Shown here: positions 1 through 64,000 of the stretch, one piece after another
Position numbering within the stretch: position 1 is the first letter of the stretch
Layout of the letters: each line of letters opens with the position of its first letter
Assembly (NCBI RefSeq): GCF_900172215.1
Contig: NZ_FWFP01000001.1
Location: forward strand, 310,001-374,000
Reading direction: 5' to 3'
DNA: 64,000 nucleotides
Origin: Ruegeria meonggei
GTDB lineage: Bacteria; Pseudomonadota; Alphaproteobacteria; Rhodobacterales; Rhodobacteraceae
Translations under genes and position numbers: made by a program
Notes under the pieces: model-generated
What the model was told of the DNA's origin: nothing
Database searches by the model: none
Seen by the model: only the letters and a program-made list of their open reading frames with translations

Positions 1-1
1 T

Positions 2-31
2 GCCAACCCGGCGGCTGAAGTCAAGCAGTAA
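2..31 (+). CDS. 3' end of an upstream gene (last nine codons)
   Basis: The reading frame from base 2 encodes ANPAAEVKQ and stops at TAA (29-31). A strong terminator hairpin follows 26 bases later, as expected for the end of a gene that starts before the window. Too little is visible to name the product. The call rests on the stop plus terminator arrangement only. Confidence 0.4.
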   Translation, partial: ANPAAEVKQ

Positions 32-57
32 CGCCAAGCGATATCAGACGAGCAAAG

Positions 58-84
58 CGCCGCAGCCTAGCCTGCGGCGTTTTT
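58..84 (+). terminator. Rho-independent terminator of the upstream gene
   Basis: An 8-bp perfect stem (58-65 with 72-79) closes a 6-base loop and is followed by five T residues (80-84). It ends transcription from the gene entering the window and insulates mtfA. Confidence 0.85.
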
Positions 85-152
85 CATTTAACGGGCTGAC
101 TTGATCATAAATTCCGGTTCCAAGCCCAGAATGGTCCGTATAGAGTTCTGAC

Positions 153-962
153 ATGTTGATCTTTTTTGCCCTTCTGCTGATGGTCGCAGGCTTTTTTTTG
201 TATCGCCATTGGTCCAAATCCCAGGCCCGCCATCAGCTTTTGGCCACCCCCCTGACAGACCATCAACGCGCCATCATCGACCTGCAGGTGCCGCTTGTTC
301 GGCGACTTCCAACCGATTTGCGGGCCAATCTGGATGGCAAGGTCAACCTGTTTCTGGACCAGGTCAGCTTTTTTGGCTGTGACGGGCTGGACGTTACCGA
401 AGAGATGCAGCTAGCCATTGCCGCGCAGGCCTGCCTGCTGATCGTCAACAGCGACCTGTGGTACGACCATCTGACCACCATCCTGATCTATCCCAGCGCC
501 TTTAAGTCCCGACAGCGCAGGCAGGACGGCTATGTCGTCAGCGAAAAAGAGATCGTGCGTACCGGCGAAAGCTGGGACCGTGGGCCGGTGATCCTGTCTT
601 GGTCTCATAGCGCGCAAGGGGCGTTGGATGACCGGGACGGCCAGAATGTCGTGCTGCACGAGTTTGCCCATCAGATTGATGACCTGTCCGGCGGCACCAA
701 CGGTGTCCCGATCCTGAGCAACGGGCAGAGCTTTGCCGAATGGGAAAGCGTGTTCCTGACTGCCTATGACGCCCATGTCCGCGCCGTCGAGCATGGCCAG
801 CCGACAGTCATCGACCCCTATGGTGCGACGGGCCACGAAGAGTTCTTTGCCGTCTCGGTCGAGGTGTTCTTTGAACAGCCCCAGCAACTGAAAAGGGCCG
901 TCCCAGAAGTGTACGAGCAGCTGTCCAAACTGTTCCGGCTGGACCCCGTCACCTGGCGCTGA
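153..962 (+). CDS. mtfA: MtfA-family (M90) zinc-dependent peptidase
   Basis: The 269-residue product carries the zinc-peptidase motif HEFAHQID (His169, Glu170, His173). A downstream HEEFFAV segment supplies the likely third zinc ligand, Glu230. This arrangement is that of the MtfA/M90 family. In E. coli MtfA interacts with the glucose regulator Mlc; whether that applies here is unknown. Residues 1-17 are strongly hydrophobic, so this version may be membrane anchored, unlike the soluble E. coli protein. The gene stands alone between a terminator and aqpZ, which begins 90 bases further on. The ATG at 153 gives the full-length family match. Confidence 0.88.
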   Translation: MLIFFALLLMVAGFFLYRHWSKSQARHQLLATPLTDHQRAIIDLQVPLVRRLPTDLRANLDGKVNLFLDQVSFFGCDGLDVTEEMQLAIAAQACLLIVNSDLWYDHLTTILIYPSAFKSRQRRQDGYVVSEKEIVRTGESWDRGPVILSWSHSAQGALDDRDGQNVVLHEFAHQIDDLSGGTNGVPILSNGQSFAEWESVFLTAYDAHVRAVEHGQPTVIDPYGATGHEEFFAVSVEVFFEQPQQLKRAVPEVYEQLSKLFRLDPVTWR

Positions 963-1052
963 GCCCCTGCCACACAGCCTTGATTGCAGGCAATTTCGCG
1001 AAAACAACTTTTTGAGTTACCCTGAAACCTATTGTTTTCAGGAGGGCTTTTC

Positions 1053-1739
1053 ATGTCATCAAAACTCATGGCCGAATTCTTCGGTACGTTCTGGCTGGTG
1101 CTGGGTGGTTGCGGAAGCGCTGTACTGGCGGCAGGCGTTGCGGATGTCGGTATCGGCTGGCTGGGTGTTTCCTTTGCCTTTGGCCTGACCGTCCTGACCA
1201 TGGCCTATGCGGTCGGTCACATCTCTGGCGGGCATTTCAACCCGGCGGTCAGTCTGGGCTTGATGATCGGAGGCAGGTTCCCGGCCAAAGACCTGCTGCC
1301 CTATTGGATCGCGCAGGTGATCGGAGCAATCTTGGCGGCAACAGTGCTGTATGTGATCGTCAGCGGCGCGCCCGGGTTCGAAGGTGTCGGCGGATTTGCC
1401 TCGAACGGGTATGGGGCCGCGTCACCCGAGGGCTATTCGTTGATGTCCGCGCTTGTGATCGAGATCGTCCTGACCGCGTTCTTCATCATGATCATTCTAG
1501 GCGCCACATCTGAAAGAGCACCCGCAGGCTTTGCCCCGATTGCCATCGGGTTGGGCCTGACGCTGATCCACCTGATCTCGATCCCGGTGACAAACACGTC
1601 CGTGAACCCGGCACGGTCCACAGGGGTTGCCCTGTTCGCCGATGGCCCAGCGCTTGCGCAACTGTGGCTGTTCTGGGTGGCTCCCCTGATCGGCGGCGCA
1701 ATCGGTGCGCTGATCTGGAAGGCTATGGGCGAAGATTAA
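1053..1739 (+). CDS. aqpZ: Aquaporin Z, water channel
   Basis: This 228-residue inner-membrane channel belongs to the MIP family and should allow rapid osmotic water flux. Both signature half-helices are present, HFNPAV in the first repeat and SVNPARS in the second, with about six hydrophobic transmembrane segments. The ATG at 1053 is preceded by GGAGGG at 1041-1046 with six bases of spacing. An upstream in-frame TTG at 1032 adds seven residues but has no comparable ribosome-binding site. The gene ends at a bidirectional terminator shared with the convergent cyclophilin gene. Length and motifs fit AqpZ rather than the longer glycerol facilitator GlpF. Confidence 0.95.
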
Positions 1740-1756
1740 CCGTCCACGTCAGAAAA

Positions 1757-1794
1757 AAGGCCCCGAAGTGATATATGTTTCGGGGCCTTTTTTT
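1757..1794. terminator. Bidirectional terminator between aqpZ and cyclophilin
   Basis: The stem AAGGCCCCGAA pairs with TTCGGGGCCTT across a short AT-rich loop. It has a T tract on the plus strand and an A tract at its left edge, so it can stop both convergent genes. Confidence 0.88.
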
Positions 1795-2341
1795 ATTCGA
1801 TTGGCTTCACGCTTTTCATCACATCAGGCTGACCGATGACCGCGCCATTTGGGCCATCGCCCCGCTTGATCGCATCCACAACCTCCATTCCGCCAGTCAC
1901 CTCACCCACAACGGTGTATTGACCATCCAGAAACGGGCCCGGAGCAAACATGATGAAGAATTGTGAATTGGCGCTGTTGGGATCCTGAGCCCGTGCCATG
2001 CCGATCACACCGCGATCAAAGGTGATATCCGAAAACTCGGCCGGCAGATCGGGCCGGTCGGACCCTCCGGTCCCCGCACGGCGCATGTCACCACCCAGCT
2101 TGCCGTGCTCGACATCGCCGGTCTGGGCCATAAAACCGTCGATGACCCGATGAAAGACGACCCCGTCATACTTGCCTTCGCCAGCCAGTGTCGAAATCTG
2201 CTCGACATGTTTGGGGGCTATGTCCTCGAACAGATCGACGGTGATGGTGCCGTTGGCCCCTTCGCCCTCGATCTCGATCTCAAGGCCTGTGGCCAGCGCG
2301 GGGCTGGCCATCAGGGCAAATACGGCAGCCAGTTTATACAT
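1793..2341 (-). CDS. Periplasmic cyclophilin-type peptidyl-prolyl isomerase
   Basis: The 182-residue protein starts with a short signal peptide (hydrophobic residues 3-17, cleavage after PALA) and then forms a compact cyclophilin domain. It should catalyse cis-trans isomerisation of prolyl bonds in exported proteins. The core motifs FHRVIDGFMAQTGD and NSQFFIMF carry the family's active-site Arg, Phe and Gln. It is the second gene of a two-gene minus-strand operon: its start overlaps the stop of the cytoplasmic cyclophilin gene by 8 bases, which suggests translational coupling. The two genes are clearly paralogues, one exported and one not. Confidence 0.93.
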   Translation of the reverse strand: MYKLAAVFALMASPALATGLEIEIEGEGANGTITVDLFEDIAPKHVEQISTLAGEGKYDGVVFHRVIDGFMAQTGDVEHGKLGGDMRRAGTGGSDRPDLPAEFSDITFDRGVIGMARAQDPNSANSQFFIMFAPGPFLDGQYTVVGEVTGGMEVVDAIKRGDGPNGAVIGQPDVMKSVKPIE

Positions 2342-2840
2342 CTGCCGCGACCTTGACGCTGATCATGCGATCCGGGTTCGCAGGCGGTTCACCTTTGGTG
2401 ATGGCGTCCACATGCTCCATCCCATCAATCACGCGGCCATAAACTGTGTACTGACCGTTCAGGAAGTGATTGTCCTTGAAATTGATGAAGAACTGCGAGT
2501 TTGCCGAATCCGGGTTCTGCGACCGTGCCGCGCCCAGGGTGCCACGATCATGCGGCAGCTTCGAGAACTCAGCCGGTACATTCGGCAGCGAAGAACCGCC
2601 CGTGCCTGCCATGCGCAGGTTGAACCCATCTTCCATATCGCCGTGCTGCACATCACCGGTCTGGGCCATGAAGCCGTCGATCACACGGTGAAAAGCCACG
2701 TTGTCATATTCACCACCGCGTGCCAGTTCTTTCATCCGGGCGCTGTGCTGCGGAGCAACATCCGGCAGCAGCTCGATGACGACGTTGCCGCCCGTCAGTT
2801 CGACGATGATTGTGTTTTCGGGATCCTTGATCTCGGCCAT
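2334..2840 (-). CDS. ppiB: Cytoplasmic cyclophilin-type peptidyl-prolyl isomerase
   Basis: This 168-residue single-domain cyclophilin has no signal peptide and should act on folding proteins in the cytoplasm. The active-site segments FHRVIDGFMAQTGD (around residue 50) and ANSQFFINF (around residue 110) are intact. The ATG at 2840 is preceded by an AGGAGGG ribosome-binding site on the minus strand. It is the first gene of the pair and overlaps the exported paralogue by 8 bases. Length and organisation are typical of alphaproteobacterial PpiB. Confidence 0.93.
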   Translation of the reverse strand: MAEIKDPENTIIVELTGGNVVIELLPDVAPQHSARMKELARGGEYDNVAFHRVIDGFMAQTGDVQHGDMEDGFNLRMAGTGGSSLPNVPAEFSKLPHDRGTLGAARSQNPDSANSQFFINFKDNHFLNGQYTVYGRVIDGMEHVDAITKGEPPANPDRMISVKVAADV

Positions 2841-2974
2841 GTGGCCCTCCTGTCATTAGTCTTGGGCAAATACCTATTCCCCGGGCGCGTGAAAGCCAAG
2901 TGACGCATTGACCTGAAGGCAAAATGCAGGAAAAGAACCGCCTAAACCCTATTCACATTTCCGAGGATTGCACC

Positions 2975-4165
2975 ATGAGCTGGAAGACACTGGACGATAT
3001 GGACCTGAACGGCAAACGCGTGCTGGTGCGCGTTGATATCAATGTTCCGGTTGTGGACGGGGTTGTAACCGATGCTACGCGCATTCAACGTATCGTGCCA
3101 TCGGTCAAAGACATCCTTTCGGCTGGCGGCAAACCGATCCTGCTTGCTCATTTCGGACGTCCGGGCGGTGAACGGCGCGAGAACCTGTCGCTGAAACAGC
3201 TGGTCCCGACGCTTGAAGCAGCTTTCGGCGTCGAGGTTCTGTTTGCCGCCGATTGCGTCGGCACCGAGGCTGAACTGGCCGCTGAACAACTGCAACCCGG
3301 TCAGGTCCTGCTGTTGGAAAACACCCGCTTTCACGCCGCAGAAACCAAAAACAACTCTGATCTTGCGGCGGGAATGGCCAAACTGGGCGAGGCCTACTGC
3401 AACGACGCGTTCTCGGCCGCGCACCGCGCGCACAGCTCGACCGAAGCCATTGCGCGCCTGCTGCCGGCCTGCGCCGGACGCTTGATGCAGGCCGAGCTGG
3501 AAGCACTTGAAGGTGCTCTTGGAGCACCCAAACGGCCCGTTACTGCAGTTGTTGGGGGGGCGAAGGTTTCGACCAAGCTGGAACTTCTGGGCAATCTTGT
3601 CGACAAAGTAGACTATCTGGTGATTGGCGGTGGCATGGCCAACACCTTTCTGGTCGCCAAGGGCCTGAACGTCGGCAAGTCTCTGGCCGAAACCGCAATG
3701 AAAGACATGGCTGTCGAGATTTTGGCCAAGGCCAAAAGCTCTGGGTGCACGATAGTCCTGCCTGTCGACATTGTGGTCGCTGAAAAGTTCGAAGCCAACG
3801 CACCGCATCAGGTTCTGCCCGCTGATCAATGTACCGATGACGGCATGATCCTGGATGCCGGGCCGGAAAGCGTTGCCGCCATCACCGAGATTTTCGCCAA
3901 AAGCCAGACCCTGATCTGGAATGGCCCGCTTGGCGCGTTCGAGATTGAACCTTTTGATGCCGCCACCAACGCAGCCGCCCTGAAAGCCGCAGCACTTACG
4001 CGATCTGGGCAGCTGATTGCGGTTGCTGGTGGCGGGGACACGGTCGCGGCGCTGAACGCATCGGGTGCGGCCAAGGATTTCTCTTATATTTCAACCGCGG
4101 GTGGTGCGTTCCTTGAATGGATGGAAGGCAAGGCATTGCCCGGGGTTGCGGCACTGGAAGGCTGA
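2975..4165 (+). CDS. pgk: Phosphoglycerate kinase
   Basis: This 396-residue glycolytic enzyme interconverts 1,3-bisphosphoglycerate plus ADP and 3-phosphoglycerate plus ATP. It opens with the family signature [12 protein letters not shown] and carries LLAHFGRP and the nucleotide-binding segment [10 protein letters not shown]-terminal GGGDTVAAL segment completes the two-lobed fold. The ATG at 2975 was chosen because it begins exactly at the conserved N-terminus ([11 protein letters not shown]); an upstream in-frame start at 2924 would add 17 residues unlike the family. The gene stands 126 bases ahead of the FtsB-like gene. Confidence 0.97.
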
Positions 4166-4291
4166 AAAAGACCGCCACACCACATTTTGTCGAATCAGGG
4201 GATTCACAAGCCGAATCACCTGTGACATAGTGCAAACAGATGCCCGCAAAGGGCACGTTTTTGAGGCAGACTTCATACGGCGGTAAACAGA

Positions 4292-4591
4292 GTGTCCCGT
4301 TCCCATCGGCCCGGTTTGGGCGCAGTCGTTTTCTTCATGGTAGCGTTTATGCTGGGTGTGTATTTCACCTTTGCTGCCGTGCAGGGCGACTATGGCCTGT
4401 TCCGACGGGTCGAGATTGCAGCGGAACGGGACGCTCTGTCGCGCGATCTTGCCAAGCTTGACGGCGAGATCACCGAGATGGAAAACCTGACGCGCCGCCT
4501 GTCTGACACCTATCTGGATCTGGACCTTCTGGATCAACAGGCGCGCTCGGTTCTGGGCATGATCCGCTCGGATGAGATCGTAATCCGCTGA
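4292..4591 (+). CDS. FtsB/DivIC-family septum formation initiator
   Basis: The 99-residue protein has a single transmembrane helix (about residues 10-30) followed by a coiled coil with heptad character (about residues 38-75). This is the bitopic design of FtsB/DivIC proteins, which link early and late divisome components. It starts at GTG 4292. In alphaproteobacteria a gene of this family commonly sits immediately upstream of the pyruvate dehydrogenase operon, as here. I leave the symbol blank because short coiled-coil divisome proteins diverge fast, but FtsB is the best candidate. Confidence 0.85.
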   Translation: MSRSHRPGLGAVVFFMVAFMLGVYFTFAAVQGDYGLFRRVEIAAERDALSRDLAKLDGEITEMENLTRRLSDTYLDLDLLDQQARSVLGMIRSDEIVIR

Positions 4592-4678
4592 TCCTCACAT
4601 ACTGCAACAGATAGGCTGCGCGGGCGCTGTCGCTGCGTCACATTTCCCCTCGCCAGAATGCCCGAAATGCTTTATGAA

Positions 4679-4698
4679 ATAGTTTAACGCTAAACTAT
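4679..4698. promoter_or_regulatory. Perfect 8-bp palindrome upstream of pdhA
   Basis: ATAGTTTA (4679-4686) and TAAACTAT (4691-4698) are perfect inverted copies separated by four bases. The site is in the 133-base gap before pdhA and ends 26 bases before its start codon. Its symmetry and position suggest an operator for a dimeric repressor of the PDH operon. The regulator is not identifiable from this window. Confidence 0.5.
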
Positions 4699-4724
4699 CT
4701 TGCCGAGAGGGGGAGATCGCCACT

Positions 4725-5714
4725 ATGGCTGCGCGAAAAACCACAAAGAAACCAAATGTTTCTGCGGAAGAACTGACCACCTTTTATCGCGAGATGCTGC
4801 TGATCCGCCGATTCGAGGAAAAGGCAGGCCAGCTGTATGGCATGGGTCTGATTGGCGGCTTCTGTCACCTTTATATCGGGCAAGAAGCCGTTGTTGTCGG
4901 CCTGGAGGCTGCGGCCGAAGAAGGTGACAAGCGGATCACCTCTTACCGCGATCACGGCCACATGCTGGCCTGCGGAATGGAACCCGGCGGCGTGATGGCC
5001 GAACTGACCGGACGCGAGGGTGGATTGTCCAAGGGCAAAGGCGGCTCTATGCACATGTTCTCGAAAGAGAAGAACTTCTACGGTGGTCATGGCATCGTTG
5101 CTGCCCAGGTACCTCTGGGTGCTGGTCTTGCCTTTGCCGATAAGTACAAGGGTAATGGACGTGTGACCTTTGCCTATTTCGGCGACGGTGCGGCGAACCA
5201 GGGTCAGGTTTATGAAACCTTTAACATGGCTGCACTTTGGGACCTGCCCGTTGTGTTTGTGATCGAGAACAACCAATACGCTATGGGCACCTCTCAGGCG
5301 CGCTCGACCTCGACCAAGGACATCTACCATCGCGGCGAGGCCTTTGGCATCCCGGGTGAGATCGTCAACGGCATGGATGTTCTGGCGGTCAAAGAAGCCG
5401 GTGAAAAGGCTGTGGCCCACTGCCGTGCTGGTAAGGGCCCCTACATTCTAGAAATCAAAACCTACCGCTATCGCGGCCATTCGATGTCCGACCCGGCCAA
5501 GTACCGTACCCGCGAAGAGGTTCAGAAAGTCCGCGAACAAAGCGACCCCATCGAACATGTGCGCGAGCTGCTGCTGTCCGGCAAACACGCAAGCGAGGAT
5601 GACCTGAAGGCGATCGACAAAGAGATCAAAGAGATCGTCAATCAGGCCGCAGAATTCTCGAAAGAAAGCCCCGAGCCGTCGCTGGACGAGCTCTGGACAG
5701 ATATTTACGCCTGA
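4725..5714 (+). CDS. pdhA: Pyruvate dehydrogenase E1 component, alpha subunit
   Basis: The 329-residue protein is the alpha subunit of the thiamine-diphosphate-dependent E1 that decarboxylates pyruvate and acylates the lipoyl arm of E2. The ThDP motif begins with GDG at 153-155 and ends with NN at 182-183. The regulatory-loop segment YRYRGHSMSDP lies at 248-257. It is the first gene of a tight operon: pdhB starts 15 bases after its stop and pdhC 12 bases after that. A perfect palindrome lies just upstream. Pyruvate rather than branched-chain specificity is inferred from the lipoylated E1-beta and the adjacent E2. Confidence 0.96.
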   Translation: MAARKTTKKPNVSAEELTTFYREMLLIRRFEEKAGQLYGMGLIGGFCHLYIGQEAVVVGLEAAAEEGDKRITSYRDHGHMLACGMEPGGVMAELTGREGGLSKGKGGSMHMFSKEKNFYGGHGIVAAQVPLGAGLAFADKYKGNGRVTFAYFGDGAANQGQVYETFNMAALWDLPVVFVIENNQYAMGTSQARSTSTKDIYHRGEAFGIPGEIVNGMDVLAVKEAGEKAVAHCRAGKGPYILEIKTYRYRGHSMSDPAKYRTREEVQKVREQSDPIEHVRELLLSGKHASEDDLKAIDKEIKEIVNQAAEFSKESPEPSLDELWTDIYA

Positions 5715-5729
5715 GAGGACGAATAAGAC

Positions 5730-7097
5730 ATGGCAACCGAAATTCTCATGCCCGCCCTTTCACCAACGATGGAAGAAGGCACATTGGCCAAATGGCTGGT
5801 CAAAGAAGGCGACACCGTATCAAGCGGTGACATCATGGCCGAGATTGAAACCGACAAGGCGACGATGGAGTTCGAAGCCGTCGATGAAGGCATCGTTGGT
5901 AAGATCCTGATCGCTGAAGGCACCGAGGGGGTCAAGGTAAACACCCCCATCGCGGTTTTGATCGAAGAAGGCGAAGACGCCTCCGCCCTGCCCGTGGCTG
6001 CGCCCGCAGCCGTCGTGACCGAGGCCGCCCCTGCGACGGTTGAGGCCGCTGCTTCTGCGTCGGCCCCCGCCGCACCGGTGGTGGACCACTCGCCCGACTG
6101 GCCCGCAGATGCCGAGATGACGCAAGTGACCGTGCGCGAGGCTTTGCGTGATGCAATGGCCGAGGAAATGCGCGACGACGAAGATGTTTTCCTGATGGGC
6201 GAAGAAGTCGCCGAATATCAGGGCGCGTACAAAATCTCGCAAGGGCTGCTGGACGAATTCGGCGGCAAACGCGTGATCGACACGCCAATCACTGAACACG
6301 GGTTCACCGGTATTGCGGTTGGGTCCGCCATGGCTGGATTGAAGCCAATTGTCGAGTTCATGACCTTCAACTTCGCGATGCAAGCGATGGACCAGATCAT
6401 CAACTCGGCTGCCAAGACACTTTACATGTCCGGCGGTCAGATGGGATGTCCAATCGTGTTCCGGGGTCCTAACGGTGCTGCAGCGCGCGTCGCAGCCCAG
6501 CACTCTCAGGATTACACGGCATGGTACATGCAGGTGCCTGGGCTGAAAGTGGTCGCACCCTATTCGGCAGCAGATGCCAAAGGCCTGCTGAAATCCGCCA
6601 TTCGCGATCCCAACCCGGTGGTCTTTCTGGAAAACGAAATCCTCTACGGTCGATCCTTCGACATGCCAAAGGTGGATGACCTGACCATCCCGCTGGGCAA
6701 GGCCCGCATTTGGCGCGAAGGCTCGGACGTGACAATCGTCAGCTTTGGCATCGGCATGCAGTTCGCGCTGGAAGCCGCGGACAAGCTAGCCGAAGACGGC
6801 ATCAGTGCCGAGGTGATCGACTTGCGCACCATCCGCCCGATGGACACCGGTGCGATCATCAATTCGGTGATGAAAACCAACCGTTTGGTGACCGTCGAAG
6901 AAGGTTGGCCGCAGGGCTCGGTCGGCAGCTACATCTCATCCGTGGTGATGCAGGAAGCGTTCGACTACCTCGACGCGCCCGTCATCAACTGCACCGGCAA
7001 GGACGTGCCCATGCCCTATGCCGCGAACCTCGAAAAACTGGCGCTGGTGACCACCGATGAGGTGATCGCCGCCGTCAAGCAAGTGACTTACCGGTAA
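5730..7097 (+). CDS. pdhB: Pyruvate dehydrogenase E1 beta subunit with N-terminal lipoyl domain
   Basis: This 455-residue E1-beta subunit carries a lipoyl domain at residues 1-80, with the modifiable lysine at 43 in [10 protein letters not shown]. An Ala/Pro/Val-rich linker follows (about 88-122), then the transketolase-type pyrimidine-binding and C-terminal domains. Fusion of a lipoyl domain to E1-beta is a known alphaproteobacterial arrangement. With PdhA it forms the alpha2-beta2 E1 that reduces and acetylates the lipoyl arm. The lipoyl segment is nearly identical to that of the downstream E2, even at DNA level. No E3 (lipoamide dehydrogenase) gene is present in the window. Confidence 0.96.
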
Positions 7098-7109
7098 GGA
7101 GCGACACAG

Positions 7110-8408
7110 ATGCCCACAGAAATTCTGATGCCCGCCCTTTCACCGACGATGGAGGAAGGCACGCTTGCCAAATGGCTGGTTAAGGAAGGCGACACCGTCT
7201 CCTCTGGCGACCTGCTGGCCGAGATCGAAACCGACAAGGCCACGATGGAGTTCGAGGCCGTGGACGAAGGCACCATTGGCAAGATCCTGATCGCTGAGGG
7301 AACCGAAGGGGTCAAGGTTAACACCATCATTGCGGTTCTGCTGGAAGATGGCGAAAGCGCTGGTGATATCGCGACAACTCCCGCCACGACGCCCGAAGCG
7401 GCACCTGCCGCCGCGGGCAACGAGGCGGCCGCGCCAGCGGCCCCCGAGGCGCCTGCACCAGCCCCGGCCTCTCCAATCAAGGCGGATGGTGGACGTGTTT
7501 TTGCGTCACCTCTGGCCCGTAGGATTGCTGCACAGAAAGGTCTCGATCTGGGGCAGATCATCGGTTCCGGCCCGCATGGGCGTATTGTGAAAGTCGATGT
7601 CGAAGGTGCAACTGCCACGGCTCCGGTTGCGGCACCTGCCGTTGCTGCCGCAGCGCCCGCTGCCCCAGTTCCGGCTGGACCTTCGGCGGATGCCGTCGCG
7701 CGGATGTATGAAGGGCGTGAATACGAAGAAATCAAGCTGGACGGTATGCGCAAGATCATTGCTGCGCGCCTGTCCGAGGCCAAGCAGACCATCCCGCATT
7801 TCTATCTGCGCCGCGACATCAAGCTGGATGCCCTGCTGAAATTCCGCAGCCAGCTAAACAAACAGCTGGAAGCGCGCGGCGTAAAGCTGAGTGTCAACGA
7901 CTTCATCATCAAAGCCGTCGCCAACGCGTTGCAACAGGTTCCCGCCTGTAATGCTGTCTGGGCGGGCGACCGGGTACTGCAATTGAAACCGTCCGATGTG
8001 GCCGTTGCGGTCGCCATCGAAGGCGGGCTGTTCACCCCAGTGCTTCAGGATGCCGACACCAAATCTCTGTCCGCGCTGTCGACCGAAATGAAGGACCTCG
8101 CCGGGCGTGCACGCGAACGTAAACTGGCACCGCATGAATACCAGGGCGGCACCTTCGCTGTTTCGAACCTGGGCATGTTCGGCATCGACAATTTCGACGC
8201 CATCGTGAACCCGCCCCATTCGGGCATTCTGGCCGTCGGAACAGGTGTGAAAAAGCCGGTTGTGGGCGATGACGGAGAACTGACCGTTGCAACTGTCATG
8301 TCCGTCACCATGTCGGTCGATCACCGTGTTATTGACGGTGCTCTTGGTGCGCAGTTGCTGCAGGCGATTGTCGACAATCTGGAAAACCCGATGGTCATGC
8401 TGGCCTGA
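7110..8408 (+). CDS. pdhC: Dihydrolipoyl acetyltransferase, PDH E2 component
   Basis: The 432-residue E2 core transfers the acetyl group from lipoamide to CoA. It has one lipoyl domain (residues 1-80, Lys43), an Ala/Pro linker, a peripheral subunit-binding domain (about 130-167, with ASPLARRIA), a second linker and the catalytic domain (about 205-432). The catalytic motif DHRVIDG lies near the C-terminus. It closes the pdhA-pdhB-pdhC operon and is followed 20 bases later by a terminator. A single lipoyl domain here is balanced by the one on E1-beta. Confidence 0.96.
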
Positions 8409-8427
8409 TACGGAATCTGATCAATAC

Positions 8428-8463
8428 AAAAGGCCGCTTCACACAATGAGGCGGCCTTTTTTT
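8428..8463. terminator. Terminator after the pdh operon
   Basis: The stem AAAAGGCCGC (8428-8437) pairs with GCGGCCTTTT (8451-8460) over a 13-base loop, followed by more T residues. It lies between the convergent pdhC and cysE genes and has an A tract on the left, so it may serve both strands. Confidence 0.88.
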
Positions 8464-8479
8464 GTCTGTTGGTTCAGGC

Positions 8480-9289
8480 TTACTGGTCCTTGCCCAACAT
8501 ATGATCCATCGAGATCGAGGGCTGGTCGCACCCGGCCTCACCGACAATCTTGGCGGGAATTCCGGCAACGGTTTTGCAGGCTGGAACCTCTTGCAACACA
8601 ACAGAGCCAGCTGCGATGCGGCTGCAAGGCCCCACTTCGATATTGCCCAACACCTTGGCACCAGCCCCGATCAGCACGCCATCACCGATCGTCGGATGAC
8701 GCTGCTCTTCTTCTTTGCCAGTTCCACCCAGAGTGACCGAATGCAGCATCGAAACGTTGTCGCCAACGATAGCTGTTTCACCGATCACAATCGAATGTGC
8801 GTGGTCGATCATGATGCCCTTGCCGATTTTGGCGGCCGGGTGAATGTCGATGCCAAAAATCTCGGACGAGCGCATCTGGAAGAAATATGCAAGGTCATGT
8901 CGCCCCTTGTTCCACAGCCAGTGGGCAACGCGATAGGCCTGCATCGCCTGATAGCCCTTGAAGTACAGGATCGGCTGCAGCAGGCGGTGGCACGCTGGGT
9001 CGCGCTCGTAAACTGCCATCAGATCGGCGCGTGCCGCCTCTAGCAGTTTCGGATCGTCGGCATAAGCCTCATCGACGATTTCACGCAACACCATCATCGA
9101 CATTTCGTTCGAGCACAGCTTGGCTGCGACCCGATAGGACAAAGCCCTCTCAAGGCTGCGGTGGTGCAGAATACAGGCATGGACCAGCCCACCCATCAGT
9201 GGCTCGTCTTCGACGGCCGCCTGAGCTTCGGTCGCTATGCGGTTCCAGACCGGGTCGACAGAGGTAACCTGACTGCGCTTTTCCAACAT
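8480..9289 (-). CDS. cysE: Serine O-acetyltransferase
   Basis: The 269-residue enzyme acetylates L-serine with acetyl-CoA, the first step of cysteine synthesis. It has the N-terminal helical domain of CysE (about residues 1-140) and a C-terminal left-handed beta-helix built from hexapeptide repeats (GIDIHPAAKIG onward). The segment DHAHSIVIGETA contains the catalytic histidines. The start at ATG 9289 matches the family length. It is divergent from the zinc-finger gene. In several Rhodobacterales genomes cysE lies beside the GTA cluster, which agrees with the GTA remnant found about 0.7 kb away. Confidence 0.95.
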   Translation of the reverse strand: MLEKRSQVTSVDPVWNRIATEAQAAVEDEPLMGGLVHACILHHRSLERALSYRVAAKLCSNEMSMMVLREIVDEAYADDPKLLEAARADLMAVYERDPACHRLLQPILYFKGYQAMQAYRVAHWLWNKGRHDLAYFFQMRSSEIFGIDIHPAAKIGKGIMIDHAHSIVIGETAIVGDNVSMLHSVTLGGTGKEEEQRHPTIGDGVLIGAGAKVLGNIEVGPCSRIAAGSVVLQEVPACKTVAGIPAKIVGEAGCDQPSISMDHMLGKDQ

Positions 9290-9373
9290 GGCTTTTGATC
9301 CTTTGCTGCGCCTAGAATGCCATTTAGTTACAAAAACACCAAACGCAAACCCGTGAACTGCAGGGTAACGAAA

Positions 9374-9712
9374 ATGAATGACACTGTGTTGGCAGAATTC
9401 AAGGCGCGAATAAAGGCACGATTGTCAGCATTGGCCGAGCAATCCGTTTCTGGAAAAAAGGCTCAGGCCGTTGTCGAACTGGACCAGCAAGCCGTTGGCA
9501 GGTTGAGCAGAATGGACGCCCTTCAAAGCCAGGCCATGGCCAAGGCCCAACAAGCCAATCGCGACCTTGAAACGCATCGGTTGCAGATCGCGCTGAGCCG
9601 AATTCAAGAAGGTGAGTTTGGATACTGCGAAGATTGCGGCGATGAGATACCGGCTGGCCGGTTAAACCTGGATCTTGCTGCGACCAAATGTGTCAGCTGT
9701 GCGTCCGGGTAA
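9374..9712 (+). CDS. DksA/TraR-type zinc-finger protein
   Basis: The 112-residue protein has a helical, coiled-coil-prone N-terminal half and a C-terminal zinc finger with paired cysteines (CEDCGDEIP and CVSC). This is the layout of small DksA/TraR proteins that bind in the RNA polymerase secondary channel. It is shorter than classical DksA, so a stringent-response role is only an inference. ATG 9374 is preferred over an upstream in-frame start at 9317, because the upstream 19 residues are basic and unlike the family. Its 3' end overlaps the convergent small gene at 9693 by 20 bases. Confidence 0.85.
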   Translation: MNDTVLAEFKARIKARLSALAEQSVSGKKAQAVVELDQQAVGRLSRMDALQSQAMAKAQQANRDLETHRLQIALSRIQEGEFGYCEDCGDEIPAGRLNLDLAATKCVSCASG

Positions 9713-9989
9713 GCTGACGCTCGATCAAATGCCGCAGAACCAACTCAAAGCACTGGCAATATTGCAGATTGTCGAAACTGGGTTCCTCCGCCAACTGCCG
9801 ATTGCGGGCTGCAGCCATCAGGGACCCATTGCCGAACAAAGGATGCAACCGCCCCGTCTGACCGACATGTTTGTCGGCCAGTTCAGCTTCGCAGATCATG
9901 CGGGCGCATAGGCGATCGCGATCCTCTCGCGGCGCGATCAACAAGACTCGCGCCGCCGCAGTGACATCGCCGTGAAGGATCGGACGCAT
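9693..9989 (-). CDS. Small conserved Rhodobacteraceae protein of the GTA/cysE neighbourhood
   Basis: The 98-residue protein is a compact helical, Arg/Ala/Leu-rich product with no signal peptide. From recollection, similar small proteins with the opening MRPILHGDV and the block GRLHPLFGNGSLMAAA occur in Rhodobacterales next to the end of the gene transfer agent cluster. I cannot assign a function. It starts 9 bases after the stop of the GTA fusion gene on the same strand, so it was probably the last gene of the former GTA transcript. Its 3' end overlaps the convergent zinc-finger gene by 20 bases. Confidence 0.7.
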   Translation of the reverse strand: MRPILHGDVTAAARVLLIAPREDRDRLCARMICEAELADKHVGQTGRLHPLFGNGSLMAAARNRQLAEEPSFDNLQYCQCFELVLRHLIERQLTRTHS

Positions 9990-9998
9990 GCTAGAGGG

Positions 9999-10688
9999 TC
10001 ACCTGACTGTCAGGTGGGCGAACAAGCCAGGCCCATAGCTGGCCGAGACCTGCGCCACCTGAACGTCGTAGGTACCGCTCACACCATCAGTCGTCTTCAT
10101 TGCCGCTGTATATAGCCAGATTGGCTCAGTCACGATCTGTTCCCGAACCTGTGCCCCATTGGCCCAGACTTGTACGATGTAGGATTCGCTCTCTTCCGCA
10201 AGCGGTACCTCAAGACCGGCCCAATCGTCGCCATCCAGCCGTGTACGTCGAATCCACGTCAGATGATCCGGCGGAGAGCATTGCAATATCCCGCTGACCC
10301 CAAAGATCATTACATCGCGCACCTGATCGAAGGTCTCGCCCAGCAGCGCCACCCGACTGGCCACCCCTTTATCAAGAGGTTTCGGGCCTTCAACCACATG
10401 TCGCACCCATTCAGCCCCGGCCCGCGTCTTGCCTGCACCGCGCCCGCCCATAATGACCCAGGACCGCCAGTCGCCTTCGGGCGGCACCTGATGCGGCAGC
10501 GCCCAGAACTCGAACAGGAAAGGAAGGGCGCACAGCCCCCCCTCCCCGATCTCACTCAGAAATCTGTCCCGAACCGCAGCATCGGCGGAGGCGAGCCAAC
10601 CTGCACCCGACCTCAAATCGAGCGCGCTCAAGGTCGATTGCGTATCCACCTTGGGCAATTCCGGCCTGTCTGTGATGTTGTTCGACAA
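9999..10688 (-). pseudogene. GTA scar: terminase N-terminus fused in frame to gp15 C-terminus
   Basis: The 229-residue reading frame is a chimera. Residues about 50-140 match the start of the GTA large terminase: LFEFWALPHQVPPEGDW, then the Walker A GGRGAGKTRAG at 81-91 and VALLGETFDQVRDVM. From about 142 on (TWIRRTR, then VPLAEESESY and VAQVSASYGPG) it matches the C-terminal tail of the last GTA structural protein, gp15. The junction is near base 10265. The terminase lacks Walker B and the nuclease, so it cannot package DNA. The two parts are normally about 12-14 kb apart, so one deletion explains the structure. The exact start is uncertain because gp1 overlaps the 5' end. Confidence 0.8.
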
Positions 10689-10896
10689 AGCTTGTCTCCA
10701 CTTTCTGGCAACTTCGGATCAGCCCCTCTAACTGCCCAAGTTGCTTGCCTGTACCAGCAAGATCTGCATCCTCCCCGGTTCCGATCTGCCTGCGCAATTC
10801 TTCCGCTGCTTGGCGCAGACCGCGAATGGATGTCTCAAGCGACTGCAAAAGTTCCGCCGTCTGGGACATACGCCCTTCCGGGGTAATCAAAGTCAT
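10552..10896 (-). CDS. GTA gp1, small-terminase-like protein (retained)
   Basis: The 114-residue protein matches the first GTA gene product of Rhodobacterales by its blocks SLETSIRGLRQAAEELRRQ, QLGQLEGLIRSCQKVE and QAGIAQGGYAIDL. In Rhodobacter capsulatus gp1 acts with the large terminase in DNA packaging. Here it is complete although its partner is truncated. ATG 10896 is the chosen start; an internal ATG at 10869 is possible, and upstream codons to 11058 look non-coding. It overlaps the terminase-derived frame by up to 137 bases in another frame, a compact arrangement expected of phage-derived genes. Confidence 0.72.
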   Translation of the reverse strand: MTLITPEGRMSQTAELLQSLETSIRGLRQAAEELRRQIGTGEDADLAGTGKQLGQLEGLIRSCQKVETSFVEQHHRQAGIAQGGYAIDLERARFEVGCRLARLRRCCGSGQISE

Positions 10897-11100
10897 GTTT
10901 GCCTGTGACCTCATGCGTGAGTGTTTCCGCACGAGAGAAACGAAAAACGGCCACCGAGTTACCCCGGGGCCGTTGCCCACCTCTTCTAGCATGACACAAC
11001 TTATACGATAGTAAGCGCGCAAAGTCAAGATTTCGCGCAACAGCAGTGCAACATCCAACGCACTGTAAAGTCGATTATTTTTTACACTTTGGGCCGTGCA

Positions 11101-11394
11101 CTACTCGAAATCCTTCCTCAAATAAAAGCGCCTTGTACGAATATGCAACCTCCGCATCCTTAGAACCCTCAAAGGAAAGGAAACGATCTCGGCAACACCT
11201 TCCACAATCAGGAAAGTTATTCTCGCCCCGATCCCGCCATGCTCTTCCATAAATTCATCCTCTTCGCAAAGAGCCTTCGACCTCTTTGCTTTGGGGAACG
11301 GAGTATCAGGGTTGTTAAAACTGCAAGGCTTGGAACCCATCTTTTTTCCTATCAAAAAGTGGCTGCCTGTTGACGGTGAACAGCGCAAATCCAA
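11101..11394 (-). CDS. Doubtful small hypothetical protein
   Basis: This open frame of up to 97 residues lies in the otherwise empty stretch 10897-11460. An internal ATG at 11337 would give about 79 residues. The product has an acidic patch (CEEDEFMEEHGG), a hydrophobic segment (ITFLIVEGVAEIVSF) and a very basic tail. I recognise no family. The stretch is more AT-rich than its surroundings, and apart from this frame I see nothing else in it. It could be a real Rhodobacteraceae-specific small protein or chance. Confidence 0.3.
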   Translation of the reverse strand: MDLRCSPSTGSHFLIGKKMGSKPCSFNNPDTPFPKAKRSKALCEEDEFMEEHGGIGARITFLIVEGVAEIVSFPLRVLRMRRLHIRTRRFYLRKDFE

Positions 11395-11460
11395 TTGACT
11401 ACGACCGGTCTAACAGTCAAAAATCGATCATGAAACGAGACGTATTGAAGGGTTCATTTC

Positions 11461-12288
11461 ATTATTGAAAAGAATGGAAATTGGGATGACCTCCGCCTTT
11501 TCCTTGCTGTAGCGCGTGAGGGTGGGCTGTCGGCAGCGGCCCGCGCAACAGGTAGCAGTGCTGCTACATTGGGTCGGCGCATGTTTGCCATAGAGCGCAG
11601 TTTAGGGTGTGATCTCTTTCATCGACACGACAGAGGGTATGAGTTAACGCGCGACGGCGAGCGTTTGCTTTCAGACCTTTCTTCGATTGAACCACAGATA
11701 TTACGGGTATTGGCATCGACCTCCCAGACGCAAAAACCTCTGGTCAAAGTGTCGGCTGGAACCTGGACAACACATTTGTTGCTCTCTCACCTTCGAGAAA
11801 TTGTCGGTGAACCACCTGACATCCGTCTAAGGTTCCTGTCCAGCGAGCAGGACTTGAGCATTCTTCAGCGTCAGATCGTGATTGGGTTCCGAAACCGACG
11901 ACCCACTGAAGACGGGCTAGCTGGCCAAAAGCTGAATCAGGTGCAGTTCGCTCCGTACGGAACTTCCAATGCCCCCGAGCAATGGATCAAAGTGCTGGCG
12001 GACACGCCATCTGCACGGTGGTTGGACAAAAGAACCGGCGCCGATGCGGTGTGTGAAGTCAAGTCACCGCGGGACAGCCTGGACTTAGCTCTTTCTGGCG
12101 TAGGGCATGCTTTGCTACCCACATTTATTGGTGAGAAATTCCCTGAGCTGACCCAAGTCGGCAACATCATTCCCGAACTCTCACACGACCAGTGGCTTGT
12201 CACACATCAGGATGACCGCAGTCTTCCAGAGGTGCGCAGAACAATTGATCGGATGCGGGCTGTGATACTAACGCGCGGGCTGAGCTGA
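11461..12288 (+). CDS. LysR-family transcriptional regulator with non-canonical start
   Basis: The translated frame gives a clear LysR winged helix-turn-helix (NWDDLRLFLAVAREGGLSAA, then ARATGSSAATLGRRMFAIER) and a C-terminal effector-binding region, about 275 residues in all. The first ATG, GTG or TTG in frame is TTG 11569, which falls inside the recognition helix. Upstream the frame is open to 11449 but has no standard start. ATT at 11461 or 11464 follows an AAGGG-like site at suitable spacing and would restore a whole DNA-binding domain. The alternative is that the gene has lost its start and is decaying. No divergent target gene is evident. Confidence 0.65.
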   Translation: MIEKNGNWDDLRLFLAVAREGGLSAAARATGSSAATLGRRMFAIERSLGCDLFHRHDRGYELTRDGERLLSDLSSIEPQILRVLASTSQTQKPLVKVSAGTWTTHLLLSHLREIVGEPPDIRLRFLSSEQDLSILQRQIVIGFRNRRPTEDGLAGQKLNQVQFAPYGTSNAPEQWIKVLADTPSARWLDKRTGADAVCEVKSPRDSLDLALSGVGHALLPTFIGEKFPELTQVGNIIPELSHDQWLVTHQDDRSLPEVRRTIDRMRAVILTRGLS

Positions 12289-12518
12289 CCCTCGACTTGA
12301 CATTTCTTCCCCAAACCTTCATGTGCCCCACAAGACAGCGCTGAAGCGTGAGCATCGGTGGCCCCTGTTCGGCCCCCACAGCGCAAAACTTTTCTCCGGT
12401 TCCCATTCACGCAGGGTTCTTGATGCGATGGCCAGACACTGCAGGATTCGCCTGTGCGTCCCGAGGCCTTGCAAAGCCCCTGCCCGGTCGCGCTCTTCGC
12501 GTGGCCAGTCTCTCTTGT

Positions 12519-12540
12519 CCGCGCTGATCTGTCAGCGCGG
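12519..12540 (+). promoter_or_regulatory. Perfect hairpin in the helicase leader
   Basis: CCGCGCTGA (12519-12527) and TCAGCGCGG (12532-12540) form a 9-bp perfect stem with a 4-base loop. It ends 18 bases before the helicase start and just before the AAAGGA ribosome-binding site, with no T tract after it. It may be a leader structure controlling translation. Nothing else is recognisable in 12289-12518. Confidence 0.45.
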
Positions 12541-12558
12541 ATTACAAAGGAATGTTAT

Positions 12559-13821
12559 TTGTTCGACTTCGACATGCTGGGCCTTGCCCCGGCTCTGAAT
12601 GACGCGCTGAAAAGCGCCAAGTTTACGCAACCTACCCCGATCCAGAACCAAGCGATCCCGCTGGCCATGAAAGGCCACGATATTCTTGGCCTGGCTCAAA
12701 CCGGCACAGGCAAGACTTTAGCTTTTGGCCTGCCGCTGATCGATCACCTTTTGGCTCAGCCCGGCAAACCGGCCCCGAAAATGGCCAAGGCACTGATCCT
12801 GGCGCCGACCCGCGAACTGGTTAACCAGATCGCCGACAGCCTGCGCAACCTGACGAAAACCACAAAACTGCGCGTCGCAACCGTTGTCGGCGGGCAGTCC
12901 ATCAGCAGGCAAATCTCGTTCCTGGCACGTGGTACCGACATTCTCGTCGCCACTCCGGGTCGCCTGATCGACCTGATGGAGCGCCGCGCCGTTGACCTTA
13001 GCTCGGTTCGGCATCTTGTGCTGGATGAGGCGGATCAGATGCTGGATATGGGCTTTATTCACGCCCTTCGCAAAATCGCACCGCGACTGGGCACCCCGCG
13101 TCAGACTATGCTGTTTTCAGCCACGATGCCGAAACAAATGGAAGAACTAAGCCAAGCCTATCTGACCAACCCACAGCGGGTTCAGGTCTCGCCTCCGGGT
13201 AAAGCGGCTGACAAAGTCATGCAATCGGTGCACTTCGTCAGCAAACCTGAAAAGCCAAAGAAACTGCGCGAAATTCTATCTCGGGATCTGGACGCCCTCA
13301 CGCTAGTCTTTGCACGCACGAAACATGGTGCCGAAAAGCTGATGAAAGGCCTTGTGGCTGATGGCTTCAACGCGGCCTCGATCCACGGCAACAAAAGCCA
13401 AGGTCAGCGCGACAGGGCCATCAAGGCGTTCCGGGCTGGGGAAATCAACGTTCTGGTTGCCACGGACGTGGCCGCACGAGGGATTGATATCCCCGGCGTC
13501 GCCTATGTGGTCAACTACGATCTGCCCGATGTGCCTGACAACTATGTCCACCGCATCGGTCGTACGGCGCGTGCCGGTCGTGACGGTGAAGCCATCGCCT
13601 TTTGCGCACCTGATGAGCTGGACCAACTGCTCCAGATCCAGAAAGTGATGAAGATCGAAATACCGGTCGCCAGTGGCAAGATGCCGGAATTCGCCGAGGC
13701 GAAGAAGCCCAGCAAACGTGGCGGATTCCGGGGGCGCGGCTCCAAGCCACATGGGGCCAACACAGGTTCAAAGCCGGCACCGTCAAAGCGGCGTCGCCCA
13801 CGTCGGCGTCCTGCTGCGTAA
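12559..13821 (+). CDS. DEAD-box RNA helicase, RhlE-like
   Basis: The 420-residue ATP-dependent RNA helicase has all core motifs: the Q motif (FTQPTPIQNQAIP), Walker A AQTGTGKT, PTRELVNQ, the DEAD variant DEADQ, SAT, and the C-terminal HRIGRTARAGRDG. The last 50 residues are basic and Gly/Arg/Lys-rich, a typical RNA-binding tail. TTG 12559 is chosen because AAAGGA (12546-12551) lies at good spacing and the sequence MFDFDMLGL fits family N-termini. ATG 12574 is the alternative. A perfect hairpin just upstream may control translation, as in cold-inducible helicases, but this is inference. Confidence 0.92.
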   Translation: MFDFDMLGLAPALNDALKSAKFTQPTPIQNQAIPLAMKGHDILGLAQTGTGKTLAFGLPLIDHLLAQPGKPAPKMAKALILAPTRELVNQIADSLRNLTKTTKLRVATVVGGQSISRQISFLARGTDILVATPGRLIDLMERRAVDLSSVRHLVLDEADQMLDMGFIHALRKIAPRLGTPRQTMLFSATMPKQMEELSQAYLTNPQRVQVSPPGKAADKVMQSVHFVSKPEKPKKLREILSRDLDALTLVFARTKHGAEKLMKGLVADGFNAASIHGNKSQGQRDRAIKAFRAGEINVLVATDVAARGIDIPGVAYVVNYDLPDVPDNYVHRIGRTARAGRDGEAIAFCAPDELDQLLQIQKVMKIEIPVASGKMPEFAEAKKPSKRGGFRGRGSKPHGANTGSKPAPSKRRRPRRRPAA

Positions 13822-13834
13822 GGTGTGAGTTCAG

Positions 13835-13862
13835 CGAGCTGCCCAATAGGCAGCTCGTTTTT
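13835..13862 (+). terminator. Terminator of the DEAD-box helicase gene
   Basis: A 9-bp perfect stem (CGAGCTGCC with GGCAGCTCG) with a 5-base loop is followed by TTTTT at 13858-13862. It lies 13 bases after the helicase stop and just before the convergent mltG stop. Confidence 0.9.
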
Positions 13863-13864
13863 CT

Positions 13865-15025
13865 TTAGTTGCCCGAGCTCTGACGCTCGGCCTCAATCTC
13901 GCGCCATTTGGCTACGTTGCGGTTGTGCTCTTGCAGCGTTTCGGCAAATGCGTGCCCTCCTGTGCCATCAGCAACAAAGAAGACATAATCAGTCTGTTCC
14001 GGAGCAACTGCTGCCTCAAGACTGGCGAGACCAGGGTTGGCAATTGGTGTCGGCGGCAAACCGTCAATCACATAGGTATTCCAGGGCGTTGCCCGGCGCA
14101 GCTCACTCCGGCGCAGGCCACGCCCCAAAGTACCCTGACCTTTGGTGACACCATAGATCACCGTCGGGTCCGTTTGCAGCTTCATGCCCTGCTCCAGCCG
14201 GTTCACAAAGACGCTGGCAACCTGGCCACGTTCTTGCGGGACACCGGTTTCCTTTTCGATGATCGAGGCGAGGATCAACATCTCTTCTGGGCTGTTGATC
14301 GGCAGACCGTCCTGACGGCTTTCCCAAACCGCGTTAATCCGCAGCTGCTGTCTGTCCTGCATCTTTTGCAGAACTGCGTTGCGATCATCGCCTGCTGTCA
14401 GATCATAGCTGTCGGGGGCCAACATGCCTTCGGTCGGGATTGCGCTCACCTCACCCGTCAATGCATCAATGCCCTTCAACGCTTCGGCCACCTGCCACGA
14501 GGTCACGCCTTCGGCCACTGAGACACGGTACCGTGTATCTGCATCCTCCCGCTTTTCGGTATAAGTGGCAGGGGCTTCGTCCTCGGCAGCATCGAAGCTG
14601 GCGATTTCAACGAAATCCAGTGTCGCCGGGTCCAGTTCCCGCACCCGGGTCTGAATTCGTGTGACGCCAATGCGGTATTCAATCTCGGATCCGCAAGTGC
14701 TGGCACCGCTGCTGGTGATCTCGTCGATTATGTGTTCCATCGAGGCACCCTCGCGGACCAGAAAACTGCCTGCTTTCAGTTGCGCAGCTTTGTCCGTGTA
14801 ATCCGCCGCCATCCTGAAGATCATCGCGCTGCTGATAGCTCCCTGATCTTCAAGCTCGCGACTGACGTCCCCCATGTTTGAGCCGCCTATGACCTGCAGA
14901 CAAATGGCAGTTTCCAGCGGGCCCGCATCTTTGTAACGCGACTGACCCCACAGGATAAGGCCACCCACCATAAACAAACCGACCACCAAAACGGTCAGCG
15001 CATTTGACGCAAGAGCCCGCCACAT
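13865..15025 (-). CDS. mltG: Endolytic murein transglycosylase MltG
   Basis: The 386-residue inner-membrane protein cleaves nascent peptidoglycan strands and sets glycan chain length. One N-terminal transmembrane helix (about residues 7-27) is followed by a LysM-like region and the YceG catalytic domain. The catalytic glutamate lies in ASIIEKETG (about residue 260) and the motif NRLEQGMKLQTDPTVIYG is present. It begins directly after the fabF stop with no gap, so the two are cotranscribed; this fabF-mltG pairing is common in Rhodobacterales. The C-terminal ADGTGGHAFA block is intact. Confidence 0.95.
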   Translation of the reverse strand: MWRALASNALTVLVVGLFMVGGLILWGQSRYKDAGPLETAICLQVIGGSNMGDVSRELEDQGAISSAMIFRMAADYTDKAAQLKAGSFLVREGASMEHIIDEITSSGASTCGSEIEYRIGVTRIQTRVRELDPATLDFVEIASFDAAEDEAPATYTEKREDADTRYRVSVAEGVTSWQVAEALKGIDALTGEVSAIPTEGMLAPDSYDLTAGDDRNAVLQKMQDRQQLRINAVWESRQDGLPINSPEEMLILASIIEKETGVPQERGQVASVFVNRLEQGMKLQTDPTVIYGVTKGQGTLGRGLRRSELRRATPWNTYVIDGLPPTPIANPGLASLEAAVAPEQTDYVFFVADGTGGHAFAETLQEHNRNVAKWREIEAERQSSGN

Positions 15026-16291
15026 CTAGCTGACCTTTCCGAAAATCACGCTGGCGTTGGTGCCACCAAACCCGAACGAGTTCGACAGCGCCACGTTGAT
15101 CTCACGTTCGCGCTTAGCATTCGGGGCAAGGTCAATTGGGGTTTCAACGGCTGGGTTGTCCAGATTGATAGTCGGTGGCGCAACCTGATCACGGATCGCG
15201 AGGATCGAGAAGATCGCCTCAATCGCACCGGCAGCCCCCAAAAGGTGACCCGTCGCCGATTTGGTCGAGGTCATGGTGGCACTGCTGGCATGGTCACCCA
15301 GCAGGCGTTCTACCGCACCCAGCTCAATCGTGTCCGCCATGGTCGAGGTGCCGTGAGCATTGATGTAATCCAGATCCGTAGGCTCCAGCCCGGCGCTGCG
15401 CAGCGCGGCCCGCATTGAGCGTTCGGCACCGTCGCCATCCTCGGACGGCGCGGTGATGTGATAGGCATCACCGGACATGCCATAGCCCAGAACCTCGGCA
15501 TAGATCTTCGCACCCCGTGCTTTGGCGTGCTCGTATTCTTCCAGAACCACAATGCCAGAGCCTTCGCCCATGACAAACCCGTCGCGATCCTGATCATAGG
15601 GACGGCTGGCCGCTTTGGGGTTGTCGGCATACTTGGTCGACAGCGCCTTGCAGGCGTTAAAGCCCGCAATGCCAATTTCACAGATGCAGCCTTCGCCGCC
15701 GCCTGCAACCATCACATCCGCATCACCCGCACGGATAATCCGGCTGGCGTCACCAATGGCGTGCGCCCCGGTCGAACACGCAGTTACAACCGAGTGGTTC
15801 GGCCCCTTGAACCCGTGACGGATCGAAACCTGACCGGACGCCAGATTGATCAGCGCCCCGGGAATAAAGAACGGGGACACCCTGCGTGGACCTTTGTCGC
15901 GGATCAGGTTGGCCGTTTCGGCAATGGACCCAAGGCCACCAATCCCGGAACCAATCAGAACACCAGTACGCAGGCGCGCCTCTTCGTCCTCGGGCAGCCA
16001 ATCCGCATCCTGACAGGCCATATCGGCCGCCGCGATGGAATACAGAATAAAATCTTCGATCTTGCGCTGCTCTTTTGGCGGCAACCAATCGTCGGGATTA
16101 AATGTCCCATTGGTCCCGTCTCCGCGCGGGACTTCGCAGGCATAGGTCGTGGTGACCCCGCTTGCCTCTGCATCGAACTGAGTGATCGGACCTGCACCGG
16201 ATTCCCCGTCCAACAGCCGCGACCAAGATTCCTCGACCCCGCTGGCTAAAGGAGTGACCAATCCCAGACCAGTTACAACGACTCTGCGCAT
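15026..16291 (-). CDS. fabF: Beta-ketoacyl-ACP synthase II
   Basis: The 421-residue condensing enzyme elongates acyl-ACP with malonyl-ACP. The Cys-His-His triad is visible at Cys172 (VTACSTGAHA), His313 (NAHGTST) and His349 (SATGHLLGAAG). Length and the glycine-rich C-terminus (NSFGFGGTNA) are normal for FabF. It belongs to the minus-strand fatty-acid cluster but is separated from acpP by an acetyltransferase and a HisA-like gene. The start MRRVVVTGLGLVTP is the family N-terminus. mltG follows with no intervening base. Confidence 0.97.
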   Translation of the reverse strand: MRRVVVTGLGLVTPLASGVEESWSRLLDGESGAGPITQFDAEASGVTTTYACEVPRGDGTNGTFNPDDWLPPKEQRKIEDFILYSIAAADMACQDADWLPEDEEARLRTGVLIGSGIGGLGSIAETANLIRDKGPRRVSPFFIPGALINLASGQVSIRHGFKGPNHSVVTACSTGAHAIGDASRIIRAGDADVMVAGGGEGCICEIGIAGFNACKALSTKYADNPKAASRPYDQDRDGFVMGEGSGIVVLEEYEHAKARGAKIYAEVLGYGMSGDAYHITAPSEDGDGAERSMRAALRSAGLEPTDLDYINAHGTSTMADTIELGAVERLLGDHASSATMTSTKSATGHLLGAAGAIEAIFSILAIRDQVAPPTINLDNPAVETPIDLAPNAKREREINVALSNSFGFGGTNASVIFGKVS

Positions 16292-16442
16292 GAAGTGCCT
16301 CTTGCCTGCTTCCTGTTATGAGAACCGCTCATACCCCGGCCCGGGGTCCGGGGGCAAGAGCAACGGTGTACAGTGTTCCGGCATCAACCCGCCAGTGATG
16401 GCAATTTCGGGCCAACGCAACGAGATGCCGACAGAAAAGAAA

Positions 16443-16481
16443 AACCGCCCCTTGCACGAACCGGCGAGAGGCGGCTTTTTT
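16443..16481 (-). terminator. Probable terminator after the HisA-like gene
   Basis: CCGCC (16445-16449) and GGCGG (16470-16474) can pair over a long loop, with T residues on one side and an A-rich run on the other. It lies just past the stop of the HisA-like gene and could work on either strand. The long loop makes it weaker than the others. The rest of 16292-16495 shows nothing recognisable. Confidence 0.45.
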
Positions 16482-16495
16482 GCTTTCCCTATAGT

Positions 16496-17239
16496 TTACT
16501 GGAACTGCGCCACAGGTTCCCGGGCCGTTTTGGCCACTTCAAGAACATCGGCAAGCATCAGAGACTTGCGGAAAAGCGCGCGTCCGACAATTGCCCCGGA
16601 TATGTTGTGAATATACGCCAAGCGTGAGATATCATCGACGGTGCGCACAACGCCGCTGGCAATCACTGGTGTGCGGGATTTCTCGGCCAGGCCGGAAATC
16701 AGCCCCAGCTGAGCCTCAACATCTTCAACATCGCTGTCGATATCAGTGACAAGAATCGCTGCAAATGGAGTGCCAGCAAACGCTTCGATAAACGCATCGG
16801 GCGTAAACGCACTTTGACTGCGCCAGCCTTCAGTCATGACCTGGCCTTGCCAAACATCCACTGCCAGAACGATTTGATCCGGGTACAGCTTGGCCAGCTC
16901 TTTCACCAGGTTCGGATCCCACGCCGCCAAAGTGCCGATTACAATCCGCCCTGCGCCCTTGCCGATCCAGTGTTCAACCTGTTCACGCGTGCGCATACCA
17001 CCAGCCAGCTGGACAGGGATCTCGGCCGAGCGAATGATCTCTTCGACCAGTTCAGCGTTTGTGTCGCGCCCTTCGATCGCATCGAAGTCGGTCAGGTGCA
17101 TCCATTCCGCACCTTCAGCGGCCCAGCTGCGCGCTGTTTCAACGGGATTCACGTGCCAAATCATGGCATCGTCCAAACGGCCCTTGTCCAGTGTCACGCA
17201 CCGGCCGTTCTGCAGTTCCATAGTGGGGTAAATCCTCAT
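16496..17239 (-). CDS. HisA-like TIM-barrel protein with altered catalytic residue
   Basis: The 247-residue protein is homologous to HisA, the phosphoribosyl-formimino isomerase of histidine synthesis. The two half-barrel phosphate sites are present (QLAGGMRTREQVEHW and ASGVVRTVDDISRL). In HisA the first catalytic acid is an Asp after the first beta strand; here the segment is YPTMELQNG, with Glu8. The second catalytic Asp is kept (Asp128 in AVDVWQG). No other his gene is nearby. It may be a divergent isomerase or a paralogue with another substrate. ATG 17239 matches the HisA N-terminus; a start at 17287 adds 16 non-homologous residues. Confidence 0.8.
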   Translation of the reverse strand: MRIYPTMELQNGRCVTLDKGRLDDAMIWHVNPVETARSWAAEGAEWMHLTDFDAIEGRDTNAELVEEIIRSAEIPVQLAGGMRTREQVEHWIGKGAGRIVIGTLAAWDPNLVKELAKLYPDQIVLAVDVWQGQVMTEGWRSQSAFTPDAFIEAFAGTPFAAILVTDIDSDVEDVEAQLGLISGLAEKSRTPVIASGVVRTVDDISRLAYIHNISGAIVGRALFRKSLMLADVLEVAKTAREPVAQFQ

Positions 17240-17360
17240 GAGCCTGTTCCTCCGCTCAATCGTTTTCAAATCCACTATAACATACACACCAAGATGTCCT
17301 TGGCTTTTACCAGTATCGGCAAACTACGGACGTTTTGCGGCATCGGCACAATTCTGCGTA

Positions 17361-17900
17361 TCAGTTGCGCGCCGGCGGCCCGTTTCTTTTGAACAGATGA
17401 ACTGGGGTGTCTCTGTAGTCGCATTCACGCATCGAGACATAACCAAGTTTTTCCGCCAGTTTTTGCGAGGTTACGTTAGTGGCGTCGATCATCGCGACCA
17501 AAGGGCCAGGCATAATTCGGTCAAACCACTCATGCGCAGCCTGAGCCGCTTCCAGACCCAGCCCCTGTCCTTGCGCTTCGGGAACAAGTATCCAGCCCGC
17601 CTCGGGGAAGTTGTCAAAGTCTTCGCCCATTTCGCGGTTTGCGTAGAAAAATCCAGACTGGCCGATCATTTGCCGATTCGATTGCTGGACAACTGCCCAT
17701 TGCCCGAATCCGGCCATTTGCCAGTGCCCTGCATTCCGCAGAAAAGAATCCCATGCTTCGCCCCGCGACCGTGGTTGCCCACCGACATGCCGCACGATGC
17801 AAGGGTTCCGCCAAATCTCGGCGAACCGGTTGAAATCCTCGGGTCGCATGGCGCAGAGCGTCAAGCGTGCCGTGTTTATCATTGGGGTGGATCGTATCAT
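17361..17900 (-). CDS. GNAT-family N-acetyltransferase (RimJ/RimL type)
   Basis: The 179-residue protein has the RimJ/RimL-like opening INTARLTLCAMRPEDFNRF. The acetyl-CoA pyrophosphate-binding segment PEAQGQGLGLEAAQAAHEWF lies in its middle, followed by TNVTSQKLAEKLGY. These are standard GNAT motifs; proteins of this type acetylate N-termini or small molecules, and the substrate cannot be read from sequence. It lies between acpP and the HisA-like gene on the same strand. ATG 17900 is used; ATG 17882 (MINTARL) is an equally good start. Confidence 0.88.
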   Translation of the reverse strand: MIRSTPMINTARLTLCAMRPEDFNRFAEIWRNPCIVRHVGGQPRSRGEAWDSFLRNAGHWQMAGFGQWAVVQQSNRQMIGQSGFFYANREMGEDFDNFPEAGWILVPEAQGQGLGLEAAQAAHEWFDRIMPGPLVAMIDATNVTSQKLAEKLGYVSMRECDYRDTPVHLFKRNGPPARN

Positions 17901-17984
17901 GCCCTGCCCGCTCTGAAAAATTGCGCCTCAGGCGAAACGTTGCGAACGAAAGGGCGGCCTGACAAGCCTGAATTGTAAACAATT

Positions 17985-18026
17985 ATAAAAAAACGGCGCC
18001 TCCGTTGCCCGGAAGCGCCGCTTTTT
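17985..18026 (-). terminator. Terminator of acpP
   Basis: CGGCGCCTCCG (17994-18004) pairs with CGGAAGCGCCG (18010-18020) with one mismatch and a 5-base loop. On the minus strand it is followed by a run of seven T residues. It lies just beyond the acpP stop. Confidence 0.85.
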
Positions 18027-18042
18027 GACGATCTCTCAGCGT

Positions 18043-18276
18043 TTAGGACGCTTCAGAGATGAATTTGACGGCGTCGCCAAAGGTCTGGATGGTTTCGGCT
18101 GCGTCATCCGGAATCTCGATGCCGAACTCTTCTTCGAAGGCCATTACCAGCTCAACAGTGTCCAGGCTGTCTGCGCCCAGATCGTCGATGAAGGACGCGT
18201 TTTCCGTCACTTTGTCTTCTTCAACACCCAGGTGCTCAACAACGATCTTTTTAACGCGATCTGCGACGTCGCTCAT
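18043..18276 (-). CDS. acpP: Acyl carrier protein
   Basis: The 77-residue acidic protein carries growing acyl chains on a phosphopantetheine arm. The attachment serine is Ser37 in the motif [11 protein letters not shown]. Size, charge and helical pattern are typical of primary AcpP. It lies between fabG and fabF on the minus strand and has its own terminator, which suggests an abundant monocistronic message in addition to any operon transcript. It would also supply acyl-ACP to the LuxI-type synthase and to the acyltransferase in this window. Confidence 0.97.
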
Positions 18277-18486
18277 GTCTATTCCTCATTCCATTTCAGG
18301 GCATAGTGCCCGGTTCAGCCCTTGCCCGCTCAGGCTGGCTTTGATTTGCCCGGTCTGGGCGGTTTAGGTCCCCGATTACCGGGAAAGTAGAAGGCCGACC
18401 TTTTTGGTCGACCCCTGCATTCATGCGCCGCCTATAGCACAGACAACGCCCAAGGCAAACGCTTTCGCGCCCGCCTCGATCCGCGC

Positions 18487-19224
18487 TCACAACATGGCCA
18501 TACCACCGTTCACATGCAAGGTGGTTCCGGTAACATATCCGGCTTCGGTACTGGCAAGGTACAAAACTGCCGACGCAATTTCCGCTGCATCACCCATACG
18601 TCCGGCGGGCACTTGCTGCAAAATGCCGGACTTCTGATCATCAGTCAGCTTGTCGGTCATGGCCGTGGTGATGAATCCGGGCGCAACCGCGTTGGCCGTG
18701 ATGCCGCGACTGGCGACTTCATAGGCCAGCGATTTGGTCATGCCGATCATACCCGCCTTGGACGCGGCATAGTTGGCCTGACCAGGATTGCCGGTGGCAC
18801 CCACAACGGACGAGATGTTGATGATCCGCCCCCAGCGCGCCTTCATCATGCCGCGCAACACACCTTTGCACAGCATCGCGGTCGAGGTCAGATTGACGTC
18901 AATCACGCTCTGCCATTCTTCATCCGACATGCGCATGAACAGGTTATCGCGGGTGATGCCCGCGTTGTTGACCAGAATGTCAACCGAACCCATCACCTCG
19001 GCGGCCTGTTTCGGCAGGGCAGCCACGGACTCGGCATCGCTGAGGTTACACGGCAGGACATGCGCCCGTTCACCCAGTTCAGCGGCCAGTGTCTGCAGCG
19101 GCTCAACCCTTGTGCCCGACAACCCAACCGTTGCCCCCGCACCGTGCAGAACACGCGCGATCTCACCGCCGATGCCACCGGATGCGCCGGTGATCAATGC
19201 GGTCTTACCTGTCAAATCAAACAT
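18487..19224 (-). CDS. fabG: 3-oxoacyl-ACP reductase
   Basis: The 245-residue short-chain dehydrogenase reduces beta-ketoacyl-ACP with NADPH. It has the cofactor motif TGASGGIG (12-19), NNAG (86-89), and the catalytic Ser139, Tyr152 and Lys156 (NYAASKAG). The C-terminal VTGTTLHVNGGMAML is characteristic of FabG. It lies 42 bases downstream of fabD and 210 bases upstream of acpP; that gap contains an imperfect GGCCGACC/GGTCGACC hairpin but no gene. Confidence 0.97.
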   Translation of the reverse strand: MFDLTGKTALITGASGGIGGEIARVLHGAGATVGLSGTRVEPLQTLAAELGERAHVLPCNLSDAESVAALPKQAAEVMGSVDILVNNAGITRDNLFMRMSDEEWQSVIDVNLTSTAMLCKGVLRGMMKARWGRIINISSVVGATGNPGQANYAASKAGMIGMTKSLAYEVASRGITANAVAPGFITTAMTDKLTDDQKSGILQQVPAGRMGDAAEIASAVLYLASTEAGYVTGTTLHVNGGMAML

Positions 19225-19266
19225 TCGATTTCCCTCTTGGCGCGTCTCTTGCGGCGCGCGTGTATT

Positions 19267-20205
19267 CTACGATTCGGCCTGTGTCACATTCTGCACGTCA
19301 TCAGGTGTGCCAACAGCTTTGCCTGCAATCGCACGGTCGATTTTGCGGATCATCCCGGTCAGCGCCTTCCCGGCCCCGATCTCCCACGTTTCTGTCACGC
19401 CTTGCGCTGCGATGTATTGCACGCTTTCACGCCAGCGCACGGATCCGGTAACCTGTTCGACCAGCAGTTGGCGGATCAGGTCCGGGTCCGTGACCGCTTC
19501 GGCCCGCACATTGGCAATCAGAGGCACAGCCGGAGCTTTGATTTCAACGCTTGCCAGGGCTTCGGCCATCACATCCGCAGCAGGCTGCATCAGCGCGCAA
19601 TGGAAAGGGGCGCTGACCGGCAGCATCACCGCACGTTTCGCGCCTTTTTCCTTGGCGATCCCGGCGGCACGCTCGACTGCTGCCTTTGCACCGGATACCA
19701 CAACCTGCGTCGGATCGTTGTCATTTGCAGCCTGACAGACCTCGCCCTGCGCGGCTGCTTCGGCAACGGAACGCACGGCTTCAAGATCCAGACCCAGAAT
19801 TGCTGCCATCGCACCTTCGCCCACAGGCACCGCGCTTTGCATAGCTTCCCCACGCGTCCGCAACAGGTGGGCGGTGTCGGCAATCGTCAACGCCCCGGCC
19901 GCAGCCAGCGCCGAGTACTCTCCAAGAGAGTGGCCAGCCACAAACGCCGCATCTGTCACTGAAACCCCTTCAGCCTCAAGCGCACGCATTGCAGCGATCG
20001 ACGTTGCCATCAGGGCCGGCTGTGCGTTCTGAGTCAGGGTCAGTTCCGCGATATCGCCGTCCCAGATCAGGCTGCTCAGCTTTTCGCCCAGCGCGGCGTC
20101 CACCTCATCGAAAACGGCCTGTGCGGCGGGATATGCCTCAGCCAGAGCTTTGCCCATGCCGATGGTCTGGGCGCCCTGCCCCGGGAAAACAAATGCGCGT
20201 GTCAT
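19267..20205 (-). CDS. fabD: Malonyl-CoA:ACP transacylase
   Basis: The 312-residue enzyme loads malonyl groups onto ACP. The catalytic Ser93 lies in GHSLGEYSAL and the catalytic His202 in SAPFHCALM. The N-terminal motif FVFPGQGAQTIGMG fixes the start at ATG 20205; the longer frame to 20295 adds 30 residues without similarity. It is the first gene of the minus-strand cluster fabD-fabG-acpP. The product supplies malonyl-ACP for FabF in the same cluster. Confidence 0.97.
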   Translation of the reverse strand: MTRAFVFPGQGAQTIGMGKALAEAYPAAQAVFDEVDAALGEKLSSLIWDGDIAELTLTQNAQPALMATSIAAMRALEAEGVSVTDAAFVAGHSLGEYSALAAAGALTIADTAHLLRTRGEAMQSAVPVGEGAMAAILGLDLEAVRSVAEAAAQGEVCQAANDNDPTQVVVSGAKAAVERAAGIAKEKGAKRAVMLPVSAPFHCALMQPAADVMAEALASVEIKAPAVPLIANVRAEAVTDPDLIRQLLVEQVTGSVRWRESVQYIAAQGVTETWEIGAGKALTGMIRKIDRAIAGKAVGTPDDVQNVTQAES

Positions 20206-20375
20206 TGCAACCTCTTGGATGACGTTAGGTTGCAGCGGGGTGTAAACCGTGTGCGGGCGCGGCACAAGCGTTGCCTGACCTCTGCACTCTGGCACCTATG
20301 CTGTGCACATGTCGCTATTGAGTCCCTGCGCCATGGCTATAGGTTGATCGCACCCAACCCAGCCCGGAGCGCTCG

Positions 20376-21602
20376 ATGCCAACGACCAACACTTTCTCCA
20401 GCTACGGCACTGTAACCAAGACCTTTCACTGGCTGACGGCGCTGTTGATATTCACCGCATTGCCACTGGGCTGGATCGCCAATGATCTGGCCCATGCGAT
20501 CTACGACCCTGCAATCCCCACCACCGAAGCGGATATCGCGCGCGCAGCCCTCCTGTTCTCGATCCACAAAACCGTGGGGGTGACCGTGTTCTTTGTCGCC
20601 CTGGCGCGTATTCTGTGGGCGGTGAGTCAAACAAAACCCGGGCTTTTGAATGCTGAGAACAAACCCGAGGCCTTTGCTGCCGAAACCGTTCATTGGATGC
20701 TGTATGCGGCGCTTGTACTGGTGCCGTTGACAGGCTGGGTACACCACGCTGCCACCGAAGGGTTTGCGCCAATCCTGTGGCCCTTTGGACAAGACCTGCC
20801 CTTTGTTCCGAAATCCGTCTTTCTGGCAGAGGTAACCGCGGGTCTGCATTGGCTGTTCATCTGGGTTCTGGCCGGATCCCTTGCCCTGCATATCGCCGGA
20901 GCGCTCAAGCACCACGTCATTGACAAGGACAGCACCTTGCGCCGGATGCTGCCCGGTCAGTCTGACGCGCCTCAGCCGCCTGAGCAGCACCATTCGCTGG
21001 TTCCCGCGTTTGCCGCGCTGATGGTTTGGTGCGCCGTTTTGGTCGGCGGCTGGTCAATTGGTGTCTTTTCCGACCATTCCACACCCGCAACCGATACCAC
21101 TGAGCTGACCGAAGTGCAGTCGGACTGGCAGGTGCAGGAAGGGTCCCTGTCGATCACAATTTCGCAATTGGGCAGCCCCGTGACCGGCAGCTTTGCCGAC
21201 TGGACCGCAGCAATCGCATTTGAAGACCCGCCCGAGCCCGGACTTGCCGGATCGGCGGATGTCACCATCGCCATCACATCGCTAAGCCTGGGAACAGTCA
21301 CCGATCAGGCCATGGGCGCCGATTTCTTCAACAGTGCCCAGTTCCCAACCGCTCAGTTCAAGGCCGAATTATTCAAGACCGATGCAGGCTACGAGGCGCG
21401 CGGCACTCTGACCATTCGTGACAAATCCGTAGATATGGTGCTGCCATTTACGCTCGCCCTACAGGACGACACCGCTGTCATGTCGGGCCAGTTGGAGTTG
21501 AACCGAATGGATTTCGACGTGGGCACATCGCAACCCACCGAAGAGTCACTGGGCTTTACGGTCATTGTCTCAATCGACTTGACTGCCAAACGCGCAGAAT
21601 AA
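20376..21602 (+). CDS. Cytochrome b561 fused to a YceI domain
   Basis: The 408-residue protein joins two modules. Residues about 10-235 form a cytochrome b561-type membrane domain of four or five helices with candidate heme-ligand histidines (TFHWL, SIHKTVG, TVHWML, GLHWLF and ALHIAG). Residues about 250-405 form a periplasmic YceI-like lipocalin domain that normally binds a polyisoprenoid, perhaps a quinone. The fusion suggests electron exchange between a quinone-like ligand and the b-type heme. It is convergent with a stand-alone YceI gene and separated from it by a hairpin. Substrate and direction of electron flow are unknown. Confidence 0.9.
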   Translation: MPTTNTFSSYGTVTKTFHWLTALLIFTALPLGWIANDLAHAIYDPAIPTTEADIARAALLFSIHKTVGVTVFFVALARILWAVSQTKPGLLNAENKPEAFAAETVHWMLYAALVLVPLTGWVHHAATEGFAPILWPFGQDLPFVPKSVFLAEVTAGLHWLFIWVLAGSLALHIAGALKHHVIDKDSTLRRMLPGQSDAPQPPEQHHSLVPAFAALMVWCAVLVGGWSIGVFSDHSTPATDTTELTEVQSDWQVQEGSLSITISQLGSPVTGSFADWTAAIAFEDPPEPGLAGSADVTIAITSLSLGTVTDQAMGADFFNSAQFPTAQFKAELFKTDAGYEARGTLTIRDKSVDMVLPFTLALQDDTAVMSGQLELNRMDFDVGTSQPTEESLGFTVIVSIDLTAKRAE

Positions 21603-21606
21603 AAGA

Positions 21607-21635
21607 ACCGCCGGGGGATCAATGCCCCGGCGGTT
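21607..21635. terminator. Hairpin between convergent b561-YceI and YceI genes
   Basis: AACCGCCGGGG and CCCCGGCGGTT form an 11-bp perfect stem with a short loop (GATCAATG). The T tail is weak (ATGTTT). Position between two convergent stops supports a terminator. Confidence 0.75.
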
Positions 21636-21659
21636 ATGTTTCAAACTACTGAAACCGAA

Positions 21660-22232
21660 TTATTCAGCTTTCTGAGCTTCCACCGAAATGTGAATTTCGA
21701 CTTCGTCCCCGACGAACGGTGCGAACTGACCCAGATCAAACTCGCTGCGTACCACAGTGGTCGTCGCGTCGAAGCCGGCCCAAGGCTTGCCAGCCATCGG
21801 GTGTTCACCCACCTGGTTCAGCTTCGCGTCCAGAACAACCGACTTGGTGACACCGTTCATGGTCAGGTCGCCGGTGATGTTTGCGGTGTTCTCACCGGTG
21901 ACTTCGATACCGGTCGAAGCAAAGGTGATCATATCGCCTTCGGCCACGCCGAAAAAATCCTCGGTCATAAAGTGATCTTCGCGCGGCTTCCAGCCAGTAA
22001 ACATCTCAACAACAGGCATGGAAACGTTAACGCTTGAGGCAGCAGGGTTTTCCTGGTCGAACATGATCTCGCCCTCAAAGCCCGAGAACATGCCGTAGGT
22101 AGTTGAAAAACCAAGGTGGTTATAGTTGAAAACGACCTGGCTGTGGCTGGGGTCCAGAACGTACTTCTCGGCACTGGCGAATGCCGATGTGGCCGAAACG
22201 GCCAGAGCAGCTGCAAGAAGGGTGGATTTCAT
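21660..22232 (-). CDS. Secreted YceI-family lipocalin-like protein
   Basis: The 190-residue protein has a clear signal peptide (MKSTLLAAALAVSATSAFAS) followed by a YceI domain starting YVLDPSHSQVVFNYNHLGFS. YceI proteins are periplasmic beta-barrels that bind long isoprenoid chains and are often linked to b561-type cytochromes. ATG 22232 is selected because the signal peptide begins there; the frame runs on to 22313 without similarity. It faces the b561-YceI fusion gene, so the two probably belong to one process. A hairpin just upstream ends the preceding gene. Confidence 0.93.
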   Translation of the reverse strand: MKSTLLAAALAVSATSAFASAEKYVLDPSHSQVVFNYNHLGFSTTYGMFSGFEGEIMFDQENPAASSVNVSMPVVEMFTGWKPREDHFMTEDFFGVAEGDMITFASTGIEVTGENTANITGDLTMNGVTKSVVLDAKLNQVGEHPMAGKPWAGFDATTTVVRSEFDLGQFAPFVGDEVEIHISVEAQKAE

Positions 22233-22284
22233 GACAATCTCCGCAATTTTTGTGGATGCAAACCGTTTGGGTTGCTCGGTAACG

Positions 22285-22310
22285 AAAATGTGCCGCCCAA
22301 GGGCGGCACA
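22285..22310 (-). terminator. Terminator of the 22360-22878 membrane protein gene
   Basis: TGTGCCGCCC (22289-22298) and GGGCGGCACA (22301-22310) are perfect 10-bp inverted repeats separated by two bases. On the minus strand TTTT follows. It lies between the membrane protein gene and yceI. Confidence 0.75.
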
Positions 22311-22359
22311 CAACCTATATTCGCTAACAACTTCTGTTCCTATATGAACAGAATAAAAA

Positions 22360-22878
22360 TCAGGCGAAGATTGTTACACTTCCGCTCAACTGACCCTTGA
22401 GCGCTCGGCTGACATCCGCCGATTGTAGTGGCAGCTTCATCAGCAGGCTGCCGTCGACGTCAAACAATTCGACCTCGTTGTCCGCAAATCGAGCACCACC
22501 CAAAGTGTCATAGCTACGGCGCAGAACGGTCTGAGGACGTCCGTTTTCGTTCTTTTGCAGAACGCGTACTTCGCGGCGGATCGGATCGAAATAAGCGTCT
22601 GGGCGGGCATCCAGCAGTTGGACAGTCAACAGGCTGACCCCAACCATCAGGAACATCATAGATGCTGCCAGTTTGATCGGCCAAACTTCGGCTGACATGG
22701 CGGAGCCCTGCATGATCCACATTGAAAAGGCTATGACGATCAGAAACGCACCAACCACGCGAGACAGAACCATTCTCACCTTCCAGTTCGGCGCAAAGGC
22801 GATCAAAACTGGTACTGACTTTTCAAAGTTCGCGTTGGCCGCGGACCGTTCGAAGGAATTCGTGTTAATCGCCGTCAT
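22360..22878 (-). CDS. Hypothetical membrane protein with two helices
   Basis: The 172-residue protein has a soluble N-terminus, two adjacent transmembrane helices (about residues 36-57 and 66-88), and a C-terminal cytoplasmic domain of about 80 residues (DAYFDPIRREVRVLQK onward). The C-terminal part has alternating strands reminiscent of a small beta domain. I do not recognise a named family. ATG 22878 is preferred over GTG 22887 because AGGGTG lies at good spacing. It has its own terminator. The gap 22879-23160 before rpsF contains no gene I can support. Confidence 0.75.
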   Translation of the reverse strand: MTAINTNSFERSAANANFEKSVPVLIAFAPNWKVRMVLSRVVGAFLIVIAFSMWIMQGSAMSAEVWPIKLAASMMFLMVGVSLLTVQLLDARPDAYFDPIRREVRVLQKNENGRPQTVLRRSYDTLGGARFADNEVELFDVDGSLLMKLPLQSADVSRALKGQLSGSVTIFA

Positions 22879-23160
22879 TTCTTTCACCCTGTTCTCAGGT
22901 TGCCGTCTGGGGTCGGTCAGTCCGGTTAGTCCCCGGTATGCAAAACAACTTTGAGCCGAAAAGAGTCAGGAATTGGGCGACGCAGTGGAAATAGCACGAC
23001 TTCACAAGGGCATCTGTGGCAGGCCTTGCCCCTGCTGTGCAAACGTGTATATGGGGCCATCCTTCGCTAATCGTATGAATCGCGCAGCCTCTCGTGGCAG
23101 GGTCGCGAAGGACACCTGGCCCCGCCTATGAAATGCGCCTTGATAGAAACAGGAGTGCAC

Positions 23161-23514
23161 ATGCCGCTGTATGAGCATGTAATGATCGCGCGTCAGGATT
23201 TGTCCAACGCGCAGGCAGAAAGCCTCGTCGAACATTTCGGCACCGTTCTGGCTGACAATGGCGGCAACGTCATCGACAGCGAGTATTGGGGCGTCAAGAC
23301 GATGGCCTACAAGATCAACAAGAACCGCAAGGGTCACTATTCCTACCTGAAGACCGACGCCCCCGCTGGCGCCGTTCAGGAAATGGAGCGCCTGATGCGC
23401 CTGCATGACGATGTTATGCGCGTTCTGACCATCAAGGTCGACGAGCACAACGAGGGCCCTTCGGTCCAGATGCAGAAGCGCGACGAGCGCGAAGGCCGCC
23501 GCGAGCGCCGCTGA
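23161..23514 (+). CDS. rpsF: 30S ribosomal protein S6
   Basis: The 117-residue protein begins MPLYEHVMIARQDLS and contains the S6 core (WGVKTMAYKINKNRKGHY). It binds the central domain of 16S rRNA together with S18. The C-terminus is acidic and then Arg-rich, as in alphaproteobacterial S6. ATG 23161 is preceded by ACAGGAG. It is the first gene of the rpsF-rpsR-rplI operon, with rpsR 27 bases downstream. Roughly 280 bases of leader precede it; I see only weak hairpins there and cannot assign a known ribosomal leader motif. Confidence 0.97.
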   Translation: MPLYEHVMIARQDLSNAQAESLVEHFGTVLADNGGNVIDSEYWGVKTMAYKINKNRKGHYSYLKTDAPAGAVQEMERLMRLHDDVMRVLTIKVDEHNEGPSVQMQKRDEREGRRERR

Positions 23515-23541
23515 TCAACGCCTGACGAAAGGACATAAACC

Positions 23542-23769
23542 ATGGCCGCAAAACCATTTTTCCGCCGCCGCAAGGTCTGCCCGTTCTCGGGCGATAACGC
23601 GCCGAAGATCGACTATAAAGACACCCGTCTGCTGCAGCGCTACATCTCTGAGCGTGGCAAGATCGTTCCCTCGCGCATCACCGCCGTTTCGGCAAAAAAG
23701 CAGCGTGAACTGGCCCGTGCTATCAAGCGCGCCCGCTTCCTCGCCCTGCTGCCCTACGCTGTGAAGTAA
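23542..23769 (+). CDS. rpsR: 30S ribosomal protein S18
   Basis: The 75-residue basic protein carries the S18 signature: [14 protein letters not shown] at the N-terminus and the central block [20 protein letters not shown]. It pairs with S6 on the ribosome platform. It lies between rpsF and rplI, with rplI starting 12 bases after its stop. Confidence 0.97.
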
Positions 23770-23781
23770 GGAGAGACTGAT

Positions 23782-24402
23782 ATGCAAGTTATCCTTCTGG
23801 AACGCGTTGCGAAACTGGGCCAAATGGGCGACGTCGTTGACGTTAAGCCTGGATTTGCCCGCAACTTCCTGCTGCCCCAAGGCAAAGCGCTGAGCGCGTC
23901 CGAGGCCAATATCGCCTCGTTCGAAGCCCAGAAAGCACAGCTTGAGGCCCGCAACCTGGAAACCAAGCAAGAAGCTGAAGCGCTGGCTGAAAAGCTGGAT
24001 GGACAGCAGTTCATCGTGATTCGATCGGCATCGGATGCCGGCGCTCTGTATGGTTCGGTCACCCCGCGTGACGCCGCAGACGCCGCAACCGAGGCTGGTT
24101 TTACCGTCGACAAGAAACAGGTCATCCTGATCGCACCGATCAAAGATCTGGGTCTGCACTCGGTCGCAGTCAAACTGCACCCCGAGGTCGAGGTAAAGAT
24201 CAATATGAACGTCGCCCGTTCGCAAGAAGAAGCGGAACTGCAGGCGTCGGGTAAATCGATTCAGGAATTGGCCGCCGAAGAAGAGGCAGCTGCTGAATTC
24301 GAAATCGCCGAACTGTTCGACGACATCGGGTCTGCTGCTTCGGAAGACGACGATCTGGTTGCCGAAGAAGCTCCGGCTGAAGAAGACGAAGCCAAAGCCT
24401 GA
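23782..24402 (+). CDS. rplI: 50S ribosomal protein L9
   Basis: The 206-residue protein has the L9 N-terminal domain ([19 protein letters not shown], with [10 protein letters not shown]), a long connecting helix and a C-terminal domain. It extends the usual ~150 residues by about 50 acidic, Ala/Glu-rich residues, an extension common in alphaproteobacterial L9. L9 binds 23S rRNA near the L1 stalk and helps maintain reading frame. It closes the operon and is followed by a very strong terminator. Confidence 0.97.
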
Positions 24403-24424
24403 TCCGGCTGAAGTAAAATCCAAG

Positions 24425-24454
24425 AGGCCGCACATTTTGTGCGGCCTTTTTTTT
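24425..24454 (+). terminator. Terminator of the rpsF-rpsR-rplI operon
   Basis: AGGCCGCACA (24425-24434) and TGTGCGGCCT (24438-24447) form a perfect 10-bp stem with a 3-base loop, followed by T47-T54. It begins 22 bases after the rplI stop. Confidence 0.95.
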
Positions 24455-24553
24455 GCACACGCTAAACGGGCAAAATTCAGCCAAAATTCATTCCTACGCT
24501 TGCGGCCAGATCACCAACCCATATCATCGCGATCTGAAATTCGGAGTTCAAAG

Positions 24554-25030
24554 ATGACCAATCTCTTGCGCCGCGGCGTTCTTGCCATGTTGCTTGTTGC
24601 CCCTCTCGCCGCGTGCGGTGGCCCTGATGTTTCTAGCCAGGCCGCGTTCGATCCCCCGCTATACCCCAACGAAACGCCCGAGCTGCGCGCATCGATCAAC
24701 ACATGGGCGGATCATTACGAACTGCCGCGCGAACTTGTTCATAAACTGGCAATTCGGGAAAGTACCCATCGCCCTTGGGCCGTAAACCGCCCATATTACG
24801 GCCTGTTGCAAATCCTGCCCGCCACCGCCAGGTCGATGGGATACTCTGGCAACTCGCAGGGCCTGCTAGACGCAGACACGAATCTAGAGTTTGCAGGAAA
24901 GTACCTTCGTGGCGCCTGGTTGTTATCCGACGGTGATCAGCAACGCGCGATATTCCTATACGCCAAGGGCTACTACCCCGAAGCAAAAGCCCGCGGAATG
25001 TTGGTCGAGACCGGGCTGAGGCCAAATTAA
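24554..25030 (+). CDS. Lipoprotein lytic transglycosylase (SLT domain)
   Basis: The 158-residue protein has a lipoprotein signal peptide with lipobox LAAC (Cys about residue 21) and then a compact SLT-type domain. The catalytic glutamate is in LAIRESTHRPWAV, followed by YGLLQILPATARSMGY, which is the goose-lysozyme-like core. It should cleave peptidoglycan glycan strands from the periplasmic side of a membrane. It is shorter than most family members. ATG 24554 is selected because the signal peptide begins there; the open frame from 24359 overlaps rplI. Confidence 0.88.
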   Translation: MTNLLRRGVLAMLLVAPLAACGGPDVSSQAAFDPPLYPNETPELRASINTWADHYELPRELVHKLAIRESTHRPWAVNRPYYGLLQILPATARSMGYSGNSQGLLDADTNLEFAGKYLRGAWLLSDGDQQRAIFLYAKGYYPEAKARGMLVETGLRPN

Positions 25031-25103
25031 GCACCGATGCGAAAACGGTCGAGATTGGATCTTCTTGAGCTATGTATTGAAAAAGCACCATTGGGCGACC
25101 ATG

Positions 25104-25156
25104 TTGCACGAAATACGCATTTTGCATGTGTCCCTTGCACAAATGGCTTGCACAAA
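25104..25156 (+). repeat. TTGCAC motifs upstream of the luxR gene
   Basis: TTGCAC occurs at 25104-25109, 25135-25140 and 25148-25153. The last two are part of a perfect 10-base direct repeat, CTTGCACAAA, at 25134-25143 and 25147-25156, spaced 13 bases start to start. They lie 90-140 bases before the luxR start and could be regulator half-sites. Confidence 0.35.
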
Positions 25157-25242
25157 GCACGGAAAATGACGCAGCGTATAGGATACATGGACAGATTTGG
25201 CTTTTCTTTGGGGAGAAGAATAGCCGGACAAGGGTTGGACAA

Positions 25243-25944
25243 GTGAAACTCATAGACTTGGCCGCGCTCGATCACGAGGAAAGGTCGACGGCTGACATAA
25301 TAAACTCTGTCTGCGACGAGCTTGGCTTCGACTATGCGTCTTATGCCACATTGAACCCTATGAAGGGTGACGTGCAGGGATATGCAAATTATCCCGACGA
25401 GTGGAAAATTCACTATGGCAGCCACGGCTTCCACCACTTCGATCCAACTATCTATCAATCTGTTCTCAGCATTGCTCCGGTCGATTGGGGTCGCTTCAAT
25501 CACGACGAGAAATTCAACGCCGTATTCCGCGACGCCAATGATTTTGGCATTACCCCTCGTGGGTTAACCGTTCCGGTCCGTGGTCCGTACGGAGAATGTG
25601 GTCTGCTCAACGTTACACGCGATTGTTCAGACGCTGAGTGGGAAAAGATGAAAAAGCACGTGATGGGCGACTTGCAAATGGCGGCCGTTCATGCGCATGA
25701 CACTGTTATGCAATCGGGCGTTCTTGCCAAAGCTTTGTATCTTCCCTCGCTTTCCACACGCGAAAAAGAGATCCTGCAATGGGTAGCCGAGGGCAAATCA
25801 CAGCAAGATATTGGTGACATTTTGTCGATATCCCACCGCACGGTCGAAGTGCACATGCGGTCGGGCCGTGAAAAATTGGGCGCTTTGACCACAGCGCAAG
25901 CCATTGGACGGGCCATAGGATTTGGCCTAATTGCCCCTGGTTAA
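25243..25944 (+). CDS. LuxR-family quorum-sensing regulator
   Basis: The 233-residue protein has an N-terminal autoinducer-binding domain with the conserved ligand-pocket residues Trp54, Tyr58, Asp67, Pro68 and Trp82. The C-terminal helix-turn-helix is at about 168-230 (LSTREKEILQWVAEGKS, then SISHRTVEVHM). It should bind an acyl-homoserine lactone and control target promoters. GTG 25243 gives the expected domain boundary; the open frame to 25126 adds 39 unrelated residues. The luxI-type synthase lies 97 bases downstream on the same strand, so this is a cognate pair. The 212-base upstream gap holds TTGCAC repeats. Confidence 0.92.
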   Translation: MKLIDLAALDHEERSTADIINSVCDELGFDYASYATLNPMKGDVQGYANYPDEWKIHYGSHGFHHFDPTIYQSVLSIAPVDWGRFNHDEKFNAVFRDANDFGITPRGLTVPVRGPYGECGLLNVTRDCSDAEWEKMKKHVMGDLQMAAVHAHDTVMQSGVLAKALYLPSLSTREKEILQWVAEGKSQQDIGDILSISHRTVEVHMRSGREKLGALTTAQAIGRAIGFGLIAPG

Positions 25945-25953
25945 TGAAAAAAA

Positions 25954-25968
25954 CCCGTTTTCTACGGG
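25954..25968. promoter_or_regulatory. Short dyad between luxR and luxI
   Basis: CCCGT (25954-25958) and ACGGG (25964-25968) are perfect inverted repeats with a 5-base spacer, just after the luxR stop. They may be a weak terminator or part of a regulator site. The match to a lux box is not convincing. Confidence 0.3.
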
Positions 25969-25993
25969 ATACCCCCAATAGTCTAAGGCAATA

Positions 25994-26025
25994 TCTTGGT
26001 TAACCTCAACTTTACGGTAACAAGA
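25994..26025. promoter_or_regulatory. Imperfect dyad upstream of luxI
   Basis: TCTTGGTTAACC (25994-26005) and GGTAACAAGA (26016-26025) are inverted copies if two single-base bulges are allowed, with a 10-base centre. The element ends 16 bases before the luxI start, overlapping the expected core promoter or leader. It is a candidate LuxR-binding site. Confidence 0.35.
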
Positions 26026-26041
26026 CTGTAGGGGGATGGAA

Positions 26042-26899
26042 ATGATCATCGTAATTGATGGTATCAACCAAGATAAGTTCAAAGACGTACTGGATGAGAT
26101 GTTCAAACTGCGCGCGCGCGTTTTCGGCGACCGCTTGGGTTGGGACGTGAATATCAAGGATGGGCGCGAACGCGACCACTTTGACGACCTGCATCCTGCA
26201 CATGTAGTCAGCATCAACGACTCGGGGGACGTCGTTGGGTGCATGAGACTACTGCAAACCACAGGGCCACATATGTTGTCCGACGTCTTTCATTCAATTC
26301 TGGACGGCGATGCGCCGATCCGCAGTTCACAGGTTTGGGAAGCAACGCGCTTTTGCGTGGACACCAAGAAACTGGGGCGTGGACGAGGTGAAAACTCGGT
26401 GTCCTACGTGACCAGCGAGGTCATGATCGGATCATTCGAATACGCCAAAGCAGCCGGCGTGCTCGACTCTATTGCAGTAATCGACCCGGTCATGAACCGC
26501 GTCCTGCAACGGTCAGGGAATGCCCCCTATGACTATCTCGGCACGGCCAAGCCAATGGGTAAAGTGGTGGCAATGGCGGCGCTGATGGATTGTTCAGACG
26601 AACGCATATCGGGCATCCGTGACTATGCGAGCATCGAACATGATGTCTTCCTCAGCGATGAAGAGGCGCTGGAACTCTGTGCCCGCACCAAGGTGCAGGA
26701 AAAACCGGGCGTGGCAAATTTCGACCACCAGCCGCTGACCCGGTTAGAGAAATACTTTGTCGAACAGATGAATTCGGCAACGACGAAAGACGAAGTAGAT
26801 GCGGTTCTCAGACTGATCGAAACGCTTTCGGACCGGTTTACGCCCGAGCAGAAGACTGCTCTGCTACGAACCCCCCGCGCTTTTGCTAATGAGGCCTGA
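26042..26899 (+). CDS. LuxI-family acyl-homoserine lactone synthase, C-terminally extended
   Basis: The 285-residue enzyme should make an N-acyl-homoserine lactone from S-adenosylmethionine and acyl-ACP. The invariant LuxI residues are visible: Arg24, Phe28, Trp34, Asp45, Asp48, Arg69, Glu100 and Arg103. ATG 26042 is preferred because AGGGGG lies six bases upstream; ATG 26036 is too close to it. LuxI proteins are usually about 200-230 residues, and this one has roughly 70-80 extra C-terminal residues predicted to be helical. It follows the luxR gene and ends at a strong terminator. Confidence 0.94.
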   Translation: MIIVIDGINQDKFKDVLDEMFKLRARVFGDRLGWDVNIKDGRERDHFDDLHPAHVVSINDSGDVVGCMRLLQTTGPHMLSDVFHSILDGDAPIRSSQVWEATRFCVDTKKLGRGRGENSVSYVTSEVMIGSFEYAKAAGVLDSIAVIDPVMNRVLQRSGNAPYDYLGTAKPMGKVVAMAALMDCSDERISGIRDYASIEHDVFLSDEEALELCARTKVQEKPGVANFDHQPLTRLEKYFVEQMNSATTKDEVDAVLRLIETLSDRFTPEQKTALLRTPRAFANEA

Positions 26900-26933
26900 C
26901 CCCCTCACCTCATAAGTACAAAGCCACCCACTC

Positions 26934-26966
26934 GGAGCCGTCTGTTTTAGACGGCTCCGTTCTTTT
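26934..26966 (+). terminator. Terminator of luxI
   Basis: GGAGCCGTCT (26934-26943) and AGACGGCTCC (26949-26958) form a perfect 10-bp stem with a 5-base loop, followed by GTTCTTTTT. It lies between luxI and the convergent tig gene. Confidence 0.9.
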
Positions 26967-26996
26967 TGTGCCCATATGGGGATGGGCGGAAGAGGA

Positions 26997-28328
26997 TTAC
27001 TCCTCTTCCAGTGCCTCAACGGCTTTCTGCAGATCGTCTTTGCTGACGTCTTTGTCTGCAACCTGAGCCAGCTCAAACACGTAGTCGATGACCTTGTCTT
27101 CGAACAGCGGCGCACGCAGCTGCTGCTGCATCTGAGCGTTCTGCTGCACAAATTCAAAGAACTGACGCTCCTGACCCGGGTACTGACGCGCCTGGTTCAT
27201 GATCGCCTGGGTCATCTCGGCATCGGTTACTTCAACCTCGGCCTTCTGGCCCAGTTCAGCCAGCAGCAGGCCCAAACGCACGCGGCGCTCGGCCAGTTTG
27301 TTGTGCTCATCAGTAGGCTCGATCTCGGGGTGGTCGTGACCTTCCACGTCCGGGTTTTCCTCGTGCCACAGCTGGTGGGCGATTTGCTTGGCTTCGGCCT
27401 CAACCAGCGACGGCGGCAGGTCGAACGATACTTTCTCGTCCAGAGCGTCCAGCAGGGCCCGCTTCATGACGGCACGCGAGGCACCCGAGTATTCTGCTTC
27501 CAGACGCTCGGCAATTTGACCTTTCAGAGCCGCCAGGTCTTCGGCACCAAACTTGGTGGCCAGCTCGTCGTTGATTTCAGCGGCAACTGGCTCTTTTACT
27601 TCTTTCACTGTGCACGTGAACACAGCATCTTTACCAGCCAAATGCTCGGCGCCGTATTCCTCAGGGAAGGCAACGCTGACGTCTTTTTCTTCTTCGGCTT
27701 TCACGCCAACCAGTTGCTCTTCAAAGCCAGGGATAAAGCTGTTGGAGCCCAGCACCAGCGGATAGTCTTCGGCCGAGCCACCTTCGAATTCTTCTCCGTC
27801 CACTTTACCAACGAAGTCGATCACAACCTGATCGCCATCCTTGGCTTTAGACCCCTTGCGGCGCGCCTTAAAGTCTTGCGCGGTTTCGGCCAGGTTAGTC
27901 AGTGCCTCTTCGATGGCTGCGTCGTCTGCTTTGACAACCAGCTTTTCCAACTCAACCGATTTCAGGTCAACCTCCGGGATCTCCGGCAGGGCCTCGTAGG
28001 ACATAGCGACCTCAACGTCGTCGCCTTCTTTCCAGTCCTCGTTGGTCATTTTGACCTCGGGCTGCAGCGCAGGACGCTCACCGCTGTCCTCGAAATGCTG
28101 GTTCATGGCGCCGTCAATGCTCTCCTGCATCGCTTCGCCCATCAGGCGTTGGCCAAACTGCTTTTTCAGCAGGGCCATCGGCACCTTACCTTTGCGGAAA
28201 CCCTTCATCTCGACTTCAGGCTGCGCTTCGACCAGTTTCTCGTTAACTTTGTCGTCCAGCTCAGCTGCGGATACGACGATATTGTAGCCGCGTTTCAAAC
28301 CTTCGTTCAGCGTCTCGGTAACCTGCAT
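26997..28328 (-). CDS. tig: Trigger factor
   Basis: The 443-residue ribosome-associated chaperone binds nascent chains at the exit tunnel and has peptidyl-prolyl isomerase activity. The N-terminal ribosome-docking motif is GFRKGKVP (about residues 43-50), the FKBP-like domain lies around 150-240, and a helical substrate-binding C-domain follows. ATG 28328 ([15 protein letters not shown]) matches family starts; the frame upstream to 28424 is unrelated. In many bacteria tig precedes clp genes, but here it stands alone between luxI and the porin gene. Confidence 0.96.
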
Positions 28329-28460
28329 TATGGTAGTCCCCATAGGATTCGGGGCGCGCAAAACGGCGCGCCGGGCAAATTTGACGCCTTCTATTTGCCC
28401 AGCCGCCTGCGTGCAAGGGGGCAAAGCCCGGATCAGCCTTGTTTTGCCGCCTATTTGGAC

Positions 28461-28489
28461 AAAAAAACGCCCCGGACAGAACCGAGGCG
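28461..28489 (-). terminator. Terminator of the porin gene
   Basis: On the minus strand CGCCTCGG pairs with CCGGGGCG (one G-U pair) over a 6-base loop and is followed by seven T residues. It lies 22 bases past the porin stop. Confidence 0.85.
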
Positions 28490-28511
28490 CCGTTTGTTTT
28501 GCGGGGCTGGA

Positions 28512-29636
28512 TCAGAATCTCCAGCGCGCGCCTAAAACCCAGGCTTCGTTCTGGTCAAAATCGACGGTGTCGTCGAAGTCGTGGTTGCGGTATTTCAGGT
28601 AGGCATCTGTGTTGATACTGTCAAAGCGCTGGACGACAGCGATACCCCAGGATTTGGTGCTGGAACCGTCATTTTCGAAATCCGACCCGTCGAAATAGTC
28701 GACACCGACGCCGGTTTTGCCCCAGGACACCCAATCCCCTTCATAGGCCAGTTTCGTGTACCAGTAATTCGGATCACTGGCCCCCGACGCCGTATCATCA
28801 CGCGACCCCAGTGCAGCAGTAAAGCTGAGCCCGCTGGGTAATAGAACCGAAGCAGACCCAATGGTATCTTTCCGTTCACCCGAGCTGCCATCAAAGTCGC
28901 GCACGGCGTAGGCGACAGAGGCCGCGAACTCAACGCCGCCGGCAAAGGTATTTTTGTAGGAAACCGCGATATCGTAATAGTCGTCATCATCACTGCTGGA
29001 CAAAATGTTCTGACCATAGGCAATGGCGGCCGAGAACCCGTTGAAGTCCGGCGTATCGTATCGGATACGTCCGCGGCGTGCGCCGTCAAAGTTGCTGGAC
29101 GAGTCGCCAACAGTGATGGTGCTCAACATCCCGTTAGGATCGCGGTAGAAAAACGCGCCGTTTTCATCGTTTGTAAACGAATAAAGCGCAGTTCCCACAT
29201 AAGACAGATCCACTTCCGCAGCCCCGTCAGATGCCATGCTGCCCTGCCCCGCAGAGAATTTACCGTATCCGCCTTTCAACGAGAAATCGACATGGCGGAT
29301 GTCTTCGCGGGTCCAGCCATTGGTATTGGTGCCATTCTGGTTGGCGGTTCCGGTGCTTGGAAGACCCAGACCGGTTTCAAACCGGAACATGAACTCATTG
29401 CTTCCGTAAGGTTGCATCAGGCGCAGCCCCACCCGGCTGTTGGACAAGTCGTTGTCCAGCAAACGGGTTTCTGTTTCTTCACCATCATCTACCGAGACAA
29501 TTGCCGGGTTCAGTTGGCCGTAGAACAGGACGTAGCCGCCGCTGTTGTTTTCGTACTTAAGCTCAGCCGCGGCTGGAATTGCCGTCGTCGCGGTCAGTAT
29601 TGCAGCTATCGAAGACAGTTTTAAGTTCTGGGTCAT
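28512..29636 (-). CDS. Outer-membrane porin (alphaproteobacterial type)
   Basis: The 374-residue protein has a signal peptide ending in PAAA (about residue 24). A beta-rich chain follows with the alternating pattern of a 16-stranded trimeric porin, ending in a terminal Phe (GARWRF). It should allow diffusion of small solutes through the outer membrane. Motifs such as YGQLNPAIVSVDDG and SNSRVGLR are typical of Rhodobacterales porins. ATG 29636 is chosen, with AAGG eight bases upstream; an upstream GTG at 29645 is possible. Highly expressed genes of this kind often have a strong terminator, as here. The 29646-29938 gap contains only a CGTCGGCCA direct repeat (29884, 29914). Confidence 0.92.
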   Translation of the reverse strand: MTQNLKLSSIAAILTATTAIPAAAELKYENNSGGYVLFYGQLNPAIVSVDDGEETETRLLDNDLSNSRVGLRLMQPYGSNEFMFRFETGLGLPSTGTANQNGTNTNGWTREDIRHVDFSLKGGYGKFSAGQGSMASDGAAEVDLSYVGTALYSFTNDENGAFFYRDPNGMLSTITVGDSSSNFDGARRGRIRYDTPDFNGFSAAIAYGQNILSSSDDDDYYDIAVSYKNTFAGGVEFAASVAYAVRDFDGSSGERKDTIGSASVLLPSGLSFTAALGSRDDTASGASDPNYWYTKLAYEGDWVSWGKTGVGVDYFDGSDFENDGSSTKSWGIAVVQRFDSINTDAYLKYRNHDFDDTVDFDQNEAWVLGARWRF

Positions 29637-29938
29637 CTCACTCACCTTGAAATTCCGGTTTCAGGTACCTCCGGATTACGCTCAGATGGCTGAGGGTTCA
29701 GAGGCTTCGCCCATAGTGTCAAGCTATTGCACAATCGCCACTCAGGCTTTGAATGGCCGGAATTAATCCGATTATTTTCAAATTGTTATCCGCAGCTACC
29801 CTGCGGCCAGAGACATGCTCTTGGAAAATTCTGACGGCTGGTTATGTGTCTGGCAAACATTCGCTTTGACTTGGCGGCAAAGCCGTCGGCCATTTACAGC
29901 CGAAAGCCGGCCTCGTCGGCCAAAAGCCGCTCAAACAA

Positions 29939-31558
29939 TCAAATATTCAGTTCTTTTAGAACTTTAGGCAGCTGCTCGGGAAGATCTTCGGCAATCAAAC
30001 CCGGCCCAAACGTAAGCGCGCATTCCACATGCAGCCATGCCGCCGTTTCAGCGGCTGCCATGGCATCAAACCCGCGCGCCAGCAATCCAGTGATAAACCC
30101 CGCCAAAACATCGCCTGACCCGGCTGTCGCCAACCACGGGGCGGAACGGTCATAGAAGGCCGAGCTGATAGAACACCGCTCATCTGGCGCGGCAATCACT
30201 GTGTCTGGTCCCTTGAACAGAACCACGCACCCTGCCCGTTCCGCGGCCTCGCGCGTTGCGTCCACCTTGGAAAAAGCCGGGCCTTGGGTCGGGATCGCGT
30301 TCAACTTCGCAGCAATGTCCGGGAACAGCCGTGCGAACTCCCCTCCGTGCGGGGTAAGAACGCAACCCTCATGCAACATACCAAACAAAACTGAAGGATC
30401 ATCAGCAAAGGCTGTCAGCCCGTCCGCGTCCAGCACTGTCGGTCGCCTTGCCGCCAGTGCCACAGGTGCCAGCGCGCGTGCACGCTCGAGCCCCAATCCA
30501 GGGCCGAAGCAAAGCGCATTCATCCGCTCATCGCGCAAAATATCCGAAAGCGCCTCAGCACCATCGACCCGCTGCAACATGATGGCTGTGACTTGCGCGG
30601 CCACTTCCAACTGCGCCGCAGGCGGTACACCCAGCGTCACCAACCCCGCCCCGATACGCAAAGCCCCCCGCGCCGCCAGCCGTGCGGCACCGGTTTTGCC
30701 GGGCGCTCCTGATAGGATCAGCGCGTGGCCATGAGAAAACTTGTTGGTCCCGCTACCTTTGGCCAAATGATCGGCTGATACAGCCCCAGCGGTGACAATC
30801 TCATTTTTCCAACTGGCGCAGTTTGACCCTAACCCAATATCTTTTATCACCAATTTGCCGCATGTATTTGCAGAATCCGACAATAGGTGCCCAGTTTTTG
30901 CACGATGAAACGTCACAGTTAACTCGGCTTGAGTTGCGTGGAACGGAATCTTCGATGCGGTGACGCGATGTGGGTCTCTATCCTCGGTCCGCTCCAACTC
31001 ACTGAGAACCCGACCACTATCTGCACAAAGCCCAGACGGAACGTCTATCGCCACCATTCGGTTGATAGCCCTCGTATCCAGATCAAAGGCTTCCCCAACT
31101 TCATTGTGTGCCCAACCAAGGGGACGCGTAAGACCAGTACCAAACAGCGCATCAACGACGATGTCCGCTTCAAAAAGCTGGCACGTGCCTGAAATGCGCG
31201 CATCGGCCAGTCTACTCATTTCAGTAACCGAGCTGTCATCAAGCGTGCACCACCGCTCGTAATTTGTAAGGGCATCGGGTGGCAGCTTCTCGGGCCTTCC
31301 CAACACAAAGACGTCCACCTCCCAGCCCCGCTCTTTCAACAGCCGCGCAACGACGAACCCATCACCACCATTGTTCCCCGGCCCGCACAAAATCACAGCT
31401 TTGCCAGAGAATTTTGCCAGCTCCGGCCACTCCTCGAAAATCGCCTCGACGACGCCGCGACCTGCGCGCTCCATCAGCTCCAATCCTGTCACCTGACCGG
31501 ACTTAATCGCTGCCTGTTCGATGGCCCGCATCTGCGCCGCTGTCAGCAATTCCGTCAT
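29939..31558 (-). CDS. nnr: Bifunctional NAD(P)H-hydrate epimerase/dehydratase
   Basis: The 539-residue protein repairs damaged nicotinamide cofactors. The N-terminal domain (about 1-220) is the NAD(P)HX epimerase, with GPGNNGGDGFVVARLL and the active-site DALFGTG. The C-terminal domain (about 235-530) is the ADP- or ATP-dependent dehydratase, with GAGLVTLG, LTPHGGEFARL and GSGDVLAG. Fusion of the two is normal in bacteria. It ends upstream of glnB and is divergently oriented to it; the 169-base gap probably holds both promoters. Confidence 0.95.
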   Translation of the reverse strand: MTELLTAAQMRAIEQAAIKSGQVTGLELMERAGRGVVEAIFEEWPELAKFSGKAVILCGPGNNGGDGFVVARLLKERGWEVDVFVLGRPEKLPPDALTNYERWCTLDDSSVTEMSRLADARISGTCQLFEADIVVDALFGTGLTRPLGWAHNEVGEAFDLDTRAINRMVAIDVPSGLCADSGRVLSELERTEDRDPHRVTASKIPFHATQAELTVTFHRAKTGHLLSDSANTCGKLVIKDIGLGSNCASWKNEIVTAGAVSADHLAKGSGTNKFSHGHALILSGAPGKTGAARLAARGALRIGAGLVTLGVPPAAQLEVAAQVTAIMLQRVDGAEALSDILRDERMNALCFGPGLGLERARALAPVALAARRPTVLDADGLTAFADDPSVLFGMLHEGCVLTPHGGEFARLFPDIAAKLNAIPTQGPAFSKVDATREAAERAGCVVLFKGPDTVIAAPDERCSISSAFYDRSAPWLATAGSGDVLAGFITGLLARGFDAMAAAETAAWLHVECALTFGPGLIAEDLPEQLPKVLKELNI

Positions 31559-31715
31559 CTCAAGTCCTTCAGCGATTCAATTCTGATTATTTTTTGTGCA
31601 AGATGGTGAAAATTTAGACCCTCGCCTAAATTCTTAGCACCTGTACACCGCCAATTTCGCAATCAGATTGCTGACCGAACTTAGACGTGGTCAGTGCCAT
31701 CCTGACAAGCGTTAA

Positions 31716-32066
<351 letters not shown>

Positions 32067-32100
32067 CAAGACCAAATCTTCAATTCAGAGGAATAAGAGA

Positions 32101-33507
32101 ATGAGCAAGGACGCAGTTCTTCAGCTGATCAAGGACGAAGGCGCCGAATATGTCGACGTCCGTTTCACCGACCCGCGCGGCAAGCTGCAACACGTGACCC
32201 TGATGTCCGATCAGGTCGACGAGGACTTCCTCGAAGAGGGCTTTATGTTCGACGGATCGTCCATCGCAGGCTGGAAGTCGATCGAAGCATCGGACATGAA
32301 GCTGATGGTCGACACCGAAAGCGCCTATGTCGATCCGTTCTATGCGGAAAAAACGATCTGTGTGCACTGCTCGGTCGTGGAGCCCGACACGGGCGAAGCT
32401 TATGAGCGGGACCCGCGCGGCACCGCGCAGAAAGCCGAAGCCTACTTGAAAGCGTCCGGCATCGGTGACGTCGCCTATATGGGCCCCGAAGCGGAATTCT
32501 TCCTGTTTGACGATGTTCGTTTTTCCAACAGCATCAACAAGGTGTCCTATGAAGTTGATGCAACAGACGCGTCCTGGAACACCGACACCGAATACGAGAT
32601 GGGCAATATGGGCCATCGTCCCGGCGTCAAAGGTGGCTACTTTCCGGTAAACCCCGTTGACGAAGCACAGGATCTGCGCTCGGAAATGCTGTCGACCATG
32701 AAACGTCTGGGCATGAAGGTCGACAAGCATCACCACGAAGTTGCGTCCTGCCAGCACGAACTGGGTCTGATCTTTGACAGCCTGACCAAACAGGCCGACG
32801 AGCTTCAGAAATACAAGTACGTCATCCACAATGTCGCACACGCCTACGGGAAATCGGCTACGTTCATGCCTAAGCCGATCGCAGGCGACAACGGCACCGG
32901 CATGCACGTGAACATGTCGATTTGGAAAGACGGCAAACCGCTGTTTGCAGGCGACAAATACGCTGATCTGTCGGACGAGGCGCTGTTTTTCATCGGTGGT
33001 GTCCTGAAGCACGCCAAGACCCTGAACGCCTTCACCAACCCCGCGACCAATAGCTACAAGCGTCTGATCCCGGGCTTCGAGGCCCCTGTTCTGCGCGCCT
33101 ACTCGGCCCGCAACCGTTCGGGTTGTGTCCGTATTCCGTGGACCGAAAGCCCGAAAGCCAAACGCGTTGAGGCCCGCTTCCCTGACCCGGCGGCGAACCC
33201 TTACCTGTGCTTTGCTGCGCTGCTGATGGCCGGCCTGGACGGCATCAAGAACAAGATCGATCCGGGCGAAGCCATGGACAAAAACCTGTACGATCTGCCC
33301 GCCGAAGAACTGGCTGACATCCCGACCGTCTGCGGCAGCCTGCGCGAAGCACTGGAAGCGCTGGCATCAGATCATGACTTCTTGCTGCAGGGCGACGTGT
33401 TCACCAAAGACCAGATCGACGGCTATATCGCGCTGAAGATGGAAGAGGTCGAAACTTACGAACACACCCCGCACCCGGTTGAGTACGGCATGTACTACAG
33501 CTGCTGA
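32101..33507 (+). CDS. glnA: Glutamine synthetase, type I
   Basis: The 468-residue enzyme condenses ammonia and glutamate with ATP. The N-terminal FDGSSIAGW, the metal-binding [11 protein letters not shown], the ATP-binding [14 protein letters not shown] and the adenylylation site Tyr397 ([11 protein letters not shown]) are all present. Presence of Tyr397 implies control by GlnE-type adenylylation, which is fed by P-II. ATG 32101 is preceded by an AGAGGAATAAG stretch. The open frame beginning at 31924 overlaps glnB and is not the start. A terminator follows the gene. Confidence 0.98.
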
Positions 33508-33531
33508 TCCAGGCGCGACTCTTCAAATGCA

Positions 33532-33557
33532 AGGGCGTCCGTTCGGGCGCCCTTGTT
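33532..33557 (+). terminator. Terminator of glnB-glnA
   Basis: AGGGCGTCC and GGGCGCCCT form a 9-bp stem with one G-U pair and a 4-base loop, followed by TTGTTT. It begins 24 bases after the glnA stop. Confidence 0.8.
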
Positions 33558-33607
33558 TCGTTTGGCATGATCTTTCACACTCTGGCTACCCAGTTAGGAG
33601 AGAACTC

Positions 33608-34252
33608 ATGTCATCAGATAACTCCTTCTCGAGTTACACCGACTTTGTGAACTCGGCCGAGGAATTGGAGAAAATAGCTGGAGTCCCCCTGCCCCAGATC
33701 ATCGACAAGGAACTGTCCGCCCTGGATCAGATGTGTCGGGACTTTATTGCCATCTCGTCTTTCTGCCTAATTGCCTCGGCCAATCCTGACGGGCATCTGG
33801 ACATCTCGCCGCGCGGTGATCCAGCCGGGTTTGTTCAAATCCTCTCGGACACTATGTTTGCGATCCCCGACCGCCCGGGCAACAAGCGCGTGGACACCTT
33901 CCACAATGTCCTCAAGGACCCACGGGTCAGCGTAATTTTCTTTGTTCCCGGCAAAATGGAGACGCTGCGCATACGTGGCACCGCCCGAATCTCTGCTGAT
34001 CCAAACCTGCTGGCAACAATGACCGTGAATGATCACCCGCCTAAGCTGGCGCTTTTGATCCACGTCGAAACCGTCTTTGCCCATTGCCCAAAGTGCGTGA
34101 TGCGATCCCATCTGTGGCAGCCCGACGACTGGCCGGACTCATCGCAGCTGCCCAATATGAATGCGATGATGGTGAAACACGCGAGGATCAAATCCACTCC
34201 CGAGGAATGGTTCGAGCATCTCAAGAAAAGCGGTGAATTGGACTTGTACTAA
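33608..34252 (+). CDS. Pyridoxamine 5'-phosphate oxidase-fold protein
   Basis: The 214-residue protein has the split-barrel flavin-binding fold. Visible segments are FCLIASANPDGHLDISPRG, then PGNKRVDTFHNVLKDPRV and FVPGKMETLRIRGTARIS. These fit a subfamily of FMN- or F420-type oxidase-like proteins of about 200 residues, for which no substrate is established. ATG 33608 is preceded by AGGAGAGAA. It stands between glnA and a lytic transglycosylase gene, without an evident operon partner. The true pyridoxamine oxidase PdxH is a different subfamily. Confidence 0.85.
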   Translation: MSSDNSFSSYTDFVNSAEELEKIAGVPLPQIIDKELSALDQMCRDFIAISSFCLIASANPDGHLDISPRGDPAGFVQILSDTMFAIPDRPGNKRVDTFHNVLKDPRVSVIFFVPGKMETLRIRGTARISADPNLLATMTVNDHPPKLALLIHVETVFAHCPKCVMRSHLWQPDDWPDSSQLPNMNAMMVKHARIKSTPEEWFEHLKKSGELDLY

Positions 34253-34319
34253 CCTCTTTGCCAATACCCTCGCTGCGGTTACGCTGAGCGTGGATTTTGA
34301 TCGGATCGGATTGCCCGCC

Positions 34320-35108
34320 ATGCTTCGTTTAGTTTTCGCCATTGCCCTGTTGCTTGCCTCTCCTGCTTTGTCTGCATCATGCGGCAACACCGGTGCTGGA
34401 TTTGAATCGTGGAAATCAAGCTTTGCCAAGCAAGCCCGAAAGGCGGGCGTCAAAAAGAAGGGGTTGCAGGCCTTGGCGCAAAGCCAATATGCCACCCGCA
34501 CCATTGCCGCGGACCGAAATCAGAAGAGCTTTAAGTACTCGCTGGACAAATTCATGCGGGTGCGGGGGGCTGATACCATCGTGGCACAGGGGCGCAAGCG
34601 CAAGGCACGCAATCCGCAATTCTATGCCGCACTTGAACGTCAGTATGGCGTCCCCTCTGGTGTTCTGATTGCCATTCACGGCATGGAAACAGGCTTTGGG
34701 AATTTCATGGGGGACAGTCAGATCGTTTCCGCAATCACAACACTGGCCTATGATTGTCGACGATCCGAGTTCTTTGTTCCCCACGCCATCGGAGCCTTGA
34801 AACTGGTTGATCAAGGCAGCATTACGACAGGTACAAAAGGGGCAAAACATGGCGAACTTGGGCACACGCAATTCCTGCCCGGCAATGCTCTGACCTATGG
34901 GGTCGATGCCACCGGTGATGGTCGGGTTGATTTCTACAACATGACCGACTCGTTGGCCTCAACCGCCAATTTTCTGCGTAAGAAAGGGTGGAAACCGGGT
35001 CGGGGTTATCAACCGGGGCAACCAAATTTCGCGGTAATTCAGCAGTGGAACGCCGCCTCGGTCTATCAGAAATCCATTGCCATTATGGCTGCACGAATCG
35101 ATGGGTAA
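34320..35108 (+). CDS. Lytic murein transglycosylase (MltB-like domain)
   Basis: The 262-residue exported protein has a signal peptide (MLRLVFAIALLLASPALSA) followed by an MltB/SltB-type domain. The catalytic glutamate lies in IAIHGMETGFGNFMG. A GHTQFLPGNAL block and the segment ATGDGRVDFYNMTDSLAST are diagnostic. It should cleave glycan strands of peptidoglycan. It lacks a lipobox, so it is probably soluble in the periplasm. ATG 34320 is chosen because the signal peptide begins there, although the frame is open back to 34233. Confidence 0.92.
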   Translation: MLRLVFAIALLLASPALSASCGNTGAGFESWKSSFAKQARKAGVKKKGLQALAQSQYATRTIAADRNQKSFKYSLDKFMRVRGADTIVAQGRKRKARNPQFYAALERQYGVPSGVLIAIHGMETGFGNFMGDSQIVSAITTLAYDCRRSEFFVPHAIGALKLVDQGSITTGTKGAKHGELGHTQFLPGNALTYGVDATGDGRVDFYNMTDSLASTANFLRKKGWKPGRGYQPGQPNFAVIQQWNAASVYQKSIAIMAARIDG

Positions 35109-35307
35109 GCCGGTTGACGGCATTGCAATTGCCGAACCCAATCCGGCCACATTGTTGCCACAGAGATTAAATGGCCCTCAAAATGCCTTGGTTTCCATAG
35201 CGTAATCAATCCTGCGTTTTTTTCATTTTTTTCCATTTTTGCCTAAATCTGTCCCATATCGCCCGGTAAATTGTTTCCCAAGACAGTTTGCGACAAAGGA
35301 CAGTGCG

Positions 35308-36222
35308 GTGAACCCGAAGCACAGCTATCATGGCGGTCTGCAATTCGACGGCGAGACAGAAGGCGCGATCGAGCGCTTTGGTGCCATCGTTGCGATGACC
35401 CTTGAAGACTATGGTCACCTGGTCGAGCGCAAAACTCTGACAAGCCTCAACGAGGCCAGCATCGTGACCAGTCAGTATCTGGTGCGCCTCACGCTGGACA
35501 CTCAGGTGCCCGAGACCACCGAGCGGTTCGAACGTATGGACCGGGCCGCAGGTTTGAAAACTGCCCACCGCCCGAGTGTGACCCTGCCGAAGAACCGGCT
35601 GGTGATCACGATCTCTCCGGTCTCGCCTTTGCTGGACGACAGCGAAGTTTCAGAGTTGATGATGGTGGTGATCCTTTACCGGATGGTCGATATCTGCGCG
35701 ACACAACGTGTCGAGTGGCTATCGCCTAACACAGTTCTGACTATTGAACAGTTCATGAGTGCGTTTGACACACTGACCCCGTCCAAACAGAGGGACAGAA
35801 AACAGATATTCGAGGCAGTTTCCGGCCCGTTCGCGGGCATGGACATTCCTGCAGAAGAAGACCTGGATGAGCCACAAAAACAGGCGCTGAAACCAGCAGC
35901 CCGGCCGATCCAGTTGTCGGACGAGCAATTGCTCAGCATTGCTTTTCGGACAGAAACCATCGAGCAGCCTATTGATCGGGACGGTGACACACGCCCCCTC
36001 GATCACGAGCAACCCAGTGACATCCTGCGACTGACAAGTTGGGGATTGACGGGTGCCGTGGCTAGTGTGTCAGTTCCGATCGCGGCCTCTATGGCCGCTG
36101 TTAACCTGATCAAGGGCGAAGATTTTCGTCTGAATACTCAGGTACTTGCCTACACCGTCGCAATTTCCGCTCTCAGCACAAGCGGGGCATTCGCCGGTGT
36201 TGCTAATGTGCTAGGCATGTAG
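35308..36222 (+). CDS. Hypothetical protein with two C-terminal membrane helices
   Basis: The 304-residue protein is not a family I can name. A long soluble part (residues 1-250) contains HGGLQFDGETEGAIERFG, LVERKTLTSLNEAS and NRLVITISPVSPLLDDSEV. Two hydrophobic segments follow at about 253-274 and 279-304, so the chain is probably anchored by its C-terminus. GTG 35308 is selected because AAAGGA lies seven bases upstream. It is monocistronic, followed at once by a terminator. The upstream gap 35109-35307 has T-rich runs at 35217-35245 but no hairpin. Confidence 0.75.
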   Translation: MNPKHSYHGGLQFDGETEGAIERFGAIVAMTLEDYGHLVERKTLTSLNEASIVTSQYLVRLTLDTQVPETTERFERMDRAAGLKTAHRPSVTLPKNRLVITISPVSPLLDDSEVSELMMVVILYRMVDICATQRVEWLSPNTVLTIEQFMSAFDTLTPSKQRDRKQIFEAVSGPFAGMDIPAEEDLDEPQKQALKPAARPIQLSDEQLLSIAFRTETIEQPIDRDGDTRPLDHEQPSDILRLTSWGLTGAVASVSVPIAASMAAVNLIKGEDFRLNTQVLAYTVAISALSTSGAFAGVANVLGM

Positions 36223-36250
36223 CACAAATTAGAAAGACCCTCCTTGGAGG

Positions 36251-36272
36251 CCCCGCCATCAGGCGGGGTTTT
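36251..36272 (+). terminator. Terminator of the 35308 hypothetical gene
   Basis: CCCCGCC (36251-36257) and GGCGGGG (36262-36268) form a perfect 7-bp stem with a 4-base loop, followed by TTTT. It overlaps the last codons of the convergent gene at 36259. Confidence 0.8.
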
Positions 36273-37017
36273 CCATTTTTGGCAGGTGCTCCAACTCAAG
36301 AACATAGGTGTGGATCGAGAATATCACCGCCCGTGTTTCAGGCAACCGTAACAATGTCTGCCGTTCACTGCGCAGATACGGTGCGGTCTGCGCGTTTCTT
36401 TCTCTGCGTGGCGCATTGGCACTGCGCGGTTGGAACAGTTCAGCGTCCTCATAGGTCAGCGCGTTGAACCGCCACAGCGGTCGGCCCGGCTGTATGCCGT
36501 CAAACAGACGCTGCACGCGCCGCGCGATACTTATGTCATAGCTGTCGACCGGGATATGAATGTCGATCAACGGTCGCAGAAATTTCTCGGACAAGCTCCA
36601 ACTGGCTGGAAAACACAATATGGCGCCGGTCAGAACATGTTCATCCCCACGTTTTTGCAGAATGCACAGGTCCTCCTGCACCAGTTTGCACAAGGTATCC
36701 AAGGGCCGGGAACGATCTATCAAAACAGTCTGCCCGTCCGGTCGCGTCACCTGATCCGCAACACCACCGTAGGCGTGGGTCAAGACCAGCTCCAACAGCT
36801 CCTGCGCTGCCGGTTCAGATTCCGGGTCCAGGGCCAACACATCAGACCGGTGATTGGCCAGTAAGGCCTCTCGCCGTTGCATCTGAGCTGCAAACGCGTC
36901 GTCGCGCAGCAGCCAATTGTCCATACTGGTGGGCTGGATGCCGGGTAAGGCACGCGGGTTGAGCGGATCATACGGGATGGAGGTTTGCAGGATGGTCGTC
37001 ATGCCCCGATCTACCAT
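36259..37017 (-). CDS. Heme-dependent oxidative N-demethylase-like protein (DUF3445)
   Basis: The 252-residue protein matches the DUF3445/HODM family. Recognisable segments are LCKLVQEDLCILQ, GAILCFPASWSLSEKFLRP, IDIHIPVDSYD and RFNALTYEDAELFQP. One characterised member uses heme to demethylate dimethylamine oxidatively; the substrate here is not known. It lies beside dddP but is divergent from it (107-base gap), and a shared role in methylated-compound metabolism is only a suggestion. The start used is the upstream candidate at 37017; an internal ATG at 37002 is possible. Confidence 0.82.
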   Translation of the reverse strand: MVDRGMTTILQTSIPYDPLNPRALPGIQPTSMDNWLLRDDAFAAQMQRREALLANHRSDVLALDPESEPAAQELLELVLTHAYGGVADQVTRPDGQTVLIDRSRPLDTLCKLVQEDLCILQKRGDEHVLTGAILCFPASWSLSEKFLRPLIDIHIPVDSYDISIARRVQRLFDGIQPGRPLWRFNALTYEDAELFQPRSANAPRRERNAQTAPYLRSERQTLLRLPETRAVIFSIHTYVLELEHLPKMENPA

Positions 37018-37124
37018 CCGCGCGTCTGTTTGTCGGTCAAAAAGCGACGGACAGGTCGTCGCAAAATACCAAGACGCTTCCGAAATGTTTCTACACGCTT
37101 AATAATTAGGCAGGGAGGCCCAGC

Positions 37125-38468
37125 ATGAACCAACACTATCGGGATACCCGTAAGATCGATCCGACCAAGGGGGCAACCCTGGGCGACGGCACACCCAACG
37201 ATATGGACCGGGTCGAGATTGGCCCCACGCAGCTGGCCTTTGCTGAATGGGACGCCGCCGGGTTGGTATTGCCTGACCTTGCAAAGATGCGGGAATACCG
37301 GTGGACACGCCTGACCAAGGCCATCGTGGATCGCGGCTATGGCGGTCTGCTGATGTTCGACCCCCTCAACATTCGCTATGCCACCGACAGCACGAATATG
37401 CAGCTGTGGAATACCCACAACCCGTTCCGTGCCGTACTGTTATGTGCCGATGGGTACATGGTGATTTGGGATTACAAAAACTCGCCGTTTCTGTCCAAAT
37501 TCAACCCCTTAGTGCGTGAACAACGCTCAGGCGCAGACCTGTTCTATTTTGATCGCGGCGACAAGGTGGACGTGGCAGCAGATGTGTTCTCGAACGAGGT
37601 GCGCGCGCTGATCGACACCCATGGCGGCGGCAACAAACGGCTGGCGGTGGACAAGATCATGCTGCACGGCCTGCGCGCGCTCGAGGCGCAGGGCTTTGAG
37701 ATCATGGAGGGCGAAGAGGTCACCGAAAAGTCCCGCGCGGTAAAAGGCCCGGATGAGATCCTGGCCATGCGTTGCGCTAACCATGCCTGCGAAACCGCCG
37801 TTGCGGAAATGGAGCGCTTTGCACGGGCGAATGTCGGCGACGGCAAGACCTCGGAGGATGATATCTGGGCCATCCTGCATGCCGAGAACATCCGCCGGGG
37901 CGGTGAATGGATCGAAACGCGGTTGCTGGCGTCGGGTCAGCGCACCAACCCCTGGTTTCAGGAATGCGGACCGCGGATCACGCAGAACAATGAAATCATC
38001 GCCTTTGATACCGACCTGGTCGGGTCATACGGAATATGCGTCGATATCTCACGCACTTGGTGGATCGGGGATCAGAAACCGCGGCCCGACATGGTCTATG
38101 CCATGCAGCATGCGCATGAACACATCATGACCAACATGGAGATGCTGAAACCCGGTGTGATGATCCCGGATCTGACCGCGAATTGCCACAAACTGGACGA
38201 CAAGTTTCAGGCCCAGAAATATGGCTGCCTGATGCATGGAGTGGGTCTGTGTGATGAATGGCCACTGGTCGCCTATCCGGACAAGGCCGTGGCGGGCGCC
38301 TACGACTATGCGTTAGAGCCCGGCATGGTGCTGTGCGTCGAAGCGGCGGTGAGTGAGGTCGGTGGCGATTTCTCTATCAAGCTCGAAGATCAGGTCCTGA
38401 TCACCGAGGATGGCTATGAAAACCTCTCGACCTACCCGTTCGACCCGCAGCTTATGGGTTTGGAGTAA
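37125..38468 (+). CDS. dddP: Dimethylsulfoniopropionate lyase DddP
   Basis: The 447-residue protein has the M24 aminopeptidase-P-like fold of DddP, which cleaves DMSP to acrylate and dimethyl sulfide. The metal ligands known in roseobacter DddP occur at the same numbers: Asp295, Asp297, Asp307, His371, Glu406 and Glu421. The proposed catalytic base Asp377 is present in HGVGLCDEW. That agreement makes the assignment much stronger than general M24 similarity. GGGAGG lies upstream of ATG 37125. It is not in an obvious operon; the divergent neighbour is the DUF3445 gene, and a small convergent gene overlaps its last 17 bases. Confidence 0.95.
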   Translation: MNQHYRDTRKIDPTKGATLGDGTPNDMDRVEIGPTQLAFAEWDAAGLVLPDLAKMREYRWTRLTKAIVDRGYGGLLMFDPLNIRYATDSTNMQLWNTHNPFRAVLLCADGYMVIWDYKNSPFLSKFNPLVREQRSGADLFYFDRGDKVDVAADVFSNEVRALIDTHGGGNKRLAVDKIMLHGLRALEAQGFEIMEGEEVTEKSRAVKGPDEILAMRCANHACETAVAEMERFARANVGDGKTSEDDIWAILHAENIRRGGEWIETRLLASGQRTNPWFQECGPRITQNNEIIAFDTDLVGSYGICVDISRTWWIGDQKPRPDMVYAMQHAHEHIMTNMEMLKPGVMIPDLTANCHKLDDKFQAQKYGCLMHGVGLCDEWPLVAYPDKAVAGAYDYALEPGMVLCVEAAVSEVGGDFSIKLEDQVLITEDGYENLSTYPFDPQLMGLE

Positions 38469-38667
38469 CGCCGTGGGGTGACCAATGCGACCGGCGGACA
38501 TTGCCGTGCCAGTCTTCGGACAGCGGCGCGCTGGCCGCGACGTTGGATGACGTCGGCGAAGACCAGTTTTGGCCAAACGTGAACCCAAGCACGCCGGCCA
38601 GCGCAATTGCCGCCAGAATGTCGGGACGAAAAATGATGCCACGCGGGGCGGTTGCGATATGTGCCAT
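38452..38667 (-). CDS. Small hypothetical membrane protein
   Basis: The 71-residue protein has one hydrophobic segment (about residues 16-32, LAAIALAGVLGFTFG) and a polar C-terminal half. AAGGAGG precedes the ATG at 38667 on the minus strand, which supports real translation. The end overlaps the convergent dddP by 17 bases. I recognise no family. It shares an upstream region with the divergent hydrolase-OsmC gene. Confidence 0.65.
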   Translation of the reverse strand: MAHIATAPRGIIFRPDILAAIALAGVLGFTFGQNWSSPTSSNVAASAPLSEDWHGNVRRSHWSPHGVTPNP

Positions 38668-38722
38668 GTGAGCCTCCTTGGCTGAGAACTTGCGTATAGC
38701 TGTAAGATGGAGGCACGGCTTT

Positions 38723-38742
38723 AATTATTAAAACGAATAATT
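38723..38742. promoter_or_regulatory. AT-rich inverted repeat in a divergent promoter region
   Basis: AATTATT (38723-38729) and AATAATT (38736-38742) are perfect inverted repeats with a 6-base spacer. They lie in the 238-base gap between the small minus-strand gene and the plus-strand hydrolase-OsmC gene. A dimeric regulator site is possible; an AT-rich promoter element is an alternative. Confidence 0.35.
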
Positions 38743-38905
38743 GACCGGTTATACATCACAAAAATTGAACCCTCAAGAACCGCCGTGACCACCCGGGGAT
38801 TTTCGTATTATTCACTCACCTTCCCGTGACGCCTCTTACAATGGGGTTGAGCCATGCGGCGCAAGCACACAATATTGGTTCCAACCCGATACGTAAGGAC
38901 CTGAC

Positions 38906-40120
38906 ATGCCCACCGAACGCATTACTTTTGCCGGTCACGACGGCAACCAGTTGGCTGCGCGCCTTGACTTGCCCGATGGGCCGGTACTGGCGACAGCGCT
39001 GTTTGCGCATTGTTTTACCTGCTCAAAAGACATCCCGGCCGCCCGCCGTATTGCGGCCCGGTTGACCACAATGGGTATCGCCGTCCTGCGGTTTGATTTC
39101 ACCGGTCTGGGGCACTCAGGTGGAGAGTTTGCCAACACAACCTTCACCTCGAATATCGAAGACCTGCTGGCAGCGTCGCACTACCTGGCTGGGCGAAACA
39201 TGGCGCCTGCCCTTTTGATCGGGCATTCCCTGGGCGGGGCCGCCGTTTTGCGCGCGCGCGCCGGAATTCCCAGCGTCAAGGCAGTAGTCACTCTGGGTGC
39301 GCCCGCCGATCCCGGCCATGTCGCCCATCACTTTGAGGCCGCGATGACCCAGATTCAACAGGAAGGCTCGGCCGAGGTCACGCTGGGCGGTCGTCCCTTC
39401 CGGATAGGCAAAGCCTTTGTTGATGACATTTCGGAAACCGCGTTGACGCCCGCGATTGCCGACCTAAAGGCGGCGCTGCTGATCCTGCACGCACCAAGGG
39501 ATGAAACCGTCAGCATCGATAATGCCAGTACTATCTTTCTGGCCGCCAAACACCCCAAAAGTTTTGTGACGCTGGATGATGCCGATCATCTGATCACCCG
39601 TGCCTCGGACGCCGATTACGCGGCCGACGTGATATCGGCCTGGGTTTCGCGTTATGTCACGCTGAACCCACCTGCCCCGCCTCCGGGCGCGCCCGAAGGG
39701 GTTGTGCGCGTGACCGAGGCTGATCCCGATGGGTTCCAGCAGGATATTCAATCCGGACCCCGGCACCACGCTGTGGCCGACGAACCGGCCTCGTACGGTG
39801 GAACTGATCGGGGTATGTCTCCTTATGGCTTTGTGTCTTCCGGTCTGGGGGCCTGCACTTCGATGACAATCCGCATGTACGCGCGGCGGAAAAAATGGCC
39901 GCTGACCAGCGTCACCGTTGATGTGTGCCACGACAAGGTCCACGCGCAGGACGCGGGCCTGGCCGGGGACGGCAAGGTCGATCAGTTTCGGCGCAAGATT
40001 CGCCTTGAGGGCCCGTTGGATCACGAACAACGCGCCCGATTGCTTGAAATAGCGGATAAATGCCCTGTCCACCGCACACTGGAAGGGTCAGCCCGCATTA
40101 CCACGGAATTGCTGACCTGA
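38906..40120 (+). CDS. Alpha/beta hydrolase-OsmC fusion protein
   Basis: The 404-residue protein has an N-terminal alpha/beta hydrolase (about 1-255) with nucleophile motif GHSLGGAA (Ser about 112), late acid and His (DADHLIT). A C-terminal OsmC-like domain (about 265-404) follows. OsmC domains are thiol peroxidases; the cysteines are visible in GLGACTSM and DKCPVHRTL, the usual Ohr/OsmC pair. The same fusion is known in other proteobacteria, but its substrate is not established. An esterase-type activity coupled to peroxide detoxification is an inference. An AT-rich palindrome lies upstream. Confidence 0.92.
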   Translation: MPTERITFAGHDGNQLAARLDLPDGPVLATALFAHCFTCSKDIPAARRIAARLTTMGIAVLRFDFTGLGHSGGEFANTTFTSNIEDLLAASHYLAGRNMAPALLIGHSLGGAAVLRARAGIPSVKAVVTLGAPADPGHVAHHFEAAMTQIQQEGSAEVTLGGRPFRIGKAFVDDISETALTPAIADLKAALLILHAPRDETVSIDNASTIFLAAKHPKSFVTLDDADHLITRASDADYAADVISAWVSRYVTLNPPAPPPGAPEGVVRVTEADPDGFQQDIQSGPRHHAVADEPASYGGTDRGMSPYGFVSSGLGACTSMTIRMYARRKKWPLTSVTVDVCHDKVHAQDAGLAGDGKVDQFRRKIRLEGPLDHEQRARLLEIADKCPVHRTLEGSARITTELLT

Positions 40121-40142
40121 CACTTTAGGCACCCGCCCCCGT

Positions 40143-40469
40143 TCAGCGCCTGCGCGGCGCCGGACGGTGAATGGGTGGTCTGGCCGAAGGCGGGCGTGCC
40201 ACCGGCGGACGCGGACGCGCGGGTGGTTTCCCAACAGGTGGGTTCGGCCTGTTTGGGGGTCTTCCTTCGGGTGGACGCGGGCGATTTGGCCGGTCCACAT
40301 CGATATCCACGTCGACATCGTGATAGTAATCATTCCACAGCATCGAGTCGTAGAACGGGTCATAGCCATAGCCCACACCAACCGTGACTCCATCACAGGC
40401 CGACAATGTCAGGCTTGCAGCCCCAAGGCCCAAAGCCAGGATCGCGCGTTTAAAAAATCTGCGGGTCAT
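40143..40469 (-). CDS. Proline/arginine-rich lipoprotein
   Basis: The protein of about 108 residues has a lipoprotein signal peptide with lipobox LSAC, followed by Asp at +2 (CDGVTVG). It then has a tyrosine/aspartate-rich segment (YGYDPFYDSMLWNDYYHD, then VDVDIDVD) and a tail of Pro-Arg repeats (NRPRPPEGRPPNRP and similar). Pro/Arg repeats suggest binding to anionic surfaces such as the cell wall or RNA, but this is inference. GAGGAG precedes ATG 40469; the start at 40484 has no site. It is 11 bases after the neighbouring secreted-protein gene and on the same strand. Confidence 0.75.
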   Translation of the reverse strand: MTRRFFKRAILALGLGAASLTLSACDGVTVGVGYGYDPFYDSMLWNDYYHDVDVDIDVDRPNRPRPPEGRPPNRPNPPVGKPPARPRPPVARPPSARPPIHRPAPRRR

Positions 40470-40480
40470 GTGCGCTCTCC

Positions 40481-41038
40481 TCACTGCAGGGCCCGGAACG
40501 ACGCGAACACGGCGTTCAGGTCTTCGACATATGCCGGATCAGCACCCTCGCGCAGGATCGTCACCACAACGGCGATGCGCCCTTTGGGCAGGTCAATCAC
40601 AGCTGCGGTAAAATTCACGCCACGCCCGTCCCGATTGCCCGTGCCCCGAATGACATGGGCGGGTAATCCGCCGATGCGGGTGCGGCTAGTGTCCGAAACG
40701 GTCGGGTTCTTGACCAGAAACTTGTCCACGTCCTCGAGATATCTGAGACCGTCTTCTATCGAACGTATTCCGCTGGGTGAAACGAACCCCATCCAGACAT
40801 TATCATCGGTTACCGGACGCACGCCCATGACTCGCGCAACAGCGCGCGGATCGCCCAGATCAGTGTCCTCAATCTCGCGCGGGCCACCGGTGCGCAATGT
40901 CCAGAAATCGGGAACAGCAAAGGAGAACAACCCACGCCCCTGGTCGGTGTAAGTAACCGGCGTCTCGGCCGATAAAGGGCTGGCCGTCAGCCACATCGCT
41001 GTGCAGATCGGCAACGCGGAACTCAAAAGAATACGCAT
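40481..41038 (-). CDS. Secreted hypothetical protein
   Basis: The 185-residue protein has a signal peptide (residues 1-24, ending LSAE). A single domain follows with the segments FSFAVPDFWTLRTGGP, VWMGFVSPSG and AVIDLPKGRIAVVVTILRE. The pattern is of a periplasmic beta-rich protein of unknown function. It is first in a two-gene minus-strand unit with the Pro/Arg-rich lipoprotein. I do not recognise a named family. Confidence 0.75.
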   Translation of the reverse strand: MRILLSSALPICTAMWLTASPLSAETPVTYTDQGRGLFSFAVPDFWTLRTGGPREIEDTDLGDPRAVARVMGVRPVTDDNVWMGFVSPSGIRSIEDGLRYLEDVDKFLVKNPTVSDTSRTRIGGLPAHVIRGTGNRDGRGVNFTAAVIDLPKGRIAVVVTILREGADPAYVEDLNAVFASFRALQ

Positions 41039-41118
41039 ATCTCAATAACCTGTTTTGTCTGAGGGTTCAGCTTGAACCGCAGCGGCAGGAATTGTCCAGT
41101 ATCTCGTTACCCCGGCAA

Positions 41119-41155
41119 CAAAAAAACCCGCGCCCGGAAACCTCCGGACGCGGGT
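41119..41155 (-). terminator. Terminator of bioY
   Basis: ACCCGCGCCCGG (41126-41137) and CCGGACGCGGGT (41144-41155) form a 12-bp stem with one mismatch and a 6-base loop. On the minus strand a run of seven T residues follows. It lies 26 bases past the bioY stop. Confidence 0.9.
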
Positions 41156-41180
41156 GTATTTTTTGTTTATTTGCCGGAAA

Positions 41181-41768
41181 TCAGCTGCGGGCGTTGCCCA
41201 CCAGTTTCCACAGGCCGGGGATCAACAGCGCAGCCAGCGCCAGCTTGATCACATCACCAACCAGGAACGGTGTCAGACCCCATTCCAGGATCGGCTGGTC
41301 CCATCCGTACAGCTGACCCAGCCACAGCAGGCCAGGCACGTAGATCAGCACGTTGGCCAGCACCAGTGCCAGCGTCATCTTGCCAACTGAGCGGTCCCAG
41401 CCGCGTGCGGCCAGCGCACCCAAGGCCAACACAGCCAGCACATAGCCGACCAGATATCCACCGGTGCCGCCCATCATGTAAGTCAGGCCAAATTTTTCCG
41501 CCGATGATCCTGCGAAGACATCAAAGCCCAGCGCACCGATCAGCAGGTAGCCCATCATGGTGACCAGACCCAGACGCGCGCCATAGGCGGTGCCGATGGT
41601 TAGAACGGCAAAGGTTCCCATCGTGATCGGAACCGGCCACATTGGCACTTTGATTTTTGCGGCGATTGCCAGGGCAACGATGCCCAGCACGACCAGAACA
41701 ACCTGTTTGACGCGGAGTGCTGTCCCCTCACGCGGGCCAAATGCGTTGGCCAGTACGTTTGCATTCAT
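41181..41768 (-). CDS. bioY: Biotin transporter BioY
   Basis: The 195-residue integral membrane protein has about six helices and the BioY signature GTAYGARLG followed by MMGYLLIGALGFDVFAG and MGGTGGYLVGYVLA. It is the substrate-binding component of a biotin uptake system of the ECF type. No bioM/bioN ATPase or partner is in the window, so it may work alone or share components, as some BioY proteins do. I looked for a BioR operator (TTATCTATAA-like) upstream and did not find one. Confidence 0.93.
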   Translation of the reverse strand: MNANVLANAFGPREGTALRVKQVVLVVLGIVALAIAAKIKVPMWPVPITMGTFAVLTIGTAYGARLGLVTMMGYLLIGALGFDVFAGSSAEKFGLTYMMGGTGGYLVGYVLAVLALGALAARGWDRSVGKMTLALVLANVLIYVPGLLWLGQLYGWDQPILEWGLTPFLVGDVIKLALAALLIPGLWKLVGNARS

Positions 41769-41843
41769 GTGTTTTCTCCCTTAGCGGACCGAGATTCTGC
41801 GACAGGAATGCCCTGCCAGCGCCGCATCTGCAAGATGATTACG

Positions 41844-42266
41844 CTATCGCAGCATGTATTCGGTGTCCATTTCGTACGATTTTCGGGGTCCTGCTACATT
41901 CCAGCGCACGCTCCAGCGCGGCCAGGCAGTGAAATCATAAACTGCATCATAGCTGTCAGGCGGGCAATCATGGTGATCAGACACCCGTGGCGCACCCAAC
42001 CTGAGCGCATGAAAGTAGCGGCCATCGTCGAAATGAACCGCCACGTGATCCGCACCATCGCGCCATTGATACCTGCGGGTACCTTTCATCTCGGGTTGGC
42101 CGGGAATGCGCAGCGTCACCTCTTCCTCATAGATCAGCCCGTCCGCACCTCGGTGCAGATGCGCCACACCTTCGGCCTGCACCACCTGCCCGGCCCGCGC
42201 ATCGCGGATGGTGCGCGTCAATGCCCAGTGGCCTTCGAAATCAGCAAGGCTAGTGGGCAAATTCAT
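41844..42266 (-). CDS. DUF6314-family protein
   Basis: The 140-residue protein fits a family of small lipocalin-like cytoplasmic proteins, with LADFEGHWALTRTIRDARAG, YEEEVTLRIPG and the C-terminal WSVRWNVAGPRKSYEMDTEY. No function is established. It is the second gene of a pair: its start overlaps the stop of the secreted-protein gene upstream by four bases, so translation is likely coupled. Confidence 0.78.
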   Translation of the reverse strand: MNLPTSLADFEGHWALTRTIRDARAGQVVQAEGVAHLHRGADGLIYEEEVTLRIPGQPEMKGTRRYQWRDGADHVAVHFDDGRYFHALRLGAPRVSDHHDCPPDSYDAVYDFTAWPRWSVRWNVAGPRKSYEMDTEYMLR

Positions 42267-42595
42267 TCGGCGTAGGTCCCGTCTGTGGCACCACCGCTCT
42301 CATCAACAAACCGGATCACATCCCCGCTTTGCAGCACGTCATAACAAGCCCACAGATCAGATGGCGGCCAAACCGAGCAATATTGGCCATTGCGCACCGC
42401 CCAACGACCCGCGCTGGGACGGCCCGAGAAATACTGCGTTCCCATCGCGCCATCGAATGTCTGCCAGATGCCGTCGCCATATCCCAGCTTCTTGCCGACC
42501 AGTGCAGACAGAATCTCGTCCCCGCTCAGCCGCTGGAAACCTTCCGCGGCCAAAACCCCGGGCCAGAGGGCTAAAATCAGGGCAAACCGTCTCAT
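42263..42595 (-). CDS. Small secreted hypothetical protein
   Basis: The 110-residue protein has a short signal peptide (MRRFALILALWPGVLAAEG) and a mature part with two cysteines (NGQYCSVWPP and LWACYD) that could form a disulfide. It is coupled to the DUF6314 gene by a 4-base overlap. Similar small exported proteins with the block YFSGRPSAGRWAVRNGQYC are found across Rhodobacteraceae, from recollection. The function is unknown. Confidence 0.75.
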   Translation of the reverse strand: MRRFALILALWPGVLAAEGFQRLSGDEILSALVGKKLGYGDGIWQTFDGAMGTQYFSGRPSAGRWAVRNGQYCSVWPPSDLWACYDVLQSGDVIRFVDESGGATDGTYAE

Positions 42596-42683
42596 ACCTG
42601 CACTCGCGCCTTGTTCCCTTGTGCGGGTGCGTTTAAACCCCGCGCCAACGCCTCATCCCAATCATAAAAAGGTGCCGCTGCCA

Positions 42684-43988
42684 ATGATTCCACGTTACTC
42701 CCGCCCCGATATGGTCGCCATCTGGTCGCCCGAGACCAAGTTCCGCATCTGGTACGAGATCGAGGCCCATGCCTGCGATGCCATGGCTGATCTGGGCGTG
42801 ATCCCGCGTGAAAACGCCGAGGCCGTGTGGAAAGCCAAGGATGTAGAGTTCGACGTGGGCCGCATTGACGAGATCGAGGCCGTCACCAAGCATGACGTCA
42901 TCGCCTTTCTCACCCATCTGGCCGAGCATGTCGGCAGCGACGAGGCGCGGTTTGTGCATCAGGGCATGACCAGTTCGGACGTGTTGGACACCTGCTTTAA
43001 CGTGCAGCTGACCCGCGCCGCCGATATCCTGATCGCTGATCTCGAAGGTCTGCTGGCCGCGCTCAAGCGCCGCGCGATCGAACATAAGGACACCGTCCGC
43101 ATCGGCCGCAGCCACGGTATCCACGCCGAGCCAACAACCATGGGCCTGACCTTCGCCCGTTTCTACGCCGAGATGGACCGCAACCTGTCCCGTATGCGCG
43201 ATGCTCGGGCCGAGATTGCCACCGGCGCGATCAGCGGTGCAGTCGGCACTTTCGCCAATATCGACCCCCGGGTAGAAGACCATGTCTGCGACAAACTGGG
43301 CCTGGTGCCCGAGCCGATCAGCACACAGGTCATCCCACGGGACCGTCACGCTGCGTTCTTTGCCACGTTGGGCGTGATCGCCAGCAGCATCGAAAACATC
43401 GCCACCGAAGTTCGCCACATGCAGCGGACCGAGGTTCTGGAGGCCGAGGAGTTTTTCTCAAAAGGCCAAAAAGGATCGTCGGCCATGCCGCACAAACGCA
43501 ACCCGGTACTGACGGAAAACCTGACTGGTCTTGCCCGTCTGGTCCGTATGGCCGTGGTGCCTGCGATGGAAAACGTGGCGCTCTGGCATGAGCGCGACAT
43601 CTCTCATTCGTCCGTGGAACGCAACATCGGTCCCGACACAACCATTACGTTGGACTTTGCCCTGTCTCGCCTGACCGGCGTGATCGACAAGCTGGTAGTC
43701 TACCCTGAAAACATGCTGGCCAACATGAACAAGTTCCGCGGTCTAGTGATGAGCCAACGCGTGCTGCTGGCCCTGACCCAGGCCGGTGTCAGCCGAGAAG
43801 ACGCCTATCGTCTGGTGCAGCGCAACGCGATGAAGGTCTGGGAAGAAGGCAAGGACTTCAAAACCGAACTTTTGGGCGATCCAGATGTAACCGCCGCCCT
43901 TGGCGTCGAAGAAATCGAGGAAAAGTTTGACCTCGGCTATCACACCAAGCATGTCGACACGATTTTCGCCCGCGTGTTTGGCGAATAA
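42684..43988 (+). CDS. purB: Adenylosuccinate lyase
   Basis: The 434-residue enzyme cleaves SAICAR and adenylosuccinate in purine synthesis. The fumarase/aspartase superfamily signature GSSAMPHKRNPV is present, together with HQGMTSSDVLDT and the conserved SHGIHAEPTT. ATG 42684 (MIPRYSRPDMVAIWSPE) is the family N-terminus; the long frame from 42390 overlaps the divergent secreted-protein gene and is not used. It is followed about 125 bases later by a small secreted-protein gene. Confidence 0.97.
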   Translation: MIPRYSRPDMVAIWSPETKFRIWYEIEAHACDAMADLGVIPRENAEAVWKAKDVEFDVGRIDEIEAVTKHDVIAFLTHLAEHVGSDEARFVHQGMTSSDVLDTCFNVQLTRAADILIADLEGLLAALKRRAIEHKDTVRIGRSHGIHAEPTTMGLTFARFYAEMDRNLSRMRDARAEIATGAISGAVGTFANIDPRVEDHVCDKLGLVPEPISTQVIPRDRHAAFFATLGVIASSIENIATEVRHMQRTEVLEAEEFFSKGQKGSSAMPHKRNPVLTENLTGLARLVRMAVVPAMENVALWHERDISHSSVERNIGPDTTITLDFALSRLTGVIDKLVVYPENMLANMNKFRGLVMSQRVLLALTQAGVSREDAYRLVQRNAMKVWEEGKDFKTELLGDPDVTAALGVEEIEEKFDLGYHTKHVDTIFARVFGE

Positions 43989-44112
43989 ATCCAGACCTAT
44001 CAAACGGTTCAGCAGGCTCGGGCGCGCGCGACGCGACCCGGGCCTTGTTGTTTTTGCCAGGCCGGTCGAAATCGGGTATGGTTGCGGAGTATTTCCGAAC
44101 AGGAGAAACACT

Positions 44113-44265
44113 ATGATCCGTACACTCATCTGCGCCCTGGCCTTTGGTTGCTGTGCCTCGGTTGCGCTGGCCTGTAGCGGCCATTCCAAGCAAACCCAAT
44201 CCTGCGCGCCTGGCAGTTCTTGGGACGCTGAAAGCCAAAGCTGCACTGAAATCATCAACAGCTAA
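44113..44265 (+). CDS. Tiny secreted cysteine-rich protein
   Basis: The 50-residue product has a signal peptide ending ALA (about residue 20) and a mature part of about 30 residues with three cysteines. AGGAGAAACACT lies before the ATG at 44113, which supports expression. The mature part contains CAPGSSWDAESQSC, a C-x2-G-x2-W-D-x5-C motif. The same spacing occurs in the next gene (44370-44912). The gene is just downstream of purB. Confidence 0.7.
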   Translation: MIRTLICALAFGCCASVALACSGHSKQTQSCAPGSSWDAESQSCTEIINS

Positions 44266-44369
44266 GAATTTTCTTTCCTACTTGTGAATAAAAGCGAGCC
44301 CGCGATTGTTAGCTTTTTAGAAGATCACGCTATGCTTGATCAGAGCAGCCCAGTGAACGGAGTAGGAAA

Positions 44370-44912
44370 ATGCGTCTCGTACTAGCTTCTGCAATCGCCA
44401 TTCAGGCCTTTGCCTTTGCCCCAGCCTTGCACGCCGCGGGTGGTGGTGGTGCCAACCCGCCCAAGCCGACAAACACAACAAAGAAATGCCTGTTCGGTCG
44501 TGTCTATGACAAGGATCGCGGACGCTGTGTGAAACCAGACAAAACCAACTTTACCCAAGATGAGCTTTATAGTGCCGTGCGCGAACTTGCCTATGACGGG
44601 CAGTTCGAAAACGCACAGGACGTTCTGCGGGTTATGGATCAGAGTGACGACCGCGTGCTGACCTATTGGGGGTTTACGTACCGCAAGATGGGCGAACTGG
44701 AACTGGCGAACGTTTTCTACGAGAACGCGATCAAGGCTAACCCGGACAATATTCTGGCCCGTTCGTACATGGCGCAAGGTTTTGTCGCTGAAGGACGCAC
44801 CGATCTGGCCATCGAACAGTGGCGCGAAATCAAAGCGCGTGGCGGGGACGGCACTTGGGCCGAAGCCTCGCTGCGCGAGGCGATACGCACCGGGCTGACT
44901 TATAGTTACTAG
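44370..44912 (+). CDS. Secreted TPR-repeat protein
   Basis: The 180-residue protein has a signal peptide (residues 1-22, ending HAAG) and a short segment KKCLFGRVYDKDRGRCV with the same C-x2-G-x2-Y-D-x5-C spacing as the previous gene. Tetratricopeptide-like helical repeats follow (LELANVFYENAIKANPDN, then ARSYMAQGFVAEGRTD). TPR proteins mediate protein interactions; the partner is unknown. GGAGTAGG lies upstream of the ATG. Confidence 0.85.
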   Translation: MRLVLASAIAIQAFAFAPALHAAGGGGANPPKPTNTTKKCLFGRVYDKDRGRCVKPDKTNFTQDELYSAVRELAYDGQFENAQDVLRVMDQSDDRVLTYWGFTYRKMGELELANVFYENAIKANPDNILARSYMAQGFVAEGRTDLAIEQWREIKARGGDGTWAEASLREAIRTGLTYSY

Positions 44913-44980
44913 GCTTCAGTCTTTCTTTACCCGACTCTCTGTAATCTGCCTGTGGAACAGAACTTTGGCACCGCAGGCAG

Positions 44981-46072
44981 ATGCAGGACACAAACACTTT
45001 GACACAGGTTGCGTCTGGCGCAGCCACCCCAGCCGCAGAACAGACTGGCGACGCGTCCCGTGTTGTCGCGCGTTCGCTAAGTAATCGGCAAAAGGCCGCT
45101 GTAGTTGTTCGGCTTCTGCTGAATGAGGGCGCCGATATACCGCTGGAAGAACTTCCCGATGCGCTGCAGGAAAAGCTGACCCATCAGCTAGGCGAAATGG
45201 GCCTTGTGGATCGGGTGACACTGGATTCGGTCGCGCAGGAGTTCGCCGAGGCGCTGGACAGCGTCGGCCTGTCCTTCCCCCATGGTTTGGCCGGGGCGCT
45301 GGATGCGGTAGACGGCAAGATCGCCCCGGCAACGGCGGCGCGGCTGCGCAAAGTTGCAGGCGTGCGGCAGATCGGAGATCCCTGGCAGCGTTTGCGTGAA
45401 ATCTCGACCGAAGATCTGGCCGCAATGGCGCAGGCGGAAAGCACCGAGATCGCCGCGGTGATGCTGTCCAAACTGGAAACCGCCAAGGCCGCGCAATTGT
45501 TGGGTCACCTGCCCGGCCCGATTGCGCGCCGGATCACCTATGCTGTGTCGAAAACCGCTAATGTTTCTCCCGAAGCGGTGGAACGCATCGGCTGGTCGCT
45601 GGCAGCACAACTGGATCAGCGCCCCTCACAAGCCTTTGCCGACGGGCCCGGTGCGCGCGTCGGGGCGATCCTGAACCAGTCAGCCGCGTCAACGCGGGAC
45701 GGGTTGTTGGACGCGCTGGACGAAGAGGATTCGGATTTCGCCACCGTCGTGCATCAGTCGATTTTTACGTTCGCCCATATCCCCGCAAGGATCCAGCCCC
45801 GGGATGCACCTGCCATCCTGCGAGGCGTCGATCAGGCCGTTCTGGTTACAGCATTGGCTGGGGGAACCTCAGATGCGGATCGAACCGCCGCCGAGTTTCT
45901 GCTGGCCAACACGTCCGCGAGGATGGCCGAAAACCTACGTGAGGAGATCGCCGAACGCGGCAAGGTCAGGCAATCGGATGCCGAAGAGACAATGACTCAG
46001 GTCGTAGGCGCTGTTCGAACCCTGGTGGACGAAGGTGCGATCACCCTTGTCGAGGAAGACAGCGAAGACTAA
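44981..46072 (+). CDS. Orphan FliG-like protein
   Basis: The 363-residue protein resembles the flagellar rotor protein FliG. It has an N-terminal domain (LSNRQKAAVVVRLLLNEG) and a middle domain with ESTEIAAVMLSKLETAKAAQ in place of the EHPQ-type motif. The C-terminal domain has LRGVDQAVLVTALAGG, FLLANTSARMAENLREE and VRTLVDEGAITL. No other flagellar gene is near. It may be a second rotor protein or have a non-motility role. It is monocistronic, about 70 bases after the TPR gene. Confidence 0.75.
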   Translation: MQDTNTLTQVASGAATPAAEQTGDASRVVARSLSNRQKAAVVVRLLLNEGADIPLEELPDALQEKLTHQLGEMGLVDRVTLDSVAQEFAEALDSVGLSFPHGLAGALDAVDGKIAPATAARLRKVAGVRQIGDPWQRLREISTEDLAAMAQAESTEIAAVMLSKLETAKAAQLLGHLPGPIARRITYAVSKTANVSPEAVERIGWSLAAQLDQRPSQAFADGPGARVGAILNQSAASTRDGLLDALDEEDSDFATVVHQSIFTFAHIPARIQPRDAPAILRGVDQAVLVTALAGGTSDADRTAAEFLLANTSARMAENLREEIAERGKVRQSDAEETMTQVVGAVRTLVDEGAITLVEEDSED

Positions 46073-46172
46073 CCCGTATTGCTTAGGCAAGCGATCCATC
46101 GGAACGCTTGTGGTCGGGGAACACGCCTTGTATGTCTGACCCGGCAAATCGCAACAGCCGGTGAGACCAAAT

Positions 46173-47096
46173 ATGCCCGTCGAAAAGTCGGAACTAAGCC
46201 GCGGTGAGCTTAGAAAATACTATGTGACCGGTCTGTTTCTGAAAGGTGTGATTGGCGTAATGCGCTGGTTACCTTATGAACGGCGTGTTGCCACGATGGG
46301 GGCGATCGCGCGTGGCCTCGCCCCTTTGGTTGGGTTCACCAAACGGGTGCGCAGCAATCTCAAGCTTACCTGCCCTGACCTTTCCGAGGATGAAATCAAG
46401 CGCATCTGTCGCGCCGTTCCCGACAATGCGGGTCGCGCGATAATGGAGCATTTTTCGCCAGAGGGATTCTCTGAACGCCAGAGAAACGCCAATATCTCGG
46501 GCCCGGGTCTTGCGGCCTTTGACGCTGCGCTGGCCGAAGGCCGCCCGGTCATGATGATTACTGCCCACTTTGGCCACTACCTGGCGGCGCGCATTGCGCT
46601 ACAGGCCCATAGCGGCCAGCCCATTGGCTGCCTGTATCGACGCATGGCAAACCCTTACTTCAATGACATGTATGTCGATGCCTTCTATAAAACCGGCGCA
46701 CCTATGTTCGAACAAGGCCGGCGTGGAATGGTCGAAATGGTCCGGTCGCTGAAGAAAAGCGGCATCATCGCCATCGTTTCTGACCTTCACGCCCATGGCG
46801 GCGAAGAGTTGATGTTCTTCGGCAAACCCGCCGTGACCTCGGTGTTGAACGCCGAACTCGCGATGAAATACAACGCGGTGCTGATCCCCTGCTATGCGGT
46901 GCGACAGCCCAACGGCATCGACTTTGAAATCGTGCTGCACGACCCGGTGCCGCATACGGATCCCAAGACCATGACCCAGTTCACCAATGACGACCTCGAG
47001 GCCGTGGTCCGCCAACATATGGGTCAATGGTTTTGGATTCACCGGCGCTGGAAAGCTTGGAACGGATTGGGTGTGCAGCCCGAGGATATGCCCTGA
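46173..47096 (+). CDS. LpxL/HtrB-type lysophospholipid acyltransferase with altered motif
   Basis: The 307-residue protein matches the lipid A/lysophospholipid acyltransferase family, with YRRMANPYFNDMYVDAF, FFGKPAVTSVLNAELAMKY and the C-terminal QWFWIHRRWKAW. One N-terminal hydrophobic stretch likely anchors it to the inner membrane. The catalytic HX4D/E motif is changed: the sequence is TAHFGHYLAAR, with His132 but Leu137 where Asp or Glu is expected. The enzyme may be inactive or use another residue. ATG 46173 is chosen over GTG 46161. Its end touches the convergent DUF1223 gene. Confidence 0.85.
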   Translation: MPVEKSELSRGELRKYYVTGLFLKGVIGVMRWLPYERRVATMGAIARGLAPLVGFTKRVRSNLKLTCPDLSEDEIKRICRAVPDNAGRAIMEHFSPEGFSERQRNANISGPGLAAFDAALAEGRPVMMITAHFGHYLAARIALQAHSGQPIGCLYRRMANPYFNDMYVDAFYKTGAPMFEQGRRGMVEMVRSLKKSGIIAIVSDLHAHGGEELMFFGKPAVTSVLNAELAMKYNAVLIPCYAVRQPNGIDFEIVLHDPVPHTDPKTMTQFTNDDLEAVVRQHMGQWFWIHRRWKAWNGLGVQPEDMP

Positions 47097-47798
47097 CTAC
47101 TTGACGTGCGCGGCGGCCACGATCGGGCCATGCCCGGCCTGCTGCACCAAGACGACGGCTGGCAGTTCCGAGGTCAGCACTGCAGAAAATTGTTGCGGTG
47201 CAGCCCCGTCCCACTGCCCCGCCATCAGCCAGGATTCCACAACATTTGCATAGTCTAGCTCGTGCCCCGCCAGCTCACCCCGGCGGATCGAGGCATGGCG
47301 CATCGGAGAATACTGCACCACCCGCACATCGTAGATCTCGCCTTCGGGCAATTCGACCGGGGTCACGTCAACCGTCACATCACCGCCTGACCTGCTCGCT
47401 TTAACCGATGCTTGCGGCAACGCCTTGAGATGCGCGTCAATCAAACGATCAAGGTCGCGCGCTTGTGCGCCAACAACGTCTTGCTGACCGTTCACAACCA
47501 TCTGAGGGGTATAGATCATCGACCGCCCACCCTGACGCGCATAAGTGCGCTGGCGCAAAGTGTGATCAGGGTCGGCATACGCGTCTTTCCAACCGATGTA
47601 GTCCCAGTAATCCACATGCAAGGCCAGGCCGATCACGTCTTCGCGCTTTACCAGATCATGCAGGATCCGGTCTGCTGGCGGGCAGGACGAACACCCTTGC
47701 GAGGTAAAAAGCTCAACCACCACCGGACCGCTATCCGCCACAGCTGATGAAGCGAAAAAAACGGTAAGCGCTGTCGCGATTGCGGTCGGTTTGAACAT
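47097..47798 (-). CDS. Secreted thioredoxin-fold protein (DUF1223)
   Basis: The 233-residue protein has a signal peptide (residues 1-21, ending AVADS) and a thioredoxin-like domain with a CxxC pair in the segment LFTSQGCSSCPPADRIL. DUF1223 proteins are periplasmic and conserved, with no established activity; the CxxC suggests a redox role. ATG 47798 marks the signal peptide start; the frame to 47837 adds non-homologous residues. It stops directly beside the acyltransferase stop with no gap. Confidence 0.88.
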   Translation of the reverse strand: MFKPTAIATALTVFFASSAVADSGPVVVELFTSQGCSSCPPADRILHDLVKREDVIGLALHVDYWDYIGWKDAYADPDHTLRQRTYARQGGRSMIYTPQMVVNGQQDVVGAQARDLDRLIDAHLKALPQASVKASRSGGDVTVDVTPVELPEGEIYDVRVVQYSPMRHASIRRGELAGHELDYANVVESWLMAGQWDGAAPQQFSAVLTSELPAVVLVQQAGHGPIVAAAHVK

Positions 47799-48033
47799 AG
47801 TTACCTCAGTCTGATGGGTTTTTCGCCGGATGCCCAAATGGTCTAAACCGATTGTCGCTCAACCTCCAATCAACGTTTCTTGAGACCGGGCAGACCCTCA
47901 AACCCAAAAATGTGTGCAATGGTATACAAAAATTGCCGCACCTGGCGTCTTGGACCTTGAACCGAACGCTCTGGTGATGCAGAAGGCACCCAGCGAACCC
48001 CTAAATCCACGTCATTTGAGAGGGAGGCCACAG

Positions 48034-50724
48034 ATGCCCATCAAAGTCGGACAGGATACCGCCAAGACACGCCGCAGCCTGAGCGTGAATGGCAAGTCCA
48101 TTTCCTATTACTCGATCCCCGCCGCGCAAGAAGCCGGCCTGGGTGATTTCTCGAAACTGCCTGCCGCTTTGAAAGTAGTGTTGGAAAACATGCTTCGGTT
48201 CGAAGATGACGGTTTCTCGGTCTCGGTTGACGATATCAAGGCGTTTGCCGAATGGGGTGCCAAAGGTGGTAAGAACCCGCGCGAGATCGCCTATCGCCCT
48301 GCCCGCGTTCTGATGCAGGACTTCACCGGTGTTCCCGCCGTAGTCGATCTGGCAGCCATGCGCGACGGCATCAACGGCCTGGGTGGTGACGCTCAAAAGA
48401 TCAACCCGCTGAACCCGGTTGATCTGGTCATCGACCACTCGGTCATGATTGACGAGTTCGGCAACCCGCGCGCGTTCCAGATGAACGTGGATCGTGAATA
48501 CGAGCGGAACATGGAACGCTATCAGTTCCTGAAATGGGGCCAGAACGCATTCAACAATTTCCGCGTTGTCCCCCCCGGAACTGGCATCTGCCATCAGGTA
48601 AACCTGGAATATCTGGCTCAAACCGTCTGGACCGATACGGACCAGAACGGGGATGAGGTCGCCTATCCCGACACGCTGGTCGGCACCGACAGCCACACCA
48701 CCATGGTCAACGGTATGGCCGTTCTGGGCTGGGGTGTTGGCGGGATTGAGGCCGAAGCCGCGATGCTGGGTCAGCCGATTTCGATGCTGATCCCCGAGGT
48801 TGTGGGCTTTGAGCTGACAGGCGCCTTGCTCGAAGGCACCACCGGCACCGATCTGGTTCTGAAGGTCGTGGAAATGCTGCGCGAAAAAGGCGTTGTCGGC
48901 AAATTCGTCGAATTCTACGGCGAAGGTCTGGATCGTCTGCCGCTGGCCGATCGCGCAACCATTGCCAACATGGCACCGGAATACGGCGCGACCTGCGGCT
49001 TTTTCCCGATCGACGGCGAAACGCTGCGCTACATGCGCAACACCGGGCGCGACGAGGATCGTATCGCGCTGGTCGAAGCCTATGCCAAGGAAAACGGCTT
49101 TTGGCGCGGCGCGGACTATGCGCCAGTCTACACCGACACCCTGTCGCTGGACATGGGCACCATCGTGCCCGCGATCTCAGGCCCCAAACGCCCACAGGAT
49201 TACGTTGCGCTGACGGACGCCAAGACCGCTTTCACCAAAGAGATGGAAGAGACGTTCAAGCGTCCCATGGGCAAGGAAGTCGCGGTCAAAGGCGAAGATT
49301 ACACCATGGAATCGGGCAAGGTCGTGATCGCCTCGATCACTTCCTGCACCAACACATCCAACCCCTACGTGATGATCGGCGCGGGTCTGGTGGCGCGCAA
49401 AGCCGCTGCTCTGGGCTTGAACCGTAAGCCCTGGGTGAAAACCTCGCTGGCACCAGGGTCGCAAGTCGTCTCTGCCTATCTTGAGGCCGCTGGCCTGCAG
49501 GAAGATCTGGACAAGATCGGCTTTAACCTTGTGGGTTACGGCTGCACCACCTGTATCGGCAACTCGGGTCCCATTCAGGCCGAGCTGTCCGAAGCAATTG
49601 CCGAAGGCGATCTGGTTGCCACCTCGGTTCTTTCGGGTAACCGGAACTTCGAAGGCCGCATCTCACCTGATGTGCGCGCCAACTATCTGGCCTCACCGCC
49701 GCTGGTCGTGGTTTATGCGCTGGCTGGTACGCTGGATATCGACCTGACTTCGGAACCGATCGGTCAGGACAAGGACGGCAACGATGTCTACATGAAAGAT
49801 ATCTGGCCCACGACACAGGAAGTTGCCGAGCTGGTCGAACAGACCGTAACCCGCGAAGCGTTCCAGTCGAAATATGCCGACGTCTTCAAGGGCGACAAGA
49901 AATGGCAAGAGGTCGAAGTTCCGCAGCAAGAGACCTATGATTGGCCACCGACCTCGACCTACATCCAGAACCCGCCCTATTTCCAAGGTATGGGGGCCGA
50001 GCCGGGCACTATCTCGAACATTGACGGCGCCAAGGTTCTGCTGATCCTGGGTGACATGATTACCACTGACCACATCTCGCCTGCGGGGTCGTTTGCAACG
50101 ACAACTCCTGCCGGCCAGTATCTGATCGACCGTCAGGTGCAACCGCGTGAGTTCAACTCGTACGGATCGCGCCGTGGCAACCACGAGATCATGATGCGTG
50201 GCACATTCGCCAACATCCGCGTCAAGAACGAGATGCTGGATGGTGTTGAAGGCGGGTACACCAAGGGACCCGATGGTCAACAGACCTCGGTCTATGATGC
50301 GTCGATGGCTTATCAGGAACAGGGCACGCCGCTGGTCGTCTTTGGCGGCGAACAGTATGGTGCCGGGTCCTCGCGCGACTGGGCGGCCAAAGGTACGGCG
50401 CTGCTGGGCGTCAAAGCTGTGATCGCCGAAAGCTTTGAGCGCATCCACCGCTCGAACCTGGTTGGCATGGGTGTCATCCCGTTCGAATTTACCGGGGGTG
50501 ACACGCGCAAATCACTGGGTCTGACAGGGGATGAGACCGTTTCGATCCATGGCCTGGACACAATCCAGCCACTGCAGGAAGTGCCATGCACGATTGTCTA
50601 CGGTGACGGAACCGAAAAGACCATTACCCTGAAGTGCCGCATCGATACAGCGCCCGAGATAGAGTACATCGAAAACGGCGGCGTGCTGCACTACGTACTG
50701 CGGAATCTGGCCAAGGCTGGTTAA
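48034..50724 (+). CDS. acnA: Aconitate hydratase A
   Basis: The 896-residue iron-sulfur enzyme isomerises citrate and isocitrate in the TCA cycle. The [4Fe-4S] cysteines appear in [10 protein letters not shown] and [11 protein letters not shown]. The N-terminal [20 protein letters not shown] identifies the AcnA type rather than AcnB. The GAGGGAGG ribosome-binding site precedes ATG 48034. The frame extends back to 47914 without similarity. The upstream gap holds an imperfect GCAAT/ATTGC dyad (47916-47936) and no clear regulator site. A terminator follows. Confidence 0.97.
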
Positions 50725-50747
50725 ACACCTGTTGATAACAGAACGAA

Positions 50748-50774
50748 AAAGGACGCCTTCGGGCGTCCTTTTTT
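50748..50774 (+). terminator. Terminator of acnA
   Basis: AAAGGACGCC and GGCGTCCTTT form a perfect stem with a TTCG tetraloop and a T run. It begins 23 bases after the acnA stop. Confidence 0.95.
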
Positions 50775-50781
50775 ATGTTGC

Positions 50782-50826
50782 GAGGCGCCGCCTCGCGCTT
50801 CGGAGTATTTGTGAAAAGAAGAAGGA
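50782..50826 (+). repeat. Intergenic hairpin repeat, copy 1
   Basis: GAGGCG/CGCCTC inverted repeat (50782-50794), then CGCGCTTCGGAG, TATTTG and AAAAGAAGAAG. The same order of modules appears at 53713-53763. It lies between the acnA terminator and the ccmG stop. Short repeats of this design are common in roseobacter intergenic regions, from recollection. Confidence 0.6.
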
Positions 50827-50835
50827 GAAGTGCCG

Positions 50836-51375
50836 TTAGTTTACGGCAGCTTCTTCCAATGCAGGACGGATCGTGCTTTCGATGACCCGCTGCGTGATCG
50901 GACCGGCAAAGCGTAGGATGATCGTACCTTCACCGTCGATCACATAGGTTTCCGGTACGCCGTAAACACCCCAATCCAAGCCCATACGGCCCTGTTCATC
51001 CCGTCCGATCCCATCATAGGGATCACCCAGTTCTGACAGGAAGGATTCGGCATTTTCCAACTGATCTTTGTAGTTGATGCCGTAGACTGGGATACCTTCG
51101 TCCGCCAAGGCCTGCAGGTTTGGATGCTCTACCCGGCAGGGCGCGCACCAGCTGGCCCAGTAGTTGACAAGCTTGACTTCGCCATCACGCAGTGTGTCGT
51201 CATCAAACCCAGGTTTTCCGGCAAATTCGGTCAAGACAATTGGCGGTGCGGACTGGCCTTCGCGGGCGGACGGCAATGTACTATCCGAACCACTTCGCAA
51301 TTGCACCAATGCTGTTAAAGCGAAAACGCCGAAAATCAGGGGCGGCGCGATCATCAGAGGTGAGATCTTAGCCAT
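50836..51375 (-). CDS. ccmG: Cytochrome c maturation thiol-disulfide reductase CcmG
   Basis: The 179-residue membrane-anchored thioredoxin reduces apocytochrome c heme-binding cysteines in the periplasm. An N-terminal anchor (about residues 8-25) is followed by a thioredoxin domain with active site WASWCAPCRVEHP. The GVYGVPETYVIDGEG segment is typical of CcmG/DsbE. It is the last gene of the minus-strand ccm set and overlaps ccmD by eight bases. Confidence 0.95.
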   Translation of the reverse strand: MAKISPLMIAPPLIFGVFALTALVQLRSGSDSTLPSAREGQSAPPIVLTEFAGKPGFDDDTLRDGEVKLVNYWASWCAPCRVEHPNLQALADEGIPVYGINYKDQLENAESFLSELGDPYDGIGRDEQGRMGLDWGVYGVPETYVIDGEGTIILRFAGPITQRVIESTIRPALEEAAVN

Positions 51376-51526
51376 TGCGCGTCATCCTTTGTTCGATCTT
51401 CTCCATCTCAGACCGGATTTTGCGCCCGCGCAGAATGCTGAACACAATCAGCGCCATCAGCAACCCGACAGAGGCCGCGTAGGACCACAGAACCGTGTCG
51501 GCGTATTTTCCAAGATCCGGCATCAT
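51368..51526 (-). CDS. ccmD: Heme exporter protein CcmD
   Basis: The 52-residue protein has a single transmembrane helix (VLWSYAASVGLLMALIVFSI) and a basic tail. CcmD holds heme-loaded CcmE at the CcmABC complex. The start overlaps the ccmC stop in an ATGA arrangement (4 bases), and the end overlaps ccmG by eight bases. The position between ccmC and ccmG supports the assignment although the sequence is short. Confidence 0.88.
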   Translation of the reverse strand: MMPDLGKYADTVLWSYAASVGLLMALIVFSILRGRKIRSEMEKIEQRMTRNG

Positions 51527-52296
51527 CCGCTTACCCTCTCGCGCGCCAGCAGCGCCTTGATCCGCCGCACTCGGATTTCCGTTCCGGTGCGATACAAGAC
51601 CAGCGCAATGAACAGCAGAACAAACCCGACGATGCACAGCATCAGTGGGTAGAAATAGATGTTGCTGACTTTTTCTTCCGTATCCGCTCCGGTCACGGCG
51701 GCGGTTCGCATCACCGACGCACCCTGATGCAGTCCCTGGTTCCAGAAATTCACCGCATAGCGGCTGAGGATCGCAAAGACCGATCCCACTAGACACAAGA
51801 CCGAGGTCAGGTCAGCCGCGGTATCAGGGTCTTCGATCGCCTCCCACAAGGCAACGTAACCCAAATAGAACAGGAACAGGATCAGGAACGAGGTCAGGCG
51901 CGGATCCCAGGCCCACCAGGTGCCCCACATCGGTTGCCCCCAGATCGCGCCTGTTGCCAGTGCGATCAGCGTCATCACAATGCCAACCGGGGCCGCCGCA
52001 CGCGCCGCCAGCGCGCTGACATGGTGGCGCCGGACCAACCACACCAGTGATGTCACCAGCATCATCAGCCAACAGTTGATGGCCATTAATGCCGCGGGCA
52101 CATGCAGGTAAATGATCTTAACCGTCGATCCCTGTTTGTAGTCATCCGGCGTGAAAAAAAACCCCCACACTAAACCCACAACGATGCAGACCGCCGAAGC
52201 CATCCAGAAGAAAGGCATCACGCGTTCACTGGTCGAGAGGAACTTTCGCGGGTTGGCATATTCCCAGAGGGCGTTGGCTTTGGCTGCGATAGACAT
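51523..52296 (-). CDS. ccmC: Heme handling protein CcmC
   Basis: The 257-residue membrane protein has six helices and the tryptophan-rich heme motif (WGQPMWGTWWAWDPRLTS). It presents heme to CcmE. Conserved periplasmic histidines appear near YLHVPAAL and in the last loop (NQGLHQGA). It is coupled to ccmD and lies 61 bases after ccmB. Confidence 0.96.
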   Translation of the reverse strand: MSIAAKANALWEYANPRKFLSTSERVMPFFWMASAVCIVVGLVWGFFFTPDDYKQGSTVKIIYLHVPAALMAINCWLMMLVTSLVWLVRRHHVSALAARAAAPVGIVMTLIALATGAIWGQPMWGTWWAWDPRLTSFLILFLFYLGYVALWEAIEDPDTAADLTSVLCLVGSVFAILSRYAVNFWNQGLHQGASVMRTAAVTGADTEEKVSNIYFYPLMLCIVGFVLLFIALVLYRTGTEIRVRRIKALLARERVSG

Positions 52297-52357
52297 GAGC
52301 TTTATCTAATCCGAGTCGAGTTGGTTCTCAATTGACATCTGTCAAAGTTTCACTGCG

Positions 52358-53014
52358 TCACCGCAGGTTGATGCGCAAAACAGCAGCACTGGCAAAGGGC
52401 AACAGGGCAATCGTCGCAGCAGTAATCCCTGCCAGCATCAGCAATGGCGTCTGCGTTTCCATCCCCGTAGCCCCACGTCGCGCCACCTCGGCCCCAAAGA
52501 TCAGGGTCGGCACGTAAAGCGGCAAAACAAGCAGCGACAGCAGCAGCCCACCGCGTTTCAGGCCGACCGTGAGGGCCGCACCGAAAGTTCCGATAACGCT
52601 CATCGCCGGAGTGCCGACCAGAAGTGAGATAACCAGCCAAAGAAACCCCGGCACGGGCAGATTCAGCAGCACGCCCAGAAACGGCGCGGCCAGAACCAGC
52701 GGCAGGCCAGTGGTCAGCCAGTGGGCCAGCGCCTTGATCGTGACGACCGCTTCCAGCGGCAGGGGAGCAGTTGCGAGCAGGTCCAACGAGCCGTCCTCCC
52801 AATCCAGCGCGAGAAGACGATCCAACGACAACAGGCAAGCCAAGAGCGCCCCCAGCCAAAGAACACCCGGCGCGATAGTGGACAGCAAAGAGGATTGCGG
52901 CCCCACGGAGAAAGGCACCAGAACGGTGACGATCAGGAAAAACGCCAGCCCCAGGCCAAAGCCTCCGCCTGCACGGAAGGCCAGCTTAAGGTCGCGCAGC
53001 AACAGGGCGATCAC
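52358..53014 (-). CDS. ccmB: Heme exporter permease CcmB
   Basis: The 218-residue protein has six membrane helices and is the permease partner of CcmA. The opening [20 protein letters not shown] and the block [19 protein letters not shown] are family hallmarks. Its start overlaps the ccmA stop by four bases, so the two are translationally coupled. Confidence 0.95.
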
Positions 53015-53625
53015 AGGAAGCCCCCGTCGAAATCGTCGATGGGTTTGGGTTTGGCTTTATTGAGGCCCACGTCCAAAACCTCTCCGTCCAGGCCAAGTTC
53101 GATATGGGTGGCGATCAAGGCGGACCCGCCCTGCCCCAGATGCGCGCGCACGGCATCAGAGAACATTCGCACCGCATTTTTGTCCAGCGACACCGTGGGT
53201 TCGTCCAGCATCCAGATCGGCCGTCCGGTGACCAGCATTCGCGCCAATCCCAGGCGGCGTTTCTGCCCTGCAGACAGATTCCCCGCGTGGCGGTCTGAGA
53301 GATCGTTTAGGGCAAAAGCGTCCAAAGCGGGCTGAATATCTTGAATCCCAAAGACTGAGGCCCAGAAAGACAGGTTTTCCACCACTGTCAGCGTCGGCTT
53401 TAGACCGTCAGAATGCGAGGCATAGGCGATCTGATCCTCTGCCCCCTCAATTCTGCCTGCCAGAGGCGGTTGCAGTCCCGCCAATGTGCGCAGCAGCGTT
53501 GTCTTACCGATCCCGTTTGGCCCCCGCAGGATCAGCGCTTTGCCGGAGGGCAGCGAAAAGCTGAGCCCTTCGAGCACGGGAACGCCGCCACGGGCGATGG
53601 CCAGATCGGTTACGGTCAAAGTCAT
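53011..53625 (-). CDS. ccmA: Heme exporter ATP-binding protein CcmA
   Basis: The 204-residue ABC ATPase drives release of heme-CcmE. It has Walker [19 protein letters not shown], signature [14 protein letters not shown] and Walker [13 protein letters not shown]. It is the first gene of ccmABCDG on the minus strand. Upstream, 53626-53773 separates it from the Mth938-type gene and holds the second copy of the hairpin repeat. Confidence 0.96.
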
Positions 53626-53712
53626 GGGTCCCGCTTATCTCATTGCCGTCAGAGGCAAAAGGCGAGATTTGCCGCAGTGTGTTTGGTGATAGCGTATTTG
53701 AGTGCGGGCGAA

Positions 53713-53763
53713 GCGAGGGGCCAGCCCCTCGCGCTCCCCGGGGTATTTTTAGCCAGATGAAGG
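53713..53763 (+). repeat. Intergenic hairpin repeat, copy 2
   Basis: GCGAGGGG and CCCCTCGC (53713-53720 with 53725-53732) form an 8-bp stem with a 4-base loop, followed by GCTCCCCGGGG, TATTTTT and AGCCAGATGAAG. The module order matches copy 1 at 50782. Both copies end within 12 bases of the stop codon of a minus-strand gene. Confidence 0.6.
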
Positions 53764-53773
53764 GCGGATCAGC

Positions 53774-54127
53774 TCAGACCGGTAACAGCGCCAGCGCGAT
53801 GCGCCGCCCTTCGGACAGCAGCACGTTATAGGTGCGGCATGCAGCCGGAGAGTTCATGATCTCGACGCCAATCCCGGCGTTTTCCAAGGCGGTACGCAGG
53901 TCCTTTGGAATATGGGTCAGCGCGGCGCCAGTGCCGATCAACAGAACATCCACGTGATCGGTCAGTTTAAGCAGCGCCGTTTGATCGTCGTATCCGCCCC
54001 ATGCGGTCGTACCTGTTGGGCCTGTCAGCACCGTACCTTCATGGACTTGGCCGCCGATCCGGAAAAACCCGGGGCCGTACCCATCAATCGGGGTTGCGTT
54101 GTTATAGGTGATCTCATTCAGGCGCAT
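53774..54127 (-). CDS. Mth938/DUF498-domain protein
   Basis: The 117-residue protein has the Mth938-type alpha/beta fold with VHEGTVLTGPTGTTAW, DVLLIGTGAALTHIPKDLR and VEIMNSPAACRTYNVLLSE. Human NDUFAF3, a complex I assembly factor, is a relative, and alphaproteobacterial members often sit beside secDF, as here. It begins nine bases after the TauE/SafE gene stop. Its role in bacteria is not settled. Confidence 0.9.
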   Translation of the reverse strand: MRLNEITYNNATPIDGYGPGFFRIGGQVHEGTVLTGPTGTTAWGGYDDQTALLKLTDHVDVLLIGTGAALTHIPKDLRTALENAGIGVEIMNSPAACRTYNVLLSEGRRIALALLPV

Positions 54128-54136
54128 GGCGATGTT

Positions 54137-54883
54137 CTAGCCCCAAAGCGGCAGTCCCGACAAGGCCGCAAGAGCAATCGCCAGATAGGCGGCGGCGCGG
54201 TACAGTATTTCGCGTTCTGGTCGGAACAACCAGCCCCCCAACCAATTGCCTGCTACATTAGGGACGGCCAGCAACAGACCCAACGCCAATGTAGGCCAAG
54301 TGACACGCCCCATCCCTGTCAGATATCCGAGGATGAGGAAATCGAATGCAAAAAGGAACAACAGGATCGTGGCGCGGATCACCTCGACTGGCAGCGGACG
54401 AGACATGTAGAACAGAATCACTGCAGGCCCTGGCAGGCCCGCGATCCCGCCCAGAAATCCGGCGGTTGCGCCGATACCGGCTACCATCGTCCGGCCAACA
54501 TGCCCGTGATACCGCAGCCCCAGGATCAGTATAGCCAGCATGAAGATCGCCAATATGCTGACGGTATAGCGGAAAACCTCGGGCGCAACTTGCGTCAGCA
54601 GCCACAGGCCAACAGGCAGCAACAGTGCACACCCAGCCACAAGCCGAACCAGATCACCCCGCTCGACGTCCCGCCAGGCGCGGCGCAGGTTGGGCAGAGG
54701 TCCGAAGATATCCATGATCGTAAGGCCGATCAGAGCGCCGAACGGTCCGAGAAAGGGTGTGGCAATCGGAAGGAAAATCAGCGCGGTTCCGAATCCGGAA
54801 AACCCACGCACAACGCCGCTGAGAAACGCGGCGCATAGAATAATGGCCAGCCCCGTGGGGGACTGGCCAAAATACTCAGGCAT
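54137..54883 (-). CDS. TauE/SafE-family sulfite exporter-like permease
   Basis: The 248-residue protein has seven or eight helices with the TauE/SafE signature GFSGFGTALIFLP near the N-terminus and a repeated second half (GIAGLPGPAVILFYMS). Family members export sulfite, sulfoacetate or related anions. The substrate here is not known. ATG 54883 (MPEYFGQSP) overlaps secF by eight bases. Its presence between secF and the Mth938 gene suggests it is part of the secDF transcript. Confidence 0.88.
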   Translation of the reverse strand: MPEYFGQSPTGLAIILCAAFLSGVVRGFSGFGTALIFLPIATPFLGPFGALIGLTIMDIFGPLPNLRRAWRDVERGDLVRLVAGCALLLPVGLWLLTQVAPEVFRYTVSILAIFMLAILILGLRYHGHVGRTMVAGIGATAGFLGGIAGLPGPAVILFYMSRPLPVEVIRATILLFLFAFDFLILGYLTGMGRVTWPTLALGLLLAVPNVAGNWLGGWLFRPEREILYRAAAYLAIALAALSGLPLWG

Positions 54884-55844
54884 CGATGTTGGCAAATTGA
54901 TTGCCAGACGTATTTGACGGTTTGGACCAGTCGCGCTTGACGCCCAGCCACAACAGAATGGTCGAGGCCACAAAGACCGACGAATAGGTTCCGACGATTA
55001 CGCCCCAGATCATCGCAAATACAAAGCCCCGGATCACGTCCCCGCCCAGCACATAGAGCGAGATCAGCGCCAATAGCGTGGTGACCGAGGTCATGACCGT
55101 CCGGCTGAGCGTTTCGTTGATCGAGATGTTCAGAACCTCTTTGAGGTCTTTCTTTTTGTATTTGCGCAGATTTTCCCGAACGCGGTCGAACACAACCACT
55201 GTGTCGTTCAGCGAATAGCCCACAATGGTCAGCAAGGCCGCGATGATGGCCAGATCGAACCGGATCTGCAGTTCCGAAAATATCCCAATGGTCAGGATCA
55301 CGTCATGCACAAGTGCGGCCACGGCCCCCAACGCAAACTGCCATTCGAAACGAAGCCAGATATAAACAAGCACCGCGCCAATGGCGAGCACGACCGCAAT
55401 TACGGCGGTCTGGATCAACTCACCTGACACTTTGGGGCCGACGGATTCGACGGACACAAATTCGATATCCGGTGCTGCAACCTTGAGGGCCTCTTCAACC
55501 GCGGTGACTGTAGCGGCTGAGACGGCCTCGGCATCGGCCTGGGCCTGAATGCGGATCATCGCAACATTCTCATCCGGCCCGAAGGTTGGGTCGAAAATCT
55601 CGGTTATCGTGACATCACCCAGCTCCAACGGGGCGATTGCGTCGCGATAGGCACCAACATCGATGAGCTGCGCGCTTTCGGTTCGGATCGTTGTCCCGCC
55701 ACGAAAATCGATGCCAAAGTTCAACCCTTGCAGCATGAACGAGGTGAATGCGACGACCATCATCAGCGCTGAGATGCCCAGCCAGATTTTCCAGCGGCTG
55801 AAGAAATCGAACGAGGTGTTCTGGGGTACCAGTTTAAGTCTCAT
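54876..55844 (-). CDS. secF: Protein translocase subunit SecF
   Basis: The 322-residue protein has six helices and the SecF motif FGIDFRGGTTI near the first helix. The conserved block SLNDTVVVFDRVRENLRK follows in the membrane half. With SecD it uses the proton motive force to pull proteins through SecYEG. One base separates secD and secF. Confidence 0.96.
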   Translation of the reverse strand: MRLKLVPQNTSFDFFSRWKIWLGISALMMVVAFTSFMLQGLNFGIDFRGGTTIRTESAQLIDVGAYRDAIAPLELGDVTITEIFDPTFGPDENVAMIRIQAQADAEAVSAATVTAVEEALKVAAPDIEFVSVESVGPKVSGELIQTAVIAVVLAIGAVLVYIWLRFEWQFALGAVAALVHDVILTIGIFSELQIRFDLAIIAALLTIVGYSLNDTVVVFDRVRENLRKYKKKDLKEVLNISINETLSRTVMTSVTTLLALISLYVLGGDVIRGFVFAMIWGVIVGTYSSVFVASTILLWLGVKRDWSKPSNTSGNQFANIDA

Positions 55845-55845
55845 G

Positions 55846-57507
55846 TCAAACCTCGATCGTTTTCGGGCGGCGGCGTTCGAACCACAGAACGATCATCAGA
55901 CGCGTCACGAAGATCGCGGTGAAGACCGAGGTCAGAATGCCTAGACCCAGCGTAATGGCAAAGCCGCGTACGGGGCCGCTGCCCATGGCAAACAGGATCA
56001 CCGCGGTGATGAATGTGGTCACATTCGCATCAAGAATAGCCGACAGCGCCTTTTCATAGCCCAGCTCAATCGCGCGGGCTGGTCCTCTGGCGGATTTCAG
56101 TTCCTCGCGGATACGTTCAAAGATCAGCACGTTGGCGTCCACCGCCATACCCACCGTCAGAACAATCCCCGCGATCCCCGGCAAGGTCAGCGTGGCACCG
56201 ATCAGCGACAGCAAACCGAACAACAAGCCAACATTGATGATCAGCGCGATGTTGGCGAAGACACCGAACAAGCCATAGCTGAGCGCCATGAACACCAGCA
56301 CCGCAACAAAAGCCACGATGGTGGCCACTTTGCCCGCGTCGATACTGTCCTGCCCCAATTCAGGGCCGATGGTGCGTTCTTCGAGGAACTCTAGCCCGGC
56401 GGGCAATGCGCCTGCGCGCAGCAGCACGGCCAGGTTGGTGCTTTCTTCAACGGTGAAGTTGCCGGTGATGATGCCCGATCCGCCCGGTATATGGCTTTGG
56501 ATCACCGGAGCCGAGATCACCTCGTCATCCAGAACAATGGCAAACGGAGCCCCGATGTTTTCCAGCGTATAGTCGCCGAATTTGCGCGCGCCAGACGTGT
56601 TGAACCGGAAGCTGACCGCCGGACGACCGTTTTGGTCAAACGCAGGCTGCGCATCCACCAGCTCCTCGCCGGTTACGACGGGGGCTGAATCCAACGTGTA
56701 GAAAACGCCGGATTCATCAATTGACGGTACAACTTCTTCGCCGACTCCCGGCACTGCGTCTGGATCGGTACCGCGCCGCACAACCGGGTTGAAGGTCAGC
56801 TGCGCTGTTGTTCCGATGATCTCTTTAAGCTCACCCGCACTGCCGATGCCCGGCACCTGGATCAGGATACGATCTGCACCTTGGCGCTGAATCGTAGGTT
56901 CTCGCGTGCCGACCTCGTCGATCCGGCGTCGGATGATTTCCAGCGACTGACGTACGGTGCGATCGTTCGAGGCCAGCTTTTCGGCCTCTGACAGCTGCAC
57001 CACAATGGTCTCACCTTCGGCGCGGGCTTCGATATCGGTTGCCCCCACGCCGGTCAGGGTCTGTACCTGACGGGCTAGTCCGCGCACAACCTCCAGCGCG
57101 CGGGACATGCCCTCGGGCTGGCTGATGCGCACGCGAATCTCGTCTGGGGCCGACTCTTGTTTGCGGATTGTGCCCACGGTGGCGCGCTCATCGCGCAGTG
57201 CATCGCGGATTTCCGGCCACATCGCCTCCATGCGGGATTCGTAAACATCCTCGACCTTCACTTCGGCCAGCAGATGCGCACCGCCGCGCAGATCAAGGCC
57301 CAGATTGACCAGCGAAGATGGCAGCCAGTTCGGCCATTGCGCCGCTTCGGACTGCAGCTCGGGAGTGTCGATGCCAAGCTCGATCTCGGCCTTGGCATCG
57401 TTTGATTGCTCAACGCGCGTGTAAAACGCATTCGGCAGGGCCATCAGCAGGCCGATCACGCAGACCGACCAGATCAGAACCCGCTTCCAGGTATCAATTT
57501 GCAGCAT
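55846..57507 (-). CDS. secD: Protein translocase subunit SecD
   Basis: The 553-residue protein has one N-terminal helix, a large periplasmic domain (about 40-375, with LGLDLRGGAHLL near 69) and five C-terminal helices. The membrane part carries the segment VGMAVDANVLIFERIREEL. It completes the SecDF unit. The gene is preceded by yajC (33-base gap), the standard yajC-secD-secF order. Confidence 0.97.
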   Translation of the reverse strand: MLQIDTWKRVLIWSVCVIGLLMALPNAFYTRVEQSNDAKAEIELGIDTPELQSEAAQWPNWLPSSLVNLGLDLRGGAHLLAEVKVEDVYESRMEAMWPEIRDALRDERATVGTIRKQESAPDEIRVRISQPEGMSRALEVVRGLARQVQTLTGVGATDIEARAEGETIVVQLSEAEKLASNDRTVRQSLEIIRRRIDEVGTREPTIQRQGADRILIQVPGIGSAGELKEIIGTTAQLTFNPVVRRGTDPDAVPGVGEEVVPSIDESGVFYTLDSAPVVTGEELVDAQPAFDQNGRPAVSFRFNTSGARKFGDYTLENIGAPFAIVLDDEVISAPVIQSHIPGGSGIITGNFTVEESTNLAVLLRAGALPAGLEFLEERTIGPELGQDSIDAGKVATIVAFVAVLVFMALSYGLFGVFANIALIINVGLLFGLLSLIGATLTLPGIAGIVLTVGMAVDANVLIFERIREELKSARGPARAIELGYEKALSAILDANVTTFITAVILFAMGSGPVRGFAITLGLGILTSVFTAIFVTRLMIVLWFERRRPKTIEV

Positions 57508-57540
57508 TACCCTGCCTTTTCAAGGAATTGTAGCGCGAAG

Positions 57541-57828
57541 TTACTTCGCAGGCTCGGTCTTATTCAAAACCTGCGCGATGGTCGATTTGACCACACGAAC
57601 CTTGACGCCTTCGGCGATCTCGACCTCGATCTCGTTGTCGCCTTCCTTAACCTTGGCCACTTTGCCGATCAGCCCACCCTGGGTGACAACCTGATCGCCT
57701 CGGCGCACGGCCTCGACCATTGCCTGATGTTGTTTCATCTTTTTCTGCTGCGGACGGATCAGCAGGAAGTACATGATCGCGAAGATCAGAACCAGCGGGA
57801 GAAACTGGGCGATTGCGCCACCTTCCAT
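57541..57828 (-). CDS. yajC: Preprotein translocase subunit YajC
   Basis: The 95-residue protein has one helix (LPLVLIFAIMYFLLIRP) followed by the YajC signature QQKKMKQHQAMVEAVRRGD and GGLIGKVAKV. It is an accessory of the SecDF complex. It is the first gene of the minus-strand export unit. About 226 bases separate it from the divergent mechanosensitive channel gene; the gap probably holds both promoters. Confidence 0.96.
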   Translation of the reverse strand: MEGGAIAQFLPLVLIFAIMYFLLIRPQQKKMKQHQAMVEAVRRGDQVVTQGGLIGKVAKVKEGDNEIEVEIAEGVKVRVVKSTIAQVLNKTEPAK

Positions 57829-58054
57829 AGGATATTCCTTTTGTTTTGGAGATGCGGAAGTCTCCGCAAATTTGGCGAGAACCTATTCTTTGAAATGCCT
57901 GTTTGCAAGGACAGGCGGCGCATCGAATTTTTTCTTTGGAAAACACCGTTACCTGTGGCGGGTGTTCCATATTTTCCAAAGTTTAGGACCGCCGGTTCAG
58001 TTACCCCCTAGGAAGATAGGCCCGCTCGGATATAGTTGAACAGCGGGAGGTCCA

Positions 58055-59710
58055 ATGACGCAATTTTTTCAATCCTTTGGCATGGTTGCCCGACTGCTTG
58101 TTGCGGTCTTGTGGATCACTCTGCCCTTTGCGGCGGCAGCGCAGGATATCGCTGAAGACCTTCGTGTGGACGAGGAACAGTCCGAAACGTTCAAAGCCCC
58201 AGTCATTGTCGACGGCGAGACGCTTTTCTTTCTGCGTGGATCCAGCGCGCTGCCGGCATCCGACCGCGTCGAACGGGTGCAGGACGCCATCATTGAAGTC
58301 GCAGAGGCCTCTACCAGCACAACCGTCGCGATTGTGTTTGAAGACACCGAGCTGGGTACGCTTATTCTGGCGGATGACGTCCAGGTCACGATTGTCACCG
58401 AAGCGGACGCCGAGCTGGATCAGATGGAGCTCGATGTTCTCAGCTTCTTGCACGGTCAGGCCATCGAAGAGGCGATCATCGCCTACCGGGCCAACCGAAC
58501 CGAGCAGGCGCGCGTATCCGGTGCCATTGAAGCGGCGGGCTGGACCTTTGGCTTCATAGTCTTCGTTGTAACAATCCTATGGCTACATCGCAGCATCCGG
58601 CGACGCACCCTGAAATTTGTCAAACGTCACCTGAAGGATGTAGAGACGGCCACCGCAAAAAGCGTTCAGGCCGAGGCGATTGCGGCGTTGGTCCGGTATG
58701 GGTTGAACTTCGTTCTGCTTATCATCTTCTTTCTGGGCTTTTACTACTATCTGTCCTTTGTCCTGCTTTCCTTCGCTGAAACCCGATATTTCGCACAGCT
58801 GCTGCTAACCTATCTGACAGAACCCGTACTTGTGATCTTTCAGGGCATCATCAGCTATATCCCCAACCTAATCATGCTGGTCCTGATCACCTGGGTCACG
58901 ATGTATGTAATCAAAGGCATGCGCGTGTTCTTTGACGCGGTTGAGGCCGGAACATTTGATCTGGGGGATTTCGAAAAGCACTGGGTGAATCCAACCTTCA
59001 ATATCGCCCGTGTCGTTGTTATCATGATCGCTCTGGTATTTGCGGTGCCCTATATTCCCGGGTCCGACTCAGCCGCTTTTCAGGGACTGACTATTCTTGT
59101 GGGTGCCATGCTGTCGCTGGGTGCAAACTCGGTCGTATCAAACATGCTGGCAGGGTTGTTCGTGATCTATCGCCGCTCAACCTCAATCGGGGACCGCATT
59201 CAGATCGGAGAACACATAGGCGATGTGGTGCAGATCAAGCTGATGGAAACGCACCTGAAATCCATCAAGAATGAGTTGATCTCGATTCCGAATGCCCAGC
59301 TGATGAACTCGGATGTGGTAAACTTTTCAAAGAAAACAGATGGCAGCGGGCTGTTGCTGCACACGACCGTGGGCATCGGCTATGAGGAACCCTCGGACAA
59401 GATTGAGGCCATGCTGATCGAGGCCGCCAATCGCACCAAAGGCATCAAGGCCAAGCCCGAGCCGTTTGTTCTGTGGACTGCTCTGGCGGATTACGCGATC
59501 AACTATCAGATCAACGGGTATTCGACACGCGGCAGCATCATTCCGAAGATTCGCTCGGACCTGCACCGTAACATCGTGGCCGTGTTCAACGAGAACAATG
59601 TACAGATCATGACGCCCTCTTACATCGCTGATCCGCCAGAGCCAAAAATCCCGGCCGAAGACTGGGACGGTCATCTGGCGCACCAAACCGAGGAAGATCT
59701 GGACAAGTAG
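58055..59710 (+). CDS. MscS-type mechanosensitive ion channel
   Basis: The 551-residue protein has a signal peptide (ending AAAQD), a periplasmic N-domain of about 130 residues, and several helices. The MscS pore segment follows (TILVGAMLSLGANSVVSNML), then the beta domain (STSIGDRIQIGEHIGDVVQI) and the C-terminal alpha/beta domain. MscS channels open under membrane tension to relieve hypo-osmotic shock. The exported N-domain makes it longer than E. coli MscS. It is divergent from yajC. Confidence 0.92.
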   Translation: MTQFFQSFGMVARLLVAVLWITLPFAAAAQDIAEDLRVDEEQSETFKAPVIVDGETLFFLRGSSALPASDRVERVQDAIIEVAEASTSTTVAIVFEDTELGTLILADDVQVTIVTEADAELDQMELDVLSFLHGQAIEEAIIAYRANRTEQARVSGAIEAAGWTFGFIVFVVTILWLHRSIRRRTLKFVKRHLKDVETATAKSVQAEAIAALVRYGLNFVLLIIFFLGFYYYLSFVLLSFAETRYFAQLLLTYLTEPVLVIFQGIISYIPNLIMLVLITWVTMYVIKGMRVFFDAVEAGTFDLGDFEKHWVNPTFNIARVVVIMIALVFAVPYIPGSDSAAFQGLTILVGAMLSLGANSVVSNMLAGLFVIYRRSTSIGDRIQIGEHIGDVVQIKLMETHLKSIKNELISIPNAQLMNSDVVNFSKKTDGSGLLLHTTVGIGYEEPSDKIEAMLIEAANRTKGIKAKPEPFVLWTALADYAINYQINGYSTRGSIIPKIRSDLHRNIVAVFNENNVQIMTPSYIADPPEPKIPAEDWDGHLAHQTEEDLDK

Positions 59711-59795
59711 GTGTAATTTCAAACGCGTGCTACACCCTGCCATTCAGATGGTGCATAAGCGGCTGCAGTGATTCACATGTTTAAGGATCTGAACC

Positions 59796-61088
59796 ATGCA
59801 CGACATCCGCGCTATTCGCGAAAACCCCGCCGCCTTCGACGCCGCCCTTGCGCGCCGTGGGGACGCGTCGGTGTCGTCAGAATTGCTGCGGCTGGACGAA
59901 AGTCGCCGGGCCAAGATTCTGGCGGCTGAGACCGCACAGGCCGAGCAGAACAAAGCCTCGAAAGAGGTTGGCGCCGCCAAAGGCCGCGGCGATGAGGTCG
60001 AATTCCAGCGCCTGCGCGCACTGGTCGCCGACAAAAAAGCCGAGATTGCCCGGATGCAAACCGAGGCCAAGGATCTGGACGCGCTGCTGACCGATCAACT
60101 GGCTCGTATCGCCAACATCCCAGCCGAGGACGTGCCCGAAGGCGCAGACGAGGACGACAATGTCGAGGTCAATCGCTGGGGCACGCCGCGCGCTTTTGAT
60201 TTCGCACCCAAGGAACATTACGACATCCCGGCCGTGGCCGCAGCGATGGACTTTGAGACTGCAGCCAAAACCAGCGGCAGTCGGTTTGTGAACCTGTCCA
60301 AAGGTGTCGCCCGAATCCACCGGGCGCTGGCGCAGTTCATGATCGATACGCATATCGACAAGAACGGTCTGACCGAAATGCTGACTCCGGTTCTGGTCCG
60401 CGATGAAGCCATGTACGGCACGGACAAGCTGCCGAAATTTGGCGAGGACAGTTACCAGACCACCAATGGTTGGTGGCTGATTCCAACGTCCGAAGTGACG
60501 CTGACCTATTCTGTTTCGGGTGACATTCTGGACCAAAGCGCCCTGCCCATCCGCATGACCGCGCATACTGTCTGTTTCCGGTCCGAAGCGGGCAGCGCCG
60601 GTAAGGACACAGCCGGGATGTTGCGACAGCATCAGTTCGAAAAGGTCGAAATGGTCTCGGTCACGCACCCAGATGAGTCAGACGCAGAACAAAAGCGCAT
60701 GCTGCGCTGCGCCGAAGATCTGTTGGAACAACTGGGCATCCCCTACCGCACAGTGGTTCTGTGCACCGGCGATATGGGTTTTGGCGCACGCCGGACCTAT
60801 GACATCGAAGCCTGGCTGCCCGGGCAGGATGCCTACCGCGAGATCAGCTCGGTCTCGACCACCGGTGACTTTCAGGCCCGCCGCATGAACGCACGTTTCC
60901 GCCCCGAAGGCGGTGGTAAACCGGAATACGTTCACACCCTGAACGGATCTGGGTTGGCCGTTGGTCGGTGTCTGATCTCTGTTCTGGAAAATGGCCAAAA
61001 CGCAGACGGAACCGTGACATTGCCAAACGTTTTGGCCCCCTATCTGGGCGGCAAGCTGACGCTGCAACTGGACGGCACGCTGGCATAA
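59796..61088 (+). CDS. serS: Seryl-tRNA synthetase
   Basis: The 430-residue class II synthetase charges tRNA-Ser. The N-terminal coiled coil that clamps the tRNA variable arm is clear (about 30-105). Motif 2 ([20 protein letters not shown]) and motif 3 ([19 protein letters not shown]) are intact. ATG 59796 ([15 protein letters not shown]) is the family start. A hairpin follows the stop. Confidence 0.97.
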
Positions 61089-61090
61089 GA

Positions 61091-61122
61091 AAACCGGCGC
61101 ACGCAGAGCGCGACGCCGGTTT
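61091..61122. terminator. Hairpin between serS and the histone-like gene
   Basis: AAACCGGCG (61091-61099) and CGCCGGTTT (61114-61122) form a 9-bp stem with a 14-base loop. The T tail is short on either strand. Position between convergent genes supports a shared terminator. Confidence 0.6.
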
Positions 61123-61149
61123 CGAAAAACACTTGAAGGCGGAGAAGAT

Positions 61150-61845
61150 TTACTTCTTCGCCTTTTTCTTATCCTTCTTTTTGTCTTTCTTTTTGCCGTC
61201 TTTCTTCTTCTGGTCTTTTTTCTTGTCGTCCTTCTTGGACTTCTTGTCCTTTTTAGACTTGGCCTTCACCTTGTCCTTGGCTTTCGAGAACGCGGCCTCC
61301 ATTTCCTGCAGCTTCTTGGCGGCCTTTTCAGCCTTTGCCTTGGCTTTGGCTTTTTTACGGGCCTTGGCGGCAGCGGCTTCGGCCGCAGCTTTTTCCTCGG
61401 CCGCCTTACGGGCAGCCTCGGCAGCGCTTTTTTCAGCGGCGGCAGCGGCACGCTTGTCGGCGGCAGCGGCCGCTACGGTTTTCCGCGCAGCTGGTTTGCG
61501 GGTCGCGGGCTTTGCAACAGCCGGTTTCTTGACCGCAGGTTTTGCAGCCGAGGTTTTTGCTGCGGCAGGTTTAGCGGCGGCAGCTTTCGCTGCAGAGGTC
61601 TTTCGCGTAGGCGCGCGGCGGGTCGTTGGTTTCGCTGCGGCCGGTTTCGCGGCTGTCGGCTTGGCCGCAATCGCGGTCTTTGCTGCGGCAATCAGCACCA
61701 GTGCACGCGCCGCACCAATGCGGGGGACTTTGACCAGGTCTGCGGGTTTAGCCTTGGCGATGGCTTCAGCGGTATTAAAGCCATTGGCAGCCAGCGCTTT
61801 TGCAAGCGTCTCACCCACCCCTTTAACGGTCGTCACTGCGGTCAT
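61150..61845 (-). CDS. Histone H1-like Lys/Ala-rich protein with helix-hairpin-helix
   Basis: The 231-residue protein has a helix-hairpin-helix-like domain at about 1-55 (VKGVGETLAKALAANGF, then LVKVPRIGAARALVLI). A long Ala/Lys/Pro-rich tail with repeated AAAKP-type units follows, ending in a block that is mostly Lys and Asp. The layout resembles bacterial histone H1-like DNA-binding proteins. ATG 61845 starts MTAVTTVKGVG; the frame to 61911 is unlikely. DNA binding is inferred from composition and the hairpin domain. No partner gene is evident. Confidence 0.8.
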   Translation of the reverse strand: MTAVTTVKGVGETLAKALAANGFNTAEAIAKAKPADLVKVPRIGAARALVLIAAAKTAIAAKPTAAKPAAAKPTTRRAPTRKTSAAKAAAAKPAAAKTSAAKPAVKKPAVAKPATRKPAARKTVAAAAADKRAAAAAEKSAAEAARKAAEEKAAAEAAAAKARKKAKAKAKAEKAAKKLQEMEAAFSKAKDKVKAKSKKDKKSKKDDKKKDQKKKDGKKKDKKKDKKKAKK

Positions 61846-61936
61846 TACGAGTCCTTCCTTTCTCTCCCTGTCGTTTCGTATATACAGTCGATATACGCAT
61901 TTGCAAGCCACCGGCTAGCCCATTGGCCCCTGAGCG

Positions 61937-62923
61937 TTAGTTGCTATGGGCCAGATTACCGGTGCGGTTCTTTTTGGGAAATGGAACAAGTCGTTTGGCG
62001 TCCTCATCCCATAGCTTCAAGTTTAGCGCCGCCACGGCCTCGGGGAACTTGATCCGGCGCGGCGTGTATTCGGGCGGCAGGTTATAATGGCACGCCCGCA
62101 GCCGATAGGACGGGATGCGCGCGTTAAAGTGGTGGATGTCGTGCAACGTGATGCAAGCCACCGCATTGTCAAACCACCATCCGAAATCCAGTGCCGATGA
62201 TCCCTGCAGCGCAGCCAGTTGCGGGTTCAGATCAGGACGTCGGTCCCAATAGGTATCCTCGAAATTGTGCTGCAGGTAGACAAGGAACACGCCCAGCATT
62301 CCGCCCAGAAAGGAAAAGATCAACCAGACCACAATACCGGTGGACCCGGCGATCAGATACAGAAGCCCAAGGAAGACTACGATGGACAGGTTATGCAACA
62401 GCACCCCCGTCACGCCAAAGCGCACCGTGTTCTTGGGCCAGCGGTAGCGGATGAAGTAGGTGAACAACGATCCCAACGGTACTAGGATGAATGGATTGCG
62501 GTAAAGCCTGTAAAACAATCGGCTTTTCCAATCTGCAGCATTCCATTCCCGCACCGTCATGGTGTGGATTTCACCGGTTTCGCGATGTTCCAGATTACCG
62601 ATCCCGGTATGGTGCAGATTGTGGTTCTGTTTCATCACCTCGAACGGGGCAAATGTGAAGGGCGACAAACCGTGCCCGGCCCATTCATTCTGCAGACGGG
62701 TTTCAAACAGGGAGTGATGGCCGCAATCGTGTTGCAGCACATAAAGGCGCACAGCGGAAAAGGCAAAAGCTATCCCTGCGGGGATCATGATATACCACCG
62801 ATCCACATAAGAAATCGCAAGCGCAAGCGATGTGAAATACACCGCAAAAGTTCCAAAATAGCTTATCGCGGCCAATCTGTTGTCCTGCACCGCGTATAGT
62901 CGAGTGTATTCCCTCAGATCCAT
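61937..62923 (-). CDS. Fatty acid desaturase
   Basis: The 328-residue membrane protein has the three histidine boxes of acyl-lipid desaturases: HDCGHH, HNLHH and a later DIHHFN, with an additional QHNFEDTYW. The boxes bind a di-iron centre that inserts double bonds. About four helices are visible. ATG 62923 starts MDLREYTRLYAVQ; the open frame to 63016 lacks similarity. Regiospecificity cannot be read from the sequence. It is between the histone-like gene and der. Confidence 0.9.
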   Translation of the reverse strand: MDLREYTRLYAVQDNRLAAISYFGTFAVYFTSLALAISYVDRWYIMIPAGIAFAFSAVRLYVLQHDCGHHSLFETRLQNEWAGHGLSPFTFAPFEVMKQNHNLHHTGIGNLEHRETGEIHTMTVREWNAADWKSRLFYRLYRNPFILVPLGSLFTYFIRYRWPKNTVRFGVTGVLLHNLSIVVFLGLLYLIAGSTGIVVWLIFSFLGGMLGVFLVYLQHNFEDTYWDRRPDLNPQLAALQGSSALDFGWWFDNAVACITLHDIHHFNARIPSYRLRACHYNLPPEYTPRRIKFPEAVAALNLKLWDEDAKRLVPFPKKNRTGNLAHSN

Positions 62924-63087
62924 CCAGTCCGCTCCTACGATGGCCCGGTTCAATGTGATTTCAAAATCAAGTGCGGAACGCCCGCATACATGCAGCGCGC
63001 GCGAAAACAGATGCACGCCAGTGAATGCTAGCGCGCAGTCAGGGGAGTGTCACGCCCCTGAGCTTAAAATGCTGAAAATTGGCGCAG

Positions 63088-64000
63088 TTACGCCCTGCCC
63101 TTGAGATGTTTTGCCAAGGCACCGGCGTTTTTCTTGCGCCGGCCCTTATACGGGTTCTTGTCGCCCTGCCCGCGCAACGTCAGGCGGATGGGCGTTCCGG
63201 GCATGTCAAACACCTCGCGCAGACCGTTGACCAGATAGCGTGAATAGCTTTCGGGCATCTTGTCGGGGTGCGAGCACATGACCACAAATCCCGGCGGGCG
63301 GGTCTTGACCTGCGTCATATAACGCAACTTGATCCGGCGGCCCTGCGGTGCTGGTGGCGGGTGCTGCTCTAGCATGGCTGTCAGCCAACGGTTCAGTGCT
63401 GCCGTGGGGACGCGACGATTCCAGACATCATGGGCGCGCAGGATGGCGGCGCGCAGCCGTTCCAGCCCCCGGCCTGTCTTGGCCGATACGGTGATCAAAG
63501 GGGCGCCCCGCAGTTGCGGCAACAGGCGCTCGAACGACTCTTTGAGGTCGCGCAGCTTGTCCTGCTTGTCCTCTTCGATGTCCCATTTGTTGACGGCCAC
63601 GACAACGGCGCGGCCTTCCCGTTCAGCCAGATCGGCGATGCGCAGGTCTTGCTGTTCAAAAGGAATGGCAGCGTCCAACAGAACCACCACAACCTCGGCA
63701 AATTTTACGGCCCGCAACCCATCTGAGACGGACAGCTTTTCCAGCTTTTCTTGTACTTTGGCCTTTTTGCGCATGCCAGCCGTGTCAAAAATACGCATCG
63801 GCGTGCTGCCCCCATCGGGGTCTGCCCAGTCAAGGCGCAGGCTGATGGCATCGCGCGTGATCCCGGCCTCAGGGCCGGTTAGCAGGCGTTCTTCGCCAAT
63901 GATCTTATTGATCAGAGTAGACTTGCCCGCGTTCGGGCGTCCGACAACCGCCACTTGCAGCGGTTTCGCAGCGGAGATCAAAGGCGACTCACCCTCTCCA
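63088..64000 (-). CDS. der: GTPase Der, C-terminal part (runs off the window)
   Basis: Der has two GTPase domains and a KH-like domain and helps assemble the 50S subunit. The visible part begins in the linker and contains the second G domain with [13 protein letters not shown] (G1), [11 protein letters not shown] (G3) and NKWD (G4), then the KH-like end. The frame stays open through base 64000 ([13 protein letters not shown]), so the first G domain lies beyond the window. An apparent TTG start at 63981 is internal. This is a partial CDS, not a truncated gene. Confidence 0.95.

Follow-up and report, generated by a model that had tools for sequence, protein, structure and literature searches.

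The loss of GTA clusters is usually told as the random decay of cheater lineages. The closest described system to the locus reported here is the RcGTA head-tail cluster (g1 to g15) of Rhodobacterales, with which it has the end genes and the gene order in common; its flanks (DUF7742 and cysE) are those of intact Ruegeria loci. According to the available text of PMC7296036, the megatron comprises peripheral (residues 230-744), central (745-984) and fiber-binding (985-1304) domains. Pseudogenised and lost GTA clusters, read as possible cheaters, are described for several alphaproteobacterial lineages in the accessible part of PMC10883770. The locus of Ruegeria meonggei resembles those cases in that GTA production would have been lost by cluster damage, yet differs from them in consisting of one large in-frame deletion that leaves a chimeric ORF; moreover, the accessible part of that paper makes no mention of a junction recurring at one codon, as it does in relatives of this strain. 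Such a scar is likewise unmentioned in the available portions of PMC9836097 and PMC3692519, and a terminase-megatron fusion was not found in the titles and abstract starts listed by term searches of one open-licence library.

The window analyzed (64,000 nucleotides of one R. meonggei contig) contains a 229-codon ORF that is open throughout (Table 1). A preliminary description had read this ORF as beginning with GTA large terminase and passing in one frame into the tail of gp15, and both halves were recovered by profile matches, by PDB 6tba and by comparison with an intact Ruegeria locus (G023). In the terminase part, residues 79-148 matched Terminase_6N (PF03237, 2.4e-5, above the Pfam cut-off), Walker A (GGRGAGKT) occupied residues 81-88, and identity to the G023 terminase was 90% over residues 1-141. 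Residues 142-228 corresponded to positions 1211-1298 of the 1299 positions of the megatron profile NF048004 (4.4e-23), and also matched PHROG 4271 (1.6e-17) and residues 1218-1302 of PDB 6tba chain 8A, the RcGTA megatron (5.7e-21), with 69% identity to the G023 megatron over 1231-1318. Both parts are remnants: the terminase one has Walker A only, covers 63 of the 215 profile positions of Terminase_6N, and is devoid of Walker B, of the nuclease domain and of the Terminase_6C present in the intact gene, while the megatron match, confined to the last 88 positions of NF048004, scored 81 bits vs. a curated cut-off of 800. The switch, previously placed near residue 141 and base 10265, fell at codons 141/142 (10263-10268), where terminase relatives read PPDRRP and megatron relatives continue (L/F/I)SW(I/V)RR; the GATC at this point is common to the terminase and megatron sides of G023.

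The flanks had been named beforehand as cysE and a small GTA-adjacent gene, and both identifications held, the small gene being the DUF7742 gene that is the usual 3' neighbour of g15 at the GTA loci compared. On the other side, the ATG start of g1 was inferred within ORF 10552-11058, and no significant family was found for g1 in Pfam, PHROG or NCBIfam. The genes of the 5' flank are ones that we take to be MltG-like and FabF-like. The loss of the cluster between these flanks was borne out: based on coordinates, approximately 13.7 kb is missing with respect to G023, and in comparison with the RcGTA cluster everything from terminase codon 141 to megatron codon ~1230 has gone. Within 6 kb around the fusion, the locus search returned matches only to GP1, the pieces of terminase and megatron, DUF7742 and cysE, with no portal, tail or baseplate genes. 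Genome-wide searches with the fusion and with the GTA major capsid protein matched the former once and the latter nowhere (E<=0.001 for the capsid). With the capsid gene unmatched in the genome and portal, tail and baseplate genes unmatched at the locus, the strain does not have the set of a functional RcGTA-like cluster; the cluster ends are kept at the orthologous locus and the middle is missing, the arrangement of a GTA deletion scar. Near the locus, a LysR-type regulator ORF (11569-12288, forward strand) was observed in which HTH profile positions 1-31 are missing, so that either its start lies upstream or the gene is truncated.

Table 1. Features of the R. meonggei locus (positions within the window).
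Feature	Position	Strand	Evidence
cysE, conserved 3' flank	8480..9289	-	TIGR01172, 2.6e-68
DUF7742 gene, 9 bp downstream of fusion	9693..9989	-	PF24891, 8.9e-36; same place in other loci
In-frame terminase-megatron fusion ORF	9999..10688	-	229 aa, TTG start; profile and structure-sequence matches
Codons 142-229 and stop: megatron (g15) C-terminal tail, end of fiber-binding domain	9999..10265	-	NF048004 1211-1298; 6tba_8A 1218-1302; domain limits of PMC7296036
Deletion junction, GATC 4-bp direct-repeat remnant	10265..10268	-	Comparison with five relatives; coordinates from codon numbers
Codons 1-141: GTA large terminase (g2) N-terminal part, Walker A	10266..10688	-	PF03237; 90% identity with G023 terminase over 1-141
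GTA g1 (small terminase position), apparently intact, overlaps fusion start	10552..10896	-	tblastn matches; same place in intact loci
Conserved 5' flank gene (presumably MltG-like)	13865..15025	-	Present in 54/54 genomes
Conserved 5' flank gene (presumably FabF-like)	15026..16291	-	Present in 54/54 genomes

The state of the GTA locus was surveyed in 54 Ruegeria genomes, one per species. Terminase and megatron were separate genes in 36 of them, among which the terminase of G022 is frameshifted and the loci of G036 and G046 each extend over more than one contig; since the two genes lie in most cases about 14 kb apart, as had been anticipated for the ends of the cluster, a chance join in R. meonggei is excluded. 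The clusters of 18 genomes were truncated. Private breakpoints were found in eight of these: the window genome (G000), whose scar is in frame; Rhodobacteraceae bacterium KLH11 (G029; joined out of frame at terminase 212 / megatron 1218); G004, in which terminase 108 is joined in frame to g14 and the megatron is kept; and G008, G002, G032, G048 and G005. The other ten (G007, G025, G027, G028, G031, G037, G038, G039, G042 and G051) have one junction in common, at terminase Glu184 and megatron ~669, giving frames of ~835 aa. A GTA-type capsid gene was present in 38 of the 54 genomes (39 matched, the match in G025 being a 35% prophage-like one) and was absent from all ten genomes with the common fusion, G025 having only that distant prophage-like gene.

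The common fusion and the ORF of the window are alike in joining, in frame and at the same locus, an N-terminal part of the terminase to a C-terminal part of the megatron with the loss of the cluster; they differ in that the former keeps Walker B and ~650 megatron residues, while the latter keeps 141 and 88 residues, respectively. A 42-aa segment spanning the common junction had no match in G000 at E<=1e-9, and the W-x-D-E/x-G-C of that junction was absent from the window ORF when its junction was read directly. The exact scar, of which the preliminary description knew no described case, is private to the genome of the window, but terminase-megatron fusions as a class are widespread in Ruegeria and in Rhodobacteraceae. 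Taken alone, the scar of R. meonggei is a private deletion, ordinary in kind; the surprising part is the recurrent class of identical fusions.

Other irregularities were observed at Ruegeria loci. The frameshift of G022 (L126, 1860-3273) splits, near codon 50, the terminase of an otherwise complete cluster, and in Ruegeria sp. XHP0148 and PrR005 (L081 and L097, 11413-17268) about 5.8 kb separate terminase and portal, a gap of 0.1-1.4 kb in most other loci. Codon diversity over terminase codons 1-50 was 0.10-0.15 vs. a gene mean of 0.34, and these codons partly overlap g1, which suggests a second constraint. In the fused gene of G039 (L118), Gly84 of the Walker A loop, invariant in 47 other Ruegeria sequences, is replaced by Glu.

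The 229-aa ORF is very probably the scar of a ~13.7-kb deletion of an RcGTA-like cluster, and thus a GTA-null allele. The two-part homology, the position between g1 and DUF7742-cysE and the microhomology at the junction point to this reading, while the open frame of 229 codons would also fit a retained product. Illegitimate recombination at the 4-bp GATC repeat, with breakpoints at terminase codon 141-142 and megatron codon ~1230, would have removed the body of the head-tail cluster. The resulting strain would be unable to build particles and would therefore be spared the burden of GTA-driven lysis, while possibly still benefiting from GTAs that others make. The frame presumably stayed open because the deletion was in frame and is not old. 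The open frame had been taken as a sign of either a recent event or a retained product. None of the 141 terminase residues departed from positions invariant in 47 other Ruegeria sequences (G037 and G008 were left out as broken), which fits youth; on the other hand, the median pN of this part vs. the others (0.073) was the highest apart from the misaligned G037, hinting at relaxation and at an event that may not be very young, with a median dN/dS of 0.15 (rank 44 of 49). Neither the invariant-site nor the pN result shows use of the product, and our reading is of a scar that is not old and is perhaps slightly relaxed. The product itself, an N-terminal ATPase part lacking Walker B joined to the end of the fiber-binding domain, is most likely non-functional.

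One deletion, as first proposed, suffices for the fusion. A history in two steps, in which the common fusion arose first and a further in-frame deletion then took place inside it, is a possible but unlikely alternative: the common fusion is the commonest deletion state in Ruegeria (10/18) and both breakpoints of the 229-aa ORF (terminase 141, megatron ~1230) fall within it, but no intermediate was seen and private deletions are common too (8/18). Misassembly is very improbable indeed, for although the genome is a draft of 33 contigs, the junction lies within a 535-kb contig with only 4 bp shared at the join, no GTA capsid match was found in a genome rated 100% complete, and the same class of scar occurs in many other assemblies.

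Beyond the genus, one common fusion was used as query against 394 family genomes in 393 genera. Contiguous fused matches were obtained in the genome of G042 and in at least 12 other genera, to which G107 (thirteenth) and G191 (fourteenth, a draft of some 470 contigs) were added, so that the common fusion occurs in at least 14 of the 392 other genera sampled and is known from 24 Rhodobacteraceae genomes (10 Ruegeria and 14 of other genera). The junction codon was identical in all 14: W-x-D-E, then L/M/I/Y/F, then G-C. No GTA-type capsid was found in the 14 non-Ruegeria fused genomes, four of which had distant prophage-like matches. By Pfam, the ~835-aa product of one locus (L033) consists of Terminase_6N, the last third of GTA_TIM, Phage-tail_3 and Rcc01698_C. 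The frame was fully open in 20 of the 24 genomes, broken in G037, G365 and G107 (in the latter by a frameshift near residue 418), and ran off the contig in G191. Outside Rhodobacteraceae, none of 19 genomes matched at 1e-110 showed the fusion, a number too small for a conclusion; five of those matches start within query residues 71-154. A plasmid or phage donor of the fusion was also considered and rejected, none being seen by tblastn: all 16 matching plasmid records and the best 25 of 229 matching phage records were below 60% identity and none covered the query start, the longest phage match among those listed being to Roseobacter phage RDJL3 (query residues 93-829, 32%).

The distribution of the fused state was compared with trees of the locus. 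The ten Ruegeria fusions gave 9 label changes on a tree of the flank genes FabF, MltG and CysE (54 rows), 8 of them forced by well-supported branches, and again 9 changes, all 9 so forced, when the shared megatron part was used (52 rows); on the tree of the short terminase part (51 rows) there were also 9 changes, of which only 3 were forced. For the family, a megatron tree built by a quick method (23 fusions among 99 rows, long branches flagged) gave 19 changes, 13 of them forced, and a more careful one (19 fusions among 82 rows) gave 16 changes, 15 of them forced, with 15-16 across bootstrap trees. The careful tree was computed under a plain LG model and left out G191 and four Ruegeria fusions, and 6 of 40 newly fetched intact loci failed the motif filter. 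The changes are read as separate losses because a lost stretch of 12 kb is unlikely to be restored at exactly the codon where it had been; this reading presupposes that the megatron tree reflects how the locus evolved. In the careful tree, sister fusions from different genera (G131 with G269, and G196 with G430; long branches, full support) could be older shared fusions. Two genera were represented by two species each, one fused and the other with separate genes and a capsid gene.

Many Rhodobacteraceae GTA clusters are entered as viral records in IMG/VR (L188-L264), which is a source of conspecific strains. When fused Ruegeria sp. HKCCD7303 (G038, locus L038) was compared with an intact record (L197, L291; IMGVR_UViG_2923875786), the megatron side (1968 bp) showed 3 SNPs and the terminase side (780 bp) 2, of which one falls in the junction codon; judging from this identity, both would belong to one species. 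The terminase reads GAT GAG CTG and the megatron ACC GAA CTA at the site, while the fusion reads GAT GAA CTA, only GA being common to both sides at the crossover; from coordinates, 11.9 kb are gone. A third record (L198, L292; IMGVR_UViG_2911723925) was 99.1% identical over the same 1968 bp, and in it (L292, 2233-8323) ~6 kb with no match to any reference GTA protein stand in place of the terminase beyond codon 56, the portal and protease genes and capsid residues 1-317. On these sequence comparisons, this species is still losing GTAs, and along more than a single path. For the other fused loci compared, three scans returned no IMG/VR record at >=95% identity, and those of G039 and G025 had partial matches at 93-94%.

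As to the cause of the recurrence, it is plausible, though short of probable, that in Rhodobacteraceae the same ~835-aa chimera was made independently about 15 times or more by a fixed in-frame deletion, through dedicated precise excision or selection, with the strain of the window as a variant of this GTA-null class. Selection, an unknown site preference and a homogenised old allele are all possible, and each meets strong objections. That chimeric proteins, above all the ~835-aa fusion, were selected for, independent deletions converging on one junction, is a tentative and rather unlikely reading. The selected chimera would join an ATPase lobe with Walker A and Walker B to the C-terminal half of the megatron and might, for example, block the tails of GTAs or phages. 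Consistent with it are the same amino-acid junction in all 24 genomes, the D and E of Walker B always being kept and the megatron x-G-C always following, the 20 fully open frames, a dN/dS at the fused tips (0.04-0.26) close to intact-gene values and the two cross-genus sister pairs, as expected of an old, retained fusion. Nevertheless, the AlphaFold2 model had pLDDT <50 across the join (173-223) and in much of the stretch 1-88, with no confident chimeric domain, although its alignment of 8 whole fusions and 61 single halves hardly informed coupling across the junction. Selection is also opposed by the three broken frames, by the recent date of the sole datable event, by the window fusion, which lacks both the common junction and Walker B, and by the lack of any neighbouring in-register junction, though such a junction should function as well, among the fusions examined in searches built on W-x-D-E/x-G-C fusions.

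A GTA off-switch, in which an unknown process would cut or recombine at two preferred sites, the Walker B codon of the terminase and a Glu codon of the megatron TIM barrel, excising ~11.9 kb with precision, is fairly improbable. The crossover at the same Glu codon in the 24 junctions read, the mere GA shared at that of G038, the occurrence of fused and intact loci within one species at 3 SNPs per 1968 bp on one side, and the scatter of the fused label on the trees all speak for such a process. However, synonymous codon diversity at the terminase site was 0.37 vs. 0.34 for the gene, and the megatron site varies too; since both sites vary at the codon level, they show no fixed recognition sequence in the DNA. 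Moreover, shared runs no shorter than the one at the site were counted for between 233 and ~400,000 terminase-megatron pairs in ten intact clusters.

No better than this stands the proposal of a single ancient origin of the common fusion, which would have been kept in many species as a GTA-null allele next to the intact one while recombination within species homogenised everything but the junction; we consider it doubtful. If it were true, the tree counts would not count events. It would account for a junction that coincides to the codon across 24 genomes, for its low frequency (10/54 Ruegeria species, at least 14/392 other genera sampled), for the fused and intact loci in one species and for a weak excess of fused-intact divergence at megatron codons +1 to +40 (0.021; 2.9% of 2000 permutations as high). 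Yet the nearest neighbour of a fusion was another fusion in 0 of 10 cases within 20 codons on either side, and in 2 of 10 within 40 codons on the megatron side. Codons 0-6 bp from the junction were also mostly those of the own lineage (CTA in G038, GAG TTG in G042), as were the residues at the junction (Y in G156 and G107, I in G192), with exceptions in G296 (Y vs. I) and in G051 and G025 (codons unlike those of their relatives).

Further candidates were tried and rejected. A microhomology hot spot was discarded on ten intact clusters, where the exact run at the site was 2-8 bp vs. a longest run of 11-14 bp elsewhere. That a single fused allele spread horizontally through homologous recombination was dismissed after third-position scans, in which no tract was common to the fusions. 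Relaxed selection as evidence of age was set aside too: megatron dN was higher in the fused member than in its intact sister in 10 of 10 triples, but this is no evidence of age because the recent G038 shows raised dN as well.

An identical in-frame scar across the family, together with fused and intact members of one species, makes GTA loss countable and datable and opens the cheater model to direct testing. Should the fixed junction be due to precise excision or to the convergent birth of a gene, it would represent a new mechanism.
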